From assembly GCF_037860835.1 (NCBI RefSeq), contig NZ_JBBEOG010000001.1, positions 496,001 to 560,000 of the forward strand: DNA of 64,000 bases. Reading direction: 5' to 3'. The stretch is from Aquipuribacter nitratireducens (lineage in GTDB: Bacteria > Actinomycetota > Actinomycetes > Actinomycetales > JBBAYJ01). Position 1 is the first letter of the stretch. Every line of letters begins with the position of its first letter. Both the position numbers and the translations under genes were made by a program. The notes under the pieces were generated by a model that saw only the letters and a list, made by a program, of their open reading frames with translations, did not search any database and was not told the origin of the DNA. Shown here piece after piece: positions 1 through 64,000 of the stretch.

Positions 1-400
1 CCGTCCGGCGCAGCTCCACCAGCGTCGTGCCGACCTTCGAGCCGGACGACAGCCCGCCCTCCCGGATGGCCCGGACCGGTGTCTGCAGCAGCCGGTTGGA
101 GCTCTCCGCGGCGCCGCGGATGTCGGCGTCGCCCATGCCGCGGACCTCGGCGGCCTTCGCCGCGAACTCGGGGGAGCGGCTCTCGGCGGCGAGCAGCGCG
201 TCGAGGTAGTCCGCCACCTTCGCGTCGAGCGCGGGCAGCACGTCCGGCGCGACGGCCGGGGCCGTGGCGGGCGCCTGCGTCGTCGGGACGGCCGCCACGG
301 GCGCGGGTGCGGTGAGGGCGAGGACCGGTTCCGCGGGCCCGGGCGGGGACAGCGGCGACGCCGCGCCCGGGGCACCGCCCTCGGGGTGCTGAGCGCTCAC
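1..400 (-). CDS. TelA-family toxic anion resistance protein, N-terminal part
   Basis: The gene starts with GTG at 400 and runs off the left edge of the window, so only about 133 N-terminal codons are visible. A strong GGAGGAG ribosome site lies six bases before the GTG. The first 50 residues are Pro/Ala-rich low complexity. They are followed by a helical part containing SSNRLLQTPVRAIREGG and SGSKVGTTLVELRRT, a pattern typical of the TelA/KlaA family (toxic anion resistance, often linked to tellurite or envelope stress). The molecular function of the family is poorly defined, so no activity is claimed. The family call rests on remembered sequence similarity. Confidence 0.7.
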   Translation of the reverse strand, partial: MSAQHPEGGAPGAASPLSPPGPAEPVLALTAPAPVAAVPTTQAPATAPAVAPDVLPALDAKVADYLDALLAAESRSPEFAAKAAEVRGMGDADIRGAAESSNRLLQTPVRAIREGGLSSGSKVGTTLVELRRT

Positions 401-516
401 GTCCGTCTCCTCCCCGGGCGCCGTCATCCGCGCCGACGCCCCGCTACCGACGCCTCGGACGATACGCGTCGCGTCCCCGTCGCGGGAGGCGTCGGAGCAG
501 ACACCCCCGGACGGGC

Positions 517-1524
517 TCAGGAGCGCTCGGGGTCCGCCGTGACCGTCGCGTACGGGTAGGGCAGGGGGCGGTCGCTGGCGGCGTCGAGCCGGGCGCGCTG
601 CTCGTCGCCCAGCTCCCACCCGACGGCGCCCAGGTTCGCCTCGAGGTGCTCGGGGGTGCGCACGCCGATGATGGGGGAGGTGACCCCCGGGCGGTCCTTC
701 ACCCACGCGAGCGCGACCTGCGCGACGGTGCGACCCGTCTCCTCGGCGACCGCGTCGAGCGCGTCGACGACGCCCCACGTGCGGTCGTTGGCGTAGACGT
801 CCCACGCCTCGCCCCAGCCCTGCTTGGCCGCCTCGTCGATGCGGGTGTCCGCGGGCGGTCCGGACATCCCCCGCCGGTAGCGGCCGGTGAGCCAGCCGCC
901 GCGCAGGGGGCTCCACGGCAGGATGCCGAGCCCCTCGGTCACCGAGACCGGGACGAGCTCCCACTCGAGCTCGCGGTCGAGGAGGTTGTACAGCGCCTGG
1001 AGGCTGACGAAGCCCTCCCAGCCGTTCGCGGCGGCGAGGTCCACCGCCTTCTGCAGCTGGTAGCCGGCGTAGTTCGAGGCGCCGAGGTACCGCACCTTCC
1101 CCTCGCGGACGAGCGCGTCGAGCGTCGACAGCGTCTCCTCCAGCGCGGTCGCACCGTCCCACGCGTGCACCTGGTACAGGTCGATGTGGTCGGTCCGCAG
1201 CCGCCGCAGCGACGCCTCGACCTGCCGGCGGATGTGGCCCCGCGAGAGCCCCTGGTCGTTGGGGCCCTCGCCCATGGGGAAGCGGACCTTCGTCGCGATC
1301 GTGACGGCGTCGCGGTCGGTGGTCGCGAGCCAGCGCCCGAGGATCTCCTCGCTCGTCCCCTGCCCGTAGACGTTCGCGGTGTCGATGAACGTGCCGCCCG
1401 CGTCGAGGAACGTGTCGCACATGCGGTGCGACGTCGCCTCGTCGGTCTCGCGACCGAACGTCATCGCGCCGAGGCACAGCTCGGAGACCTTGAGACCACT
1501 GCGACCGAGGAAGCGCTGCTGCAC
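517..1524 (-). CDS. Aldo/keto reductase
   Basis: A 335-residue NAD(P)H-dependent aldo/keto reductase, a TIM-barrel enzyme reducing carbonyl compounds; the substrate is unknown. The AKR catalytic set is visible: Asp and Tyr in FIDTANVYG, Lys in TIATKVRF and His in YQVHAWD. The C-terminal part has the NADP-binding SPIIGVRT segment. The GTG at 1524 is chosen because it begins the conserved [18 protein letters not shown] segment; sequence upstream of it has no family similarity although the frame stays open. A TAGCGT box lies eight bases before the start and there is no clear ribosome site, so the mRNA may be near-leaderless. It is divergent from the ABC-F gene 69 bp away. Confidence 0.85.
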
Positions 1525-1593
1525 GATCGACGACGCTAGACGCCGCGAAACGGCGTTGCACGCCGGGGCGCGCGCCCCGCATGCTGCGGCCTC

Positions 1594-3300
1594 GTGGGTC
1601 ACGTGGACGTCGTCGGGGTCGGGTTCACGCTGCCCGACGGCCGCCCGCTGCTCCGGGACGTCTCGTTCCGCGTCCCCGACGGCTCGGCCACCGCGCTCGT
1701 CGGCCCCAACGGCGTGGGCAAGACGACGCTGCTGCGGACGGTGACCGGCGACGTCGACCCCGACGAGGGCCACGTCGCGCGCTCCGGCGGGCTCGGGGTC
1801 ATGCGCCAGCACGTCGCCGCCGTCGACCCGGACGCCGACGGCGTCGTCACCGTCGCGCTGCTGCTGCGCAGCGTCGCCCCGCCGCGCGTGCGGGCGGCCG
1901 CGGCCGCCGTCGACGCCTGCGAGCTCGCGCTGATGGAGGACGACAGCGAGCCGGTGCAGATGCGCTACGCCCAGGCGCTCGCCGACTACGGCGATGCGGG
2001 TGGCTACGAGGCCGAGACGCTGTGGGACGTGTGCTGCGAGGCGGCGCTCGGGGTCGGGTTCGAGCGGGCCCGCGGCCGGGACGTCCGGACCCTGTCCGGC
2101 GGCGAGCAGAAGCGGCTCGTCCTCGAGGCGCTGCTGCGCGGTCCCGACGGCGTCCTCGTCCTCGACGAGCCCGACAACTACCTCGACGTGCCGGCCAAGC
2201 GCTGGCTCGAGGACCGGCTCCGCGAGACGACCAAGGCCGTCCTGCTCGTGAGCCACGACCGCGAGCTCCTCGCGCGGGCCGCGGACCGGGTCGTCACCCT
2301 CGAGCCCGGCGCCGCCGGGGCCACGGCGTGGGTGCACGGTGGCGGGTTCGCGACGTGGCACACCGCCCGCGAGGAGCGCAACGCGCGCCTGGAGGAGCTG
2401 CGGCTGCGCTGGGACGAGGACCGGGCGCGGCTCGTCGCGCTCGTGCAGCGGCTCAAGGTGAAGGCGACGTACAACGACGGGATGGCCAGCCAGTACCAGG
2501 CCGCGCAGACGAGGCTGCGGAAGTTCGACGAGGCGGGCCCGCCCCTCGCCGTGCCGCAGCAGCAGAAGGTGACGATGCGGCTGCGGGGGGCCCGGACCGG
2601 CAAGCGGGCCGTCGTCTGCGAGGGGCTGTCGCTGCGCACCGCGGACGGCCTGCCGCTCGTCGAGCCCTTCGACCTCGAGGTGTGGTTCGGCGACCGCGTC
2701 GCCGTCCTCGGCTCCAACGGCTCCGGCAAGTCCCACCTGCTGCGCCTCCTCGCCGCCGGCGGGAGCGACCCCGACGCCGAGCACCGCCCGGTCGGGGCGG
2801 TGCCGGACCCCGTCCCGCACGACGGGACCGCGCGGCTGGGCGCCCGGGTGCGTCCGGGGTGGTTCCGGCAGACGAACGCGGCCCCCCACCTCGTCGGGCG
2901 GACCCTCCTGGAGGTGCTCCACCGTGGTGACGACCGCCGCGACGGGCTGCCGCGCGAGCCGGCGAGCCGGGTCCTCGACCGGTACGGGCTCGCCCGGGCC
3001 GCCGAGCAGCGGTACGAGCTGCTGTCCGGGGGACAGCAGGCGCGCTTCCAGGTGCTCCTGCTCGAGCTGTCCGGCTGCACGCTGCTCCTCCTCGACGAGC
3101 CGACCGACAACCTCGACCTGCACTCCGCGGAGGCGCTCGAGGAGGCGCTCGCGACCTTCGAGGGCACGGTGCTCGCCGTCACGCACGACCGCTGGTTCGC
3201 GCGGGGCTTCGACCGCTTCCTCGTCGTGGGGCGGGACGGCCGCGTGCGCGAGGAGCCGGACGCGGTGTGGGACGAGGGGCGGGTCGTCCGCGCCCGCTGA
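1594..3300 (+). CDS. ABC-F family ATP-binding protein
   Basis: A 568-residue soluble protein with two ABC ATPase domains and no membrane segments. This is the ABC-F layout of ribosome-associated translation factors and antibiotic-protection proteins. Domain 1 has Walker [10 protein letters not shown], signature LSGGEQKR and Walker [10 protein letters not shown]. Domain 2 has [16 protein letters not shown] and [13 protein letters not shown] charged helical linker of about 80 residues (around [20 protein letters not shown]) lies between them. Start GTG at 1594 fits the beginning of domain 1; no ribosome site is evident. Which ABC-F subgroup (housekeeping EttA-like or resistance type) cannot be decided here. 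Confidence 0.85.
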
Positions 3301-3306
3301 GGCGTT

Positions 3307-3336
3307 TTGACCCGCGACGCCCCCGGCTCGTATCGT
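3307..3336 (+). promoter_or_regulatory. Promoter of the rplM-rpsI operon
   Basis: A good match to a vegetative actinobacterial promoter: -35 TTGACC (3307-3312), an 18-bp spacer and -10 TATCGT (3331-3336). Transcription would begin about 110 bases before the rplM GTG, leaving room for a leader that could be a site of ribosomal-protein control. It immediately follows the ABC-F stop codon. Confidence 0.65.
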
Positions 3337-3451
3337 GGGGCGCTGTTGCGCGCACTACCGCGTGCGCGCCCTCGCCCCGCGGCACCGGCACTCCGGCCGG
3401 GCCACGCGGCGGCGGACCTTCGAGACTAGACCGGCTGGACGAGGTAGACCT

Positions 3452-3898
3452 GTGCGCACGTTTTCCCCCCGCCCTGGCGACGTCGACCGTCGCTGGCACG
3501 TGATCGACGCCTCCGACGTCGTCCTCGGGCGTCTGGCGAGCCAGACCGCCCAGCTGCTGCGCGGCAAGCACAAGGCGGTCTACGCGCCCCACGTCGACAC
3601 CGGTGACTTCGTCATCATCGTCAACGCCGAGAAGGTCGCCCTCACCGGCTCCAAGCGCGACCAGAAGGTCGCCTACCGCCACAGCGGCTACCCGGGCGGC
3701 CTCAAGGCCGTCGGCTACACCGAGCTCCTCGCGACCAAGCCGACCCGCGCGGTCGAGAAGGCCGTCGCCGGCATGCTCCCCAAGAACCGGCTCGGGCGTC
3801 AGATGCTCGGCAAGCTCAAGGTGTACGCGGGCCCCGAGCACCCGCACGCGGCGCAGAAGCCGCAGCCCTTCAGCGTCAACGACCAGATCGCCCAGTGA
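3452..3898 (+). CDS. rplM: 50S ribosomal protein L13
   Basis: L13, an early assembly protein of the large ribosomal subunit, 148 residues, the normal length. Recognised from [16 protein letters not shown] near the N-terminus, [12 protein letters not shown] in the middle and [20 protein letters not shown] near the C-terminus. The start is the GTG at 3452, preceded by a GAGGTAG ribosome site; the frame is open further upstream but that part has no L13 similarity. It lies in the universal rplM-rpsI operon, 67 bp before rpsI. Confidence 0.97.
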
Positions 3899-3965
3899 CG
3901 CGGTCCGCCGCGACCACCCCCTGACCGCAGCCCGACTGCACAGCACCTGAGGAAGTAGGAGACAC

Positions 3966-4478
3966 GTGGCCGACGTCACCACCGACGCCCCCGCCGGCAC
4001 CCCGGACACCGACGAGGCGACCGAGGAGTTCAGCGGCAGCTACACGACCGAGTCGGTCGTCGAGACCCGCAGCGGCGGGCAGAGCATCACCGCGCCCGGT
4101 GCCGCCGTCGGCCGCCGCAAGCGCGCCATCGCCCGCGCCCGGCTCGTCCCCGGCTCCGGCCAGTGGACGATCAACGGCCGCGCGCTCGACGACTACTTCC
4201 CGAACAAGGTCCACCAGCAGGAGGTCAACGACCCCTTCTCGGTGACCGAGACCGAGGGTCGCTTCGACGTCGTCGCCCGCATCGTCGGTGGCGGCCCCTC
4301 CGGCCAGGCCGGGGCGCTGCGCCTCGCGATCGCGCGGGCCCTCAACGGCATCGACGTCGAGGCCAACCGCCCGACGCTGAAGAAGGCCGGCTTCCTCACC
4401 CGCGACCCGCGTGCGGTCGAGCGCAAGAAGGCCGGGCTCAAGAAGGCCCGCAAGGCCCCGCAGTACAGCAAGCGCTGA
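3966..4478 (+). CDS. rpsI: 30S ribosomal protein S9
   Basis: S9 of the small ribosomal subunit, whose C-terminal tail reaches the P site. The conserved core runs from about residue 45 ([17 protein letters not shown]) to the terminal QYSKR, which keeps the conserved basic end. At 170 residues it is longer than the roughly 130-residue E. coli protein because of an acidic, Thr-rich N-terminal extension, common in actinobacteria. The GTG at 3966 follows a GTAGGAG ribosome site. It is the second gene of the rplM operon and is followed closely by glmM. Confidence 0.97.
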
Positions 4479-4496
4479 CGCACCCCTCGCGACTCG

Positions 4497-5864
4497 ATGG
4501 GCAGGATCTTCGGTACCGACGGGGTACGGGGGCGGGCCAACGTCGACGTCACGGCCGAGCTCGCCCTCGACCTGTCGGTGGCGGCCGCCCACGTCCTCGT
4601 CGAGGGCCGTCCCGACACCGGTGAGCGGCCGCGGGCGCTCGTGGCCCGCGACCCGCGGGCCTCGGGGGAGTTCCTCTGCGCCGCCGTGTCCGCCGGGCTC
4701 GCGAGCGCCGGGATGGACGTCCTCGACGCCGGGGTGCTCCCGACGCCGGGGCTCGCGCACCTCGTCGCCACGCGCGACGACGTCGACCTCGGCGTCATGA
4801 TCTCCGCGTCGCACAACCCGATGCCCGACAACGGCATCAAGTTCTTCGACCGGTTCGGGCACAAGCTCGCCGACGACGTCGAGGACGCCATCACCGACCT
4901 CGCCGGGCAGCCGTGGCAGCGGCCCACCGGGGCGGCGGTCGGCCGCGTCCGGACCGACCACGGCGCCTCGCAGGTGTACGCGGCCCACTGCGTCAACACC
5001 CTCGACGACGCCGCACCGCTGACCGGCCTGCGGGTCGTCGTCGACTGCGCGCACGGGGCGGCGTCCGTCGTCGCGCCGATGGCCCTGCGCTCGGCGGGGG
5101 CGCAGGTCACCGTCATCGGGGCCGAGCCCGACGGGCTCAACATCAACGACGGCTACGGCTCCACGCACCTCGAGAGGCTGCAGGCCGCGGTCGTCGAGCA
5201 GGGCGCGGACGCCGGGGTCGCCTTCGACGGCGACGCCGACCGCTGCCTGGCCGTCGACGCCGCGGGCCGCGTCGTCGACGGGGACCAGGTCCTCGCCGTG
5301 CTCGCCCTCGGGCTCAAGGAGCAGGGTCGGCTCGTCGGCGACACGGTCGTCGCGACGGTCATGAGCAACCTCGGGCTCCGGCTCGCCCTCCAGGAGCACG
5401 GCCTCCACCTCGTCACCACGGCGGTGGGCGACCGCTACGTCCTCGAGGAGATGCGCGCCAAGGGCTACGTCCTCGGGGGCGAGCAGTCCGGGCACGTCGT
5501 GCTCGCGGAGCACAACACGACCGGTGACGGCCTCCTCACCGCCCTCCACCTGCTGCAGCGGATGACCGCCACCGGACGTCCGCTCGCCGACCTCGCCGCC
5601 GTCGTGACGCGGCTGCCGCAGGTGCTCCTCAACGTGCCGGGCGTCGACAAGACCCGCGTGTCCGCCGACGACGTCGTCGTGGCGTGCGTCCGTGACGTCG
5701 AGGCGGAGCTGGGGGAGCGCGGGCGGGTCCTGCTGCGGGCCTCCGGCACCGAGCCGCTCGTCCGCGTCATGGTCGAGGCGCCCGACGAGGAGACGGCGCA
5801 GAAGCACGCCGACCGCATCGCCGACGTCGTCCTCGACCGGCTGTCGCTGTCCTCCGTGGGCTGA
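4497..5864 (+). CDS. glmM: Phosphoglucosamine mutase
   Basis: Converts glucosamine-6-phosphate to glucosamine-1-phosphate on the way to UDP-GlcNAc for peptidoglycan and other cell-envelope precursors. It has 455 residues, usual length. The active-site phosphoserine is Ser105 in SASHNP, the Mg-binding loop is DGDADRC, the sugar-binding loop GGEQSGH is present, and the C-terminal phosphate-binding [14 protein letters not shown] is intact. The ATG at 4497 begins [12 protein letters not shown], the canonical start. It lies 18 bp after rpsI and is probably part of the same transcript. The previous step, GlmS, is encoded at 8240. Confidence 0.96.
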
Positions 5865-5911
5865 GCGGGAAACCCGTTGCCGCGCGAGGGCGCGCGCGGG
5901 ACCGTTGGTGT

Positions 5912-7003
5912 GTGGACACGCGCACCGACACCGCCGTCGTGACGAGCGTCGTCGAGATCGACCCCACCTCGCCGTGGTTCCCGGACCTCGTGCGCCTGCT
6001 CGCGGACGTCGACCGCGAGACCGTCGGCGACGCGTACGAGCCGCAGAGCGTCGAGTACCACGCGCGGTCGTGGCGCACCCCGAACGGGCGCCAGCTCGGG
6101 TGGGGCGTCGTGGCCGGTGGTGGGCTCGCGGGTGTGGCCAAGGCCTACCTGCCCACGCAGGACAACACCCACCTCGTCGAGCTCGAGCTCGCCGTCGCCG
6201 CCGCGCACCGGGGCCGCGGCCACGGGCGGGCGCTGCTGGAGCGCGTCGTCGCCGCGGCCCGGGCGGAGGGGCGCGACACCGTCGTGTCCGGGACCGGCTA
6301 CCGGCCCGACCCCTCCGAGGCGTGGACGCTGCACGAGCAGGCGGTCGCGGACGCCAGCGTCAGCACCGACCGGGTGCCCGACCACCTCGGTGTGGGCTTC
6401 GCGCGGGCCAGCGGCGCCACGCCGGTGCAGACCGAGATGCGCAGCCAGGTGCGGCTGCCGGTGCCGGACCCCGTCCTCGAGGCCGTGGAGGCCGAGGCCG
6501 CCGGTCGCGCGGACGGGTACACGACGCGGACGTGGACGGGGGTCCCCCCGGACGACCTCGTCGACGACCGCGCCGTCCTCGCCGAGCGCATGAGCACGGA
6601 CCCGCCGCTCGGGGACCTCGACTGGCGCCCCGAGGTCTGGGACGCCGCTCGCGTCCGTGAGACGAGCGAGGACTGGGCCCGCCGCGGCATCACCGTCGTG
6701 GGAGCCGGCGCCGTGGACCGGTCGACGGGCCGCATGGTCGCGTTCAGCGAGGTCGGCCGCGACGAGCGGGAGCCGACCATCGCCTACCAGTTCGACACGA
6801 TCGTCGACCCCGGCCACCGCGGCCGGCGGCTCGGGATCGTGGTGAAGGCCGCGAACCTGCGCGCGGTCGCGCTCGCGTGGCCGGAGGTGCGACGGGTGCA
6901 GACGTGGAACGCGCTGGAGAACGGGCCGATGCTGCGCGTCAACCGGGCGCTCGGCTTCGAGCCGGTGGGCCTCTACACGCTGTGGCAGCTCGTGCTCCGC
7001 TGA
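5912..7003 (+). CDS. GNAT family N-acetyltransferase, two-domain
   Basis: A 363-residue protein with two GNAT folds. The acetyl-CoA pyrophosphate-binding loops are HRGRGHGRALLERV (around residue 95) and HRGRRLGIVVKAANL (around residue 305). Two-GNAT proteins include mycothiol synthase MshD, but I see nothing that singles out MshD here, so the acceptor is left open. The start is the GTG at 5912 (VDTRTDT); there is no clear ribosome site. It is convergent with coaA, with a tandem-repeat array between the two stop codons. Confidence 0.7.
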   Translation: MDTRTDTAVVTSVVEIDPTSPWFPDLVRLLADVDRETVGDAYEPQSVEYHARSWRTPNGRQLGWGVVAGGGLAGVAKAYLPTQDNTHLVELELAVAAAHRGRGHGRALLERVVAAARAEGRDTVVSGTGYRPDPSEAWTLHEQAVADASVSTDRVPDHLGVGFARASGATPVQTEMRSQVRLPVPDPVLEAVEAEAAGRADGYTTRTWTGVPPDDLVDDRAVLAERMSTDPPLGDLDWRPEVWDAARVRETSEDWARRGITVVGAGAVDRSTGRMVAFSEVGRDEREPTIAYQFDTIVDPGHRGRRLGIVVKAANLRAVALAWPEVRRVQTWNALENGPMLRVNRALGFEPVGLYTLWQLVLR

Positions 7004-7026
7004 GGGTGCGACCGAGCGGGCGCACC

Positions 7027-7168
7027 CGCGCCACAACCGCTGCGGCGCAGGGGTCGTAGCGCGGCTTCGGGTTGTATCCGCGCTCTGATCCCTGCGGGAC
7101 AGGGGTTGTGGCGCGGTTTCGGGCTGTCTCCGCGCTCTGATCCCTGCGGGACAGGGGTTGTGGCGCGG
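7027..7168. repeat. 52-bp tandem repeat, about 2.7 copies
   Basis: Three consecutive units with an exact 52-bp period begin at 7027, 7079 and 7131. The second and third are identical for their first 38 bases; the first is diverged. Each of the last two holds a small inverted repeat, CCCTG-CGGGA-CAGGG, that could form a hairpin. The array fills the gap between the convergent acetyltransferase and coaA stop codons. Arrays with 51-52 bp period also lie at 54041 and 58435. Confidence 0.8.
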
Positions 7169-7185
7169 GCCGCCCGCCGCATCCG

Positions 7186-8241
7186 TCAGACCTTGCGCAG
7201 GCGCACCCGTCGGACCGAGTGGTCCGGGCCCTTCGTGAGGACGAGTGAGGCCCGGCCCCGGGTGGGGAGCACGTTCTCTCGCAGGTTCTTCTCGTTGATG
7301 TCGTGCCAGATCCGCTCCGCGGTCCGCACGGCGTCGGCGTCGGAGAGGTCGGCGTAGCGGCGGAAGTACGACTCCGGGCGGGCGAAGGCGGTCTCCCGCA
7401 GGCGCAGGAACCGTTCGACGTACCAGCGGCGGACGTCGTCCACGCGAGCGTCGACGTAGATCGAGAAGTCGAAGAAGTCGCTGACCGCCACGCCCTGCCG
7501 GCCGTCGGAGCGCACCCGCGCCGGCTGGAGCACGTTGAGCCCCTCGACCACGAGGATGTCCGGGCGCCGCACCGTGACGTGCGCGCCGGGGACGACGTCG
7601 TACGTGAGGTGGGAGTACACCGGAGCGGGCACGAGCGCCTGGCCCGACTTCACGGCCTGGACGAAGCGCAGGAGCGCCCGCCGGTCGTAGGACTCGGGGA
7701 AGCCCTTGCGGCCCATGAGGCCCCGGCGCTCGAGCTCGGCGTTGGGGTAGAGGAAGCCGTCGGTCGTCACGAGCTCGACCCGTGGCGTGCCCGGCCAGCG
7801 CGACAGCATCTCCCGCAGGATGCGGGCGGTCGTCGACTTGCCGACCGCCACGGACCCGGCCACCCCGATCACGTAGGGGGTGCGCGCCGCGGGGTGCTCC
7901 CCGAGGAAGGTCGCCGTGGCGTCCCGCAGCCCGTCGTTGGCCTCGACGTACAGGGTGAGCAGGCGCGACAGCGGCAGGTACACCTCCTCGACCTCCCCGA
8001 GGTCGACCCGGTCCCCGAGGCCCTGGAGGCGCACGAGGTCGGCCTGGTCCAGCGTCATGGGGGTGGCGGCACGCAACCGGCTCCACGCCTGCCGGTCGAG
8101 CTCGACGTAGGGCGACGCCGCCCCGTCGGGTGCGGCCAGGGGTGTCAGCACGCGCGGTCCGGCCCGCTGGTCGGCCCGGTCACGGGCCTGCTCCCGCGCC
8201 TGCGCCGGGGACGGGGTGCCTGCTCCTAGACTCCCCGGCAT
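7186..8241 (-). CDS. coaA: Pantothenate kinase, type I
   Basis: First and usually rate-limiting step of coenzyme A synthesis (pantothenate to 4'-phosphopantothenate). The P-loop is [15 protein letters not shown], followed by [17 protein letters not shown] and LNVLQP, all typical of bacterial type I CoaA. The ATG at 8241 is chosen because a TACGAT -10 box lies exactly seven bases upstream (leaderless mRNA), giving 351 residues. That is about 35 more than usual, with a low-complexity Ala/Arg-rich N-terminus. A GTG at 8151 (321 residues) is the alternative but has neither a ribosome site nor a -10 box. The ATG overlaps the divergent glmS ATG by two bases. Confidence 0.9.
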
Positions 8242-8254
8242 GTGCGGAATCGTA
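8227..8254. promoter_or_regulatory. Overlapping divergent leaderless promoters of glmS and coaA
   Basis: On the plus strand TAGACT (8227-8232) is followed after seven bases by the glmS ATG. On the minus strand TACGAT (complement of 8249-8254) is followed after seven bases by the coaA ATG. The two start codons overlap (8239-8242), so each -10 box lies inside the first codons of the other gene. Codons there that are rare elsewhere in the window (GTA in glmS; AGT, CTA, GGA, GCA in coaA) are those that create the boxes. The -35 regions are weak. Confidence 0.6.
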
Positions 8255-10117
8255 GGAGTCACCGGAGGGGTGGGCGCGCCGAGCGCGCTCGACGTCGTGC
8301 TCGGGGGCCTGCGGCGCCTGGAGTACCGCGGCTACGACTCCGCCGGTGTCGCGCTGGTCGCCGACGACGCCCTCCACGTGACCAAGCGGTCCGGCAAGCT
8401 CGCCCGTCTCGTCGACGCCGTCACCGCCGCGGAGACCCTCGAGGCGGTCCCCGCGTACTCCTCCCGCACCGGCATCGGCCACACGCGCTGGGCGACGCAC
8501 GGCGCGCCGACCGACGAGAACGCCCACCCGCACCTGTCCGAGGACGGTCAGGTCGCCCTCATCCACAACGGCATCATCGAGAACTTCGCCCCCCTGCGCG
8601 CCGAGCTCACCGAGGCCGGGGTCACGCTGCTGAGCGAGACCGACTCCGAGGTCGTCGCCCACCTGCTGGCGCGTCGCCTCGCCGACGGCGGGACCGACCT
8701 CGCCGGTGCCATGCGCGACGTCGTCCAGCGGCTCGAGGGTGCCTTCACCCTCCTCGCCGTGTGGCGCGGCCAGCCGGACGTCGTCGTCGGGGCCCGCCGC
8801 TCGTCCCCGCTCGTCGTCGGCGTCGGGGACACCGCCACCTACCTCGGCAGCGACGTCGCGGCGTTCATCGACCACACGAAGGAGGCGGTCGAGCTCGGCG
8901 AGGACCAGGTCGTCGAGGTCCGCCCGGACGGCTTCACCATCACCGACTTCGCGGGCGCCCCCGTCCAGGGCAAGCCGTACACCGTGACGTGGGACGCCGC
9001 CGCCGCCGAGAAGGGCGGCTACGACACCTTCATGGCGAAGGAGATCGACGAGCAGCCGAAGGCGGTCGCCGACACGCTCCTGGCCCGCTCGGACGAGCAG
9101 GGCCGGCTGGTGCTCGACGAGATGCGGATCGACGAGGCGGCGCTCGCCGACGTCGACAAGGTCGTCATCGTCTCGTGCGGCACGAGCAGCTACGCCGGCA
9201 TGGTCGCGAAGTACGCGATCGAGCGGTGGGCGCGCATCCCGGTCGAGATCGAGTACTCGCACGAGTTCCGCTACCGCGACCCCGTCATCGGCGCGCGCAC
9301 CCTCGTGGTGTCGATCAGCCAGTCCGGGGAGACGATGGACACGCTCATGGCGGTCCGGCACGCCCGCGAGCTCGGCGCGACCACCGTCGCCGTCTGCAAC
9401 ACGCACGGCTCGACGATCCCCCGCGAGTCCGACGGCGTCCTCTACACGCACGCCGGTCCCGAGGTCGCCGTCGCGAGCACCAAGGCGTTCGTCGCGCAGA
9501 TCACCGCCATCTACCTGCTCGGGCTCTACCTCGCCCAGCTGCGCGGCACGCTCGCCGCCGCCGACATCAAGGGCGTCCTCGCCGAGCTGCACGCCGTGCC
9601 GGACAAGGTCCAGAAGGTGCTCGACGGGTCGGGTCACGTCCGCCAGATCGCCCGGTGGATGGCCGACACCCGCTCGGTCCTGTTCCTCGGGCGCCACGTC
9701 GGCTTCCCCGTCGCCCTCGAGGGGGCCCTCAAGCTCAAGGAGCTCGCCTACATCCACGCCGAGGGCTTCGCCGCCGGCGAGCTCAAGCACGGCCCGATCG
9801 CCCTCATCGAGCCCGGCCAGCCCGTGTTCGTCGTCGTGCCGAGCCCCGAGGGCGACGACTCCGTCCATGCCAAGGTCATCTCCAACATCCAGGAGATCCG
9901 GGCCCGCGGGGCCCGCACCATCGTCATCGCGGAGGAGGGCGACGACGCCGTCGTGCCGTACGCGGAGGAGATCATCCGCGTGCCGCAGACCCCGCCCCTG
10001 CTGGCCCCGCTCGTGACGGTCGTGCCGCTGCAGGTGTTCGCGTGCGAGCTGGCCGGCGCCAAGGGCCTCGACGTCGACCAGCCCCGCAACCTCGCCAAGA
10101 GCGTGACCGTCGAGTGA
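8240..10117 (+). CDS. glmS: Glutamine-fructose-6-phosphate aminotransferase (isomerizing)
   Basis: Makes glucosamine-6-phosphate from fructose-6-phosphate and glutamine, the entry to amino-sugar and cell-wall synthesis. It has 625 residues. The N-terminal glutaminase has the required Cys2 (MCGIVGVTG), which fixes the ATG at 8240; the upstream extension of the frame is excluded because Cys must be exposed by Met removal. Two SIS isomerase domains follow ([32 protein letters not shown]) and the protein ends in the usual [11 protein letters not shown]. It is probably leaderless. Seventeen bases separate it from acpS. Confidence 0.97.
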
Positions 10118-10133
10118 GCCCACGGGCTCGCGG

Positions 10134-10505
10134 ATGATCGTCGGCGTCGGGACCGACGTCGTCGACGTCGCACGCTTCCTCGCGCAGCTCGAGCGCTCGC
10201 CGGGCCTGCGCGAGCGGCTGTTCACCGACGCGGAGCGCCACCTCTCGCCCGCGTCCCTCGCGGCCCGCTTCGCCGCGAAGGAGGCGATCGCGAAGGCGCT
10301 GGGGGCGCCCGGGGGGCTGCGGTGGCACGACTGCACGGTGACGCGCGAGCCGGGCGCCGCGCCCCGCGTGCACGCGCGCGGCACGGTGGCGGCGCGCATG
10401 GCGGAGCTGGGGGTGACCCGTCTCCACCTCAGCCTGTCCCACGACGCGGGCATCGCGGCGGCGACGTGCGTGGCGGAGGGCCGCGAGCCAGGCTCGACCG
10501 CGTGA
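10134..10505 (+). CDS. acpS: Holo-[acyl-carrier-protein] synthase
   Basis: Transfers 4'-phosphopantetheine from CoA to acyl carrier protein. It has 123 residues, normal for AcpS. The two family motifs are present: [10 protein letters not shown] at the N-terminus (Mg-binding Asp) and [12 protein letters not shown] near residue 50. The C-terminus [19 protein letters not shown] is canonical. Start ATG at 10134. Its stop overlaps the nnrD GTG (GTGA), so translation of the two is probably coupled. Confidence 0.95.
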
Positions 10506-12127
10506 GCACCCTCACGTGGACCCCCGACGCGCCCGGGGAGCTGCTGCCCGGCTGGCGCGCGGCGGACGTCGCCGCTGCCGACGCCGCGCGCCTCGCGACG
10601 GGCGTCGACCTCATGGCCGTCGCCGCCCACGCCCTCGCGGGGCGGTGCGCCGCACTCCTGCGGGAGCGTGCCGGCGGGGTGAGCGGACGCGCCGTCGTGC
10701 TGCTCGTCGGGCCGGGGAACAACGGCGGCGACGCGCTGCTCGCCGGTGCCTCCCTGCGTCGCCGCGGGGCGGGGGTCACCGCCCTGCTCCTCGCGGACAG
10801 GGCCCACGAGGGCGGGGTCGCGGGGCTGCGCGCCGCCGGGGGCCGCGTGATCCGCCCCCACCCCGACGACGAGGCCGACCTCCACCACGCCGCCGACCTC
10901 GTCCGCGACGCCGACCTCGTCGTCGACGGCGTCCTCGGCATCGGCGCCCGGGGGGCGGTCCGCGGGGCGGCCCACGACCTGCTCGAGCGGGTCGCGCTCC
11001 GCGGCGGGGCCGTCGTCGCGTGCGACCTGCCGAGCGGGCTCGACCCCGACACCGGGGCGCTGTCCGGCCCGGTCCTGCCCGCCGACGTCACCGTGACGTT
11101 CGGGGCGGCGAAGGCGGGTCTGCTGCTGCCCCGCGGCCGGCACGTCGTCGGGGAGCTCGTGGTCGTCGACCTCGGGCTCGAGGAGCACCTGCCCGACCCC
11201 GCCCTCCACCTCGTCCGCGACGGCGGCGCCCCCGACCTCCCGGGGCCCCACGTGGCGGTGCGGTGGCCGAGGCCGTGGCGGGACGCCGACAAGTACGCCC
11301 GGGGTGTGCTCGGCGTCGCCGCCGGTGACGACCGCTACCCCGGGGCCGCCGTCCTCGCGTGCTCCGCCGCAGCGGCGTCGGGGGTCGGCATGGTCCGCTA
11401 CGTGCCCGCCGACGGCAGGGCCGCCGCCGTCGACCCGGTCGGCCCGCTCGTGCTCCGCGCGGTCCCGGAGCTGCTCGTCCAGCCCCTCGCCGACGTCGGT
11501 CGGGTCCAGGCGTGGGTGGTCGGGCCGGGGGTCTCCGAACCGGACGACCCCCGCGTGCGGCACGTCCTCGAGGAGGCCGACGAGCCCGCGGTCGTCGACG
11601 CCGGGGCACTGCAGGCCGCGGCCCGCCTGACCCGGGAGGGCACTCTGCGTCGCCCCGACCGGCTGCTGCTCACCCCCCACCGCGGGGAGCTCGAGCGGGT
11701 CGCCGGGGTCCTCGGGCTCGAGCGCCGCGAGGACGCCGTCGACACCGCGAGGGACGTCGTCGCCCGGACCGGGGCGGTGGTCCTCCTCAAGGGGGCGGAC
11801 ACCGTCGTCCTCACGCCCGAGGGCCGCACGACCGTGGTCCCGGGGGGACCGCCGTGGCTCGCCACCGCCGGAGCCGGTGACGTCCTCGCCGGGGTGGCGG
11901 GGGCGCTGCTGGCCGCCGGCACGGCACCGGGGCGGGCGGCGACGCTCGCCGCCCACGTCCACGCCGTCGCCGCGCACCGGGCGTCCCGCGGGGGACCCCT
12001 CCACGCGGCTCTCGTCGCAGACGAGGTGCGCGGGGTGGTCGCCGACGCGCTCGGTGCCCGCGTCCCGGGGGAGGGCCTCGCGTCCGGCGGCGCGCCCGTC
12101 CTCTGGGACGATGGTGCACGTGACTGA
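10502..12127 (+). CDS. nnrD: Bifunctional NAD(P)HX epimerase / ADP-dependent NAD(P)HX dehydratase
   Basis: Repairs hydrated NADH and NADPH. Residues about 15-215 form the YjeF-N epimerase domain ([25 protein letters not shown]). Residues about 250-520 form the ribokinase-like dehydratase domain ([27 protein letters not shown] and [19 protein letters not shown]). It has 541 residues, the usual length of the fused bacterial enzyme. The GTG at 10502 overlaps the acpS stop. The 3' end overlaps the start of alr by 17 bp, which suggests one transcript from glmS or acpS onward. Confidence 0.93.
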
Positions 12128-13418
12128 GCAGCTCGCCGCTCCGGGACCCGCGGCCGCCGCGGCGACCGCCCCGGCCCCGCTCGGGACCCCGGCCCCGGGC
12201 ACCGACCCGAGCGTCGACCCGGGCGCCGACCCGGTGGGGACGGGCGTCGTGGAGGTCGACCTCGACGCCGTGGCGTCGAACGTCGCCGTCCTCGCCGCCC
12301 GCAGCGGGCGCCCCGTCCTCGCCGTCGTCAAGGCCGACGCGTACGGCCACGGCCTCGTGCCCGTGGCCCGGGCCGCCGTCGCCGGCGGTGCCACCTGGCT
12401 CGGCGTCGCGCAGCTCGACGAGGCCCTCCGCCTGCGCGAGGCCGGGGTGGACGAGCCCCTGCTGTGCTGGCTCCTCCTGCCCGACGCGCAGCTGCTCGAG
12501 GCGGCGGTGCGCCGCGACGTCACGATCGGCGTGTCCGACCCCGAGCACCTCGACGCCCTGCTCGCCGCGGCCCGGGCGAGCGGCCGGGTCGCCGACGTCC
12601 ACGTCAAGGTCGACACCGGGCTCAACCGCAACGGCGTCCGCGTCGAGGACCTCGCCCCCCTCGCGGCCCGCCTGGCGGACGCCGAGCGCGACGGCCTCCT
12701 CGCGGTCGGTGGTGTCTTCAGCCACCTCGCGTGGGCCGACGCCCCCGACCACCCGACGGTCGACGCGCAGGCGGAGGCCTTCGCCGAGGCGGTCGACGTG
12801 CTCCGCGCCGCGGGGCTGCGGCCGACCTGGCGGCACCTCGCGAACTCCGCGGCGACCCTCACCCGGGCCGACCTCCACCTCGACCTCGTCCGGCCCGGGC
12901 TCGCCGTCTACGGCCTGAGCCCCGTCCCGGACCTCGCGACGTCCGCCGAGCTCGGCCTCCGCCCCGCGCTCACGCTGCGCTCCCGGCTCGCCCTCACCAA
13001 GCGCGTCCGCGCCGGGGAGGGCGTGTCGTACGGCCACGTGTGGACCGCCCCGCACGACACCGTGGTCGGGCTCGTGCCCCTCGGCTACGCCGACGGCCTG
13101 CCCCGCGCAGCGACCGGGCACGCCGAGGTGTGGGTCGGGGCGCGTCGGGCGCCCGTCGTCGGGCGCATCTGCATGGACCAGGTCGTCGTCGACCTCGGCC
13201 CGTCGGCGCACGACCGGATCGGCGACGACGTCGTCGTCCTCGGCCCGGGGGACCGGGGCGAGCCCACGGCGCAGGACTGGGCCGAGGCGGCCGGCACCAT
13301 CTCCTACGAGGTGGTGGCGCGGCTCGGCGCCCGGCTTCCCCGCCGCTACGTCGGGACCGGCCAGGCCGTGCTCACCGACGACCCCGGCGACGGGCTCGAC
13401 GAGGCGGTGTCGCCGTGA
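12111..13418 (+). CDS. alr: Alanine racemase
   Basis: PLP enzyme that makes D-alanine for peptidoglycan. The PLP lysine is Lys74 in VVKADAYGHG. RICMDQVVVDL and the C-terminal GTISYEVVARLGARLPRRY are typical of Alr. It has 435 residues including a Pro/Ala-rich N-terminal extension of about 45 residues before VEVDLDAVASNV. ATG at 12111 is taken as the start; GTGs at 12114 and 12120 are equally possible. It overlaps the nnrD end by 17 bp and the following hydrolase by four bases (GTGA). Confidence 0.95.
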   Translation: MVHVTEQLAAPGPAAAAATAPAPLGTPAPGTDPSVDPGADPVGTGVVEVDLDAVASNVAVLAARSGRPVLAVVKADAYGHGLVPVARAAVAGGATWLGVAQLDEALRLREAGVDEPLLCWLLLPDAQLLEAAVRRDVTIGVSDPEHLDALLAAARASGRVADVHVKVDTGLNRNGVRVEDLAPLAARLADAERDGLLAVGGVFSHLAWADAPDHPTVDAQAEAFAEAVDVLRAAGLRPTWRHLANSAATLTRADLHLDLVRPGLAVYGLSPVPDLATSAELGLRPALTLRSRLALTKRVRAGEGVSYGHVWTAPHDTVVGLVPLGYADGLPRAATGHAEVWVGARRAPVVGRICMDQVVVDLGPSAHDRIGDDVVVLGPGDRGEPTAQDWAEAAGTISYEVVARLGARLPRRYVGTGQAVLTDDPGDGLDEAVSP

Positions 13419-14662
13419 GCCCCCGTCCCGCCGCCCCGCTGCCTGCCCGGCCCCCTCGCGTGACGCCGTGGGGGCTCGTCGGGCTCGGCGCCGGGCTCGC
13501 CGCCGCCGGCGCCGGCGTCGCGGTCGGGGTGGCCGCGGACCGCGTCCACTCCCGGCGCAGGCAGGCGGAGGCGGTCTTCGACCGCGAGGGCCTCGCCCTG
13601 CTCGGCGCCGTCCGCGGCGAGGAGTACGTGCTCCACACCGACGACGGCGTCCGGCTCCACGTCGAGGTCGACGAGCCCGGGCCGCGCGACGCCGGGGAGG
13701 CCCCGTGCCTCACCGTCGTCCTCGTCCACGGCTACGGCCTCAGCAGCCAGTCCTGGCACTTCCAGCGCCTCTCCCTACGGGGTCGCTACCGCGTCGTGAC
13801 GTACGACCAGCGGGGCCACGGCCGCTCCGAGCCGGGGCCGTCGGGCTCCGCGCGGATCCCCCGCCTCGGCCGCGACCTCGAGGCCGTCCTCGACGCCTAC
13901 GCCCCGGAGGGGCCCGTCGTCCTCGTCGGGCACTCCATGGGCGGCATGACCGTCATGAGCCTCGCGGCACAGCGCCCGGACCTGTTCGGGGACCGCGTCC
14001 ACGGGGTGGGGTTCGTCGCCACGAGCGCCGGCGACCTCGGCAGCCTCGACTTCGGGCTGCCCGGCGGCGGGGCCGTCACGCGCGTGGCGCCGAACCTGCT
14101 CGCGCTGCTCGCCCGCCGCCCCGAGCTCGTCACCCGCGGGCGGCGGATGGTCTCCGACATCGAGACGCTCGTCGTGCGGCGGTGGTCGTTCGCCTCGCCG
14201 GTGCCCTCGGAGCTCACGCGCTTCGTCGCGGACATCATCGCGAGCACGAGCATCGAGGTCGTGAGCGACTACCTGCCGGGCTTCACCGAGCACGACGAGA
14301 AGGAGGCGCTCGCGGTCCTCGACGACCTGCCGACGCTCGTCCTCGTCGGCGACCAGGACCGCATGACGCCGCCGCGGCACTCCGACGAGATCGTCCGGAT
14401 GCTGCCGGGCACGGCCCACGTCGTCGTCCGGCAGGCGGGCCACCTCGTCATGCTCGAGCACCCGGACGTCGTCAACGGGCACGTCCTCGACCTCGTCGCC
14501 CGCGCGCTGCGGCACGCCCGGCGCCCGACCGGCGAGCAGCTGACCGCGCTGGCGTCCGCCTCCACCGCCAAGGGGCGCGGGCGTCGTCGCCGCGCCCTCG
14601 CCGAGGCCGCGGACGCGGTCCAGCGCCTGGTGGGGCGGCCGCTGGAGAACCGCGGTGCCTGA
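13415..14662 (+). CDS. Alpha/beta-fold hydrolase, membrane-anchored
   Basis: A 415-residue alpha/beta hydrolase of unknown substrate. Catalytic elements are the nucleophile Ser in GHSMGGM, the oxyanion-hole region VHGYGLSSQSW, Asp in LVGDQDRMTP and His in QAGHLVMLEHP. A hydrophobic Ala/Gly segment at residues 15-40 (WGLVGLGAGLAAAGAGV) looks like an N-terminal membrane anchor. The C-terminus is a basic tail of about 50 residues. A hydrolase between alr and tsaE is a conserved actinobacterial arrangement. It is coupled to alr by GTGA and overlaps tsaE by eight bases. Confidence 0.85.
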   Translation: MSPRPAAPLPARPPRVTPWGLVGLGAGLAAAGAGVAVGVAADRVHSRRRQAEAVFDREGLALLGAVRGEEYVLHTDDGVRLHVEVDEPGPRDAGEAPCLTVVLVHGYGLSSQSWHFQRLSLRGRYRVVTYDQRGHGRSEPGPSGSARIPRLGRDLEAVLDAYAPEGPVVLVGHSMGGMTVMSLAAQRPDLFGDRVHGVGFVATSAGDLGSLDFGLPGGGAVTRVAPNLLALLARRPELVTRGRRMVSDIETLVVRRWSFASPVPSELTRFVADIIASTSIEVVSDYLPGFTEHDEKEALAVLDDLPTLVLVGDQDRMTPPRHSDEIVRMLPGTAHVVVRQAGHLVMLEHPDVVNGHVLDLVARALRHARRPTGEQLTALASASTAKGRGRRRRALAEAADAVQRLVGRPLENRGA

Positions 14663-15251
14663 GGCGGTCCGGTCGCTCGTGGAGAGGCACGGGACCCCTG
14701 CACGGGTGACGTTGCGCTGTCCCGGCCCCTTGGACACCGCCGCCGTGGGCGAGGCGCTCGGTCGCCAGCTCGTGGGCGGCGACGTGGTCGTCCTCGACGG
14801 ACCGCTCGGGGCCGGCAAGACGACGTTCACCCAGGGCCTGGCGCGCGGGCTCGGCGTGACGGCCCCCGTGACGTCGCCGACGTTCGTGCTCGCACGCCAC
14901 CAGCGCCCCGACCCCGCCGGCCCCCGCCCGGACGGCCCCTGGCTCGTCCACGTCGACGCCTACCGCGTCGGCGGCGCGCTCGAGTGGGACGACCTCGACC
15001 TCGACTCCGACGTCGACCGCTCGGTCGTCGTCGTCGAGTGGGGCCACGGCCTCGCCGAGCGGCTCGCGGACCGGTGGGTCGCGGTGCGGCTCACCCGCGC
15101 TGCGGGCGACGGCACCTCCGACGGGGAGGCGCGCACGCTCGAGGTGTCGCTCGAGGGGACGGCCCCGGGTCCGGAGCACGCCCCGGGGCGTCGTGTCGAC
15201 CTCGACCTGCTCCCCGGGCGCGTCCCAGCGCCGGAGGGGAGCGACCCGTGA
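14655..15251 (+). CDS. tsaE: tRNA threonylcarbamoyladenosine biosynthesis ATPase TsaE
   Basis: Small ATPase that, with TsaB and TsaD, installs t6A at position 37 of ANN-decoding tRNAs. The P-loop is GPLGAGKTTFTQGLARGLG, followed by the conserved TSPTFVL and HVDAYRV. VVVVEWGHGLAERL marks the family core. At 198 residues it is longer than the 150-160-residue norm, owing to an N-terminal extension of about 20 residues and a loose acidic C-terminal tail. The GTG at 14655 overlaps the hydrolase stop; tsaB follows through a GTGA overlap. Confidence 0.95.
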   Translation: MPEAVRSLVERHGTPARVTLRCPGPLDTAAVGEALGRQLVGGDVVVLDGPLGAGKTTFTQGLARGLGVTAPVTSPTFVLARHQRPDPAGPRPDGPWLVHVDAYRVGGALEWDDLDLDSDVDRSVVVVEWGHGLAERLADRWVAVRLTRAAGDGTSDGEARTLEVSLEGTAPGPEHAPGRRVDLDLLPGRVPAPEGSDP

Positions 15252-15952
15252 GGATCCTCGGTCTCGACACCTCGACGTCGACCGTCTCGGTCGCCGTCCT
15301 CGAGGGGCCGGCGGAGCCGGTCGGACCCGCGGCGGCCGCGCCGCGGGTGCTCGCCGCGGCCGACGTCCACGAGGGCAACCGCCCGGCGGAGCTCCTCGCG
15401 CCGACCATCAAGCAGGTGCTGGCCGAGGCGGGCCTCGGTCCCCGCGACCTCGGGGCCGTCGCCGCGGGCGTCGGACCCGGGCCGTTCACGGGCCTGCGCG
15501 CCGGGCTCGTCACGGCGCGGGCGCTCGCGCACGTCGTCGGCGTCCCCGTGCACGGCGTGTGCAGCCTCGACGCGCTCCACGCCGCCGCGCTCGCCGCCGG
15601 GGGTCCCGCCGACGCCGTCGTCGTCACCGACGCGCGCCGCCGCGAGGTCTACTGGGCGACGTACCGGGACGGCCGGCGCACCGGCGACCCGCAGGTGGGC
15701 GCGCCCGCCGAGGCGGCCGCACGCGCCGCCGCCCTGGGCGTGCCGGTCGTCGGCCGCGGCGCCCTCGTCCACGCCGACGTCCTCGGAGCCCCGCCGGAGG
15801 CGCTGCCCCTCGACCCGCCCGCCGTGCAGGTCGCCGCGCTCGCGCTCGCCTCGCTCGCCGGGCGGGGGCCGCAGCCGCTGCCGGCGGACCCCCTCTACCT
15901 GCGACGCCCCGACGCGCAGGTGCCCGGCGCCCCGAAGCGGGTGACCGGGTGA
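15248..15952 (+). CDS. tsaB: tRNA threonylcarbamoyladenosine biosynthesis protein TsaB
   Basis: ASKHA-fold scaffold partner of TsaD in the t6A complex, lacking its own catalysis. It has 234 residues. [15 protein letters not shown] at the N-terminus and [20 protein letters not shown] near residue 80 are family signatures, and [10 protein letters not shown] closes the protein. The GTG at 15248 overlaps the tsaE stop, and its own stop overlaps rimI, both as GTGA. Confidence 0.95.
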
Positions 15953-16485
15953 GGACGCCCGCCGTGACCCTCCGCCGGCTGCGGTGGTGGGACGCCGACG
16001 CGGTCGCCGCCGCCGAGCCCGAGGCCTTCGGGTCGGACGCGTGGTCGAGGGAGGCCGTCCTCGCCGAGCTCGCGGCCCCCGGCCGCTGGTACGTGCGCGC
16101 CGACGACGGCGACGGGCACCTCCAGGGGTACGTCGGGACCGCCGCGCACGGTGCGGACGCCGAGCTGCAGACCGTCGCCGTGCTGCCCGCCGCCCGCGGG
16201 ACCGGGCTCGGGCGGCGTCTCCTGGACGAGGCGGTGTCGGCCGTGACCGCGGCCGGCGCGCGCCGGCTCCACCTCGAGGTGCGCGAGGACAACGGCCCCG
16301 CGCTCGCCCTCTACGGCGGTTCCGGCTTCCGCCGCACCGGCCGGCGGCCCCGCTACTACGCCCCGGCGCGACCGGACGGCGAGCGGGTGGCGGCAGTGCT
16401 CATGACGCGCGACCTCGCGAGGGACCCGGCCGAGCCCCCCGGGTCGGCCGAGCCGGCCGGTCACGGGGGAGCGGGGCGGCCGTGA
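15949..16485 (+). CDS. rimI: Ribosomal-protein-alanine N-acetyltransferase RimI
   Basis: GNAT enzyme, classically acetylating the N-terminal alanine of ribosomal protein S18 and often broader in actinobacteria. It has 178 residues. The acetyl-CoA loop [16 protein letters not shown] follows the LQTVAVLP strand, and [23 protein letters not shown] is the RimI C-terminal signature. A Pro/Gly-rich tail of about 30 residues is unique to this copy. It sits between tsaB and tsaD, the standard order, with GTGA overlaps on both sides. Confidence 0.9.
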
Positions 16486-17546
16486 GCGACGCGCCCCTCG
16501 TGCTCGGCATCGAGACCTCGTGCGACGAGACCGGGGTCGGTCTGGTCCGCGGTGGCACGCTGCTCGCCGACGCGCTCGCGAGCAGCGTCGAGGAGCACGC
16601 CCGTTTCGGCGGCGTCGTGCCCGAGGTCGCGAGCCGCGCCCACCTCGAGGCGTTCCTGCCGACCCTCGAGCGCGCGTGCCGCGAGGCGGGTGTGCGGCTG
16701 GAGGACGTCGACGCGGTCGCGGTGACGAGCGGGCCGGGGCTCGCCGGCACGCTCGTCGTCGGGGTGTCCGCGGCGAAGGCCCTCGCCGTCGGGCTGGGGG
16801 TGCCGCTGTACGGGGTCAACCACCTCGCCGCGCACGTGGCCGTCGACACCCTGGAGAACGGGCCGCTGCCGGGCGCGGCGCTCGCGCTGCTCGTCAGCGG
16901 CGGGCACTCGAGCCTCCTGCGCGTCGACGACGTCACCGCCGACATCTCGGTGCTGGGCCACACCCTCGACGACGCCGCCGGCGAGGCCTTCGACAAGGTC
17001 GCGCGGGTGCTCGGGCTGCCGTTCCCGGGTGGTCCGCACGTCGACCGGGCGGCGCGCTCGGGCGACCCCGCCGCCATCCGCTTCCCGCGCGGGCTCACCG
17101 GGGCCCAGGCGGTCGGGCGCGACGGTCGCGACCACCACGACGACTTCTCCTTCTCCGGCGTCAAGACGGCGGTCGCCCGGTGGGTGGAGAAGGCGCGGGA
17201 CGAGGGTCGCGCGGTGCCCGTCGCCGACGTCGCCGCCTCCTTCCAGGAGGCGGTCGTCGACGTCCTCAGCAGCAAGGCCGTCGCCGCCTGCCGGCGCGAG
17301 GGGGTCGACCACCTCCTCGTCGGCGGCGGAGTGGCGGCGAACAGCCGGCTCCGGGCCCTCGTCACCGAGCGGGCGGAGGCAGCCGGCGTCCGGGTGCGGA
17401 TCCCGCGTCCGGGGCTGTGCACCGACAACGGGGCCATGGTCGCCGCGCTCGGCGCCCTGCTGGTCGAGCGCGGGCGCGCGCCGTCGCCGCTGGAGATCGC
17501 GACCGACCCGGCCATGAGCGTCCGGCAGGTCCTCGCCGGCACCTGA
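16482..17546 (+). CDS. tsaD: tRNA N6-adenosine threonylcarbamoyltransferase TsaD
   Basis: Catalytic subunit transferring the threonylcarbamoyl group to A37 of tRNA. It has 354 residues. [14 protein letters not shown] opens the protein; the metal-binding histidines are in [37 protein letters not shown] and the C-terminal [14 protein letters not shown] are all present. It is the last gene of the GTGA-linked alr-to-tsaD series and is followed by a hairpin. Confidence 0.97.
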
Positions 17547-17562
17547 CGGGGCGGCGCGCGGA

Positions 17563-17586
17563 CCGTCCGGCGGCGCGTCCGGACGG
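17563..17586 (+). terminator. Hairpin after tsaD
   Basis: CCGTCCGG (17563-17570) pairs perfectly with CCGGACGG (17579-17586) around an eight-base loop, 16 bases after the tsaD stop. There is no T-tract, as is common for actinobacterial terminators. Confidence 0.5.
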
Positions 17587-17672
17587 GTGGTCGTCGGTCA
17601 AGGCGCCGCCCGGGTGGGCCGACACACCTCCGCAGGGGCGTGCCACGAGGGTGCGCCGGTCGGAGGTCGGAC

Positions 17673-18704
17673 GTGCGGACGGGTCCCACGAGCAGCAGCG
17701 GGAACGGCAGCGGGGACGTCGTGCCACCGACGGACGGCGAGACCGCCGAGCGCCTGCGTCAGGTCTTCCGCAGCACGGGCGCCGCCATGGGCCTCGTCGG
17801 GCTCGACGGCACCTGGCTCGCGGCGACCGACCGTCTCTGCGAGCTCCTCCGCACCGACACCGACACGCTCCTCGCGCTCAGCCCGCGCGACCTCATCCAC
17901 CCCGACGACCGGCCGGCGGCCGTGCGGGCGACCCGGCTGCTGCTCGAGGGCGGCGTCGACTCCGTCGACGCGGAGCGGCGCTACCTGCGCGCCGACGGCG
18001 GGGTCCTGCACGCCCGCGTCGCGACGACGCTGCTGCGCGACCCGGACGGGCGCCCGGACAGCTTCCTCACCCAGCTGCTCGACACCGAGGACGACAGCGG
18101 GCCGGTCCCGCTCGAGCGCCAGGTGAGCGGGCTCGTCGGCGCCGACACCTTCCTCGCCCACGTCGACCGGGCCCTCGAGCGCAGCCGGCGCGCCGGACGC
18201 ACCGTCCTGCTCGTCCACGTCGAGCTCGACGACACCGGCACCGACCCCGTCCTGGCCGCCCGGCTGCGCACGTGCGCCGCGCAGCGGCTCGTCGGCACGG
18301 TCCGCGGCGGCGACATGGTCGCGGCCCTGCCGGCGCGGCTCACCGTCTGCTGCGAGGGCCTCGTCGACGAGGCCGACGTGCCCACCGTCGTCCGGCGGCT
18401 GCACGGCACGCTCACCGCCGCCGTTGAGGTGGACGGACAGCGGCACCTCCTCCCGGTCGCCGTCACCGCCGCCGTGGCCGGACGCGGGGAGACGGCCGAC
18501 GAGCTGCTCGCCCGACCCGGCTGGCCCGTCGACGTCACGGCCGGACCGGCCGTCGCAGGCCCACCGGCGGGGGTCGCGGCGAGCGGGCCGGGCCAGGTCC
18601 CCCGTGCGAGCGCGGTGCCGGCGCAGTCCGTCCTGCCGGGTCGAGGGGCCGACGCGGGGCGCGCGGGCCGCGCTGGTCGTCACCGGGCGGGCGCGGTCCG
18701 GTGA
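17673..18704 (+). CDS. PAS-domain protein with degenerate GGDEF-like domain
   Basis: A 343-residue predicted cytoplasmic sensor-like protein. Residues about 25-130 form a PAS fold (GLVGLDGTWLAATDRLCELL, DLIHPDDRPAA, YLRADGGVLHARV). Residues about 150-285 resemble a GGDEF domain by position and by VRGGDMVA where GGDEF would sit, but the acidic catalytic residues are missing. A diguanylate cyclase activity is therefore unlikely; it may bind ligand or be a structural remnant. The C-terminus is low-complexity. The GTG at 17673 is preceded by GGAGGT at five bases. It is convergent with the methyltransferase 12 bp away. Confidence 0.65.
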   Translation: MRTGPTSSSGNGSGDVVPPTDGETAERLRQVFRSTGAAMGLVGLDGTWLAATDRLCELLRTDTDTLLALSPRDLIHPDDRPAAVRATRLLLEGGVDSVDAERRYLRADGGVLHARVATTLLRDPDGRPDSFLTQLLDTEDDSGPVPLERQVSGLVGADTFLAHVDRALERSRRAGRTVLLVHVELDDTGTDPVLAARLRTCAAQRLVGTVRGGDMVAALPARLTVCCEGLVDEADVPTVVRRLHGTLTAAVEVDGQRHLLPVAVTAAVAGRGETADELLARPGWPVDVTAGPAVAGPPAGVAASGPGQVPRASAVPAQSVLPGRGADAGRAGRAGRHRAGAVR

Positions 18705-18716
18705 GCCCGGGAGCGC

Positions 18717-20000
18717 TCAGGCCGTGACGGGGTCGACGACGAGCACGAGCCGCTCGTCCCCGCGTCGCGTCAGCACCACCGTCGCCTCGCCGTCGCCGTC
18801 CAGCCGCAGCGCCCGCCGTAGCTCGTCGGGGTCGATCGGGCTGCCGCGCCGCTTGACCGTGACCCGACCCACCCCGTGCCCCCGCAGGTACGCGCGCAGG
18901 CGCTTGAGGCCCCACGGCAGCACGGCCCGGACCTCGTAGCTGCGGGCCAGCGGCGACGGCACGAGGTCGTCCGCCGTGACGTAGGCGATCATCGGGTCGA
19001 GGAGCCGGCCGCCGACGGCGGCGGCGACGTGCCCCACCAGGCCGGCGCGGACGACCGCCCCGTCGGGCTCGTGGAGGTAGGCACCGACCCCGCCGACCGG
19101 CGGGACCGGCAGGCCGACGTCGGTCAGCGTCCCCGCCTCCTGCACCTCGACCGCGCCGTCCCGCGTGACGCTGCGCAGGACCGTCGCGCTCCGCGCCGCC
19201 CCCGTGACCGCGGCCGCCCCCCACCAGAGCACCGCCTCCACGACGTCCCCGTCGACCGACGTCCACGCCGCGGTCCAGCCGTGGGCGGGTCCGCCCGGCG
19301 CCACGAGGGCGTGGTCGACGCCGGGCGCGACCTTGACCCCCACGGCGCGGACCCCTGTCCCCGGCAGGCCCAGCGCCCACGACAGGGGCGGTGACCACGC
19401 CTCGGGGTCCGTGAGGCGGCGGCCGCCGGCCCGTCGGGCGGGGTCCGCCCACGCGGCGTCGACGCCGCCCGGGGTGCCGGGCTGCGCCACGGGGAGCGCG
19501 GCCGGGAAGCCCGTCGCGTCGCCCAGGTGCACCCGCGCGCGCGGGAAGTGGCGGAGGTTGACGGTGGCGACGGCGGCTGTCGCCTCGTCCCGCTCGACGG
19601 CGTCGACGGCGAGGTCCATGCCCGCCATCGCGAGCGCGTCGACCCCGATCCCGCACCCGAGGTCGGCGACGCGCGTGGCGCCGGCGGCCCGGAGCCGGGC
19701 GGCGTGCCGTGCCGCCACCGGCAGCCGGGTCGCCTGCTCGAGGCCGTCGGGGGTGAAGAGCATGCCGTCGGCGAACGCCCCCACCTTGTCCCGCGCCGCC
19801 GCGCGCAGCCGCGACTGCGTGAGGGCCGCGGCGACCGTGCCCGGGGGCACGCCGTCGGCCCGCAGACGCTCCCCGAGGGCGAGCGCGCGGTCGGGGTCGT
19901 ACGGTGGCAGGGCCTCGAGCAGGGCCCAGCCCTCGGGGCGGAGCAGGGCCGACAGGCCGGTCGGTGCGCCGTCCCCGGCGCCCGCCGCTCCCTCACCCAC
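18717..20000 (-). CDS. Class I SAM-dependent methyltransferase with THUMP-like domain
   Basis: A 427-residue protein. The N-terminal helical segment has LTQSRLRAAARDKVGAFA. It is followed by a Rossmann methyltransferase core with motif I VADLGCGIGVDALAMA and the acidic VDAVERDE. The C-terminal part from about residue 330 (DDLVPSPLARSYEVRAVLPWGLKRL) matches the THUMP-like domain that accompanies this family, suggesting RNA as substrate, though none is established here. The GTG at 20000 has a CAGGAT box six bases upstream, so it may be leaderless, with its -35 region inside the CIRCE element of the divergent groES promoter. Confidence 0.8.
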   Translation of the reverse strand: MGEGAAGAGDGAPTGLSALLRPEGWALLEALPPYDPDRALALGERLRADGVPPGTVAAALTQSRLRAAARDKVGAFADGMLFTPDGLEQATRLPVAARHAARLRAAGATRVADLGCGIGVDALAMAGMDLAVDAVERDEATAAVATVNLRHFPRARVHLGDATGFPAALPVAQPGTPGGVDAAWADPARRAGGRRLTDPEAWSPPLSWALGLPGTGVRAVGVKVAPGVDHALVAPGGPAHGWTAAWTSVDGDVVEAVLWWGAAAVTGAARSATVLRSVTRDGAVEVQEAGTLTDVGLPVPPVGGVGAYLHEPDGAVVRAGLVGHVAAAVGGRLLDPMIAYVTADDLVPSPLARSYEVRAVLPWGLKRLRAYLRGHGVGRVTVKRRGSPIDPDELRRALRLDGDGEATVVLTRRGDERLVLVVDPVTA

Positions 20001-20027
20001 ACCGCGATCCTGCCAGCAGGGCGAGGG

Positions 20028-20054
20028 CTGGCACTCGGGTTGACCGAGTGCTAA
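20028..20054. promoter_or_regulatory. CIRCE operator 1 (HrcA-type) of groES-groEL
   Basis: CTGGCACTC - nine bases - GAGTGCTAA, the CIRCE layout (consensus TTAGCACTC-N9-GAGTGCTAA); the right half is perfect. This is the binding site of the heat-shock repressor HrcA. The groES -35 hexamer lies in its spacer, so repressor binding would block RNA polymerase directly. Confidence 0.9.
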
Positions 20055-20069
20055 TCGTCTGGCTACTGT
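20040..20069 (+). promoter_or_regulatory. Promoter of groES-groEL
   Basis: -35 TTGACC at 20040-20045 (inside CIRCE 1), an 18-bp spacer and -10 TACTGT at 20064-20069. The transcript would begin just before or within the second CIRCE and have a leader of about 140 bases before the groES GTG. Confidence 0.75.
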
Positions 20070-20073
20070 CGAC

Positions 20074-20100
20074 CTGGCACTCGACGGCATCGGGTGCCAG
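20074..20100. promoter_or_regulatory. CIRCE operator 2 of groES-groEL
   Basis: CTGGCACTC - nine bases - GGGTGCCAG, an inverted repeat matching in 8 of 9 positions with the same 9-9-9 geometry as CIRCE 1. It lies at or just after the expected transcription start. Two tandem HrcA sites at groES are known in actinobacteria. Confidence 0.75.
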
Positions 20101-20214
20101 CTCGCCGGAGGACGGGTCGGCACCCGCGACGACGTCCCGACCGACGGCGGAACCCCAGACCACACGGACCGGCCGACCGGCCGGCCGCTCACGTCGCGAA
20201 AGAGAGGTCAGCAC

Positions 20215-20514
20215 GTGGCTGTCTCCATCAAGCCGCTCGAGGACCGCATCGTCGTCCAGACGCTCGAGGCCGAGCAGACGACGGCCTCCGGGCTCGTCAT
20301 CCCCGACACCGCGAAGGAGAAGCCCCAGGAGGGCAAGGTCCTCGCGGTGGGCCCGGGTCGCTTCGACGAGGACGGCGAGAAGCGCATCCCGCTCGACGTC
20401 CAGGTCGGTGACACGGTCCTGTACAGCAAGTACGGCGGCACCGAGGTCAAGTACGGCGGCGAGGAGTACCTCATCCTCTCCGCGCGTGACGTCCTCGCCG
20501 TCATCGAGAAGTGA
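20215..20514 (+). CDS. groES: Co-chaperonin GroES (Hsp10)
   Basis: Lid of the GroEL folding chamber, 99 residues, normal length. [11 protein letters not shown], the mobile-loop region [23 protein letters not shown] and [15 protein letters not shown] are canonical. The GTG at 20215 is preceded by GAGAGGT. It is the first gene of the CIRCE-controlled operon. Confidence 0.97.
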
Positions 20515-22248
<1,734 letters not shown>

Positions 22249-22294
22249 GGCGCAGGCCCGCAGCACCACCCGCAGCACCACCCGCAGACGCCGA

Positions 22295-22327
22295 ACGGCC
22301 CGCCCGGTCCCCGACCGGGCGGGCCGT
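22295..22327 (+). terminator. Strong hairpin after groEL
   Basis: A perfect 14-bp inverted repeat, ACGGCCCGCCCGGT (22295-22308) and its complement (22314-22327), around a CCCCG loop, 46 bases after the groEL stop. No T-tract follows. It separates the chaperonin operon from the next gene. Confidence 0.75.
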
Positions 22328-22360
22328 CCGCGCTCGTGCGGGCCGGGTACGTTCGCGCGT

Positions 22361-23908
22361 GTGACCGACAGCGCGACCGGAGCCCCCGCCCCCGGCCGAC
22401 CCGCCGTCGGGCAGCCGCTCGCCGTCGTCGTGGTCTTCGCGACCTCGGCCGCCGTCCTCGTCCTCGAGATCCTCGCCGCCCGCCTCCTCGCGCCGTACGT
22501 GGGGGAGTCGCTGCGCACCTACACGGCGATCATCGGCGTCGTGCTCGCCGGGATCGCCGCCGGCTCGTGGCTCGGCGGGCGGTGGGCCGACGCGGTCGAC
22601 CCCCGTCTCGTGCTCGGTCCCGTCGTCACCGGCGGGGGTCTGCTCGGGCTCGCCGCCCTCCCGCTGACGACGGCAGCGGGCAGCGCGCTCGCGGGCAGCG
22701 GCGCGATCGGCACCGTGCTCGTCACGGGGCTCGCCTTCTTCGGTCCCGCCCTGCTCCTCACCGCCGCGACGCCCCTGTGCGTCGCGCTCCGGCTCCAGGA
22801 CCTCGCGGAGACCGGCCGCGTCGTGGGACGGCTCTCGGCCGTCGGCACCGCGGGCGCCCTCGTCGGCACCTTCACCACGGGGTTCGTGCTCGTCGCGGCG
22901 CTGCCGACCCGCGTCATCGTCGTCGCGGTGGCGGGCGCGATGGTCGTGCTCGGCCTGGGGCTCACCGTCGCCCTGTCGCGGCGGGGCGCGCGCCGGACCG
23001 TCGCGCTCGCGGCGGTCGCCGTCGCCCTGGGCGGGGTCGCGTGGGTGGTGCCGACGCCCTGCGACGTCGAGACGGAGTACTACTGCGCCGCGGTCGTCGC
23101 CGAGACCACCGACGACGGGCGCGAGCTCGACGTCCTCGTGCTCGACTCGCTGCGGCACTCGGCCGTCGACGTCGACGACCCGTCGTACCTGCACTTCCGC
23201 TACACGCAGCTGTTCGGCGCCGTCCTGTCGACGCGGCCGGCCGGCCCGCTCGACGTCGTCCACGTGGGCGCCGGTGGCCTGTCGATGCCCCGCTGGCTCG
23301 ACGCCGAGCGACCCGGGAGCGCGAGCACGGTGCTCGAGATCGACCCGGCCCTCGCCGACCTCGCCCGGGAGCGGCTCGGGTGGACGGACCCGCCGTCGAC
23401 GCGCGTGCTGGCGGGCGACGCCCGGCTCACCCTCGCCGACCTGCCCGCGGCCACCGCCGACGCCGTCGTCGGGGACGCCTTCGGGGGGCTGGCGGTGCCG
23501 TGGCACCTCACCACGCTGGAGTTCCTCGCCGACGTGCAGCGCGTGCTCCGTCCGGACGGGGTCTACGTGCTCAACGTCGTCGACTACGACGACCTCGGCC
23601 TCGCCCGGGCGCAGACGGCCACCCTGAGTGCGGCGTTCGACCACGTGGCCGTCGTCGCGACGCCCGAACGGCTCGCGGGCGAGGGGGGTGGCAACCTCGT
23701 CCTCGTCGCGACGGACGCGTCGTTGGCGCCCGACGAGATCCGTGCCGCCGTGCCCGCCGCGGACGTCGGGGCGGGGTCGGGCTCGGGATCGCGCGAGACG
23801 GTGCTCACGGGGTCCGGACTCGAGCGGTGGGTGGGAGATGCCGTCGTGCTCACCGACGACTACGCGCCCGTGGACCAGCTGCTGTCGCCGGCCGACCTGC
23901 CGGGCTGA
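22361..23908 (+). CDS. Membrane-fused spermidine synthase-like protein
   Basis: 515 residues in two halves. Residues about 17-230 hold roughly seven hydrophobic segments, starting with LAVVVVFATSAAVLVLEILAARLLAP. Residues about 235-500 form a spermidine-synthase-type SAM-binding Rossmann fold (VVHVGAGGLSMPRWL, VLEIDPALADLARERL, AVVGDAFGGLAVPWHLTTLEF). Such fused-MFS spermidine synthases are common in actinobacteria; their true product is mostly untested, and aminopropyl transfer is an inference. The GTG at 22361 has TACGTT seven bases upstream (22348-22353), consistent with a leaderless mRNA. Confidence 0.75.
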   Translation: MTDSATGAPAPGRPAVGQPLAVVVVFATSAAVLVLEILAARLLAPYVGESLRTYTAIIGVVLAGIAAGSWLGGRWADAVDPRLVLGPVVTGGGLLGLAALPLTTAAGSALAGSGAIGTVLVTGLAFFGPALLLTAATPLCVALRLQDLAETGRVVGRLSAVGTAGALVGTFTTGFVLVAALPTRVIVVAVAGAMVVLGLGLTVALSRRGARRTVALAAVAVALGGVAWVVPTPCDVETEYYCAAVVAETTDDGRELDVLVLDSLRHSAVDVDDPSYLHFRYTQLFGAVLSTRPAGPLDVVHVGAGGLSMPRWLDAERPGSASTVLEIDPALADLARERLGWTDPPSTRVLAGDARLTLADLPAATADAVVGDAFGGLAVPWHLTTLEFLADVQRVLRPDGVYVLNVVDYDDLGLARAQTATLSAAFDHVAVVATPERLAGEGGGNLVLVATDASLAPDEIRAAVPAADVGAGSGSGSRETVLTGSGLERWVGDAVVLTDDYAPVDQLLSPADLPG

Positions 23909-23930
23909 GCCCGGCGAGGACCGGGCCGGG

Positions 23931-24227
23931 TCAGCCCGCGGCGGCGAGCCGGCGCGAGCGGGAGTACACGGCCTCGCGCTCGTCCTCCGTCATGCCGCCC
24001 CAGACGCCGTACGGCTCGCGGACCGCGAGGGCGTGGGCGCGGCACTGGGCGAGGACGGGGCACGACGCGCAGATGGCGACCGCCGCGGCGTCGCGGTTGC
24101 GCCGGGCGGGCCCGCGCTCGCCCTCGGGGTGGAAGAACAACGACGTCTCCGCCCCGCGGCACGCCCCCTCGAGCTGCCAGTCCCAGAGCTCGGCCACCGG
24201 GCCAGGCAGTCGGGAGATCTCGGCCAT
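23931..24227 (-). CDS. whiD: WhiB-family iron-sulfur regulator, WhiD/WhiB3 type
   Basis: 98-residue [4Fe-4S] regulator that works with the main sigma factor. The four cluster cysteines are Cys23, Cys53, Cys56 and Cys62 (C-x29-C-x2-C-x5-C), followed by the GVWGG turn in EPYGVWGGMTEDER and a basic C-terminus. The opening SRLPGPVAELWDWQL and LFFHPEGERG closely match Streptomyces WhiD and mycobacterial WhiB3. The location between groEL1 and sigD is the WhiB3 locus. The ATG at 24227 has an AGGAGG ribosome site. It is convergent with the spermidine-synthase-like gene. Confidence 0.92.
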   Translation of the reverse strand: MAEISRLPGPVAELWDWQLEGACRGAETSLFFHPEGERGPARRNRDAAAVAICASCPVLAQCRAHALAVREPYGVWGGMTEDEREAVYSRSRRLAAAG

Positions 24228-24265
24228 GTGTCCTCCTGCGTGTCCTCGGTGTCGCGTGTGCCGAG

Positions 24266-24295
24266 ACCGTAGCAACCGCGTCAGAGATTGTTCAA
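24266..24295 (-). promoter_or_regulatory. Putative whiD promoter
   Basis: Reading the minus strand, -35 TTGAAC (complement of 24290-24295), an 18-bp spacer and -10 TACGGT (complement of 24266-24271), giving a leader of about 30 bases. The -35 box overlaps the first of four TTGTTC boxes. Confidence 0.6.
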
Positions 24296-24414
24296 GACCC
24301 GGTCTCGACTTGTTCGCCGGTGGTTCGCGGTCGACGTCCGCGACGACCCGCAGTTGTTCACGGGTGCGCCACGGGCGCCTCTTCCAGCGCTGTGCCCCGT
24401 CCAGGCGTTGTTCA
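24288..24414 (+). promoter_or_regulatory. Four TTGTTC(A/G) direct repeats in the whiD-merR intergenic region
   Basis: TTGTTCA at 24288, TTGTTCG at 24310, TTGTTCA at 24354 and TTGTTCA at 24408, all in the same orientation. They are spaced 22, 44 and 54 bp apart, close to whole DNA helical turns. They stand out in a region of otherwise extreme GC and fill most of the 290-bp gap between the divergent genes. A cooperative regulator-binding array is the simplest reading; the protein is unknown. Confidence 0.5.
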
Positions 24415-24516
24415 ACCCTGCTTCAGGCACGAATTTCCGCGCGCATCCGCGAGGAGGCCGCGCCGCGCGGCGGGTCAGCGTGTGCGATCACCGCGTCGGG
24501 TCGTCACAATCGCGGA

Positions 24517-25722
24517 ATGGCTGAGGCTCCTGCGGGTCGGCAGGGCGGCGGTGACACGGTGCTGCGCCCGATGCTGACCGTCGCCGCCGTCGCACGACGG
24601 CTGGGCGTCGCACCGGCGACCCTCCGCACGTGGGACCGCCGCTACGGCCTGGGGCCGTCGGAGCACACGGCCGGCTCGCACCGTCGCTACTCGGCGACCG
24701 ACGTCGGTCGACTCATGGTCATGCGGCGACTCACGCTCGAGGGCGTGCCGCCCGCCGAGGCGGCGGGACTCGCCCGGACGAGTGACGTCCCGGAGGACCT
24801 CGGTCTGGCGAGCGTCACCGCGCTCGTCGGCCGGCCGGTCCCGGTGGGAGGGCCGAGCGCGGCGACGACGAGTCCCGTCGGGGCCCTGCCCCGGGAGCGG
24901 GACGGCGCCGTGGCCGACGCGGACGACGGCTACCCGACGTCCGGTCTCTTCGACGACGTCGGCGACGTCTGGGCGGACGACCTCGCAGTGGGCGCGGCGG
25001 ACGCCGAGGGCGACGGCATGGCGCTCCGTGCGGGTGCCTCCGTCGACGGCGGCACGGGTGCGGTGCCCGTGCGCCCGCGCAGCGGGGGCGGCCGGGTCGT
25101 CGCCCTGCCGGACGGGTCGCCCACCGCGCGGGGGCTGGCGCGTGCCGCGATGGCCGTCGACAGCCACGAGTGCGTCCGGATCGTCCGTCAGCACCTCGAG
25201 CGGTTCGGCACGGTGCGCACGTGGGAGCAGCTCGTCGCCCCTGTGCTCGTGGCGGTCGGCGAGCGCTGGCGCGCGACCGGCGCGGGCGTCGAGGTCGAGC
25301 ACGCGCTGACGGAGAGCGTCCTGCAGTGCCTGCGCGGTGTCGCCGGCGGGCTGCGTCACCCCCGCAACAGCCGGCCGGTGCTCCTGGCGGCAGCGGAGGA
25401 CGAGCACCACGGCCTGCCGCTCCACGTGCTGACCGCCGCGCTGGCCGAGCAGGGGGTCGCGTCGCGCCTCCTGGGCGTCAGGGTGCCGCGGGCCGCCCTC
25501 GCGGCGGCCGTGCGCCGCAGCGGTCCTGCCGTCGTCTTCGTGTACGCCCACCTGCGCGTGCGGCAGCCCGAGCAGCTCGACGAGCTGCCCCGCCTGCGGC
25601 CCAGCCCGCTCCTGCTCCTCGGCGGCCCCGGCTGGTCCGGCGTCGACACCCCGCCCGGGGTCGAGCGGGTCGACGACCTCCCGGGTGCCGTCGACCGGAT
25701 CGTCACCGCCGTCGGCGCCTGA
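24517..25722 (+). CDS. MerR-like transcriptional regulator with cobalamin-binding-like C-terminal domain
   Basis: 401 residues. A MerR-type winged helix at about residues 18-85 (LTVAAVARRLGVAPATLRTWDRRYGL, GSHRRYSATDVGRLMVMRRL) is followed by about 110 residues of acidic and Gly-rich linker. A B12-binding-domain-like C-terminal half (from about residue 205: helical bundle, then VLLAAAEDEHHGLPLHVLTAAL) follows. The cobalamin His motif DxHxxG is not intact (DEHHG), so light or B12 sensing is uncertain. The ATG at 24517 has CACAAT six bases upstream, possibly leaderless. It is divergent from whiD and upstream of a response regulator. Confidence 0.75.
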   Translation: MAEAPAGRQGGGDTVLRPMLTVAAVARRLGVAPATLRTWDRRYGLGPSEHTAGSHRRYSATDVGRLMVMRRLTLEGVPPAEAAGLARTSDVPEDLGLASVTALVGRPVPVGGPSAATTSPVGALPRERDGAVADADDGYPTSGLFDDVGDVWADDLAVGAADAEGDGMALRAGASVDGGTGAVPVRPRSGGGRVVALPDGSPTARGLARAAMAVDSHECVRIVRQHLERFGTVRTWEQLVAPVLVAVGERWRATGAGVEVEHALTESVLQCLRGVAGGLRHPRNSRPVLLAAAEDEHHGLPLHVLTAALAEQGVASRLLGVRVPRAALAAAVRRSGPAVVFVYAHLRVRQPEQLDELPRLRPSPLLLLGGPGWSGVDTPPGVERVDDLPGAVDRIVTAVGA

Positions 25723-25815
25723 GGTCCGTCGCGCCCCACTCCCTCAACCCGCCTCACCCACCTGCCGATACGGCTCGTGGAGCGCCCCGAGGGGGTGCCG
25801 GAGAAGGGAGCCCTC

Positions 25816-26427
25816 GTGGCCACGGTCCTCGTCGTCGACGACACGCCCATCGTGCGTGAGCAGCTGCGCCGTGCCGTCGGCGGGCTGCCCGGCATCACGC
25901 GGGTCGTCGGGGCCGCCTCGGGGGAGGAGGCGCTGTCACGCTGGCCCGTCGAGCGCCCGAGCGTCGTGCTCCTCGACGTCCGCATGCCCGGCATCGGCGG
26001 GGTCGAGACCGCGAAGCGGCTGCTGACGCGCCACCCGGAGGCGAACGTCCTCATGACGACGATGGCGGAGGACGCCGACGGCCTCGCCCGCGCCATCGCC
26101 GCAGGCGCCCGCGGCTACGTCGTGAAGGACGCCAGCCCCGAGGAGCTGTCCATCGCGCTCGCCGCGGCTCTCAGCGAGGCCACGCGCCGACAGGTCCCCG
26201 CGCAGACGCGGGGCCGTCCGGGCGGGAGCGCCGTGCAGCTGACGGAGCGCGAGGTCCAGGTGCTCGACGGCATGTCCCGTGGCTGCAGCAACGCCGCCAT
26301 CGGCAAGGAGCTGTTCCTCTCCGAGGACACGATCAAGACGCACGCCCGTCGCCTCTTCCGCAAGCTCGACGCCGCCGACCGCGCCCAGGCGGTGGCGACC
26401 GGCTTCCGCCTCGGCCTGGTCCGCTGA
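25816..26427 (+). CDS. LuxR/NarL-family response regulator
   Basis: 203 residues. The receiver domain runs from VVDDTPIVREQLRR to about residue 125, with phosphoacceptor Asp54 in VVLLDVRMPG and the conserved Lys in YVVKDAS. A LuxR-type helix-turn-helix (LTEREVQVLDGMSRGCSNAAIG, SEDTIKTHARRLFRKL) occupies residues about 138-195. No sensor kinase is adjacent. The start is the GTG at 25816, which has an AAGGGAG ribosome site and begins directly at the receiver; a GTG at 25777 would add 13 residues. It lies 168 bp upstream of sigD, in the conserved whiB3-sigD block. Confidence 0.88.
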   Translation: MATVLVVDDTPIVREQLRRAVGGLPGITRVVGAASGEEALSRWPVERPSVVLLDVRMPGIGGVETAKRLLTRHPEANVLMTTMAEDADGLARAIAAGARGYVVKDASPEELSIALAAALSEATRRQVPAQTRGRPGGSAVQLTEREVQVLDGMSRGCSNAAIGKELFLSEDTIKTHARRLFRKLDAADRAQAVATGFRLGLVR

Positions 26428-26594
26428 CAGCTAGCCTGGCGGTGCCCGTCGCACGGGCCGACCCGGGGACGAGGACCTGCCATGCACCTGTGCCGCGCCG
26501 CCCGCACCGCGAGGGGCACGGGCGTCGTCCGTCGAACGAGTGACGCACCGTGCCCGCACGGTGCTGGTCTGTAACGACTCGACGGGTTGTCGCG

Positions 26595-27232
26595 ATGTCG
26601 CACGAGGACGCCCCAGCAGGCGCCGGTCCCCCTGACGGCAGCCTGTGGTCGAGGCTCGTCACGCGGGCCGTGGCCGGGGAGTCCGCAGCAGTCGAGACCC
26701 TGATCGCCGGGGTGCGGCAGCGGGTGCACCGGTACTGCCGCGCCCGGCTCCGCGGCTACCCCGGCGCCGAGCAGGCCGCGGACGACGTGGCCCAGGAGGT
26801 GTGCGTTGCCGTGCTGACCGCCCTGCCCCGCTACCAGGACACCGGACGCCCGTTCGAGGCGTTCGTGTTCCGCGTGGCCGGGCACAAGGTCGCCGACGCG
26901 CAGCGCCAGGCGCTCGGGCGGGAGCAGCCGGTCGAGGAGCTCCCGGACGGGCACAGCGACGCCCTCGCCGACGACCCCGCGCGCAGCGCCGAGGTGTCCT
27001 CCGAGGCGGACCGGGTGACGCGGCTCATGGACCGGCTGCCCGGCCAGCAGCGCGAGGTGCTCGTGCTGCGGGTGGCGGTCGGTCTGTCGACCGAGGAGAC
27101 GGCCGCGGCGCTCGGCATGACCGCGGGTGCGGTGCGGGTGGCGCAGCACCGGGCGCTGGGCCGGCTGCGGGTGCTGCTCGCCGAGGAGGACGCCGGCAGC
27201 CCCGGCTCCGGTGCGACCGGGCGGGGTCGTCG

Positions 27233-27236
<4 letters not shown>
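26595..27236 (+). CDS. sigD: RNA polymerase sigma factor SigD (ECF-type)
   Basis: 213 residues, matching mycobacterial SigD length. Region 2 is about residues 30-100 ([41 protein letters not shown]). Region 4 is about residues 140-195 ([42 protein letters not shown]). The ATG at 26595 is chosen by homology; the frame is open from a GTG at 26550. It overlaps the following membrane protein gene by GTGA, the usual arrangement of an ECF sigma factor and its anti-sigma factor, and is followed by guaB as in mycobacteria. Confidence 0.87.
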
Positions 27237-30066
<2,830 letters not shown>

Positions 30067-30203
30067 CCGCCGGGGTCGCGTCCGGTCCGTCCCGGGTTGT
30101 CCGGATCCCGTGACAGGAGTTTGCTGCGCCTGTGCGCATCCGTGCACGGGCGACGGCGCCGTCGGGCCTCCCGTCGCCGACCGGTGACGAGAGGGGCAGG
30201 CAG

Positions 30204-31421
30204 ATGGCGGAGAACCGAGCGGTCACGTACCAGGGGGCGGGCAAGGTCCGGGTCGACGAGATCCCGTACCCGAGCTGGGAGCTGAAGGACGGCCCGGGCG
30301 TGAACCCGGACAACGTCGGTCGGCCGCTGCACCACGGCGCGATCCTCAAGGTCGTCACGACCAACATCTGCGGCAGCGACCAGCACATGGTCCGCGGCCG
30401 CACGACCGCTCCCGAGGGCCTCGCCCTCGGCCACGAGATCACCGGCGAGGTCGTCGAGACCGGCCGGGACGTCGAGTTCATCAAGGTCGGCGACCTGTGC
30501 TCCGTGCCGTTCAACATCGCGTGCGGACGGTGCCGCAACTGCAAGGAGCGCAAGACCGGCATCTGCCTCAACGTCAACCCCGACCGGCCGGGCTCGGCCT
30601 ACGGCTACGTCGACATGGGCGGCTGGGTGGGCGGCCAGGCGGAGTACGTCATGGTGCCGTACGCCGACTTCAACCTCCTGCCGTTCCCCGACAAGGACCA
30701 GGCCATGAGCAAGATCATGGACCTGACGATGCTGTCCGACATCTTCCCGACCGGGTTCCACGGCTGCGTGACGGCGGGGGTCGGCGTCGGGTCGACGGTC
30801 TACATCGCCGGAGCAGGACCCGTCGGCCTCGCCGCCGCGGCCGGAGCGCAGCTGCTCGGGGCGGCGGTCGTCATCGTCGGTGACCTCGTCGAGGACCGGC
30901 TCGCGCAGGCGCGCAGCTTCGGCTGCGAGACCGTCGACGTGTCGAAGGGCGACCCCCGGGACCAGATCGAGGAGATCCTCGGGGTCCGCGAGGTCGACTG
31001 CGGCGTCGACGCCGTCGGCTTCGAGGCCCGCGGTCACGGGGAGGGCGCGCAGCAGGAGGCACCTGCGACCGTCCTCAACTCGCTCATGGACCTCACGGCG
31101 GCCGGGGGCGCGCTCGGCATCCCCGGCCTCTACGTCACCGGCGACCCGGGAGGCATCGACGAGGCGGCGAAGAAGGGGTCGCTGTCGCTCAGCCTCGGCA
31201 CGGGGTGGGCGAAGTCGCTGTCCTTCACGACGGGCCAGTGCCCGGTCATGAAGTACAACCGCGGCCTCATGATGGCGATCCTCCACGACCGGGTGCAGAT
31301 CGCGAAGGCCGTCAACGCCACGAGGATCAGCCTCGACGAGGCGCCGCAGGGCTACGCCGACTTCGACAGCGGCGCGGCGAAGAAGTACGTCATCGACCCG
31401 CACGGGTCGGTCGCGGCCTGA
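30204..31421 (+). CDS. fdhA: Glutathione-independent formaldehyde dehydrogenase
   Basis: 405-residue zinc-dependent medium-chain dehydrogenase that oxidises formaldehyde with NAD and needs no thiol cofactor (Pseudomonas putida PFDH type). Catalytic-zinc Cys and His are in TTNICGSDQHMV and LALGHEITGEV. The structural-zinc cysteines are in CGRCRNCKERKTGIC. The NAD loop is YIAGAGPVGLAAAAGAQLLG. The internal extension around GYVDMGGWVGGQAEYV is typical of PFDH. The ATG at 30204 follows GAGGGGC. It is inserted between guaB and guaB3 and ends in a strong hairpin, so it is likely its own transcription unit. Confidence 0.9.
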   Translation: MAENRAVTYQGAGKVRVDEIPYPSWELKDGPGVNPDNVGRPLHHGAILKVVTTNICGSDQHMVRGRTTAPEGLALGHEITGEVVETGRDVEFIKVGDLCSVPFNIACGRCRNCKERKTGICLNVNPDRPGSAYGYVDMGGWVGGQAEYVMVPYADFNLLPFPDKDQAMSKIMDLTMLSDIFPTGFHGCVTAGVGVGSTVYIAGAGPVGLAAAAGAQLLGAAVVIVGDLVEDRLAQARSFGCETVDVSKGDPRDQIEEILGVREVDCGVDAVGFEARGHGEGAQQEAPATVLNSLMDLTAAGGALGIPGLYVTGDPGGIDEAAKKGSLSLSLGTGWAKSLSFTTGQCPVMKYNRGLMMAILHDRVQIAKAVNATRISLDEAPQGYADFDSGAAKKYVIDPHGSVAA

Positions 31422-31450
31422 GGGTCGCGACGGTCCGGGCGGCCCGAGGT

Positions 31451-31486
31451 GGCCGGTGCGGCGGGTCCGGGCCCGCCGCACCGGCC
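31451..31486 (+). terminator. Strong hairpin after fdhA
   Basis: A perfect 15-bp inverted repeat, GGCCGGTGCGGCGGG (31451-31465) and its complement (31472-31486), around a TCCGGG loop, 29 bases after the fdhA stop and just before the guaB3 -10 box. No T-tract. Confidence 0.75.
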
Positions 31487-31501
31487 CACTAGGGTCGCGG
31501 C

Positions 31502-32623
31502 GTGAACGAGCTCGAGATCGGCCGTGGCAAGCGCGGGCGCCGCGCCTACTCCCTCGACGACGTCGCCATCGTCCCCTCCCGTCGCACCCGCGACCCGGAG
31601 GACGTCTCGACGGCGTGGCAGATCGACGCCTACCGGTTCGAGCTCCCCCTGCTCGCCGCCCCCATGGACTCCGTCATGAGCCCGGCCACCGCCGTCGCCG
31701 TCGGGCGGCACGGCGGGCTCGGTGTCCTCGACCTCGAGGGCGTGTGGACCCGCTACGAGGACCCGACCGACCTGCTGGCGGAGATCGCCTCGCTCGACCC
31801 CGCCGCCGCGACGACGCGCATGCAGGAGATCTACGCCGCCCCGGTGCAGCCGGACCTCATCACGCAGCGGCTCGCGGAGGTCCGGGCGGCCGGCGTCACC
31901 GTGGCGGGGGCGCTCAGCCCCCAGCGCACGCAGGAGCTGTGGCAGACGGTCGTCAGCGCCGGCGTCGACCTCTTCGTCATCCGCGGGACCACCGTGTCCG
32001 CGGAGCACGTGTCCACCCGCAGCGAACCCCTCAACCTCAAGCGCTTCATCTACGAGCTCGACGTGCCCGTCATCGTGGGCGGCGCGGCGACGTACACCGC
32101 GGCGCTCCATCTCATGCGGACGGGCGCGGCGGGCGTGCTCGTCGGCTTCGGCGGCGGAGCCGCGCGCACCACCCGGCAGACCGTCGGCATCCACGCGCCC
32201 ATGGCCACGGCCATCGCCGACGTCGCCGCCGCCCGCCGGGACTACCTCGACGAGTCCGGCGGCCGCTACGTCCACGTCATCGCCGACGGCGGGCTCGGGC
32301 GCAGCGGGGCGGTCGTGAGCGCGGTCGCGTGCGGCGCCGACGCCGTCATGCTCGGCACGGCCCTGGCCCGTGCCGTCGAGGCGCCGGGGCGGGGCTGGCA
32401 CTGGGGCCCGGAGGCGCACCACGCGGTGCTGCCGCGCGGCGAGCGGGTGCAGGTCGGGACCGTGGCGCCGCTGGAGGAGATCCTCCTCGGCCCGGGGCGC
32501 AGCGCCGACGGCACGACCAACCTGTTCGGTGCGCTCCGCCGGTCCATGGCGACGACCGGCTACCTCGACCTCAAGGAGTTCCAGCGGGTCGAGGTCGTGG
32601 TGTCGCCCTACCGGCCGGGCTGA
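31502..32623 (+). CDS. guaB3: IMP dehydrogenase-related protein GuaB3
   Basis: 373-residue IMPDH-family TIM barrel without CBS domains. RAYSLDDVAIVPSRRTRDPEDVSTAW and PLLAAPMDSVMSP are typical of GuaB3. The catalytic loop of true IMPDH (GPGSxCxT) is replaced by GFGGGAARTT, so the nucleophilic cysteine is absent from its usual place; the reaction catalysed is not settled. The GTG at 31502 has TAGGGT six bases upstream (31490-31495), a leaderless start. Its last 53 bases overlap the 3' end of the convergent dhaM. Confidence 0.93.
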   Translation: MNELEIGRGKRGRRAYSLDDVAIVPSRRTRDPEDVSTAWQIDAYRFELPLLAAPMDSVMSPATAVAVGRHGGLGVLDLEGVWTRYEDPTDLLAEIASLDPAAATTRMQEIYAAPVQPDLITQRLAEVRAAGVTVAGALSPQRTQELWQTVVSAGVDLFVIRGTTVSAEHVSTRSEPLNLKRFIYELDVPVIVGGAATYTAALHLMRTGAAGVLVGFGGGAARTTRQTVGIHAPMATAIADVAAARRDYLDESGGRYVHVIADGGLGRSGAVVSAVACGADAVMLGTALARAVEAPGRGWHWGPEAHHAVLPRGERVQVGTVAPLEEILLGPGRSADGTTNLFGALRRSMATTGYLDLKEFQRVEVVVSPYRPG

Positions 32624-35135
32624 GGGCCCGGACCTCCGCGGGGCCGGGCGCCTCGAGGCAGCGGCGGGCCAGGTCCCGCGCCGCTGCGGCGTCCAGCTCC
32701 CGCACCCGGTCCTTGACGGCCGGGACCGAGCGCGGTCCGACGCTCAGCTCGCGCACGCCGAGCCCGACGAGGACGGGGACGGCGGCCGGGTCGCCCGCGA
32801 GCTCCCCGCACACCGCGACGCGGACCTCGGGGCCGACCCCCTCGCACGTGGCGGCGACGAGCGCGAGCACGGCGGGGTCGAGGCCGTCGGCCAGGGAGGC
32901 GACGTGGGGGTTGCCGCGCTCGGCGGCGAGCGCGTACTGCGTGAGGTCGTTCGTCCCGATCGACACGAAGTCGACGAGACCGCGCAGGTGCCGCGACCGC
33001 AGCGCGAGCGCCGGCACCTCCACCATGACCCCGACCTCGAGGCCGGTGGGGAGGTCGGACATCCCGAGGGCACGTGCGGCGTCGTGGAGCGCCTCGCGGG
33101 CCCGCGAGAGCTCCTCGACCGTGCCGACCATCGGGAACATGACGCCGAGGGGCGTCTCGGCCGCAGCCCGGACGACGGCCCGCAGCTGGGTCGCGAGCAG
33201 GTCGGGGCGCGCCAGCTGGAGCCGGAGGCCGCGAAGGCCGAGGAAGGGGTTGGCCTCGACGGGCTGGTCGGCGTACGGCACGGGCTTGTCGCCCCCGACG
33301 TCGAGGGTGCGCACGACGACCCGCCGTACGCCGACGGCCGCCGCGACCGCGAGGTAGGCGGCGACCTGCTCCTCCTCGTCCGGTGGGGAGTCGCGGCCGC
33401 CGAAGAGCAGCTCCGTGCGCAGCAGGCCTATCCCGTCGGCCCCGTGGGCGGCCGCGGTCCGTGCGTCGTGCTCCCCGGCGGCGTTCGCCGCGACCTCGAC
33501 GTGGACGCCGTCGCCGGTCACGGCCGGGCCCTCCGCGCGGCGGCGCGCCTCCTCGGCCGTGCGGGTGCGCTCGGCGCGCTCGGCCTCCCACCGCCCGAGC
33601 AGGTCGGCCGCCGGGCTCACGAGGAGGGAGCCGTCGTCACCGTCGACGGCGACCGTGGTGCCTGTCGGCACCTCGAGCACCGCGGGCCCTGCGGCGACGA
33701 CGAGGGGCAGGCCGGCGGCGCGCGCGAGCAGCGTCGCGTGCGAGGTCGGGCTGCCCTCCGCCGTCACGACGGCCGTCACCTCGGCGGGATCGAGGGCCCG
33801 GACGTCGTCCGGGGTGACGTCGCGCGCGAGGAGGACGCCGGGGCGGCTCGTCGTACCGCGCCCGGCCCCCTGGAGACGGCGGCGGACCGCGCGACCGACC
33901 GCGCGCACGTCCGCCGCCCGTGCGGCGAGGTACTCGTCGTCGAGCGCCTCGAGGTCGGCGGCGACGCGGTCGACGGCACGCTGCCACGCCACCTCGGCCG
34001 CGCTGCCGGCGTCGACGTCGTCACGGGCCGGTGCGAGCAGGCTGTCGTCCTCGAGCAGGAGCAGGTGGGTGGCGAGGATCGCGGCGTAGGGGTCGTCGGC
34101 GTCGTCCGGAGCCCGCCCGCCGGTTCCGTGAGGTGCCCGCAGCTCGTCCACGGCACCGGCGAGGGCGCTCTCGAGCCGCTCCCGCTCGTGCTCCGGCGTC
34201 CCGGCCGGCCCGTCGGGCAGTGGCGGCAGCGTGTCCTCCAGGTACCAGGCCCGGCCCCAGCCCCGTCCGGGCGCGGCGGGCGTCCCTCGCACGTCGCCCG
34301 GCCGCTCCTGCGCGGATGTGGGTGACGGTGCCGGCCCCACCGCCGGCGCCGGGGGAGCGGTCGCCGCCTCGGTGCCCTCGCCGAAGCCCGCCTCGACCGC
34401 GGCGACGACCTGGTCGACGGCCGCGGCGGCACCGGGCCCGGACGCGGTGACCCGGACGACGTGCCCGCGGACGGCGCCCAGCTGCTGGATCCCCACGAGG
34501 CTGCGGGCGGCGACCGGGCCCCGCCCGGACGTCACGTCGTGGAGCCGGACGTCGGCGTCGAGGCGGCGCACGAGCTGCACGAGCGCGGCCGCCGGTCGGG
34601 CGTGCAGACCGTGCGGGTTGACGACGGTGACCTCGCGGGCGACCTCGTCGTCGGTCGTCGCGTCGGGGGCGGGCGAGTGGTCGGCCGTGCCGCCGAGGTG
34701 CTCGGCCTTCGCCCCGCCGGCGAGCGCGGCGTCCGCCGCCACCTCCTCCAGCGTCGCCCCGCCCGCCGCCTGCACGACCGCGGCGACGACTCCCTCGACG
34801 AACGGTGCGGCGCTCAACCGCACCTCGAAGCCGAGGTCGCCACCGAGCTCGAGGGCGAGCTCGGCACTGAGCACGGCGCTGCCGAGGTCCATGACGACGA
34901 GGACGCCGGCCGGACCCCCAACCTGCTCGACGGCCTCGAGTACGGCGGTGGCGTCCGTCCCGGTGCCGCCGTCCGGTGTCCCCGCGGCGACCGCGACGGC
35001 CGGCGGGTCCTCGTGGACCATCTCGAGAGCGAGGGCCACGGCGGCCTCCGCCAGCGGTCGGCTGTGCGAGACGACGACGAGGCCGACCCGGTCCGTGCGG
35101 GGCGCGCGCGGGTCGCCCCCGGGTGGTGCCGTCAC
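32571..35135 (-). CDS. dhaM: DhaM-HPr-Enzyme I fusion, phosphoryl donor of dihydroxyacetone kinase
   Basis: 854 residues carrying every PTS step between PEP and the Dha kinase. Residues 15-140 are the EIIA-Man-like DhaM domain, with phospho-His24 in VVSHSRPLAEAA. Residues 166-252 are HPr, with His178 in NPHGLHARPAAALV. Residues about 290-830 are a complete Enzyme I: His466 in GSPTSHATLLARAAG, GIGLLRTELLF, EANPFLGLRGLRL, SIGTNDLTQYALAAERGN and Cys776 in VCGELAGD. E. coli DhaM ends after the first EI subdomain; here the PEP-binding C-terminal domain is present. The GTG at 35135 overlaps the dhaL stop (GTGA). Its tail overlaps guaB3. Confidence 0.93.
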   Translation of the reverse strand: MTAPPGGDPRAPRTDRVGLVVVSHSRPLAEAAVALALEMVHEDPPAVAVAAGTPDGGTGTDATAVLEAVEQVGGPAGVLVVMDLGSAVLSAELALELGGDLGFEVRLSAAPFVEGVVAAVVQAAGGATLEEVAADAALAGGAKAEHLGGTADHSPAPDATTDDEVAREVTVVNPHGLHARPAAALVQLVRRLDADVRLHDVTSGRGPVAARSLVGIQQLGAVRGHVVRVTASGPGAAAAVDQVVAAVEAGFGEGTEAATAPPAPAVGPAPSPTSAQERPGDVRGTPAAPGRGWGRAWYLEDTLPPLPDGPAGTPEHERERLESALAGAVDELRAPHGTGGRAPDDADDPYAAILATHLLLLEDDSLLAPARDDVDAGSAAEVAWQRAVDRVAADLEALDDEYLAARAADVRAVGRAVRRRLQGAGRGTTSRPGVLLARDVTPDDVRALDPAEVTAVVTAEGSPTSHATLLARAAGLPLVVAAGPAVLEVPTGTTVAVDGDDGSLLVSPAADLLGRWEAERAERTRTAEEARRRAEGPAVTGDGVHVEVAANAAGEHDARTAAAHGADGIGLLRTELLFGGRDSPPDEEEQVAAYLAVAAAVGVRRVVVRTLDVGGDKPVPYADQPVEANPFLGLRGLRLQLARPDLLATQLRAVVRAAAETPLGVMFPMVGTVEELSRAREALHDAARALGMSDLPTGLEVGVMVEVPALALRSRHLRGLVDFVSIGTNDLTQYALAAERGNPHVASLADGLDPAVLALVAATCEGVGPEVRVAVCGELAGDPAAVPVLVGLGVRELSVGPRSVPAVKDRVRELDAAAARDLARRCLEAPGPAEVRALSPAGRATPRPRPAGTP

Positions 35136-35785
35136 GGGCCGGCGAGGGCGTCGGCCAGGCTCTCGAGCAGGAGCGTCGTCGACGCCGAGCCCGGGTCGAC
35201 GTGGCCGACCGAGCGCTCCCCGAGGTAGCTCGCGCGGCCCTTGCGGGCGAGCAGGGGGGCGGTCGCGTCACGTCGCTCCGGCGCGGCGTCCGCGGCGGCG
35301 CGTGCCGCGGCCGCGGCCCCGGCACCGCCGGCGACCGCCTCGTCGAACACCGTGAGGCACGGCTCGAGCACGTCGACCATCGTCTTGTCCCCGGGCTCGG
35401 CCTTGCCGCGCGCCACGACGCCGTCGTAGCCCGCCCGGAGCGCGGTACCCAGGGCGGTCGCGTCGAGGGCGTCCACCGCCCCCGCCGTCGTGCCGAAGCG
35501 CAGCATGAAGGTGCCGTACAGCGGGCCGCTCGCGCCGCCGACCGTCTTGACGAGCGTCATCCCGGCCTGCTTGAACGCGGCGCCGACGTCGCCCGGCGGG
35601 TCGGCGTCGAGCGCCTCGACGACGGCCGCCGTCCCGCGGCGGAGGTTGCTGCCGTGGTCGGCGTCGCCGATCTTGGCGTCGAGGTCGGTGAGGTGGCGCT
35701 CGTCCCGGGCGACCGCGGCGGCGAAGCGGCGCAGCCAGTCGGTGAGAGCGGCGAGGGAGGCCTGGTCGGCGTCCGCCACCGTCAC
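35132..35785 (-). CDS. dhaL: Dihydroxyacetone kinase subunit DhaL (ADP-binding)
   Basis: 217 residues. DhaL holds a tightly bound ADP that is re-phosphorylated by DhaM and passes phosphate to dihydroxyacetone on DhaK. The nucleotide and Mg site is in LTDLDAKIGDADHGSNLRRG; TLVKTVGGASGPLYGTFMLR and the C-terminal ASYLGERSVGHVDPGSAST are canonical. The GTG at 35785 overlaps the dhaK stop (GTGA) and its stop overlaps dhaM, so the three subunits are translationally coupled. Confidence 0.96.
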   Translation of the reverse strand: MTVADADQASLAALTDWLRRFAAAVARDERHLTDLDAKIGDADHGSNLRRGTAAVVEALDADPPGDVGAAFKQAGMTLVKTVGGASGPLYGTFMLRFGTTAGAVDALDATALGTALRAGYDGVVARGKAEPGDKTMVDVLEPCLTVFDEAVAGGAGAAAAARAAADAAPERRDATAPLLARKGRASYLGERSVGHVDPGSASTTLLLESLADALAGP

Positions 35786-36783
35786 ATCCCCCACCGCAGG
35801 CCGGGGGTGCTCACCGGGGCGTCCCAGAGGGAGAGCAGGTCGTCGTCGGCCCGCAGGAGCGTGACCGACGCACCCGCCATCTCCAGCGACGTGATGTACG
35901 GGCCGACGAGGCTCCGCGCGATCGACACCCCGGCCTTCTCGCAGATCGCGGCCACCTCGGCGTAGAGCCCGTACAGCTCGATGAGGGGCGTGCCGCCCAT
36001 GCTGTTGACGAACGCGACGACGGGCGCGCCGTCGGCCGCGGGCAGGTCCTGCAGGACGGGCTCGACGAGCTGCTCGGCCACCTCGCGGAGCGGGCCGAGC
36101 CGGCGACGCTCGCGGCCGGGCTCGCCGTGGATGCCGATGCCGAGCTCGAACTCGTCGTCCCCGAGCTCGAACGTCGGGACGCCGGCGGCGGGGACGACGC
36201 AGCTCGTGAGGGCCATGCCCATGCTGCGGGCGTTGCCGTTGACCTTCTTCGCGAGCTCCTCGCACGCGGCGAGGTCGCGGCGCTCCTCGGCCGCGGCGCC
36301 GACGATCTTCTCCAGCAGCACCGTCGCCCCGACGCCGCGGCGACCCGCGGTGTAAAGGCTGTCCTGCACCGCGACGTCGTCGTCGACGACCACGGAGCGG
36401 ACCTCGACGTCGCCCTCGGCCGCCGCGAGCTCGGCCGCCATCTCGAAGTTCATGACGTCGCCGGTGTAGTTCTTCACGATGTGGAGGACGCCGGCGCCGC
36501 CGGACACGGCGAGCGTCGCCGCCTGCATCTGGTCGGGTGTGGGGGAGGTGAACACCTCGCCGGCGCAGGCGGCGTCGAGCATGCCGTGCCCGACGAAGCC
36601 GCCGTGCATCGGCTCGTGCCCGGACCCGCCGCCCGAGACGAGACCGACCTTGCCCTCGACCGCCCCGGAGGCCCGCAGGACCACCCGGTTCTCGTGGTCG
36701 ACCCGCAGATCGGGGTGGGCCGCCGCCATGCCGCGCAGCGCGTCGGGCACGACCTGTTCGGGGGAGTTGATGAGCTTCTTCAT
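35782..36783 (-). CDS. dhaK: Dihydroxyacetone kinase subunit DhaK (substrate-binding)
   Basis: 333 residues. DhaK binds dihydroxyacetone covalently through a histidine, seen in ELGIGIHGEPGRERR. VGLVSGGGSGHEPMHGGFVG and VKNYTGDVMNFEMA are family hallmarks. The ATG at 36783 has a GGAGGT ribosome site. It is first gene of dhaK-dhaL-dhaM and divergent from an IclR regulator, with a palindromic operator candidate in the 120-bp gap. No glycerol dehydrogenase is present in the window, so the source of dihydroxyacetone is unclear. Confidence 0.97.
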   Translation of the reverse strand: MKKLINSPEQVVPDALRGMAAAHPDLRVDHENRVVLRASGAVEGKVGLVSGGGSGHEPMHGGFVGHGMLDAACAGEVFTSPTPDQMQAATLAVSGGAGVLHIVKNYTGDVMNFEMAAELAAAEGDVEVRSVVVDDDVAVQDSLYTAGRRGVGATVLLEKIVGAAAEERRDLAACEELAKKVNGNARSMGMALTSCVVPAAGVPTFELGDDEFELGIGIHGEPGRERRRLGPLREVAEQLVEPVLQDLPAADGAPVVAFVNSMGGTPLIELYGLYAEVAAICEKAGVSIARSLVGPYITSLEMAGASVTLLRADDDLLSLWDAPVSTPGLRWGM

Positions 36784-36833
36784 GGGGGGACCTCCGTGTC
36801 GTCGTCGACGGGTGTGGCCGCGCTCGAAGTGCT

Positions 36834-36848
36834 TGCGACATTATCGAA
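36834..36848. promoter_or_regulatory. Putative IclR operator between dhaK and iclR
   Basis: TGCGACATTATCGAA, 13 of 15 bases identical to the perfect palindrome TTCGACATTGTCGAA at 40052. It lies 51 bp upstream of the dhaK ATG and 57 bp before the IclR GTG, so it could control both directions. Confidence 0.6.
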
Positions 36849-36905
36849 AGCCTGTCGAGCCGTCGAGGGTGCGTGGCAGGGTGACGGTCCAGTCGGAGGT
36901 CAGCG

Positions 36906-37685
36906 GTGATCCAGTCCATCGATCGAGCGGCGCGGGTGCTGATGTGCCTGCAGGGCGCCCGGCACCTGGGCCTCAGCGAGATCGCCGCCGAGCTGGGTCT
37001 CGCACCGTCGACGGTCCACGGCATCGTCACCAGCCTCGCCGCCCACGGCCTGGTGGCGCGGGAGCCCAACGGGACCCGGTACATGCTCGGGCCGGCGCTC
37101 GTGAAGCTGTCGAGCGTCTACCTCGACACGCACGAGGTGCGGGTCCGGGCGCTGCGGTGGGCCGACGAGCTCGCGCGACGCGCCGGCCTCGCGGTGCGGC
37201 TCGGGGTCGAGCTCTTCGACGAGGTGATGATCATCCACCACGTGCCCGCGCCCGGGGGGTCCCAGCAGATGCCCGAGACCGGGATGGCGGTGCAGGCGCA
37301 CGCGTGCGCGCTCGGCAAGGTGCTCCTGGCCAACGACCCCGAGCAGGCGGAGCGGGTGATGGCGGCGGGGCTGCGCGCGATGACGGGTGACACGCTCGTC
37401 GACCCGGACGCCCTGCGCGCCCAGCTGCGCGCCGTCGCGGAGGCGGGCGTCGCCACCGAGGTCGACGAGTCCGTCATCGGGGAGGCCGGGCTCGCGGCGC
37501 CGGTCGCGGACCGGTCGGGGACGGTCGTCGCCGCGGTGTCCGTCGTGGTGCCGAGCTCGCGGTGGCCACCACCCCGGGAGACCGAGGAGGCGCTTCGGGA
37601 GACCGCCCGGTCCCTGTCGCGTGAGCTCGGCGCCCCGCGCTGGCCACCCGCACCACCCGTCCCGCCGGAGGCCGTCGACGGCTAG
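36906..37685 (+). CDS. IclR-family transcriptional regulator 1
   Basis: 259 residues. The N-terminal winged helix is at about residues 1-65 (MIQSIDRAARVLMCL, LGLSEIAAELGLAPSTVHGIV), followed by an effector-binding domain (LALGKVLL-like [26 protein letters not shown]). The GTG at 36906 has GGAGGT five bases upstream. It is divergent from dhaKLM and likely controls it, by analogy with glycerol regulators of the GylR type; the effector is unknown. The C-terminus ends in a Pro-rich stretch. Confidence 0.88.
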   Translation: MIQSIDRAARVLMCLQGARHLGLSEIAAELGLAPSTVHGIVTSLAAHGLVAREPNGTRYMLGPALVKLSSVYLDTHEVRVRALRWADELARRAGLAVRLGVELFDEVMIIHHVPAPGGSQQMPETGMAVQAHACALGKVLLANDPEQAERVMAAGLRAMTGDTLVDPDALRAQLRAVAEAGVATEVDESVIGEAGLAAPVADRSGTVVAAVSVVVPSSRWPPPRETEEALRETARSLSRELGAPRWPPAPPVPPEAVDG

Positions 37686-37732
37686 GGAGGCACCCGGGTG
37701 CGGTCGTCGGCGCCTGCGGCACCGGCGTCGGC

Positions 37733-39259
37733 CTACGCCCCGGTGCCGCCGGCGGTGCCGGATCGGGCCCAGCCGAACGAGTGCTCGACGGCGCGCTTCC
37801 AGTCCTCGTGCTCGCGGCGGCGGCGGGCCTCGGGCATCGACGGCTGCCACTCGGCGGCCCGGTGCCAGTTGCGTCGCAGGCCCTCGAGGTCGGGCCAGTA
37901 GCCGACGGCCAGACCGGCGGCGTACGCGGCCCCGAGCGACACGGTCTCGCTCACCATGGGCCGGACGACGGGCACCCCGAGCACGTCCGCGACCGTCTGC
38001 ATGAGGAGGTTGTTGCTGGTCATGCCACCGTCGACCTTCATGGCCCGCAGGGCGACGCCGGAGTCGGCGTCCATGGCGTCGACGACGTCCCGGGTCTGCC
38101 ACGCCGTCGCCTCGAGGACGGCGCGGGCGAGGTGGCCCCGCGTGATGTACGACGTGAGGCCCACGACGACGCCGCGCGCCTCCGCGCGCCACCACGGGGC
38201 GAAGAGACCGGAGAACGCCGGGACGATGTAGCAGCCGCCGTTGTCGTCGACGGTCGTCGCGAGGGTCTCGATCTCCGGTGCGCTGGAGATCATCCCGAGG
38301 TTGTCGCGGAACCACTGGACGAGCGAGCCGGTCACGGCGATCGCGCCCTCGAGCGCGTAGACCGCGGGCTGGTCGCCGATCCGGTACGCGACGGTCGGGA
38401 TGAGCCCGTGACGGGACGTCACGGGCGCCCGCCCGGTGTTGAGGAGCACGAAGCTGCCCGTCCCGTACGTGCACTTCGCCTCGCCGGGGGAGAAGCACGT
38501 CTGCCCGAAGAGCGCCGCCTGCTGGTCGCCGAGAGCCGCGGCGATACGGACCCCCGGCAGCACGCGCCGCATCTCGCCGTACACCTCCGAGCTGGAGCGG
38601 ATCTCCGGCAGCACGGCCATCGGGACGTCGAAGACGTCGCACAGCTCCGGCGACCACGAGAGCGTGTGGAGGTCCATGAGCATCGTGCGGCTGGCGTTCG
38701 TGACGTCGGTGACGTGGACCCCGCCGTCGGGTCCGCCCGTGAGGTTCCACACGAGCCAGCTCTCCATCGTCCCGAACAGGACCTCGCCGGCCTCGGCCCG
38801 GGCGCGCAGTCCGGGCGTCGCGTCGAGGAGCCAGCGGACCCGCGGGGCCGAGAAGTACGTCGCCATCGGGAGACCGCACAGCTCGCGGACCCGCTCGCGC
38901 CCGCCGTCGGCGGCGAGCCGTTCGACGAGGTCGGCCGTGCGCAGGTCCTGCCACGTGACCGCGTGACCGTACGGCCGACCGGTCCGCGGGTCCCACAGCA
39001 CCGTCGTCTCCCGCTGGTTCGCGATGCCGAGGGCGACGACGTCGGAGGCGGAGGCGCCGGCCCGGGCGAGGGCCTCGGGCACGACGCGTTGGACGTTGCG
39101 CCACACCTCGAGCGCGTCGTGCTCTGCCCAGCCGGGCAGCGGGTGCAGCTGGGCGTGCTCGTGCTGCGCGACGGACACGAGCCGTCCCGCCTGGTCGAAG
39201 AGGATGCACCGCGTCGACGTCGTCCCCTGGTCGATCGCCGCGACGACGGGGTCGCTCAC
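37733..39259 (-). CDS. glpK: Glycerol kinase (copy 1)
   Basis: ATP-dependent glycerol phosphorylation to sn-glycerol-3-phosphate. It has 508 residues. [16 protein letters not shown] is the phosphate-1 loop, [13 protein letters not shown] the glycerol-contacting Arg-Glu, and [12 protein letters not shown] the catalytic Asp region. [15 protein letters not shown] and [11 protein letters not shown] complete the FGGY fold. The GTG at 39259 overlaps the upstream iclR stop (GTGA), so regulator and kinase are co-transcribed; the frame is open further upstream but lacks homology. A second, plus-strand glpK lies at 41032. Confidence 0.93.
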
Positions 39260-40014
39260 CCGGCCAGCTCCGCGGACACGTTCCGGGCGCACTCGACGAC
39301 CTGCTCGGCGTAGCGGGCGCGCACCACGCCCCGGCCGTCGCACAGCCGGTCGACGGCCCCGGTGAGGCCGACGGCGCCGACGACGAGGCCGCCGGCGTCG
39401 CGGACCGGCGCGGCGACGTCGGCACGGTCCGGCTCGTGCTCCCCGACCGCCACGGCGAAGCCCCGGGCCCGCACCTCCGCCACGGTCCGCACGAGGTCGG
39501 CGGGGCCGGTGAGCGTGCGCGTGGTGAACGCCTCGGGTGCATCGCCACCGAGCACGCCGACGAGCGCCGGGTGCGCCGCGAGCAGGACCTTGCCGAGGGC
39601 GGTCGCGTGGACCGGCAGCCGCAGACCGGTCTGCAGGCGCTGCGGGGTGTCGTCCGGGCGGAAGACGTGGTGGACCACCTCGACGCAGCGCCCGACCAGC
39701 ATGCCGACGTGCACGGCCTCCCCGGCGTGGGCGGCCAGGCTGTCGGCCCAGTTCATCGACAGCGAGCGCAGGACGTTGCCGTCGGTGCGGTGGGAGTCGA
39801 CCCGGTGGAGGCCGCCGTCGAGGGAGTAGTGCCCCGTCGTGCGGTCGTGCTCGACGAAGCCGACCGCCACCAGGGTCGCGAGCAGCCCGTGGGTCGTCGC
39901 CTTCGGCAGCCCCAGCGAGCCCGCCACCTCCCCGAGCGACAGCGGGCGCGGCCCGGTCGCGAGCAGTCGCAGCACCGCGACCGCCCGCTCGACGGACTGG
40001 ATCGCGCCGGGCAC
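39256..40014 (-). CDS. IclR-family transcriptional regulator 2
   Basis: 252 residues when started at the GTG at 40014, which has TACGGT exactly six bases upstream (complement of 40021-40026), a leaderless start, and begins [17 protein letters not shown] like IclR proteins generally. An ATG at 40059 inside the palindromic operator would add 15 residues. The winged helix is [21 protein letters not shown]; the effector domain includes [15 protein letters not shown]. It is co-transcribed with glpK copy 1 and divergent from glpF-glpK-glpD. The operator candidate 26-40 bp upstream of the -10 box suggests autoregulation. Confidence 0.88.
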
Positions 40015-40051
40015 CCGGCCACCGTAGGAGTCGACGCGCGCGCCGTCGACG

Positions 40052-40066
40052 TTCGACATTGTCGAA
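40052..40066. promoter_or_regulatory. Putative IclR operator, perfect 15-bp palindrome
   Basis: TTCGACA-T-TGTCGAA, a perfect inverted repeat around one base, just upstream of the iclR2 -10 box and 151 bp before glpF. A near-identical copy lies between dhaK and iclR1 at 36834. Confidence 0.7.
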
Positions 40067-40217
40067 TGCTCACTGTTGTCCCGGTCCTGCGGCGTCCCTA
40101 GCGTCCCGACCGCAGGTGGGACGCGTGTCCCGGGCCCGACGGAGGCTCCGGGACCGTGGCCCGCCGAGGTCACAGGCTCCCGGCGACGTCGCCGGGCGGA
40201 GAGCGAAGGAGCTCTGC

Positions 40218-40967
40218 ATGGATCTCTCGTACGGTGCGCTGTTCCTGTCGGAGGTGGTCGGGACCGGCTTCCTCCTCCTGCTCGGTTGTGGCGTCGTGGC
40301 GAACGTGGCCCTGGCCCGGACGAAGGGCTCGGGAGGTGGCTTCCTCCTCGTCAACTTCGGGTGGGGTCTCGCCGTCTTCGCGGGCGTCTACGCCGCGTTC
40401 GCCTCGGGCGCGCACATCAACCCGGCCGTCACCGTCGGGCTGCTCGCCAACGGCGCCGACGAGTACGCGCCCGGCATCCCGGTGAACATCGGCACCACGC
40501 TGGTGTACTTCGCGGGACAGCTCGTCGGCGCCTTCCTCGGCGCGGTGCTCGCGTGGCTCGCCTACCGCAAGCAGTTCGACGAGACCGAGGACCCCTCGGC
40601 GCAGCTCGCCGTGTTCTCCACGGGGCCCGAGACGCGCACCCCGGCCTGGAACGTCGTGACCGAGGTGATCGGCACGTTCGTCCTCGTCTTCATCATCCTC
40701 ATGTTCGGCCAGACCCCGGCTGAGCTCGGCCCGCTACCGGTCGCGCTCCTCGTCGTCGGCATCGGCGCCTCGCTCGGTGGTCCCACCGGCTACGCCATCA
40801 ACCCCGCGCGCGACCTCGGTCCCCGCATCGCCCACGCCGTGCTGCCGATGCGGGGCAAGGGCTCCAGCGACTGGGGGTACGCGTGGGTCCCCGTCGTGGG
40901 GCCGCTGATCGGCGGCGCCCTCGCGGGCATCGCGGCGAACCTCTACTTCATGCCCATGGGGGTGTGA
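40218..40967 (+). CDS. glpF: Glycerol uptake facilitator (aquaglyceroporin)
   Basis: 249-residue MIP-family channel with six membrane segments and two half-helices bearing the NPA motifs, NPAVTV (about residue 72) and NPARDLG (about residue 196). The Asp right after the second NPAR is typical of glycerol-conducting rather than water-only channels. The ATG at 40218 follows AAGGAG. It is first gene of a glpF-glpK-glpD unit, divergent from iclR2-glpK1. Confidence 0.94.
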
Positions 40968-41031
40968 GCCGGCGCAGGCCGACCGGACCTCCTCGACCGA
41001 CCGCACGACCTCTCGAACGAAAGGACACGTC

Positions 41032-42549
<1,518 letters not shown>

Positions 42550-42570
42550 CCACCACGGCCTGACACGAGC

Positions 42571-42605
42571 CCGCCCGGGGCGCGGCGGCCCCGCGCCCCG
42601 GGCGG
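42571..42605 (+). terminator. Strong hairpin between glpK copy 2 and glpD
   Basis: A perfect 15-bp inverted repeat, CCGCCCGGGGCGCGG (42571-42585) and its complement (42591-42605), around a CGGCC loop. It lies 21 bases after the glpK stop and 38 bases before the glpD start, so it may end or attenuate the glpFK transcript. Confidence 0.7.
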
Positions 42606-42643
42606 CGATCACCCGACAACCGACGGACACTGAGGACGTGGAC

Positions 42644-44449
42644 ATGTCAGACACCGACACCCCGAACGACACGACCGGGCCCGGTGACGGGCTCGTCCCC
42701 CCGGCCAGGCTGGTGGGTGCGGAGCTGTCCGTGAGGGGGCGGCTCGGCCCCGCCGACCGAGAACGCGCTCTCGACGCCCTGCAGCGCGACGAGCTCGACG
42801 TCGTCGTGGTCGGCGGCGGGGTCGTCGGCACGGGCGCCGCGCTCGACGCCGCCACGCGCGGGCTGAGCGTCGGGCTCCTCGAGGCCCGCGACTTCGCCTC
42901 CGGCACCTCCAGCCGCTCGAGCAAGCTCGTGCACGGCGGCCTGCGCTACCTCGAGATGCTCGACTTCGCGCTCGTCCGCGAGGCCCTGCGGGAGCGCGGC
43001 CTCATCCTCACCAGGCTGGCCCCCCACCTGTGCCGCCCCGTCCCCTTCCTGTACCCGCTGAAGAACCCCGTCGTCGAACGGGCGTACGTCGGAGCGGGCG
43101 TCCTGCTCTACGACGCCCTCGCCGTGCTCGGGGCCGTGCAGGGCGGGCACCCGCGCGGGGTGCCGCTGCACCGGCACATGACGAAGAAGCAGGTGAAGCG
43201 GGCCGTCCCGAGCCTCAAGGCCGACGCCGCCTTCGGGGCCATCCAGTACTACGACGCCCAGATCGACGACGCCCGCCACACCATGGGGCTCGCACGCACG
43301 GCGGCCGCGTACGGCGCCCACGTCGTGAGCCGCACCCGTGTCGTCGACATGCTCCGTGAGGGCGAGCGCGTCGTGGGTGTCGTCGCGGAGGACCTCGAGT
43401 CCGGGCACCGCTTCCAGGTCAAGGCGAAGCAGGTCATCAACGCCACGGGCGTGTGGACCGACGACACCCAGGCGATGGTCCACGAGCGCGGGCAGTTCAA
43501 GGTGCGCGCGAGCAAGGGCATCCACCTCGTCGTGCCGAAGGACCGCATCGCCTCGACCACCGGGATGATCATGCGGACGGAGAAGTCCGTCCTGTTCGTC
43601 ATCCCGTGGGGCCGGCACTGGATCATCGGGACGACCGACACCGACTGGAACCTCGACAAGGCGCACCCGGCGGCGAGCAGCAAGGACATCGACTACGTCC
43701 TCGACCACGTCAACGCCGTCCTCGCCCGCCCGCTCACCCGGGAGGACGTCGAGGGCGTGTACGCGGGCCTGCGCCCGCTGCTCTCGGGGGAGTCGGACTC
43801 CACGAGCAAGCTGTCGCGCGAGCACGTCGTCGGGCACCCGGTGCCGGGTCTCGTCGTCGTCGCGGGCGGCAAGTACACGACCTACCGGGTCATGGCGGAG
43901 GACGCCGTCGACGAGGCCGTCCGCGCCCTGCCGTTCCGCGTGCCGGCCTCGCCGACGGAGGACGTGCCGATGGTCGGCGCGGCCGGGTACCAGGCGGCGT
44001 GGAACGCGCGCGTCCGCACGGCGGAGGCCTCCGGGCTCCACGTCGCGCGCGTCGAGCACCTGCTCGGGCGCTACGGCACCGACGTCGACGACATCGTCGC
44101 CCTCGTCGCGCGCCGGCCCGACCTCGCGCAGCCCCTGCCGGGGGCGGAGGACTACCTCCAGGCCGAGGTCGTGTACGCCTGCACCCACGAGGGCGCCCGG
44201 CACGTCGAGGACGTGCTGGCCCGCCGCACCCGCATCTCGATCGAGACCTTCGACCGCGGTGTCGCGGCGGCACGGCCGACCGCCGAGCTCATGGGCTCCG
44301 TCCTCGGCTGGGGCGAGGAGCAGGTCGAGCGCGAGGTCACCCACTACCTCAAGCGGGTCGAGGCGGAGCGGGAGAGCCAGCAGCAGCCGGACGACGAGAC
44401 CGCCGACGCGGTGCGGCTCGGGGCTCCGGAGGTCGTCCCCGTCGCCTGA
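42644..44449 (+). CDS. glpD: Glycerol-3-phosphate dehydrogenase (FAD-dependent)
   Basis: 601-residue flavoprotein that oxidises sn-glycerol-3-phosphate to dihydroxyacetone phosphate and feeds electrons to quinones at the membrane. The FAD loop is VVVGGGVVGTGAALDAATRGL; SGTSSRSSKLVHGGLRYLE, VINATGVWTDD and GGKYTTYRVMAEDAVD are GlpD signatures. A C-terminal helical cap follows from about residue 440. The ATG at 42644 is chosen over a GTG at 42638 because of its spacing from GAGGAC. It completes glycerol assimilation with glpF and glpK. Confidence 0.95.
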   Translation: MSDTDTPNDTTGPGDGLVPPARLVGAELSVRGRLGPADRERALDALQRDELDVVVVGGGVVGTGAALDAATRGLSVGLLEARDFASGTSSRSSKLVHGGLRYLEMLDFALVREALRERGLILTRLAPHLCRPVPFLYPLKNPVVERAYVGAGVLLYDALAVLGAVQGGHPRGVPLHRHMTKKQVKRAVPSLKADAAFGAIQYYDAQIDDARHTMGLARTAAAYGAHVVSRTRVVDMLREGERVVGVVAEDLESGHRFQVKAKQVINATGVWTDDTQAMVHERGQFKVRASKGIHLVVPKDRIASTTGMIMRTEKSVLFVIPWGRHWIIGTTDTDWNLDKAHPAASSKDIDYVLDHVNAVLARPLTREDVEGVYAGLRPLLSGESDSTSKLSREHVVGHPVPGLVVVAGGKYTTYRVMAEDAVDEAVRALPFRVPASPTEDVPMVGAAGYQAAWNARVRTAEASGLHVARVEHLLGRYGTDVDDIVALVARRPDLAQPLPGAEDYLQAEVVYACTHEGARHVEDVLARRTRISIETFDRGVAAARPTAELMGSVLGWGEEQVEREVTHYLKRVEAERESQQQPDDETADAVRLGAPEVVPVA

Positions 44450-44466
44450 GGACCTACCGTGTGGTC

Positions 44467-46026
44467 ATGACGGCGTCGACGACGAGCCCGGTCGGGTCCC
44501 GCGAGGACCCGACCGGGCTCGTCGCCGTCCCGGGAGCCACCGGCGAGCCCGCCGACGTCGTCTCCCCGGCGACCCAGGCCGTGCTCGTCCGGGTCCGCCG
44601 CCACGTCGCGGACGACGTCGGCCCGGTCGTGGCGGGCGCCGCACGCGCGCAGGTGGACTGGGCCGCGGTCCCGGTCGCCGAGCGCGCCGCCGTCCTTCGC
44701 CGCGTCCACGACCTCGTGCTGCGGGACCGCGGTGCGCTCTCCGACCTCGTGCAGGACGTCACCGGCAAGAGCCGCGCCGACGCCTACCTCGAGGTCGTCA
44801 ACGCCCTCCAGGTCACCCGGCACCACGTCGTCCGCGGACCGGGGTACCTGCGCCCGCAGCGGCGGGCGGGCTTCGTGCCGGGGCTCACGACCGCGCAGGT
44901 GCGGCTGCTGCCGGTCGGCGTCGTGGGGAACGTCGCCGCGTGGAACTACCCCCTCGTCTTCGTCCTGTCCGACAGCGTCGCCCCACTGCTGGCCGGTGAC
45001 GCGGTCGTCGTCAAGCCGGCGCTGCGCAGCGTCCCGCTCGCCCTGCGGGTCGCGGCGCTCCTGCGCGAGGCGGGCGTGCCCGACGGGCTCTGGCGCGTGC
45101 TCGCGGGCGACGAGCCGGAGCTCGTGCAGGCGCTCGTCGAGGCCGTCGACCACGTCCTGTTCACCGGCTCGGAGCGGGTGGGGCGGGAGGTGGGCGCGCT
45201 CGCCGGGCGCTCGCTCGTCGGCTCGACGCTCGAGCTCGGCGGCAAGAACGCCGCGTACGTCGCGGCGGACGCCGACGTCCCCGCCGCCGCGACGGCCCTC
45301 GTCCGCGACTGCTTCGGCAGCGCCGGCCAGACCTGCACCTCCACGGAGCGGCTCTACGTCCACGCCGACGTCGCCGAGGCCTTCACGGCGGCGTTCCTCG
45401 CCGCGACGGAGCGGCTGCGGGTCGGCTGGTCGCGGGGGCTCGACGTCGACATGGGGAGCCTCGTGTCCCCCGAGCACCGCGCCCGCGTGCTCGGTGCCGT
45501 CGACCGTGCCGTGGCGGCCGGGGCACGGGTGCTGACCGGTGGCCACGCCCGCGACGACCTCGGGCCCGCCTTCATGGCGCCGACGGTCCTCGCCGACGTC
45601 CCGGACGACGCCGCGATCGGCCACGAGGAGACGTTCGGACCGGTCGTGCACCTCGTCGTCGTGCCCGACGACGACGCCGCGGCGACCGCCATGGCCGACC
45701 ACCCGAGCGGGCTGTCCGCCGCCGTGTGGACCCGCGACGGCGCCCGCGCCCGGCGGGTGGCGGGGCGCCTGCGGGTCGGCACGGTCGTCGTCAACGAGAC
45801 GTACCAGCTCGCGTGGGGCTCGCCCGGGGCGCCGGTCGGCGGGTTCGGGACGTCCGGCTACGGCCGCCGCTACGGCCCGGAGGGGATCGCGGAGGTGACC
45901 CGGCCGCAGGTGGTGCTGCGCGCCCGCGGCGGCGTCGTGCCCGCGCTCATGCGACGCCCCGCCGCCACGTGGGTGCCCGTGCTCGACGGCGTGCTGCGCG
46001 CGGCGCGTCGGGTGGGGCTGCGGTGA
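44467..46026 (+). CDS. Aldehyde dehydrogenase, succinate-semialdehyde dehydrogenase-like
   Basis: 519 residues of the NAD(P)-dependent ALDH superfamily. The catalytic Glu is in TLELGGKNAAYV and the Cys in SAGQTCTSTERLYV; FTGSERVGREVG is the cofactor-binding helix and EETFGPVV is conserved. The overall pattern resembles actinobacterial GabD2-type succinate-semialdehyde dehydrogenases, but the substrate is not proven. The ATG at 44467 has TACCGT six bases upstream (44455-44460), a leaderless start. It is coupled to choD by GTGA. Confidence 0.82.
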   Translation: MTASTTSPVGSREDPTGLVAVPGATGEPADVVSPATQAVLVRVRRHVADDVGPVVAGAARAQVDWAAVPVAERAAVLRRVHDLVLRDRGALSDLVQDVTGKSRADAYLEVVNALQVTRHHVVRGPGYLRPQRRAGFVPGLTTAQVRLLPVGVVGNVAAWNYPLVFVLSDSVAPLLAGDAVVVKPALRSVPLALRVAALLREAGVPDGLWRVLAGDEPELVQALVEAVDHVLFTGSERVGREVGALAGRSLVGSTLELGGKNAAYVAADADVPAAATALVRDCFGSAGQTCTSTERLYVHADVAEAFTAAFLAATERLRVGWSRGLDVDMGSLVSPEHRARVLGAVDRAVAAGARVLTGGHARDDLGPAFMAPTVLADVPDDAAIGHEETFGPVVHLVVVPDDDAAATAMADHPSGLSAAVWTRDGARARRVAGRLRVGTVVVNETYQLAWGSPGAPVGGFGTSGYGRRYGPEGIAEVTRPQVVLRARGGVVPALMRRPAATWVPVLDGVLRAARRVGLR

Positions 46027-47783
46027 GCGGGTCCGCTCCGGCAGCGACCGCCGGGGCCGACGCCGGCGCCGGGGTGGACGTCGACGTCGCCGTCGTGGGG
46101 TCCGGGTTCGGCGGCTCCGTCGCGGCGCTGCGGCTCGCGGAGAAGGGGTACGACGTCGTCGTCCTCGAGGCCGGGCGCCGCTTCGCCGACCACGAACACG
46201 CCCGGACCTCGTGGGACCTGCCGCGCTTCCTCTGGGCGCCGCGGCTCGGCTGCTTCGGCGTGCAGCGGCTCCACCGGCTGCCGCACGTCCTCGTCCTCGC
46301 CGGCGCGGGCGTCGGCGGCGGCTCCCTCAACTACGCCAACACCCTCTACCGGCCGCCGTCGGAGTTCTTCCGCGGCGGTCCGTGGGCGGGGCTCGCCGAC
46401 TGGGAGCGCGAGCTCGCCCCCCACTACGACACGGCCCAGCGGATGCTCGGGGTGCGAGAGCACGACTTCGACGGCCCCGTCGAGCAGGCGATGCGCCTCG
46501 CCGCCGCCGACATGGGCGTCGCGGACACCTTCCGGACCACCCCGGTGGGGGTGTTCCTCCCGACGCCCACGGTGCGGGCCGGGCAGACCGTGCCCGACCC
46601 GTACTTCGGCGGGGAGGGCCCGGACCGGACGGCGTGCACCGGGTGCGGCAACTGCATGGTCGGCTGCCGGGTCGGGGCGAAGAACACGCTCGTGAAGAAC
46701 TACCTCCACCTCGCCGAGCGCCGTGGCGCGCGGGTCGAGGCGCTCCGCAGCGTCGTCCGCCTCGAGCAGCTCGCGCCCGACGAGCACGGCCCGCGCTGGC
46801 GCGTCGTCCACGATCGGACCGGGCGGCCCGGGCTCACCGGCCTGCGCCGCGACCGCCGGGAGGTGGTGTGCCGTGACGTCGTCCTCGCCGCCGGCACGTG
46901 GGGCACCCAGCGGCTGCTCCACCGCATGCGTGCCGAGGGCGTCCTGCCCGACCTCCCGCCCGCGCTCGGCACGCTCACGCGGACCAACTCCGAGGCGCTC
47001 GTCGGTGCGGTGAGCGACCGGGTGCCCGACGCGGACCTCACGCACGGCGTCGCCATCACCTCGTCGTTCCACCCCGCACCCGACACCCACGTGGAGAACT
47101 GCCGGTACGGACCGGGGTCCGACGCGATGGGCCTGCTCGGCACCCTTCTCGTCGACGGCGGCGGCCGCGTGCCCCGACCGGTGCGCTACCTCGCCCAGGC
47201 GCTGCGCCACCCCCTGCTCCTGCTGCGGTCGCTCTCGGTGCGGCGCTGGAGCCGACGGGCGGTCGTCGGGCTCGTCATGCAGACCCGGGACAACTCGATC
47301 ACCGTGCGGTGGCGGCGGGGGCGGCTGGGAGGCGGTGGGCTCACGTCGGTCCACGGGCACGGCGAGCCGAACCCGTCGTGGATCCCCGCCGGCCACGACG
47401 CCGTGCGGGCGCTCGCGCGACGCCTCACCGAGGTCACCGGCGTCACGACCCGCCCCGGCGGCACCGTCGTCGACGTCCTCGACGTGCCGATGACCGCCCA
47501 CTTCCTCGGCGGCTGCCCCATCGCCGCCGACCCCGACCACGGTGTCCTCGACGCCTGCCAGCGGGTCCACGGCCACCCCGGGCTCCACGTCGTCGACGGC
47601 TCGGCGGTCAGCGCCAACCTCGGCGTCAACCCCTCCCTCACGATCACGGCGCAGGCGGAGCGGGCGATGTCCCTGTGGCCGCGCAAGGGCGAGCCCGACG
47701 AGCGGCCGGCGGCGGGGGAGGCGGCGGGGCGGCCGGCGGGAAGGCCGGCGGGGAGGCCGGCGGCCCCCGCGCCACTAGCCTGA
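46023..47783 (+). CDS. choD: GMC oxidoreductase, ChoD-like
   Basis: 586-residue FAD-dependent oxidoreductase. The N-terminal FAD loop is [19 protein letters not shown] and the C-terminal GMC segment [25 protein letters not shown]. It corresponds in position and type to Rv3409c (choD), named a cholesterol oxidase, though that activity is doubtful for this family. Four cysteines, Cys205, 208, 211 and 215 ([11 protein letters not shown]), form a ferredoxin-type motif that could hold a [4Fe-4S] cluster. The C-terminus is a Gly/Arg/Pro repeat. The GTG at 46023 overlaps the dehydrogenase stop. Confidence 0.85.
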
Positions 47784-47787
47784 CCCG

Positions 47788-49374
47788 GTGACCGCCGCCG
47801 CACCCGAGACCGAGCACCCGACCGTCCTCGTCGTCGACTTCGGCGCGCAGTACGCGCAGCTCATCGCCCGCCGGGTCCGCGAGGCACGCGTCTACAGCGA
47901 GATCGTGCCCCACACCATGCCGGTGGGGGAGATGCTCGAGCGCGGTCCCGCCGCGATCATCCTGTCCGGCGGCCCCGCCTCGGTGTACGCCGAGGACGCC
48001 CCCGACCTCGGGCCCGAGCTGTTCGAGGCGGGCGTCCCGGCGTTCGGCATCTGCTACGGCTTCCAGGCGATGGCACGAGCCCTCGGCGGCACCGTCGAGC
48101 GCACCGGACGCGCGGAGTTCGGGGGGACGGACCTCGAGGTCGTCTCCGGCGACTCCACGCTGTTCCACGGACTGCCGCGCTCGCAGTCGGTGTGGATGTC
48201 CCACGGCGACGCCGTCACCCACGCCCCGAGCGGGTTCGAGGTCGTCGCCCGCACCGCCGGTACCCCCGTGGCGGCGTTCGAGGACCCCGAGCGCCGGCTG
48301 GCCGGGGTCCAGTTCCACCCCGAGGTGCTCCACTCCGCGCACGGGCAGGCCGTGCTCGAGCACTTCCTCCACGAGATCGCCGGCATCCGGCCGACGTGGA
48401 CGATCGGCAACGTCATCCACGACCAGGTCGAGGCCGTCCGCGCGCAGGTGGGGGAGGGCCGCGCCGTGTGCGGGCTGTCCGGCGGGGTCGACTCCTCCGT
48501 CGCCGCCGCGCTCGTCCAGCGCGCCATCGGCGACCGGCTGACGTGCGTCCTCGTCGACCACGGTCTGCTGCGCGAGGGCGAGGTCGAGCAGGTCGAGCGG
48601 GACTTCGTCGCCGCCACCGGCGTCGACCTCGTCGTCGTCGACGCCGCCGACCGGTTCCTCGCGGCGCTGTCCGGCGTCACCGATCCCGAGGAGAAGCGCA
48701 AGGTCATCGGCCGGGAGTTCATCAGGGTGTTCGAGGAGGCCGCGGCCGGTGTCGTGGCCGACGCCGACGCGCACGGGGAGAGCGTGGAGTTCCTCGTCCA
48801 GGGCACCCTCTACCCGGACGTCGTCGAGTCCGGCGGAGGCAGTGGCACCGCCACGATCAAGAGCCACCACAACGTCGGCGGGCTCCCCGAGGACCTCGAG
48901 TTCGCGCTCGTCGAGCCGCTGCGGACGCTGTTCAAGGACGAGGTCCGGCGCGTCGGGCTCGAGCTCGGGGTGCCCGAGGAGATCGTGTGGCGCCAGCCGT
49001 TCCCGGGGCCCGGCCTCGGGATCCGCATCATCGGGGAGGTGACGGCGGACCGGCTCGCCGTGCTCCGTCGCGCCGACGCGATCGCCCGCGAGGAGCTGAG
49101 CGCCGCCGGTCTCGACCGCGAGGTGTGGCAGTGCCCGGTCGTGCTGCTCGCCGACGTCCGCAGCGTCGGGGTGCAGGGCGACGGGCGCACGTACGGCCAC
49201 CCCGTCGTGCTGCGGCCGGTCAGCAGCGAGGACGCCATGACGGCCGACTGGTCCCGGCTGCCCTACGACGTGCTCCAGCGCATCTCCACGCGCATCACCA
49301 ACGAGGTGCGGGAGGTCAACCGGGTCGTGCTCGACGTCACGAGCAAGCCACCGGGCACCATCGAGTGGGAGTGA
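47788..49374 (+). CDS. guaA: GMP synthase (glutamine-hydrolysing)
   Basis: 528 residues. The N-terminal class I glutamine amidotransferase has Cys in [10 protein letters not shown] and His-Glu in GVQFHPEV. The ATP pyrophosphatase domain has [15 protein letters not shown]. The C-terminal dimerisation domain ends [20 protein letters not shown]. Converts XMP to GMP, following GuaB. The GTG at 47788 has TAGCCT six bases upstream (47776-47781), a leaderless start whose -10 box overlaps the choD stop codon. It is convergent with a GNAT gene nine bases away. Confidence 0.97.
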
Positions 49375-49383
49375 GTCGCCACG

Positions 49384-49875
49384 TCACGGGGGGTCGTGGC
49401 GCAGCAGCACGCCCTCACCGCCGGTGAAGGCGATCCCGACCATGCGGCTCGCGCGCAGCACCTCGGTGAAGCCGAGCGCCGCGTGCAGGGCGAGGGACAT
49501 CTCGTCGCGCGCGTTCACGACCGACCACACCGGCTCGCCCGCGGGCCGCATCGCGAGGACGTCGGCGACGAGCCGGCGGGCGACGCCCCGGCGGCGGTGC
49601 GCGACCGCGACGACGAGCCCCGTCACGTACCACCCCGACGGTGACGGGTCGTCGGGCAGGTCGTCCGGTGACGGCGCGCGGACACCGGCACGGGCGTAGC
49701 CGACGATCGTCCCGGGGGGCTCCTCGGCGACGAGGACGAGCTCGCCGGCCATGAGCGCCTCCCGCAGCCGCTCCTCCCAGCCGCCCGTGCCGTGGTGCTC
49801 GCGGGCGAGCGCGGCGAGGGCCGCGACGTCGTCCGGGGCGGCGCGGCGGACGCGGGCTGCGGCTGGGCCGGACAC
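49384..49875 (-). CDS. GNAT family N-acetyltransferase
   Basis: 163-residue single-domain acetyltransferase of unknown acceptor. The acetyl-CoA loop is AHRRRGVARRLVADVL after the strand YVTGLVVAV; ARDEMSLALHAALGFTEV is the typical C-terminal half. The GTG at 49875 has TACGGT exactly six bases upstream (complement of 49882-49887), a leaderless start, which decides between several possible starts. Confidence 0.8.
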   Translation of the reverse strand: MSGPAAARVRRAAPDDVAALAALAREHHGTGGWEERLREALMAGELVLVAEEPPGTIVGYARAGVRAPSPDDLPDDPSPSGWYVTGLVVAVAHRRRGVARRLVADVLAMRPAGEPVWSVVNARDEMSLALHAALGFTEVLRASRMVGIAFTGGEGVLLRHDPP

Positions 49876-49958
49876 GTGCCGACCGTACGCCCCGGACGCC
49901 CCCACCGGATGGTCGGGAACCCCTAGGCAGGGGAGGCCGCCGAGGTCTAGCGTCAGCC

Positions 49959-50015
49959 ATGCGGGTAACCGCACGTCAGCCACCACGTCACTGCAGACGA
50001 AAGGCCAGCCCATGA
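49959..50015 (+). CDS. Possible 18-residue leader peptide upstream of the M36 protease
   Basis: A mini-ORF (MRVTARQPPRHCRRKASP) beginning at an ATG five bases after a TAGCGT -10-like box (49948-49953), so it would be translated from a leaderless mRNA. It is basic, contains a single cysteine, and uses many codons that are rare in this window (GTA, GCA, CGT, CCA, AGA, CGA). Its stop overlaps the next mini-ORF as ATGA. It could be a regulatory upstream ORF rather than a functional peptide; cysteine-containing leader peptides are known in actinobacteria. It may also be chance. Confidence 0.35.
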   Translation: MRVTARQPPRHCRRKASP

Positions 50016-50053
50016 CGCCCCCTGCCCACTCGCTCGCACCGGACCTGCCGTGA
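50012..50053 (+). CDS. Possible 13-residue ORF linking to the M36 protease
   Basis: MTPPAHSLAPDLP, starting at an ATG with a GAAAGG ribosome-site match seven bases upstream and ending in a TGA that overlaps the protease GTG (GTGA). Because the protease GTG has no ribosome site of its own, this ORF could supply coupled translation. Alternatively the ATG could be the true protease start if one or two bases were miscalled in between. Confidence 0.35.
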   Translation: MTPPAHSLAPDLP

Positions 50054-52899
50054 GGGCCCGCCGCACCGCGCTCGTCACCGCACCGGTCGTCCTCGGTGCC
50101 CTGCTCGCCGCCCCGCTGCCGGGTCAGGCCGCTCCCGCTGCGGAGGCGGCGCCCCGGCCCGGCTTCCTCACCGCGCCGAGCGACGCGGACGCGACCGACA
50201 TCGCGGTCGACTTCGTCCAGCAGAACGCCGCCGGCTACGGCGTGCTGTCCGCCGACGTCGCCGACCTCGTCGTGCGCTCGGCCTACGAGAGCCGCCACAG
50301 CGGCGTCACGCACGTCAACCTCTACCAGCGCCACGACGGGCTCGAGGTCTTCGGGGGCACCGCGACGGTCAACGTCGCGCGCGACGGCAGCATCGTCCAC
50401 GCGGCCAGCACCCTCGTCCGCGACCTGTCCGGGGCGGAGGCCGCCGAGGCCACGGGGCCCGTCGAGGCCGTCGAGGCCGTCGCCGAGGAGCTCCACCTCG
50501 ACGAGCCGGAGGACCTGCGGCCGACCGTCACGGCACGGACCGCCTCGCCCGGCGAGGTGACCCTCACCGACGGCGGCATCTCCGCCGAGCCCATCCCGAC
50601 GAGGCTCGGCTGGCAGCCGACCGCCTCGGGCCTGCGCCCGGCGTACCAGGTCGTCATCGACGACGCGGAGAGCCCCGACCTGTGGAACGCCGTCGTCGAC
50701 GCCGAGACCGGGGAGCTCCTCGACCTCGACAACTGGACGATCGAGCACACGCACGATCAGCTCGCCTCGACCCTCGCCCGCGGCGCCGCGACCGCCACCA
50801 CGCAGGCGGCGGCCCACGACCACGCCGCCGACGACGCGCACGACCACGCCGGTGAGGCCGACCTCGGGCCCTCGACGCACGCCCCCGAGGAGCGCGTCGA
50901 GGACGGCTCGAGCTACCGGGTGTACGAGATCCCGAAGGAGAGCCCGAACGACGGTCCGCGCACGGTGGTGGAGAACCCCGCCGACGCCGACGCCTCGCCG
51001 TTCGGCTGGCACGACACCGACGGCGTCGCCGGCCCCGAGTTCACGATCACGCGCGGCAACAACGTCCACGCGTACCTCGACCGCGACAACAACAACGCCC
51101 CCGACCCCGGGGGTGACGTCGACGGCGGGCCCTCGCTCGACTTCGACTTCGAGCTCGACCTCGCCGACGACCCGACCGACTACCAGCCGGCCGCGGTGAC
51201 GAACCTCTTCTACCTCAACAACGTCATCCACGACGTCATGCACGGGTACGGCTTCGACGAGGTCTCCGGCAACTTCCAGGTCAACAACTACGGCCGCGGC
51301 GGCACCGGCGGCGACGTCGTCCGCGCCGAGGCGCAGGACGGCGGCGGCACCAACAACGCGAACTTCTCCACGCCCGCCGCCGACGGCAGCCCGCCGCGCA
51401 TGCAGATGTACCTGTGGAACCCCGGTGGCGGCGTCCTGCCGTTCCAGGTCGTCGTCGACGCGCCGTCGCCGGCCGCCGGCACCTACGGCGCCAGCGGTGC
51501 GGGGTACGGCCCCGAGCCGACCGTCGAGGGCCTGAGCGGCACCTTCGCGCTCGCCGAGGACGGCTCCGGCACCAACGAGGGGTGCTCGCCGTTCGTCGGG
51601 TTCCCGGCCGGGGCCATCGCCGTCGTCGACCGCGGCACGTGTCCGTTCGTCACGAAGACCGCCAACGCGGACGCCGCAGGCGCCAGCGCGGTCGTCGTCG
51701 TCAACAACGCGCCCGGCGCCCCGATCTCCCTCGGCGGCTCCCTCGCCACCGACATCCCGTCGGTCATGGTGCGCCAGGAGGACGGCCAGGCCCTCAAGGC
51801 CGGCCTGCCCGCAACGGGCACCGTCCGGGCCGACGCGAACATCCCGCCGCGCCGTGACGGCGACCTCGAGAACGGGATCGTCATCCACGAGTACGGCCAC
51901 GGGATCTCCAACCGGCTCACCGGCGGGCTCAACGTCAACTGCCTGTCCGGCAACGAGCAGATGGGCGAGGGCTGGAGCGACTACTACGCCATCGTCATGC
52001 TCATGGACCCGGCGGTCGACGACCCGGAGGCCGCGCGGGGCATGGGGCCGTACGCGCTGTACCAGGACGACCGGTCCGGTGCGGGCATCCGTCCGGCGCC
52101 GTACTCCCGCGACATGACGAAGCAGCCGTTCACCTACGACCGGATCAGGACCGGTGGCTGGGTCGGCGGCACCTCCCTCGCCGTCCCGCACGGCATCGGC
52201 CACACGTGGGCCGCGACGCTGTGGGACATGACGTGGGACCTCGTCGACCGCCACGGGTTCAACGACAACGTCTACGACGACTGGGACGCGGGCGGCAACA
52301 ACCGGTCCCTGCAGTACGTGACGGACGGACTCAAGATGCAGGGCTGCGCGCCCGGCTTCGTCGCCGGCCGCGACGGCATCCTCGCCGCGGAGCGGGCGCT
52401 GACGGGCGGGGAGGACCAGTGCCTCATCTGGAACGCCTTCGCCCGGCGCGGCCTCGGCTACAGCGCGGTCCAGGGCACGACCAACCGCGACGACAACACC
52501 GAGGCCTTCGACGTCCCGCCGACGTGCGAGGCGACGGGTGCGGGTGTGGTGTCGCCGAAGGCCGGGGCCGACGGTCTCGTCACCCGCGACGCGGGCTCGG
52601 CGATCCCCGTCGACTTCTCCCTCGGCGCTGACCGGGGCCTCGACGTGCTGAAGCCGGCGCACTCCCCGGCCAGCCGCGAGGTGTCGTGCGAGACCGGTGA
52701 GGTCGTCCAGTACGCCCTCACGACGCCGGCGGACGCCCCGGGCGAGACCGTGCTCCGCTACAACAGGGCACGGGACCGCTACAGCCTCATCTGGGAGACC
52801 GACGAGGCGTGGGCCGGGACGTGCCGGGAGCTCGTGATCGTGCTGGAGGACGGCACGCAGCACACCATGCAGGTGCGACTCACGGAGCCGACCGACTGA
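50050..52899 (+). CDS. Secreted M36 family (fungalysin) zinc metalloprotease
   Basis: 949 residues. A Sec signal peptide (RARRTALVTAPVVLGALLAAPLPGQA) is followed by an FTP-type propeptide to about residue 245 and a His/Asp-rich linker near 255-275. The catalytic M36 domain has the zinc motif HEYGH at residues 613-617 and the downstream GEGWSDYYA, which supplies the third ligand. A protease-associated (PA) domain is inserted at about 475-590 (AIAVVDRGTCPFVTKTANADAAGA). Expected to be exported, self-activated and to degrade external protein. The GTG at 50050 overlaps a 13-codon ORF and has no ribosome site of its own. Confidence 0.92.
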   Translation: MRARRTALVTAPVVLGALLAAPLPGQAAPAAEAAPRPGFLTAPSDADATDIAVDFVQQNAAGYGVLSADVADLVVRSAYESRHSGVTHVNLYQRHDGLEVFGGTATVNVARDGSIVHAASTLVRDLSGAEAAEATGPVEAVEAVAEELHLDEPEDLRPTVTARTASPGEVTLTDGGISAEPIPTRLGWQPTASGLRPAYQVVIDDAESPDLWNAVVDAETGELLDLDNWTIEHTHDQLASTLARGAATATTQAAAHDHAADDAHDHAGEADLGPSTHAPEERVEDGSSYRVYEIPKESPNDGPRTVVENPADADASPFGWHDTDGVAGPEFTITRGNNVHAYLDRDNNNAPDPGGDVDGGPSLDFDFELDLADDPTDYQPAAVTNLFYLNNVIHDVMHGYGFDEVSGNFQVNNYGRGGTGGDVVRAEAQDGGGTNNANFSTPAADGSPPRMQMYLWNPGGGVLPFQVVVDAPSPAAGTYGASGAGYGPEPTVEGLSGTFALAEDGSGTNEGCSPFVGFPAGAIAVVDRGTCPFVTKTANADAAGASAVVVVNNAPGAPISLGGSLATDIPSVMVRQEDGQALKAGLPATGTVRADANIPPRRDGDLENGIVIHEYGHGISNRLTGGLNVNCLSGNEQMGEGWSDYYAIVMLMDPAVDDPEAARGMGPYALYQDDRSGAGIRPAPYSRDMTKQPFTYDRIRTGGWVGGTSLAVPHGIGHTWAATLWDMTWDLVDRHGFNDNVYDDWDAGGNNRSLQYVTDGLKMQGCAPGFVAGRDGILAAERALTGGEDQCLIWNAFARRGLGYSAVQGTTNRDDNTEAFDVPPTCEATGAGVVSPKAGADGLVTRDAGSAIPVDFSLGADRGLDVLKPAHSPASREVSCETGEVVQYALTTPADAPGETVLRYNRARDRYSLIWETDEAWAGTCRELVIVLEDGTQHTMQVRLTEPTD

Positions 52900-52915
52900 T
52901 CCGACGGTGACGCGG

Positions 52916-52949
52916 CAGGGCGCCCGGACCTCGTGGTCCGGGCGCCCTG
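52916..52949 (+). terminator. Strong hairpin after the M36 protease gene
   Basis: A perfect 15-bp inverted repeat, CAGGGCGCCCGGACC (52916-52930) and its complement (52935-52949), with a TCGT loop, 17 bases after the stop. It lies between convergent genes and could serve both strands. Confidence 0.8.
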
Positions 52950-53007
52950 TCGTCCCCCAGCGGTGCTGTCCCTGCCGTGCTGGGCGTGCCGTGCCGGCCG
53001 TGGCCTC

Positions 53008-53268
53008 TCAGCCGCGGCCGGGGGCGCGCTCCGAGGGGTTGCCGGTCGTCTCGAGGCAGTTCGACGCACCGGACGTGCCCTGGTGGGGGCCGGGGTTGCC
53101 GCCCTCGGCGTCGGTGGTGGCGCGCGCGTGCACGCCGAACCACGAGAAGCCGGGAGCGGGGTCGCTGCCGGCGGGCGCGAGGCAGTGCGCCGCCGAGGCG
53201 GGGCCGGCGAGGGCGATGCCGCCCGCGGCGACGAGGGCGGCGGCGAAGGTGAGGACTGTCGTCTTCAT
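53008..53268 (-). CDS. Small secreted protein of unknown function
   Basis: 86 residues beginning KTTVLTFAAALVAAGGIALAG and a PASA-A signal-peptidase site, giving a mature peptide of roughly 60 residues with two cysteines (HCLAPAG and SNCLETTG) that could form a disulfide bond. The ATG at 53268 has a GGAGAG ribosome site; an in-frame ATG at 53280 is less likely. I recognise no family. It is convergent with the M36 gene and has hairpin-forming sequence upstream (GCGCCCGC at 53301 paired with GCGGGCGC at 53319). Confidence 0.6.
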   Translation of the reverse strand: MKTTVLTFAAALVAAGGIALAGPASAAHCLAPAGSDPAPGFSWFGVHARATTDAEGGNPGPHQGTSGASNCLETTGNPSERAPGRG

Positions 53269-53363
53269 CGATCTCTCCATCGGGTCGGTGTGCGTGTCGT
53301 GCGCCCGCCCGCGAAGGAGCGGGCGCATGGTGGGTACGTCACAGGTGGGTCACCCGGATGGCC

Positions 53364-53393
53364 GCTGGCACTCAAGGGATCTTGTGTGCCAGC
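53364..53393. promoter_or_regulatory. Inverted repeat in the divergent intergenic region
   Basis: GCTGGCACTCAAG - GGAT - CTTGTGTGCCAGC, paired at 12 of 13 positions, between the small secreted protein and the hypothetical gene at 53463. The half-site GCTGGCACTC resembles the CIRCE half of groES, but the internal spacing differs by one base. Operator or hairpin; function unknown. Confidence 0.45.
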
Positions 53394-53462
53394 CGATCAT
53401 GACCGCACCCTGACGCTCCACCCGGGTCGTCGGGACCCGGCCCCCGGCAGGAGGTGGTGGCG

Positions 53463-54020
53463 GTGCAGACCGGCGACGACCACAGGGACGGGGCGCGCGC
53501 GCCGCGCGCCGTCGGCATCGCTCCGCTGCACCGGCCCGAGGACGGCCTCGCGGGCTTCCTCGTCTCCGGCCGCTGGCCCGACAGCACCCGGGAGTGGGTG
53601 CAGCTCCTCACCCTCGCCGTCCGGGTCGCGACGACGCCCGGCCTCCTGCCGACGACGTCGCTGTTCTCCGCCAGCGAGACCCGCCCTGACGACGACCGGG
53701 TGCCCGACGCCGTCGGGCTCGTGCGCCTCGTCGGCCGGGCCCTCGACCCGGCAGTGGCCGAGCGGCGGCCCAGCGAGCCGCCCGTCGCTCTCCTCCTCCT
53801 GCACCCGCCCGCCGAGACCCCCACGACCACGCCCGAGGTCGACGTCGTCGCGAGCGGCTGCGTGCTGCTGCCGGGGGCGCCGCACCTCGGCCTCGACCAC
53901 CGCGCGGCGTGGGTGGAGGCGGAGCCGGACGGGACCGTCACCCGGCTGGTGAGCCGTCGCGGGGTCGACCCGGCGGCGGACGTCGACACCGCGGTGCTCG
54001 CCATGCTCATGGCGGCCTGA
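53463..54020 (+). CDS. Conserved hypothetical protein
   Basis: 185 residues, soluble, no signal peptide and no motif I recognise. Predicted regular secondary structure is suggested by EWVQLLTLAVRVATTPGLLP and DAVGLVRLVGRALDPAVAE, and the body is continuous with codon use like its neighbours. The GTG at 53463 is chosen because an AGGAGG ribosome site lies eight bases upstream; GTGs at 53454 and 53457 are too close to it. It is followed by a short direct-repeat region and then SURF1. Confidence 0.55.
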   Translation: MQTGDDHRDGARAPRAVGIAPLHRPEDGLAGFLVSGRWPDSTREWVQLLTLAVRVATTPGLLPTTSLFSASETRPDDDRVPDAVGLVRLVGRALDPAVAERRPSEPPVALLLLHPPAETPTTTPEVDVVASGCVLLPGAPHLGLDHRAAWVEAEPDGTVTRLVSRRGVDPAADVDTAVLAMLMAA

Positions 54021-54040
54021 GGGACGCCCCTACTCCGACG

Positions 54041-54113
54041 ACAACGGTCATGATCCACGACCCGATCCGCCGGATCGAGGGACTGGGCGGGACAAGGGTC
54101 ATGATCCACGACC
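54041..54113. repeat. 51-bp spaced direct repeat
   Basis: ACAA(C/G)GGTCATGATCCACGACC occurs at 54041 and again at 54092, a 51-bp period. Each copy contains GGTC...GACC dyad ends. The second copy is preceded by GCGGGACAAGGGT, similar to GCGGGACAGGGGT in the 52-bp array at 7027. Together with flanks it occupies the 186-bp gap between the hypothetical gene and SURF1. Confidence 0.75.
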
Positions 54114-54206
54114 GGAGATCGGCGCGGGGTGCCGCGTCGTGCTCCCCCTGACGCCCACCGCCCGCCCGCGGCCGTCACGCAGGCACCCGGTCCGTACCCT
54201 GGTGTG

Positions 54207-55070
54207 GTGCGGAGGAGGCTGCTGACGGCGCGGTGGCTCACGCTCACCGCCCTCCTCCTCGGTGCCGTCGGCGGGATGCTGTGGCTCGGGCAGTGGCAGT
54301 GGCAGCGCAGCGCCCCCGAGACCGCGGCCCTCGTCGAGGACCCGTCGGGGGTGGCGCCGGCCGCGCTGCCCGCCGTCGGGGAGCTCGTCGGGGTGGGGGA
54401 GCGCGTCGTGCAGGGCGACCCGGGCCGCCTCGTCCGGGTGCGCGGGGAGTGGGTCCCCGAGCGGACCCTGTTCGTCGCCGACCGCGCGGCCCCCGGGGAG
54501 CCCGACGTGTCGGGTCGGTGGGTGGTGACCGCCGTGCGCGTGGGCGAGGGTGCGGCCGGCGGCGGAGGCGACGGCGACGTGCTCGTGCCCGTCGTCCGGG
54601 GCTGGGTGCCGGCCGATCCGGACGCACCGGCCGGAACGGCTCCCGCGCCGCCGGCCGGTCCCGTCGAGGTCGTCGGGTGGCTGCAGGCCGCCGAGCCGCT
54701 CGACCTGCCCGTCGACATCGTCCAGCCCGACGGCGTCGTCCCGATCCTCGCGACCGCCGACCTCGTCAACCGCTGGCCGGAGGAGCTGCTCGGCGGCTTC
54801 GTCGTCGCGGCGCCGGGGTCGTCCGGCCTCACCGCCGATCCGCTGACGGCGCCGCCGGAGTCCGCGCGCGAGTCACGCGACTGGCGCAACCTCGCGTACT
54901 CCGCGCAGTGGTTCGTGTTCGCCGGCTTCGCCGTCGTCCTGTGGTGGCGCATGCTCCGCGACGACGTCGCCCGGAGCGAGGCGTCGGCCGAGGCCGCGGC
55001 CCGTGACCGGGCGCGTGTCCCGGCGGGGCCGGTGCCCGTCCAGACCCCGAGAGAGAGGAGCGCGCCGTGA
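54207..55070 (+). CDS. SURF1 family cytochrome oxidase biogenesis protein
   Basis: 287 residues with the SURF1 layout: an N-terminal membrane segment (WLTLTALLLGAVGGMLWLG) running into the signature GQWQWQR, a large extracytoplasmic domain, and a second membrane segment near residues 232-250 (WFVFAGFAVVLWW). SURF1 assists cytochrome c oxidase assembly. The GTG at 54207 has TACCCT six bases upstream (54195-54200), a leaderless start. It is linked by GTGA to the DUF3817 gene. Confidence 0.85.
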   Translation: MRRRLLTARWLTLTALLLGAVGGMLWLGQWQWQRSAPETAALVEDPSGVAPAALPAVGELVGVGERVVQGDPGRLVRVRGEWVPERTLFVADRAAPGEPDVSGRWVVTAVRVGEGAAGGGGDGDVLVPVVRGWVPADPDAPAGTAPAPPAGPVEVVGWLQAAEPLDLPVDIVQPDGVVPILATADLVNRWPEELLGGFVVAAPGSSGLTADPLTAPPESARESRDWRNLAYSAQWFVFAGFAVVLWWRMLRDDVARSEASAEAAARDRARVPAGPVPVQTPRERSAP

Positions 55071-55414
55071 GGGCCGCACTGACGAGGTTCCGCGTGGTCG
55101 CCTGGGTGGTGGGGGTGTTCCTCCTGCTGCTGACGGTCGGCATCCTGCTCCGCTACACGGACCTCTTCGGCTTCCGCACGGACGTGCTCTCCCGCACGGT
55201 CAGCCCGATCCACGGCTTCGGCTACATGGTCTACCTCGCCACGGGCATCGACCTCGCGAGCCGGCGGCGCTGGCGGCCGCTGACGACGCTCGGGGTGCTG
55301 CTCGCCGGCACCGTCCCGTTCCTGTCCTTCTACGCCGAGCGGCGGGTCACCCACGACGTGCGGGCCGAGCTCGCCCGTCGCGAGGCCGACGAGGCGACGG
55401 CACCGGCGTCGTGA
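55067..55414 (+). CDS. DUF3817 family integral membrane protein
   Basis: 115 residues with three membrane segments: VVAWVVGVFLLLLTVGILLRY, IHGFGYMVYLATGIDLA and PLTTLGVLLAGTVPFLSFYAERR. The HGFGYMVYL and GTVPFLSFYAERR pieces are typical of DUF3817, whose function is unknown. GTGA overlaps join it to SURF1 upstream and the Nudix gene downstream. Confidence 0.85.
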   Translation: MRAALTRFRVVAWVVGVFLLLLTVGILLRYTDLFGFRTDVLSRTVSPIHGFGYMVYLATGIDLASRRRWRPLTTLGVLLAGTVPFLSFYAERRVTHDVRAELARREADEATAPAS

Positions 55415-56430
55415 CGGGGCAGGTGACGCGGCACGCCCTGCGTCCCGTCCAGCGGCTCGCCTCGTACGCCGTGCTGCACCCGGACGGCGACGCCGAGCGC
55501 GTCCTGCTCGTCGAGGCGTCACGGCACTCCGACCTCGCCGGACGATGGTTCCTGCCCGGCGGTGGCGTCGACCACGGGGAGGACCCCGCGGCCGCTGTCG
55601 TCCGCGAGGTCGAGGAGGAGACCGGGCTCCGAGTGAGGCCCACCGGGGTGAGGGACGTCCTCGACGACGTCCTCGACCTCCCGCACCGCGGGCTGCAGGT
55701 CCACACCGTCCGGGTCGTCCACGACGTCGACGTCCTCGGGGGCACCCTCCGCCCCGAGCCGGAGGAACGCGACGGCGCCACCGGCGGCCGGCTCGCCGTC
55801 GTCACGCGCGAGGAGGCGCGACGGCTGCCGCTCACGCCGTACGTCGCGCGGGTGCTCGGGCTCCCGGCCGTGCCGTGGGGCGGACTCTCCCCGGACGTCG
55901 CCCTGCTGCGGCCGCTGTCCGGGGCGCCGGCCGCGGTGGCGCCGCCCGCCGGGACCACCGGGCCCGTGCCCCGGCTGCGTGTGGGCGTGTACGGCGTCGC
56001 GACGCGGGGGAGCGGTACCGACGAGGAGGTCCTCCTCACCCTCATCGCCGACCACGCGGCCGGGGCCGGGTCGTGGACCCTGCCGGGCGGGGGGATCGAC
56101 CACGGGGAGGACGTCACCGCCGCGCTGCTGCGCGAGGTGCACGAGGAGACCGGCCTGCCCGTGCGGCACCACCGTCTCCTGGGGGTCGGCAGCGTCCACT
56201 TCACCGGCCGCGCGCCGCACGGGCCCCTGGAGGACTTCCACGGCGTGCGGGTCGTCCACCACGTCGAGGTCCCCACGGACGTCGAGCCCCGGGTCGTCGA
56301 GGTCGACGGCTCGACCGCCGCGGTGCGCTGGGTGCCCGTCCGCGACCTCGCGGCGCTGCCCGCGACGCGACTCGTCCGGCACGCCCTCGACCTGCTCGGG
56401 CACCCGGCCGCTCGTACGCTCGGAGGGTGA
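55411..56430 (+). CDS. Tandem Nudix hydrolase
   Basis: 339 residues containing two complete Nudix domains. Nudix box 1 is around residue 48 (GGGVDHGEDPAAAV then REVEEETGL) and box 2 around residue 228 (GGGIDHGEDVTAALL then REVHEETGL); both keep the metal-binding REx2EE core. Substrates of such proteins are nucleotide diphosphate derivatives; none can be assigned. A Pro/Ala linker joins the halves. The GTG at 55411 overlaps the DUF3817 stop and the gene ends in GTGA with the next. Confidence 0.85.
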   Translation: MTGQVTRHALRPVQRLASYAVLHPDGDAERVLLVEASRHSDLAGRWFLPGGGVDHGEDPAAAVVREVEEETGLRVRPTGVRDVLDDVLDLPHRGLQVHTVRVVHDVDVLGGTLRPEPEERDGATGGRLAVVTREEARRLPLTPYVARVLGLPAVPWGGLSPDVALLRPLSGAPAAVAPPAGTTGPVPRLRVGVYGVATRGSGTDEEVLLTLIADHAAGAGSWTLPGGGIDHGEDVTAALLREVHEETGLPVRHHRLLGVGSVHFTGRAPHGPLEDFHGVRVVHHVEVPTDVEPRVVEVDGSTAAVRWVPVRDLAALPATRLVRHALDLLGHPAARTLGG

Positions 56431-57416
56431 CGGCTTCGACGACGACGGGTCCCGCCCGCGGCCAGTTCTCCTCCGAGACCTCCTCCTCCGGGCAGTGGGT
56501 CCGGCAGGGCAACCGCTTCACCGACCGCATCACGCGGGACAGCACGTCGGCGCCCGGCGAGGGACCGGACGAGCACGGCCGCTGGCCGGTGGAGGCCGGC
56601 CGCTACCGGCTCGTCGTGTGCCTCGCGTGCCCCTGGGCCCACCGCTCGCTCATCGTCCGGGGGCTGCTCGGCCTGCAGGACGCCATCTCCCTCGCCGTCG
56701 TCGACCCGATCCGGGACGAGCGCGGCTGGCGGTTCACCCTCGACCCGGACGGGCGCGACCCGGTCCTCGGCATCGCCTACCTGTCCGAGGCGTACCTCTT
56801 CACCGACCCGGACTACGAGGGCCGGGTGACCGTGCCGTGCATCGTCGACACCGTCACCGGGCGGGTCGTCACCAACGACTACCCCCAGATCACGCTCGAC
56901 CTGTCGACGGAGTGGGTCGACCACCACCGCCCCGGCGCGGACGGGCAGGTGCCGGACCTGTGGCCGGCGGGTGAGCGTGACGAGATGCAGCCGCTCATCG
57001 ACGAGATCTACGCCGACGTCAACAACGGCGTCTACCGCTGCGGGTTCGCGACCAGCCAGGAGGCGTACGACGAGGCGTTCGACCGGCTGTTCGCCCGCCT
57101 CGACGTCCTCGAGGCCCGGCTCGCGGACCGCCGGTTCCTCATGGGCGACGAGCCGCGCGAGGTCGACGTGCGGCTCTTCACCACCCTCGTCCGCTTCGAC
57201 GCCGCCTACCACGGCCACTTCAAGTGCAACCGCAGCAAGCTGACGGAGATGCCGAACCTGTGGCGGTACGCGCGCGAGCTCTACCGCCGGCCGGGCTGGG
57301 GGGAGACGGTCGACTTCGACCACATCAAGCGGCACTACTACGCGACGCACGAGCAGATCAACCCCACCCGCATCGTGCCGAAGGGCCCCGACACGTCGGT
57401 GTGGCTCGCCGACTGA
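56427..57416 (+). CDS. Glutathionyl-hydroquinone reductase-like protein (GST superfamily, ECM4/YqjG type)
   Basis: 329 residues. The catalytic Cys68 sits in CLACPWAHR. NDYPQITLDLSTEW, INNGVYRCGFATSQEAYDEA-like VNNGVYRCGFATSQ and FLMGDEPREVDVRLFTTLVRFD are ECM4-type signatures, followed by an all-helical GST C-terminal domain. The classical enzyme reduces glutathionyl-hydroquinones; actinobacteria generally use mycothiol, so the thiol partner here may differ. The GTG at 56427 has both TACGCT six bases upstream (56415-56420) and an adjoining CGGAGG, so it can be read leaderless or by coupling to the Nudix gene. Confidence 0.88.
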   Translation: MTASTTTGPARGQFSSETSSSGQWVRQGNRFTDRITRDSTSAPGEGPDEHGRWPVEAGRYRLVVCLACPWAHRSLIVRGLLGLQDAISLAVVDPIRDERGWRFTLDPDGRDPVLGIAYLSEAYLFTDPDYEGRVTVPCIVDTVTGRVVTNDYPQITLDLSTEWVDHHRPGADGQVPDLWPAGERDEMQPLIDEIYADVNNGVYRCGFATSQEAYDEAFDRLFARLDVLEARLADRRFLMGDEPREVDVRLFTTLVRFDAAYHGHFKCNRSKLTEMPNLWRYARELYRRPGWGETVDFDHIKRHYYATHEQINPTRIVPKGPDTSVWLAD

Positions 57417-57445
57417 TCGGAGCGGTCCTCGCCTAGGCTCGCGGC

Positions 57446-57805
57446 ATGGCGATCCTGTACGGCGTCCTCGTGGTGCTCCACCTCATCGGGATGGCCGGGG
57501 TCGTCGGCGGCTACCTCGCGAGCGTCCGGTCGCCGCGCTTCCCGGTGGTGATGCTCCACGGGGCGCTGACGGCGCTCGTCACGGGCCTTCTCCTCGTCGG
57601 GCTCAGCTACCCGGTCTTCGACGGGGAGAACATCGACAACGCGAAGATCAGCGTGAAGCTCGTCGTCGCTCTCGTCGTCGCCGTGCTCGTGTTCGTCAAC
57701 CGGCGTCGCGAGGTCGTGCCGACGGGCCTCTTCCACCTCGTCGGGGGTCTCGCGGTGCTCAACGTCGCGGTCGCCGTCCTCTGGAGCGACCGCTTCCTCG
57801 GCTGA
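57446..57805 (+). CDS. Small four-helix integral membrane protein
   Basis: 119 residues, almost entirely hydrophobic with four membrane segments (ILYGVLVVLHLIGMAGVVGGYLA, VVMLHGALTALVTGLLLVGL, ISVKLVVALVVAVLVFV and LFHLVGGLAVLNVAVAVLW). No family recognised with confidence. The ATG at 57446 has TAGGCT exactly six bases upstream (57434-57439), a leaderless start. Confidence 0.75.
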   Translation: MAILYGVLVVLHLIGMAGVVGGYLASVRSPRFPVVMLHGALTALVTGLLLVGLSYPVFDGENIDNAKISVKLVVALVVAVLVFVNRRREVVPTGLFHLVGGLAVLNVAVAVLWSDRFLG

Positions 57806-57870
57806 GGGGGACCTCCGTCCCTCGCGGAGCCCGCCACCGCGCGCTTCCGTGGAGGCGTGAGGTCGCAGCC

Positions 57871-58575
57871 GTGACGCCGGACGGGGTCGAGATCGCGTGG
57901 ATCCCGCTCGGAGCGGGGGCACGCACCCCGACCGTGCGGCTCTCGGGTCGCCTCTACGAGCGGCTGGCCGCGACGCGCGAGCACCGACCGGTGGCGGCCC
58001 TCGTCCACGCCGCGCTGCTGCTGGGCGCGGAGCGGGGGTCGTGGACCGTCGAGGTCGCGCCGGCCTGGGGCCCGGGCTCGCGCGGTCCCGGCGTCTGCGC
58101 GACCGGACCGGTCGGCTCCCGGCTGCTCGGGCGCGCGCGGGTGTTCCGCTACGAGGTGCGACGGTGGCGCGACGGTGTGGTCCCGGACCTGCCGTGGGCG
58201 CTGGTCCGGCGCCGGCTCGCCGCGGACGACACCGCCGCGCGCGACGTCCTCGACCGGCTCGACGACGTGCCGGTGCTCACGTGGGGGCGCGACGAGCACC
58301 GCCACGGCGACATGTGGAACTCCAACAGCGTCGTCGCGTGGGTCCTCGCCGCCTCGGGCGTCGACCTCGCGGCGGCCGCGCCCCCGCCCGGCACCCGCGC
58401 GCCCGGCTGGGCTGCCGGGCTCGAGGAGGCAGGGTTCCGCGACAGCAACGACTCCCTCGGAGCCGTGCTGATGCGGATGGGCGTGTTCCGCGACAGCAAC
58501 GACTCCCTCGCAGCCGTGGGTGACCCGGATGGGCGTGTTCCGCGACAGCAACGACTCCCTCGGAGCCGTGGGTGA
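57871..58575 (+). CDS. Hypothetical protein with repeat-derived C-terminus
   Basis: 234 residues. The first 185 look like an ordinary globular protein (IAWIPLGAGARTPTVRLSG, DVPVLTWGRDEHRHGDMWNSN, VVAWVLAASGVDLAAAAP), with a conserved-looking His/Asp/Trp/Asn patch at DEHRHGDMWNSN. I do not recognise the family. The last 46 codons fall in a 51-52 bp tandem repeat: FRDSNDSLGAV and FRDSNDSLAAV, then the frame shifts because one unit is 52 bp. The native C-terminus was probably before the repeat. The GTG at 57871 has GAGGT upstream. Confidence 0.6.
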   Translation: MTPDGVEIAWIPLGAGARTPTVRLSGRLYERLAATREHRPVAALVHAALLLGAERGSWTVEVAPAWGPGSRGPGVCATGPVGSRLLGRARVFRYEVRRWRDGVVPDLPWALVRRRLAADDTAARDVLDRLDDVPVLTWGRDEHRHGDMWNSNSVVAWVLAASGVDLAAAAPPPGTRAPGWAAGLEEAGFRDSNDSLGAVLMRMGVFRDSNDSLAAVGDPDGRVPRQQRLPRSRG

Positions 58576-58579
58576 CCCG
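58435..58579. repeat. 51/52-bp tandem repeat, nearly three copies
   Basis: Units begin with TTCCGCGACAGCAACGAC at 58435, 58486 and 58538 (periods 51 and 52 bp). All contain GACTCCCTCG(G/C)AGCCGTG. The array overlaps the end of the hypothetical gene and stops five bases before the PIG-L stop codon, i.e. between convergent genes, like the 7027 array. Confidence 0.85.
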
Positions 58580-58584
58580 GAGGC

Positions 58585-59310
58585 TCAGGCGAGCTCGGTC
58601 ACCGTGAAGATCTCCGCCAGCCGGCCGTCGGGCAGACCGCCGAGCGCGGCGTTGCGGGTGAGCCAGTCGCGGACCATCGTCTCGAGCTCGTCTCCCATGT
58701 GGGCGGTCTGGCTCTTGTGCTCCCGGAGCGCCGCGATCTTGCGCTCGAAGGTGTCGGTGACGTCGACGGGGTGGTCGGCGTGGGGGTGGGCGACGATGAA
58801 CACCTCGTTCACCACCCACGGCTCGAGGCCCTCGTCCTTCAGCAGCTCCGGCCAGGCGAACGGGTTGCGCGCCGAGGGGTAGATCGCGCGGATCGCGGCC
58901 TCGCCGGTCGCGAGGTGGTCGGAGTGCGAGGCGGGCAGGCGCTCGTAGTTGCGCTCGGGGGACTGGATGAGCATCCGCTGCGGGCGCACCTGCCGGATCA
59001 CCCGCGAGATGTCGCGCTCGAGCTCGCGGGTCGGCTCGACCCACCCGTCGCGGTAGCCGTCGAGGAAGCGCACGTCGTGCACGCCGACCGCGGCGGCCGC
59101 CGCGCGCTGCTCCTGCTCGCGGATCGGTCCGACCTCCTCGCGGGGCGTGTCGTCGAAGCCGCCCTGGTCGCCGCGGGTGACGAGGAGGTACGTCACCTCG
59201 ACCCCGGCGTCGACCCACGTCGCGACCGTCCCCGCACACCCGAAGTCGATGTCGTCGGGGTGCGCGCCCACGACGAGCGCGCGCTCGATATCGTTGTCCG
59301 GCTTCGGCAC
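58585..59310 (-). CDS. PIG-L family zinc deacetylase
   Basis: 241 residues of the LmbE/PIG-L fold. The zinc-binding motif is VVGAHPDDIDF, with the later His in SHSDHLATGEA. Family members remove acetyl groups from GlcNAc-type sugars; MshB (mycothiol synthesis) and Mca belong here, but neither can be assigned from the motifs. The GTG at 59310 has a GGAGGA ribosome site; longer open sequence upstream has no similarity. It is divergent from pcrA. Confidence 0.88.
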   Translation of the reverse strand: MPKPDNDIERALVVGAHPDDIDFGCAGTVATWVDAGVEVTYLLVTRGDQGGFDDTPREEVGPIREQEQRAAAAAVGVHDVRFLDGYRDGWVEPTRELERDISRVIRQVRPQRMLIQSPERNYERLPASHSDHLATGEAAIRAIYPSARNPFAWPELLKDEGLEPWVVNEVFIVAHPHADHPVDVTDTFERKIAALREHKSQTAHMGDELETMVRDWLTRNAALGGLPDGRLAEIFTVTELA

Positions 59311-59461
59311 GGGTCCTCCAGGTGGCAGGGGTCGGTCTCGGCCGTCAGGCCCTCGTTGTCGCGTCAACGACCAGCCTATGGTCGGTAGTCCCGGCCCACA
59401 CCCGCGCCGGGGTGTGGAGAGCGGCTGCGGCGCCCCGGCGACACGTAGGCTGGGGACCCGC

Positions 59462-61918
59462 ATGAGCACCCTCTTCGACCCCCTCCACGACCTGCCGCCG
59501 GGCATGGCGGACGTGCCGGTGCTCGGCACGGTCCGCCCCCGCCACCCGAGCGCGACGGCCCGGCCGGACGTCGAGTCGCTGCTCGCCGACCTCAACCCCG
59601 CGCAGCGGGAGGCGGTGACGCACGCGGGCTCCCCGCTCCTCGTCGTCGCGGGCGCCGGCTCGGGCAAGACGCGGGTGCTGACGTACCGGATCGCGCACCT
59701 GCTCGCGGCCCGCGGCGTGCGTCCCGGCGAGGTCCTCGCCATCACGTTCACCAACAAGGCGGCGGCCGAGATGCGCGAGCGCGTCGAGGCGCTCGTCGGG
59801 CCTCGCGCGGAGCGCATGTGGGTGTCGACGTTCCACTCCGCGGCCGTGCGCATCCTGCGCTTCGAGGCCAAGCGGCTCGACCTGCGCTCGAGCTTCTCCA
59901 TCTACGACGCCGCCGACACCCAGCGCCTCGTCGGGCTCACGGTCCGCGACCTCGACCTCGACCCGAAGCGCTACCCGGCCCGGGCGCTCGCCTCCCGCAT
60001 CAGCAGCCTGAAGAACGAGCTCGTCGACCCGGACGCCTACGCGACGAAGGTCGCGGACGGCACCGCCGACGAGCTCGTCCTCCTCGACGTCTACCGCGGG
60101 TACACGCGCCGGCTGCAGCAGGCCCACGCGCTCGACTTCGACGACCTCATCATGCGGACCGTCGAGCTGTTCCAGCGCTTCCCCGAGGTGGCCGAGCACT
60201 ACCGACGCCGGTTCCGCCACGTGCTCGTCGACGAGTACCAGGACACGAACCACGCCCAGTACACGCTGGTCCGCGAGCTCGTCGGCGGCTACGACAAGGA
60301 GCTCCCCGGCACCGACCGCGAGGCCGAGCACCACCCGACCGCGCCGACCGGGTCGGCGCCGCCCGTGGGGCCGAGCGAGCTGACGGTCGTCGGCGACGCC
60401 GACCAGTCGATCTACGCCTTCCGCGGCGCGACGATCCGCAACATCGAGGAGTTCGAGGCCGACTACCCGGACGCCCACGTCGTCCTCCTCGAGCAGAACT
60501 ACCGCTCGACGCAGACGGTCCTCGACGCCGCCAACGCCGTCATCGCGCGCAACCCCAACCGCAAGGACAAGCGGTTGTGGACCGACGCGGGGGCGGGGGA
60601 GAGGATCGTCGGCTACGTCGCCGACTCCGAGCACGACGAGGCCGCGTTCGTCGTCGAGGAGATCGACCGGCTGCGCGACGACCACGGGCTGTCGTACGGC
60701 GACGTCGCCGTCTTCTACCGGACGAACAACCAGTCCCGTGCCGTGGAGGAGGTGCTCGTCCGGACCGGCGTGCCGTACGTCGTCGTCGGCGGCACCCGCT
60801 TCTACGAGCGCCGCGAGGTGAAGGACGCCCTCGCCTACCTGCGGGCGCTGTCCAACCCCGACGACTCCGTCAACCTCCGACGCGTGCTCAACGTGCCGAA
60901 GCGGGGCATCGGGGACCGCGCCGAGGCCCTCGTCGCCGGCTACGCCGAGAGCCAGGGCCTGTCGTTCGGGGCCGCGCTCGAGCGCCTCGACGACGTCCCG
61001 GCGCTCGCCGCCCGCTCGTACAACGCGGTCGCTGCCTTCGTGCAGCTGATGGCGGGGCTGCGGGAGCTCGTCGCCGCGGGCGCGGCCGTCGCGACCGTCC
61101 TGCAGGAGGTGCTCGACCGCAGCGGCTACCTCGCCGAGCTCCGGGCCAGCCGCGACCCGCAGGACGAGGGCCGCCTCGACAACCTGTCGGAGCTGCTCGG
61201 CGTCGCGCAGGAGTACGACGCCGGCAACCCCGACGGCACGCTCTCGGACTTCCTCGAGCGGACCTCGCTCGTCGCCGACACCGACGACATCCCCGACGCG
61301 CCGGACGCCCTCGACGAGAGCGACCGCGGCCGCGTCACGCTCATGACCCTCCACACGGCGAAGGGCCTGGAGTTCCCCGTCGTCTTCCTCACCGGCATGG
61401 AGGACGGCACCTTCCCGCACATCCGCAGCCTCGACGACCCGCTCGGCATCGCGGAGGAGCGGCGCCTCGCCTACGTCGGGATCACGCGGGCCCGGCAGCG
61501 GCTCTACCTGTCGAGGGCCGGGGTCCGCAGCGCGTGGGGGCAGCCGCAGTACCTGCCGGCGAGCCGGTTCCTCGACGAGGTCCCGAAGGAGCTCGTTGAG
61601 TGGCGCCGCACGCAGTCCGCGGTCGACACCGCCGGCACGGGGTGGCGCAGCGGGTCGGGCGGCTCCGACGGGTTCGGCACCGGCCGGGCGATGACGCCGG
61701 CCATGGCCCGCGTCGCCATGCGGCCGGGCGTGCGGACCGCCGGCATGCGCGAGGTGGTCCACCTCGAACCGGGGGACCGGGTGAGCCACGACTCCTTCGG
61801 CCTCGGGTCGGTCGTGCGCGTCGACGGCAGCGGGGACCGGGCCGTCGCCGTCATCGACTTCCGGGAGCTCGGTGAGAAGAAGCTCCTCCTGCGCTACGCC
61901 CCGGTCGAGAAGCTCTAG
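59462..61918 (+). CDS. pcrA: ATP-dependent DNA helicase PcrA/UvrD
   Basis: 818-residue superfamily 1A helicase acting in repair and in removing proteins from DNA. Motif Q is LNPAQREAVTH, motif I AGAGSGKTRVLTYR, motif Ia TFTNKAAAEMRERV, motif II LVDEYQDTN, motif III VVGDADQSIYAFRGA, motif IV EQNYRS, motif V TLHTAKGLEFPVVFL and motif VI RLAYVGITRARQRLYL. The C-terminal Tudor-like segment (GDRVSHDSFGLGSVV) contacts RNA polymerase in this family. An insertion around residue 285-305 separates motifs II and III. ATG at 59462, with TAGGCT ten bases upstream. Confidence 0.96.
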   Translation: MSTLFDPLHDLPPGMADVPVLGTVRPRHPSATARPDVESLLADLNPAQREAVTHAGSPLLVVAGAGSGKTRVLTYRIAHLLAARGVRPGEVLAITFTNKAAAEMRERVEALVGPRAERMWVSTFHSAAVRILRFEAKRLDLRSSFSIYDAADTQRLVGLTVRDLDLDPKRYPARALASRISSLKNELVDPDAYATKVADGTADELVLLDVYRGYTRRLQQAHALDFDDLIMRTVELFQRFPEVAEHYRRRFRHVLVDEYQDTNHAQYTLVRELVGGYDKELPGTDREAEHHPTAPTGSAPPVGPSELTVVGDADQSIYAFRGATIRNIEEFEADYPDAHVVLLEQNYRSTQTVLDAANAVIARNPNRKDKRLWTDAGAGERIVGYVADSEHDEAAFVVEEIDRLRDDHGLSYGDVAVFYRTNNQSRAVEEVLVRTGVPYVVVGGTRFYERREVKDALAYLRALSNPDDSVNLRRVLNVPKRGIGDRAEALVAGYAESQGLSFGAALERLDDVPALAARSYNAVAAFVQLMAGLRELVAAGAAVATVLQEVLDRSGYLAELRASRDPQDEGRLDNLSELLGVAQEYDAGNPDGTLSDFLERTSLVADTDDIPDAPDALDESDRGRVTLMTLHTAKGLEFPVVFLTGMEDGTFPHIRSLDDPLGIAEERRLAYVGITRARQRLYLSRAGVRSAWGQPQYLPASRFLDEVPKELVEWRRTQSAVDTAGTGWRSGSGGSDGFGTGRAMTPAMARVAMRPGVRTAGMREVVHLEPGDRVSHDSFGLGSVVRVDGSGDRAVAVIDFRELGEKKLLLRYAPVEKL

Positions 61919-63327
61919 CCGCGGCTCGCCGCGACCAGCCGTCGCGCCGCGCCCGCCGCCACCGGCAGCAGCGCGACGTACAGCACCTGTGCGCGCGTGA
62001 CGGGGTCGTCCACGAGACCGAACCCCGTGCCCAGCCACGCGAAGGCGAGTGTCGTCGCGAGCGCCAGCCCCACGGTCTCCGCGAGGGCGACCGCCCCCGC
62101 CATCCGGTCCTCGTCGATCCCGTCGTCGTGGTCCGGCGGTGTGAAGCAGCGCCCGAGCAGGTCGGGGTAGACCGTGCCCATCCCCGCGCCCAACAGGGCC
62201 GCTCCGACCACGAGACCGACGAAGGCGGCCGTCGGGGTGGCGAGGAACGTCGTCCCCGCCAGCGCGGTCACCCCGGCGCCGAGACCGACCGCCCCGGCGG
62301 TCGCCCGTCGCCGGAACGGCGCGTCCGCCAGCGCCGGGTGCGTGCCCGTCCACAGGCCGAGGGCCGCCCACGTGAAGCCGGAGGTGGCGATGACGACCCC
62401 GAACTGCCCAGGGGTGAGCCCGAAAGCGTCGACGGCCACGACGGTCAGTACCGACGTCGCGCCGAAGTACGTCGCCGCGACGGTGAGGAGGGCCGAGAGG
62501 CCCGCGCGACGGCCGTGGGTGGCGCTCAGCGTGCCCTCGGGCAGCAGCGCCCGCGTCGCGACGACGACGAGCACGGCGCCGACGGCGGCGACCGCGAGCG
62601 ACCACACCCCGACCGGCAGCGAGAGGACTGCCGACCCCGTCGCCAGTACCACCGCCCACCCCCACGGCGCGGGCTCGGCCGCCACCGACGGGTCGCTCCG
62701 CTCGGGCACGTACCGGGCGATCAGCATCCGGGCGAGGAGCAGGAGCGGGAGGTACATCAGCATCGCCCAGCGCCAGCCCAGCAGGCTCGAGACGGCGACG
62801 GCGTAGACGGGCCCGAGGACGGACGACACGACCCAGACGCCCGACATGCCGGCGAGGACGAGCTGGCGGTACCGAGGCGGCAGGCCACGGCTGATCGCCC
62901 CCAGACCGATCGTCGCGAGGGCACCCGCTGCGAACGCGCGAACGGCGGTGCCCGCGATGAAGACGCCCATCGTGGGAGCGGCCGCGCACAGCAGGGAGCC
63001 GAGCGCCGTCACGGCGGTGAAGACGAGCATGAGGGTGCCGATGCGGAACCGGGCCAGCAGCCAGACGCCGATCGGCATCATGAGGAAGAGGGGCGCCTGG
63101 GCCGCGGCGTCGAGCGGGCCGTAGAGGTCGCGGCCGTCGAGCTCCTCCGCGACCAGCGGCAGGACGGTCTGTGACAGGTACCGCTGCATGCCGGCGAGGA
63201 ACTCCACCGACAGCAGCGCGACCGCGAGCAGCGCGACGGCCAGCCGGCCGCGCGGCCTCGTCTCCCGTGCGACGGTGCCCGTCACCTGCACCACCCCCGT
63301 CACCGCCTCCGACACGGAGGATGACAC
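61915..63327 (-). CDS. MFS family transporter
   Basis: 470 residues with about twelve membrane segments, beginning LAVALLAVALLSVEFLAGM and ending VLYVALLPVAAGAARRLV. SQTVLPLVAEEL near segment 1 and WRWAMLMYLPLLLLA resemble the drug/H+ antiporter 2 families; the substrate is unknown. The start GTG at 63327 is uncertain; later starts such as the GTG of VQVTGTVARETR are possible. Its TAG stop shares the palindrome CTAG with the pcrA stop. Confidence 0.8.
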   Translation of the reverse strand: MSSSVSEAVTGVVQVTGTVARETRPRGRLAVALLAVALLSVEFLAGMQRYLSQTVLPLVAEELDGRDLYGPLDAAAQAPLFLMMPIGVWLLARFRIGTLMLVFTAVTALGSLLCAAAPTMGVFIAGTAVRAFAAGALATIGLGAISRGLPPRYRQLVLAGMSGVWVVSSVLGPVYAVAVSSLLGWRWAMLMYLPLLLLARMLIARYVPERSDPSVAAEPAPWGWAVVLATGSAVLSLPVGVWSLAVAAVGAVLVVVATRALLPEGTLSATHGRRAGLSALLTVAATYFGATSVLTVVAVDAFGLTPGQFGVVIATSGFTWAALGLWTGTHPALADAPFRRRATAGAVGLGAGVTALAGTTFLATPTAAFVGLVVGAALLGAGMGTVYPDLLGRCFTPPDHDDGIDEDRMAGAVALAETVGLALATTLAFAWLGTGFGLVDDPVTRAQVLYVALLPVAAGAARRLVAASRG

Positions 63328-63358
63328 GTGGCCGGCGACGGGGCGACGTGGCCCGCGC

Positions 63359-64000
63359 TCAGGCCTTGTCGGCGACGGCGTCCGCCAGCAGGCCCACCGA
63401 CGCGGGGTGGATCGCGAGGCTCATGTGCCCGATGTCGGGAAGCACGGTGTGCTCGGCCGGCAGGTCGGGGTGGTAAAGCAGCGCCGAGGACCGCGGGAGG
63501 ATGACGTGGTCGATCCCCGACGCGAGGCAGACGAAGCGCGTCCCGATCCCGGGGGCGGGCTCGTCGAGCTCGCGCACCAGGTCGCTGCCGGGCCGCAGCT
63601 GCCGTCCGAGCCGGGTCGGCAGGAGGTGCGCGGCGTGCGTCCCGTGGTGCGGCGTGCCCGCGGTCGCGAGCGTGCGGACGTGGCGGTGGCCGCCGAGTCG
63701 CTGGACGTAGTAGCGGGCGATGAGCCCGCCGAGGGAGTGCGCGACGACGTCGACGCCACGCTCGCCGTCGAGCGCCTCCACGTGCCGGCCGAGGTCGGCG
63801 GCGACGGCGCGGACGTCGTCGCGCTCGGGGGAGTAGTCGACGGCGACGACGTGGTCGTGACCTCGGCGGGCGAGCTCCTCCCGCAGGACGGGGAACAGGG
63901 ACGGGTTGTCGCCGATGCCGTGGACGAGCACGACGGGCCGGTCGGGCTCGCTGTCGCCGTCCCCCTGCCGCGGGACGACGAGCGGGTGGTCGTCCGCCGG
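63359..64000 (-). CDS. Lipase/esterase-like alpha/beta hydrolase, N-terminus outside the window
   Basis: At least 213 codons; the frame is open to the right edge and DRPVVLVHGIGDNP spans past an internal GTG at 63931, so the true start is outside. The oxyanion region is LVHGIGDNP, the nucleophile Ser is in VVAHSLGGLIARYYV, and GTPHHGTHAA is typical of bacterial triacylglycerol lipases and related acyltransferases. The catalytic His is probably in DIGHMSLA. Substrate unknown. Confidence 0.8.
   Translation of the reverse strand, partial: PADDHPLVVPRQGDGDSEPDRPVVLVHGIGDNPSLFPVLREELARRGHDHVVAVDYSPERDDVRAVAADLGRHVEALDGERGVDVVAHSLGGLIARYYVQRLGGHRHVRTLATAGTPHHGTHAAHLLPTRLGRQLRPGSDLVRELDEPAPGIGTRFVCLASGIDHVILPRSSALLYHPDLPAEHTVLPDIGHMSLAIHPASVGLLADAVADKA

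Follow-up and report, generated by a model that had tools for sequence, protein, structure and literature searches.

A 13-codon leader ORF overlapping the start codon of an M36 protease gene in Aquipuribacter nitratireducens and its probable translational coupling

In the 64,000-nucleotide stretch of the Aquipuribacter nitratireducens genome analysed here (hereafter the window; contig NZ_JBBEOG010000001.1, positions 496,001 to 560,000), the gene of an M36 metalloprotease is preceded by a 13-codon leader ORF (ORF2) whose stop codon overlaps the protease start codon. The length of ORF2, its ribosome site and the overlap are common to the window and a congener, the two genomes compared, but the encoded peptide is not. 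The arrangement is rather likely to consist of a promoter, a short leader and a Shine-Dalgarno-led ORF2 from which translation would pass into the protease gene by termination-reinitiation, and ORF2 with its overlap is probably a coupled leader ORF of an already known sort. A further short frame upstream (ORF1), together with the starvation-sensing relay that had been built on it in a preliminary description, is most likely a matter of chance.

Organization of the locus

The genome of A. nitratireducens has a G+C content of 75%. The intergenic region lies between two divergent genes, one on the minus strand for a GNAT acetyltransferase (49387-49875) and the protease gene on the plus strand (50050-52899), and contains a TAGCGT box, ORF1, a GAAAGG motif and ORF2. 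The protease (949 aa) is putatively secreted and belongs to the M36 (fungalysin-type) metalloproteases according to Pfam, with a Peptidase_M36 domain (PF02128; E 6.2e-135) and an FTP propeptide motif (PF07504; E 1.1e-11), in addition to a PA domain (PF02225; E 1.1e-16). Read by eye from GTG 50050, its N terminus resembles a signal peptide, hence the predicted secretion. This GTG is the sole ATG, GTG or TTG codon in the protease frame between the preceding stop codon and approximately codon 30.

On the plus strand, a candidate -10 element (TAGCGT, 49948-49953; TANNNT type) aligns with a TAGTGT of the congener (genome G002), and a candidate -35 element (TAGGCA, 49924-49929) located 18 nt before it matches TTGACA at 4/6 positions, as does TGGTCA at 18 nt in G002. 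A stricter consensus scan of 49700-50300 found no promoter, and none was expected; the promoter call therefore rests on the -10 and -35 elements common to the congener. The most likely transcription start, judged from its distance of 7 nt to the -10 element, is the G at 49961; a G stands at this spacing in both genomes, and a purine is preferred at transcription starts in M. tuberculosis (PMC4633059, in part). The one Rfam match, to a miRNA family, scored 23.6 bits where the gathering score is 70, so that no family passed its threshold, and the leader does not fold more strongly than its shuffled versions (z 0.88; 168/200 shuffles fold as well or better).

ORF1 (18 codons, 49959-50015, with ATG 49959 and TGA 50013-50015) holds one Cys codon, is probably not translated and ends on the ORF2 start in an ATGA overlap. 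ORF2 (50012-50053, with ATG 50012 and TGA 50051-50053) is preceded by the Shine-Dalgarno site GAAAGG (49999-50004; 6-base match, spacer 7) and ends on the protease start in a GTGA overlap (50050-50053). The box, both ORFs, the two overlaps and the ribosome site of ORF2 are thus all present as the preliminary description had them; its statement that the protease lacks a ribosome site is nearly right, the GTG of the window having a 3-base GGA and that of the congener a GGAG.

By eye, the GNAT gene looks leaderless (49875-49887, minus strand), with TACGGT 6 nt before its GTG and TACCGT at 7 nt in the congener. In addition, a 17-bp block, CACCGGATG[G/T]TCGGGAA (49903-49919), is kept between the divergent promoters in both species, where the leader is 55% identical, and may serve locally as an operator or as part of a promoter. 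Exact copies number one in the own genome, one in G002 and none in G001, another genome of the same genus. A role as a regulon operator was rejected, as the counts with at most two mismatches (7, 8 and 4) are similar to those of a reversed-pattern control (5, 10 and 6).

Conservation in the genus

The genus sample comprises three genomes (G000, which is the own genome, G001 and G002), two of which encode the protease, the G002 protein being 84% identical to that of the window. The leader of G002 has the order TAGTGT, an ATG 3 nt further on that opens a 9-codon frame, AAGG, a 13-codon ORF, GTGA and protease. Although the two leaders agree at just 52 of 94 aligned columns (55%), the ORF2 counterpart has 13 codons, an AAGG site with a spacer of 12 and the same GTGA overlap, so that in both genomes the TGA of a small ORF with an initiation signal of its own overlaps a downstream RTG. 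The peptides share 3/13 residues (22/42 bases, ungapped), and the counterpart contains one Cys. ORF1 and the 9-codon frame agree neither in sequence nor in length, Cys or ATGA overlap; the ATGA of the window exists because the second codon of ORF2 is ACG, which is CCC in G002. Within the genus, the comparison with relatives that had been recommended therefore upholds ORF2 in length, site and overlap but not in peptide, and does not uphold ORF1.

A miscalled base concealing an in-frame junction of ORF2 and the protease, against which the preliminary description had advised resequencing, is unlikely, because ORF2 and the protease stand in the same frame relation, out of frame, in the separate assembly of G002.

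No M36 protease turned up in G001, although this assembly is listed as 99% complete. Close orthologs are mostly from Micromonosporaceae, so that the gene may readily be lost or transferred.

Orthologs beyond the genus

In a sample of 396 order-level genomes, the best match besides the own genome and G002 had an E value of 9.9e-26, and in the class sample none of the 393 further genomes matched at E <=1e-60. Starts were compared in 16 actinobacterial orthologs with 52-56% identity, namely 15 Micromonosporaceae loci and Ornithinimicrobium cerasi, taken from 78 loci after leaving out one that begins inside the gene (L030) and 61 non-actinobacterial loci, and in a second set of nine more distant M36 relatives from the same order. 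The GTGA linkage is present in 2/2 gene-bearing genomes of the genus and in 0/16 of these orthologs, none of which has an overlapping mini-ORF. A ribosome site of at least 4 bases precedes 25/25 outgroup starts, a partly circular result as starts were picked partly for having one; in the 15 Micromonosporaceae orthologs read, such a site and a GTG start precede the basic/hydrophobic part by about 12 codons. In the second set, two of the nine M36 genes have an overlapping mini-ORF, both GTG-started: a 13-codon frame in L162 (genome G358), with AGGAGG 12 nt away and ending on the ATGA of the M36 gene, and a 33-codon frame in L165, a locus from the same genus as L162 in which the 13-codon frame of the latter is not kept. 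The reading of ORF2 as a chance frame stays alive because similar frames occur elsewhere in the order, even though they are absent from the closest outgroups.

Comparison of ORF2 with chance

A sample of orthologous starts was obtained from 306 and 240 coding-like ORFs of the two genomes, which gave 156 reciprocal pairs, 141 of them at >=70% identity and 135 with a start in both genomes; the score used to pick the starts favours -10 boxes and ribosome sites, and some picks are apparently in error, having overlapping frames of 0-4 codons. A stop/start overlap of 4 nt or 1 nt in both genomes is common (42/135). Mini-ORFs of 5-60 codons that have a site of at least 4 bases and end on the start were found at 7/135 starts in one genome, 9/135 in the other and 4/135 in both, and in the three of these four cases other than the protease the upstream frame lies within a longer one, open over 191-635 codons and probably a neighbouring gene. 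The protease alone (1/135) has, in each of the two genomes, an ATG-started mini-ORF with such a site that stops on the start codon.

Random leaders of the same composition contain such a mini-ORF in 1.1% of runs, and simulated drift of the window leader retains one in 1.6-3.1% of runs at 55% identity, 2.4-4.6% at 60% and 4-10% at 70%. Together, random leaders and drift simulation give modest support to ORF2 being more than chance. Furthermore, the ORF2 start is easily opened, at 10.5 kcal/mol in the window and 7.8 kcal/mol in the congener (114 and 131 of 135 starts need at least as much), whereas the GTG of the protease takes 14.0 kcal/mol in the window, an average value (80/135 need at least as much), and is hard to open in the congener (20.8 kcal/mol; 16/135). 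ORF2 has 2 rare codons out of 12; as few are found in 48% of non-coding stretches and as many in 6.6% of coding ones, so that codon usage is indecisive for ORF2. Two other candidate signs were discarded, namely GC3 as a coding sign for ORF2 (0.83 and 0.92), which is indecisive, and AGG at protease codon 2 as a trace of selection for the overlap, which is uninformative as 2/4 aligned AGG codons are kept.

ORF1 as a chance frame

The distance between -10 boxes and start codons was assessed on all TANNNT-then-ATG/GTG pairs, independently of the score-picked starts. At 6, 7 and 8 nt there are 36, 23 and 13 pairs in the own genome (387 kb), against 3.7 per spacing elsewhere, and 22, 18 and 8 pairs in G002 (274 kb), against 2.3 per spacing elsewhere. 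The 5-nt spacing is not significantly enriched, with 6 pairs against 3.7 expected in the own genome (P 0.17) and 4 against 2.3 in the congener (P 0.20; both genomes jointly P 0.08), and accounts for about 4% of the whole excess. The ATG of ORF1 lies 5 nt after the -10 element and that of the G002 frame 3 nt; TAGCGT, previously read as a leaderless-type box, is thus off the usual leaderless spacing of 6-8 nt. Likewise, a transcription start downstream of 49960, previously named as a finding that would refute the relay, is predicted by the distance from the -10 element, at about 49961, and could plausibly cut off the ATG of ORF1; transcription from 49959, with a leaderless ORF1, is improbable.

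Rare codons are indeed many in ORF1, as previously described, 9/17 sense codons after the start making up less than 10% of their synonymous sets. This load is reached by 12% of 20,702 (overlapping) non-coding stretches against 0.04% of 2,584 coding ones; it matches non-coding stretches and therefore marks non-coding DNA. As regards the features of a leaderless attenuator, the start codon probably does not coincide with the transcription start, judging from the spacings of 5 nt and, in the congener, 3 nt; in place of a conserved cluster of Cys codons there is one Cys in ORF1 and none in the congener frame; and the downstream gene encodes an M36 protease and not a protein of sulphur metabolism. 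ORF1 is most likely an accidental frame within an untranslated leader. Since M. tuberculosis translates many unselected short ORFs (PMC9094748, in part), even a translated ORF1 would not have to be functional.

Proposed mechanism and alternative explanations

In the preferred explanation, one promoter would drive transcription from about 49961, inside or just past the ATG of ORF1, so that ORF1 would not normally be translated. Ribosomes would be loaded at GAAAGG, translate the 13 codons of ORF2, halt at the TGA within GTGA and restart at GTG 50050, which on its own would offer a weak ribosome site. ORF2 would act by its position rather than by its peptide and set the translation of the protease, no particular amino acid being sensed. 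Counting against coupling are a comparison limited to two genomes, the general frequency of start overlaps, a leader that folds no better than its shuffled versions, the 4-10% retention in the drift simulation at 70% identity, a congener GTG with its own GGAG site and a window GTG that is not unusually structured; ORF2 may be dispensable in the congener, since the GTG there has that site. Of the relay previously proposed, the link from ORF2 to the protease through GTGA, common to the congener, fits termination-reinitiation, and the link from ORF1 to ORF2 is not supported.

An ordinary leader, in which both ORFs are accidental frames of a G+C-rich genome and the protease is initiated at GTG from a weak site, is possible but somewhat unlikely. 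It fits the frequency of start overlaps, a composition that keeps frames open, the GGAG before the congener GTG, the unconserved ORF2 peptide and the two distant M36 genes whose overlapping mini-ORFs, with sites of at least 4 bases, occur despite a start site of the gene's own; it does not readily account for an ATG, a site and an exact overlap kept at 55% leader identity, for the single such case among 135 starts, or for the 3-base match at the window GTG. Sensing of codon starvation or of Cys supply through a leaderless ORF1 that feeds ORF2 and then the protease is highly improbable: the window does contain ORF1 with its Cys and rare codons as well as the ATGA, a small share of the enriched TANNNT-RTG pairs has the spacing of ORF1, and in mycobacteria cysteine-rich uORFs with leaderless starts have been put forward as attenuators (PMC4633059, in part), but otherwise nothing was found in favour of this claim, against which stand the spacing in both genomes, a codon usage as expected of non-coding DNA and a congener without the ORF1 sequence, Cys or ATGA.

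The ATG of ORF2 could also be the ancestral protease start, severed by a frameshift in the n-region of the signal peptide, with restart at GTGA now taking its place and perhaps some -1 frameshifting besides. The strongest site here does stand before ORF2, in another frame, the Micromonosporaceae starts have the basic/hydrophobic part about 12 codons after them, and in uPPE2-PPE2 restart predominates, a frameshifted fusion being the minor product (PMC11260477, in part). This origin is nevertheless unlikely in view of the lack of a slippery heptamer at the junction (by eye), n-regions that differ in length and sequence (17 against 12 residues, by eye) and the lack of an intermediate among the sampled genomes. 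Equally unlikely is a split start that has been retained to give two N termini, one belonging to the prevailing preprotein restarted at GTGA and the other, extended by 13 residues, to some product of -1 frameshifting; if true, the ratio of the two N termini would tune protease secretion.

Relation to known systems and significance

The following comparisons draw on parts of the cited papers. RTGA-coupled small ORFs are over-represented in mycobacteria (23/220 against 32/1000), sometimes with conserved linkage and a non-conserved peptide (PMC4633059). ORF2 resembles them as a short unannotated ORF whose TGA overlaps the next RTG and whose linkage outlasts its peptide, but the ORFs counted there have leaderless starts, whereas ORF2 is Shine-Dalgarno-led and belongs to another genus with another downstream gene. 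In uPPE2-PPE2 of M. tuberculosis (PMC11260477), for which restart was demonstrated with reporters, a uORF with a Shine-Dalgarno site and AUG likewise overlaps by 4 nt a downstream gene without a site; that uORF is controlled by a B12 riboswitch, unlike the present leader as far as Rfam matching of its sequence can tell. ORF1 recalls the cysteine-rich leaderless uORFs (PMC4633059) in being a short upstream ORF with a Cys codon beside a -10-like box, but differs in its single unconserved Cys, its wrong -10 spacing and the protease downstream. Overlapping stop and start codons are also found in termination-reinitiation gene pairs (PMC6728339), which are pairs of genes, while the upstream partner here is a 13-codon leader ORF.

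The spacing counts provide a simple check for leaderless mini-ORFs in the genus, namely that the start codon should follow the -10 box at 6-8 nt. A real coupling would make the locus a possible example of a gene with a moved start codon, and would add to the cases of RTGA coupling one that is Shine-Dalgarno-led and independent of the peptide, from an actinobacterium of high G+C content and upstream of a secreted protease.
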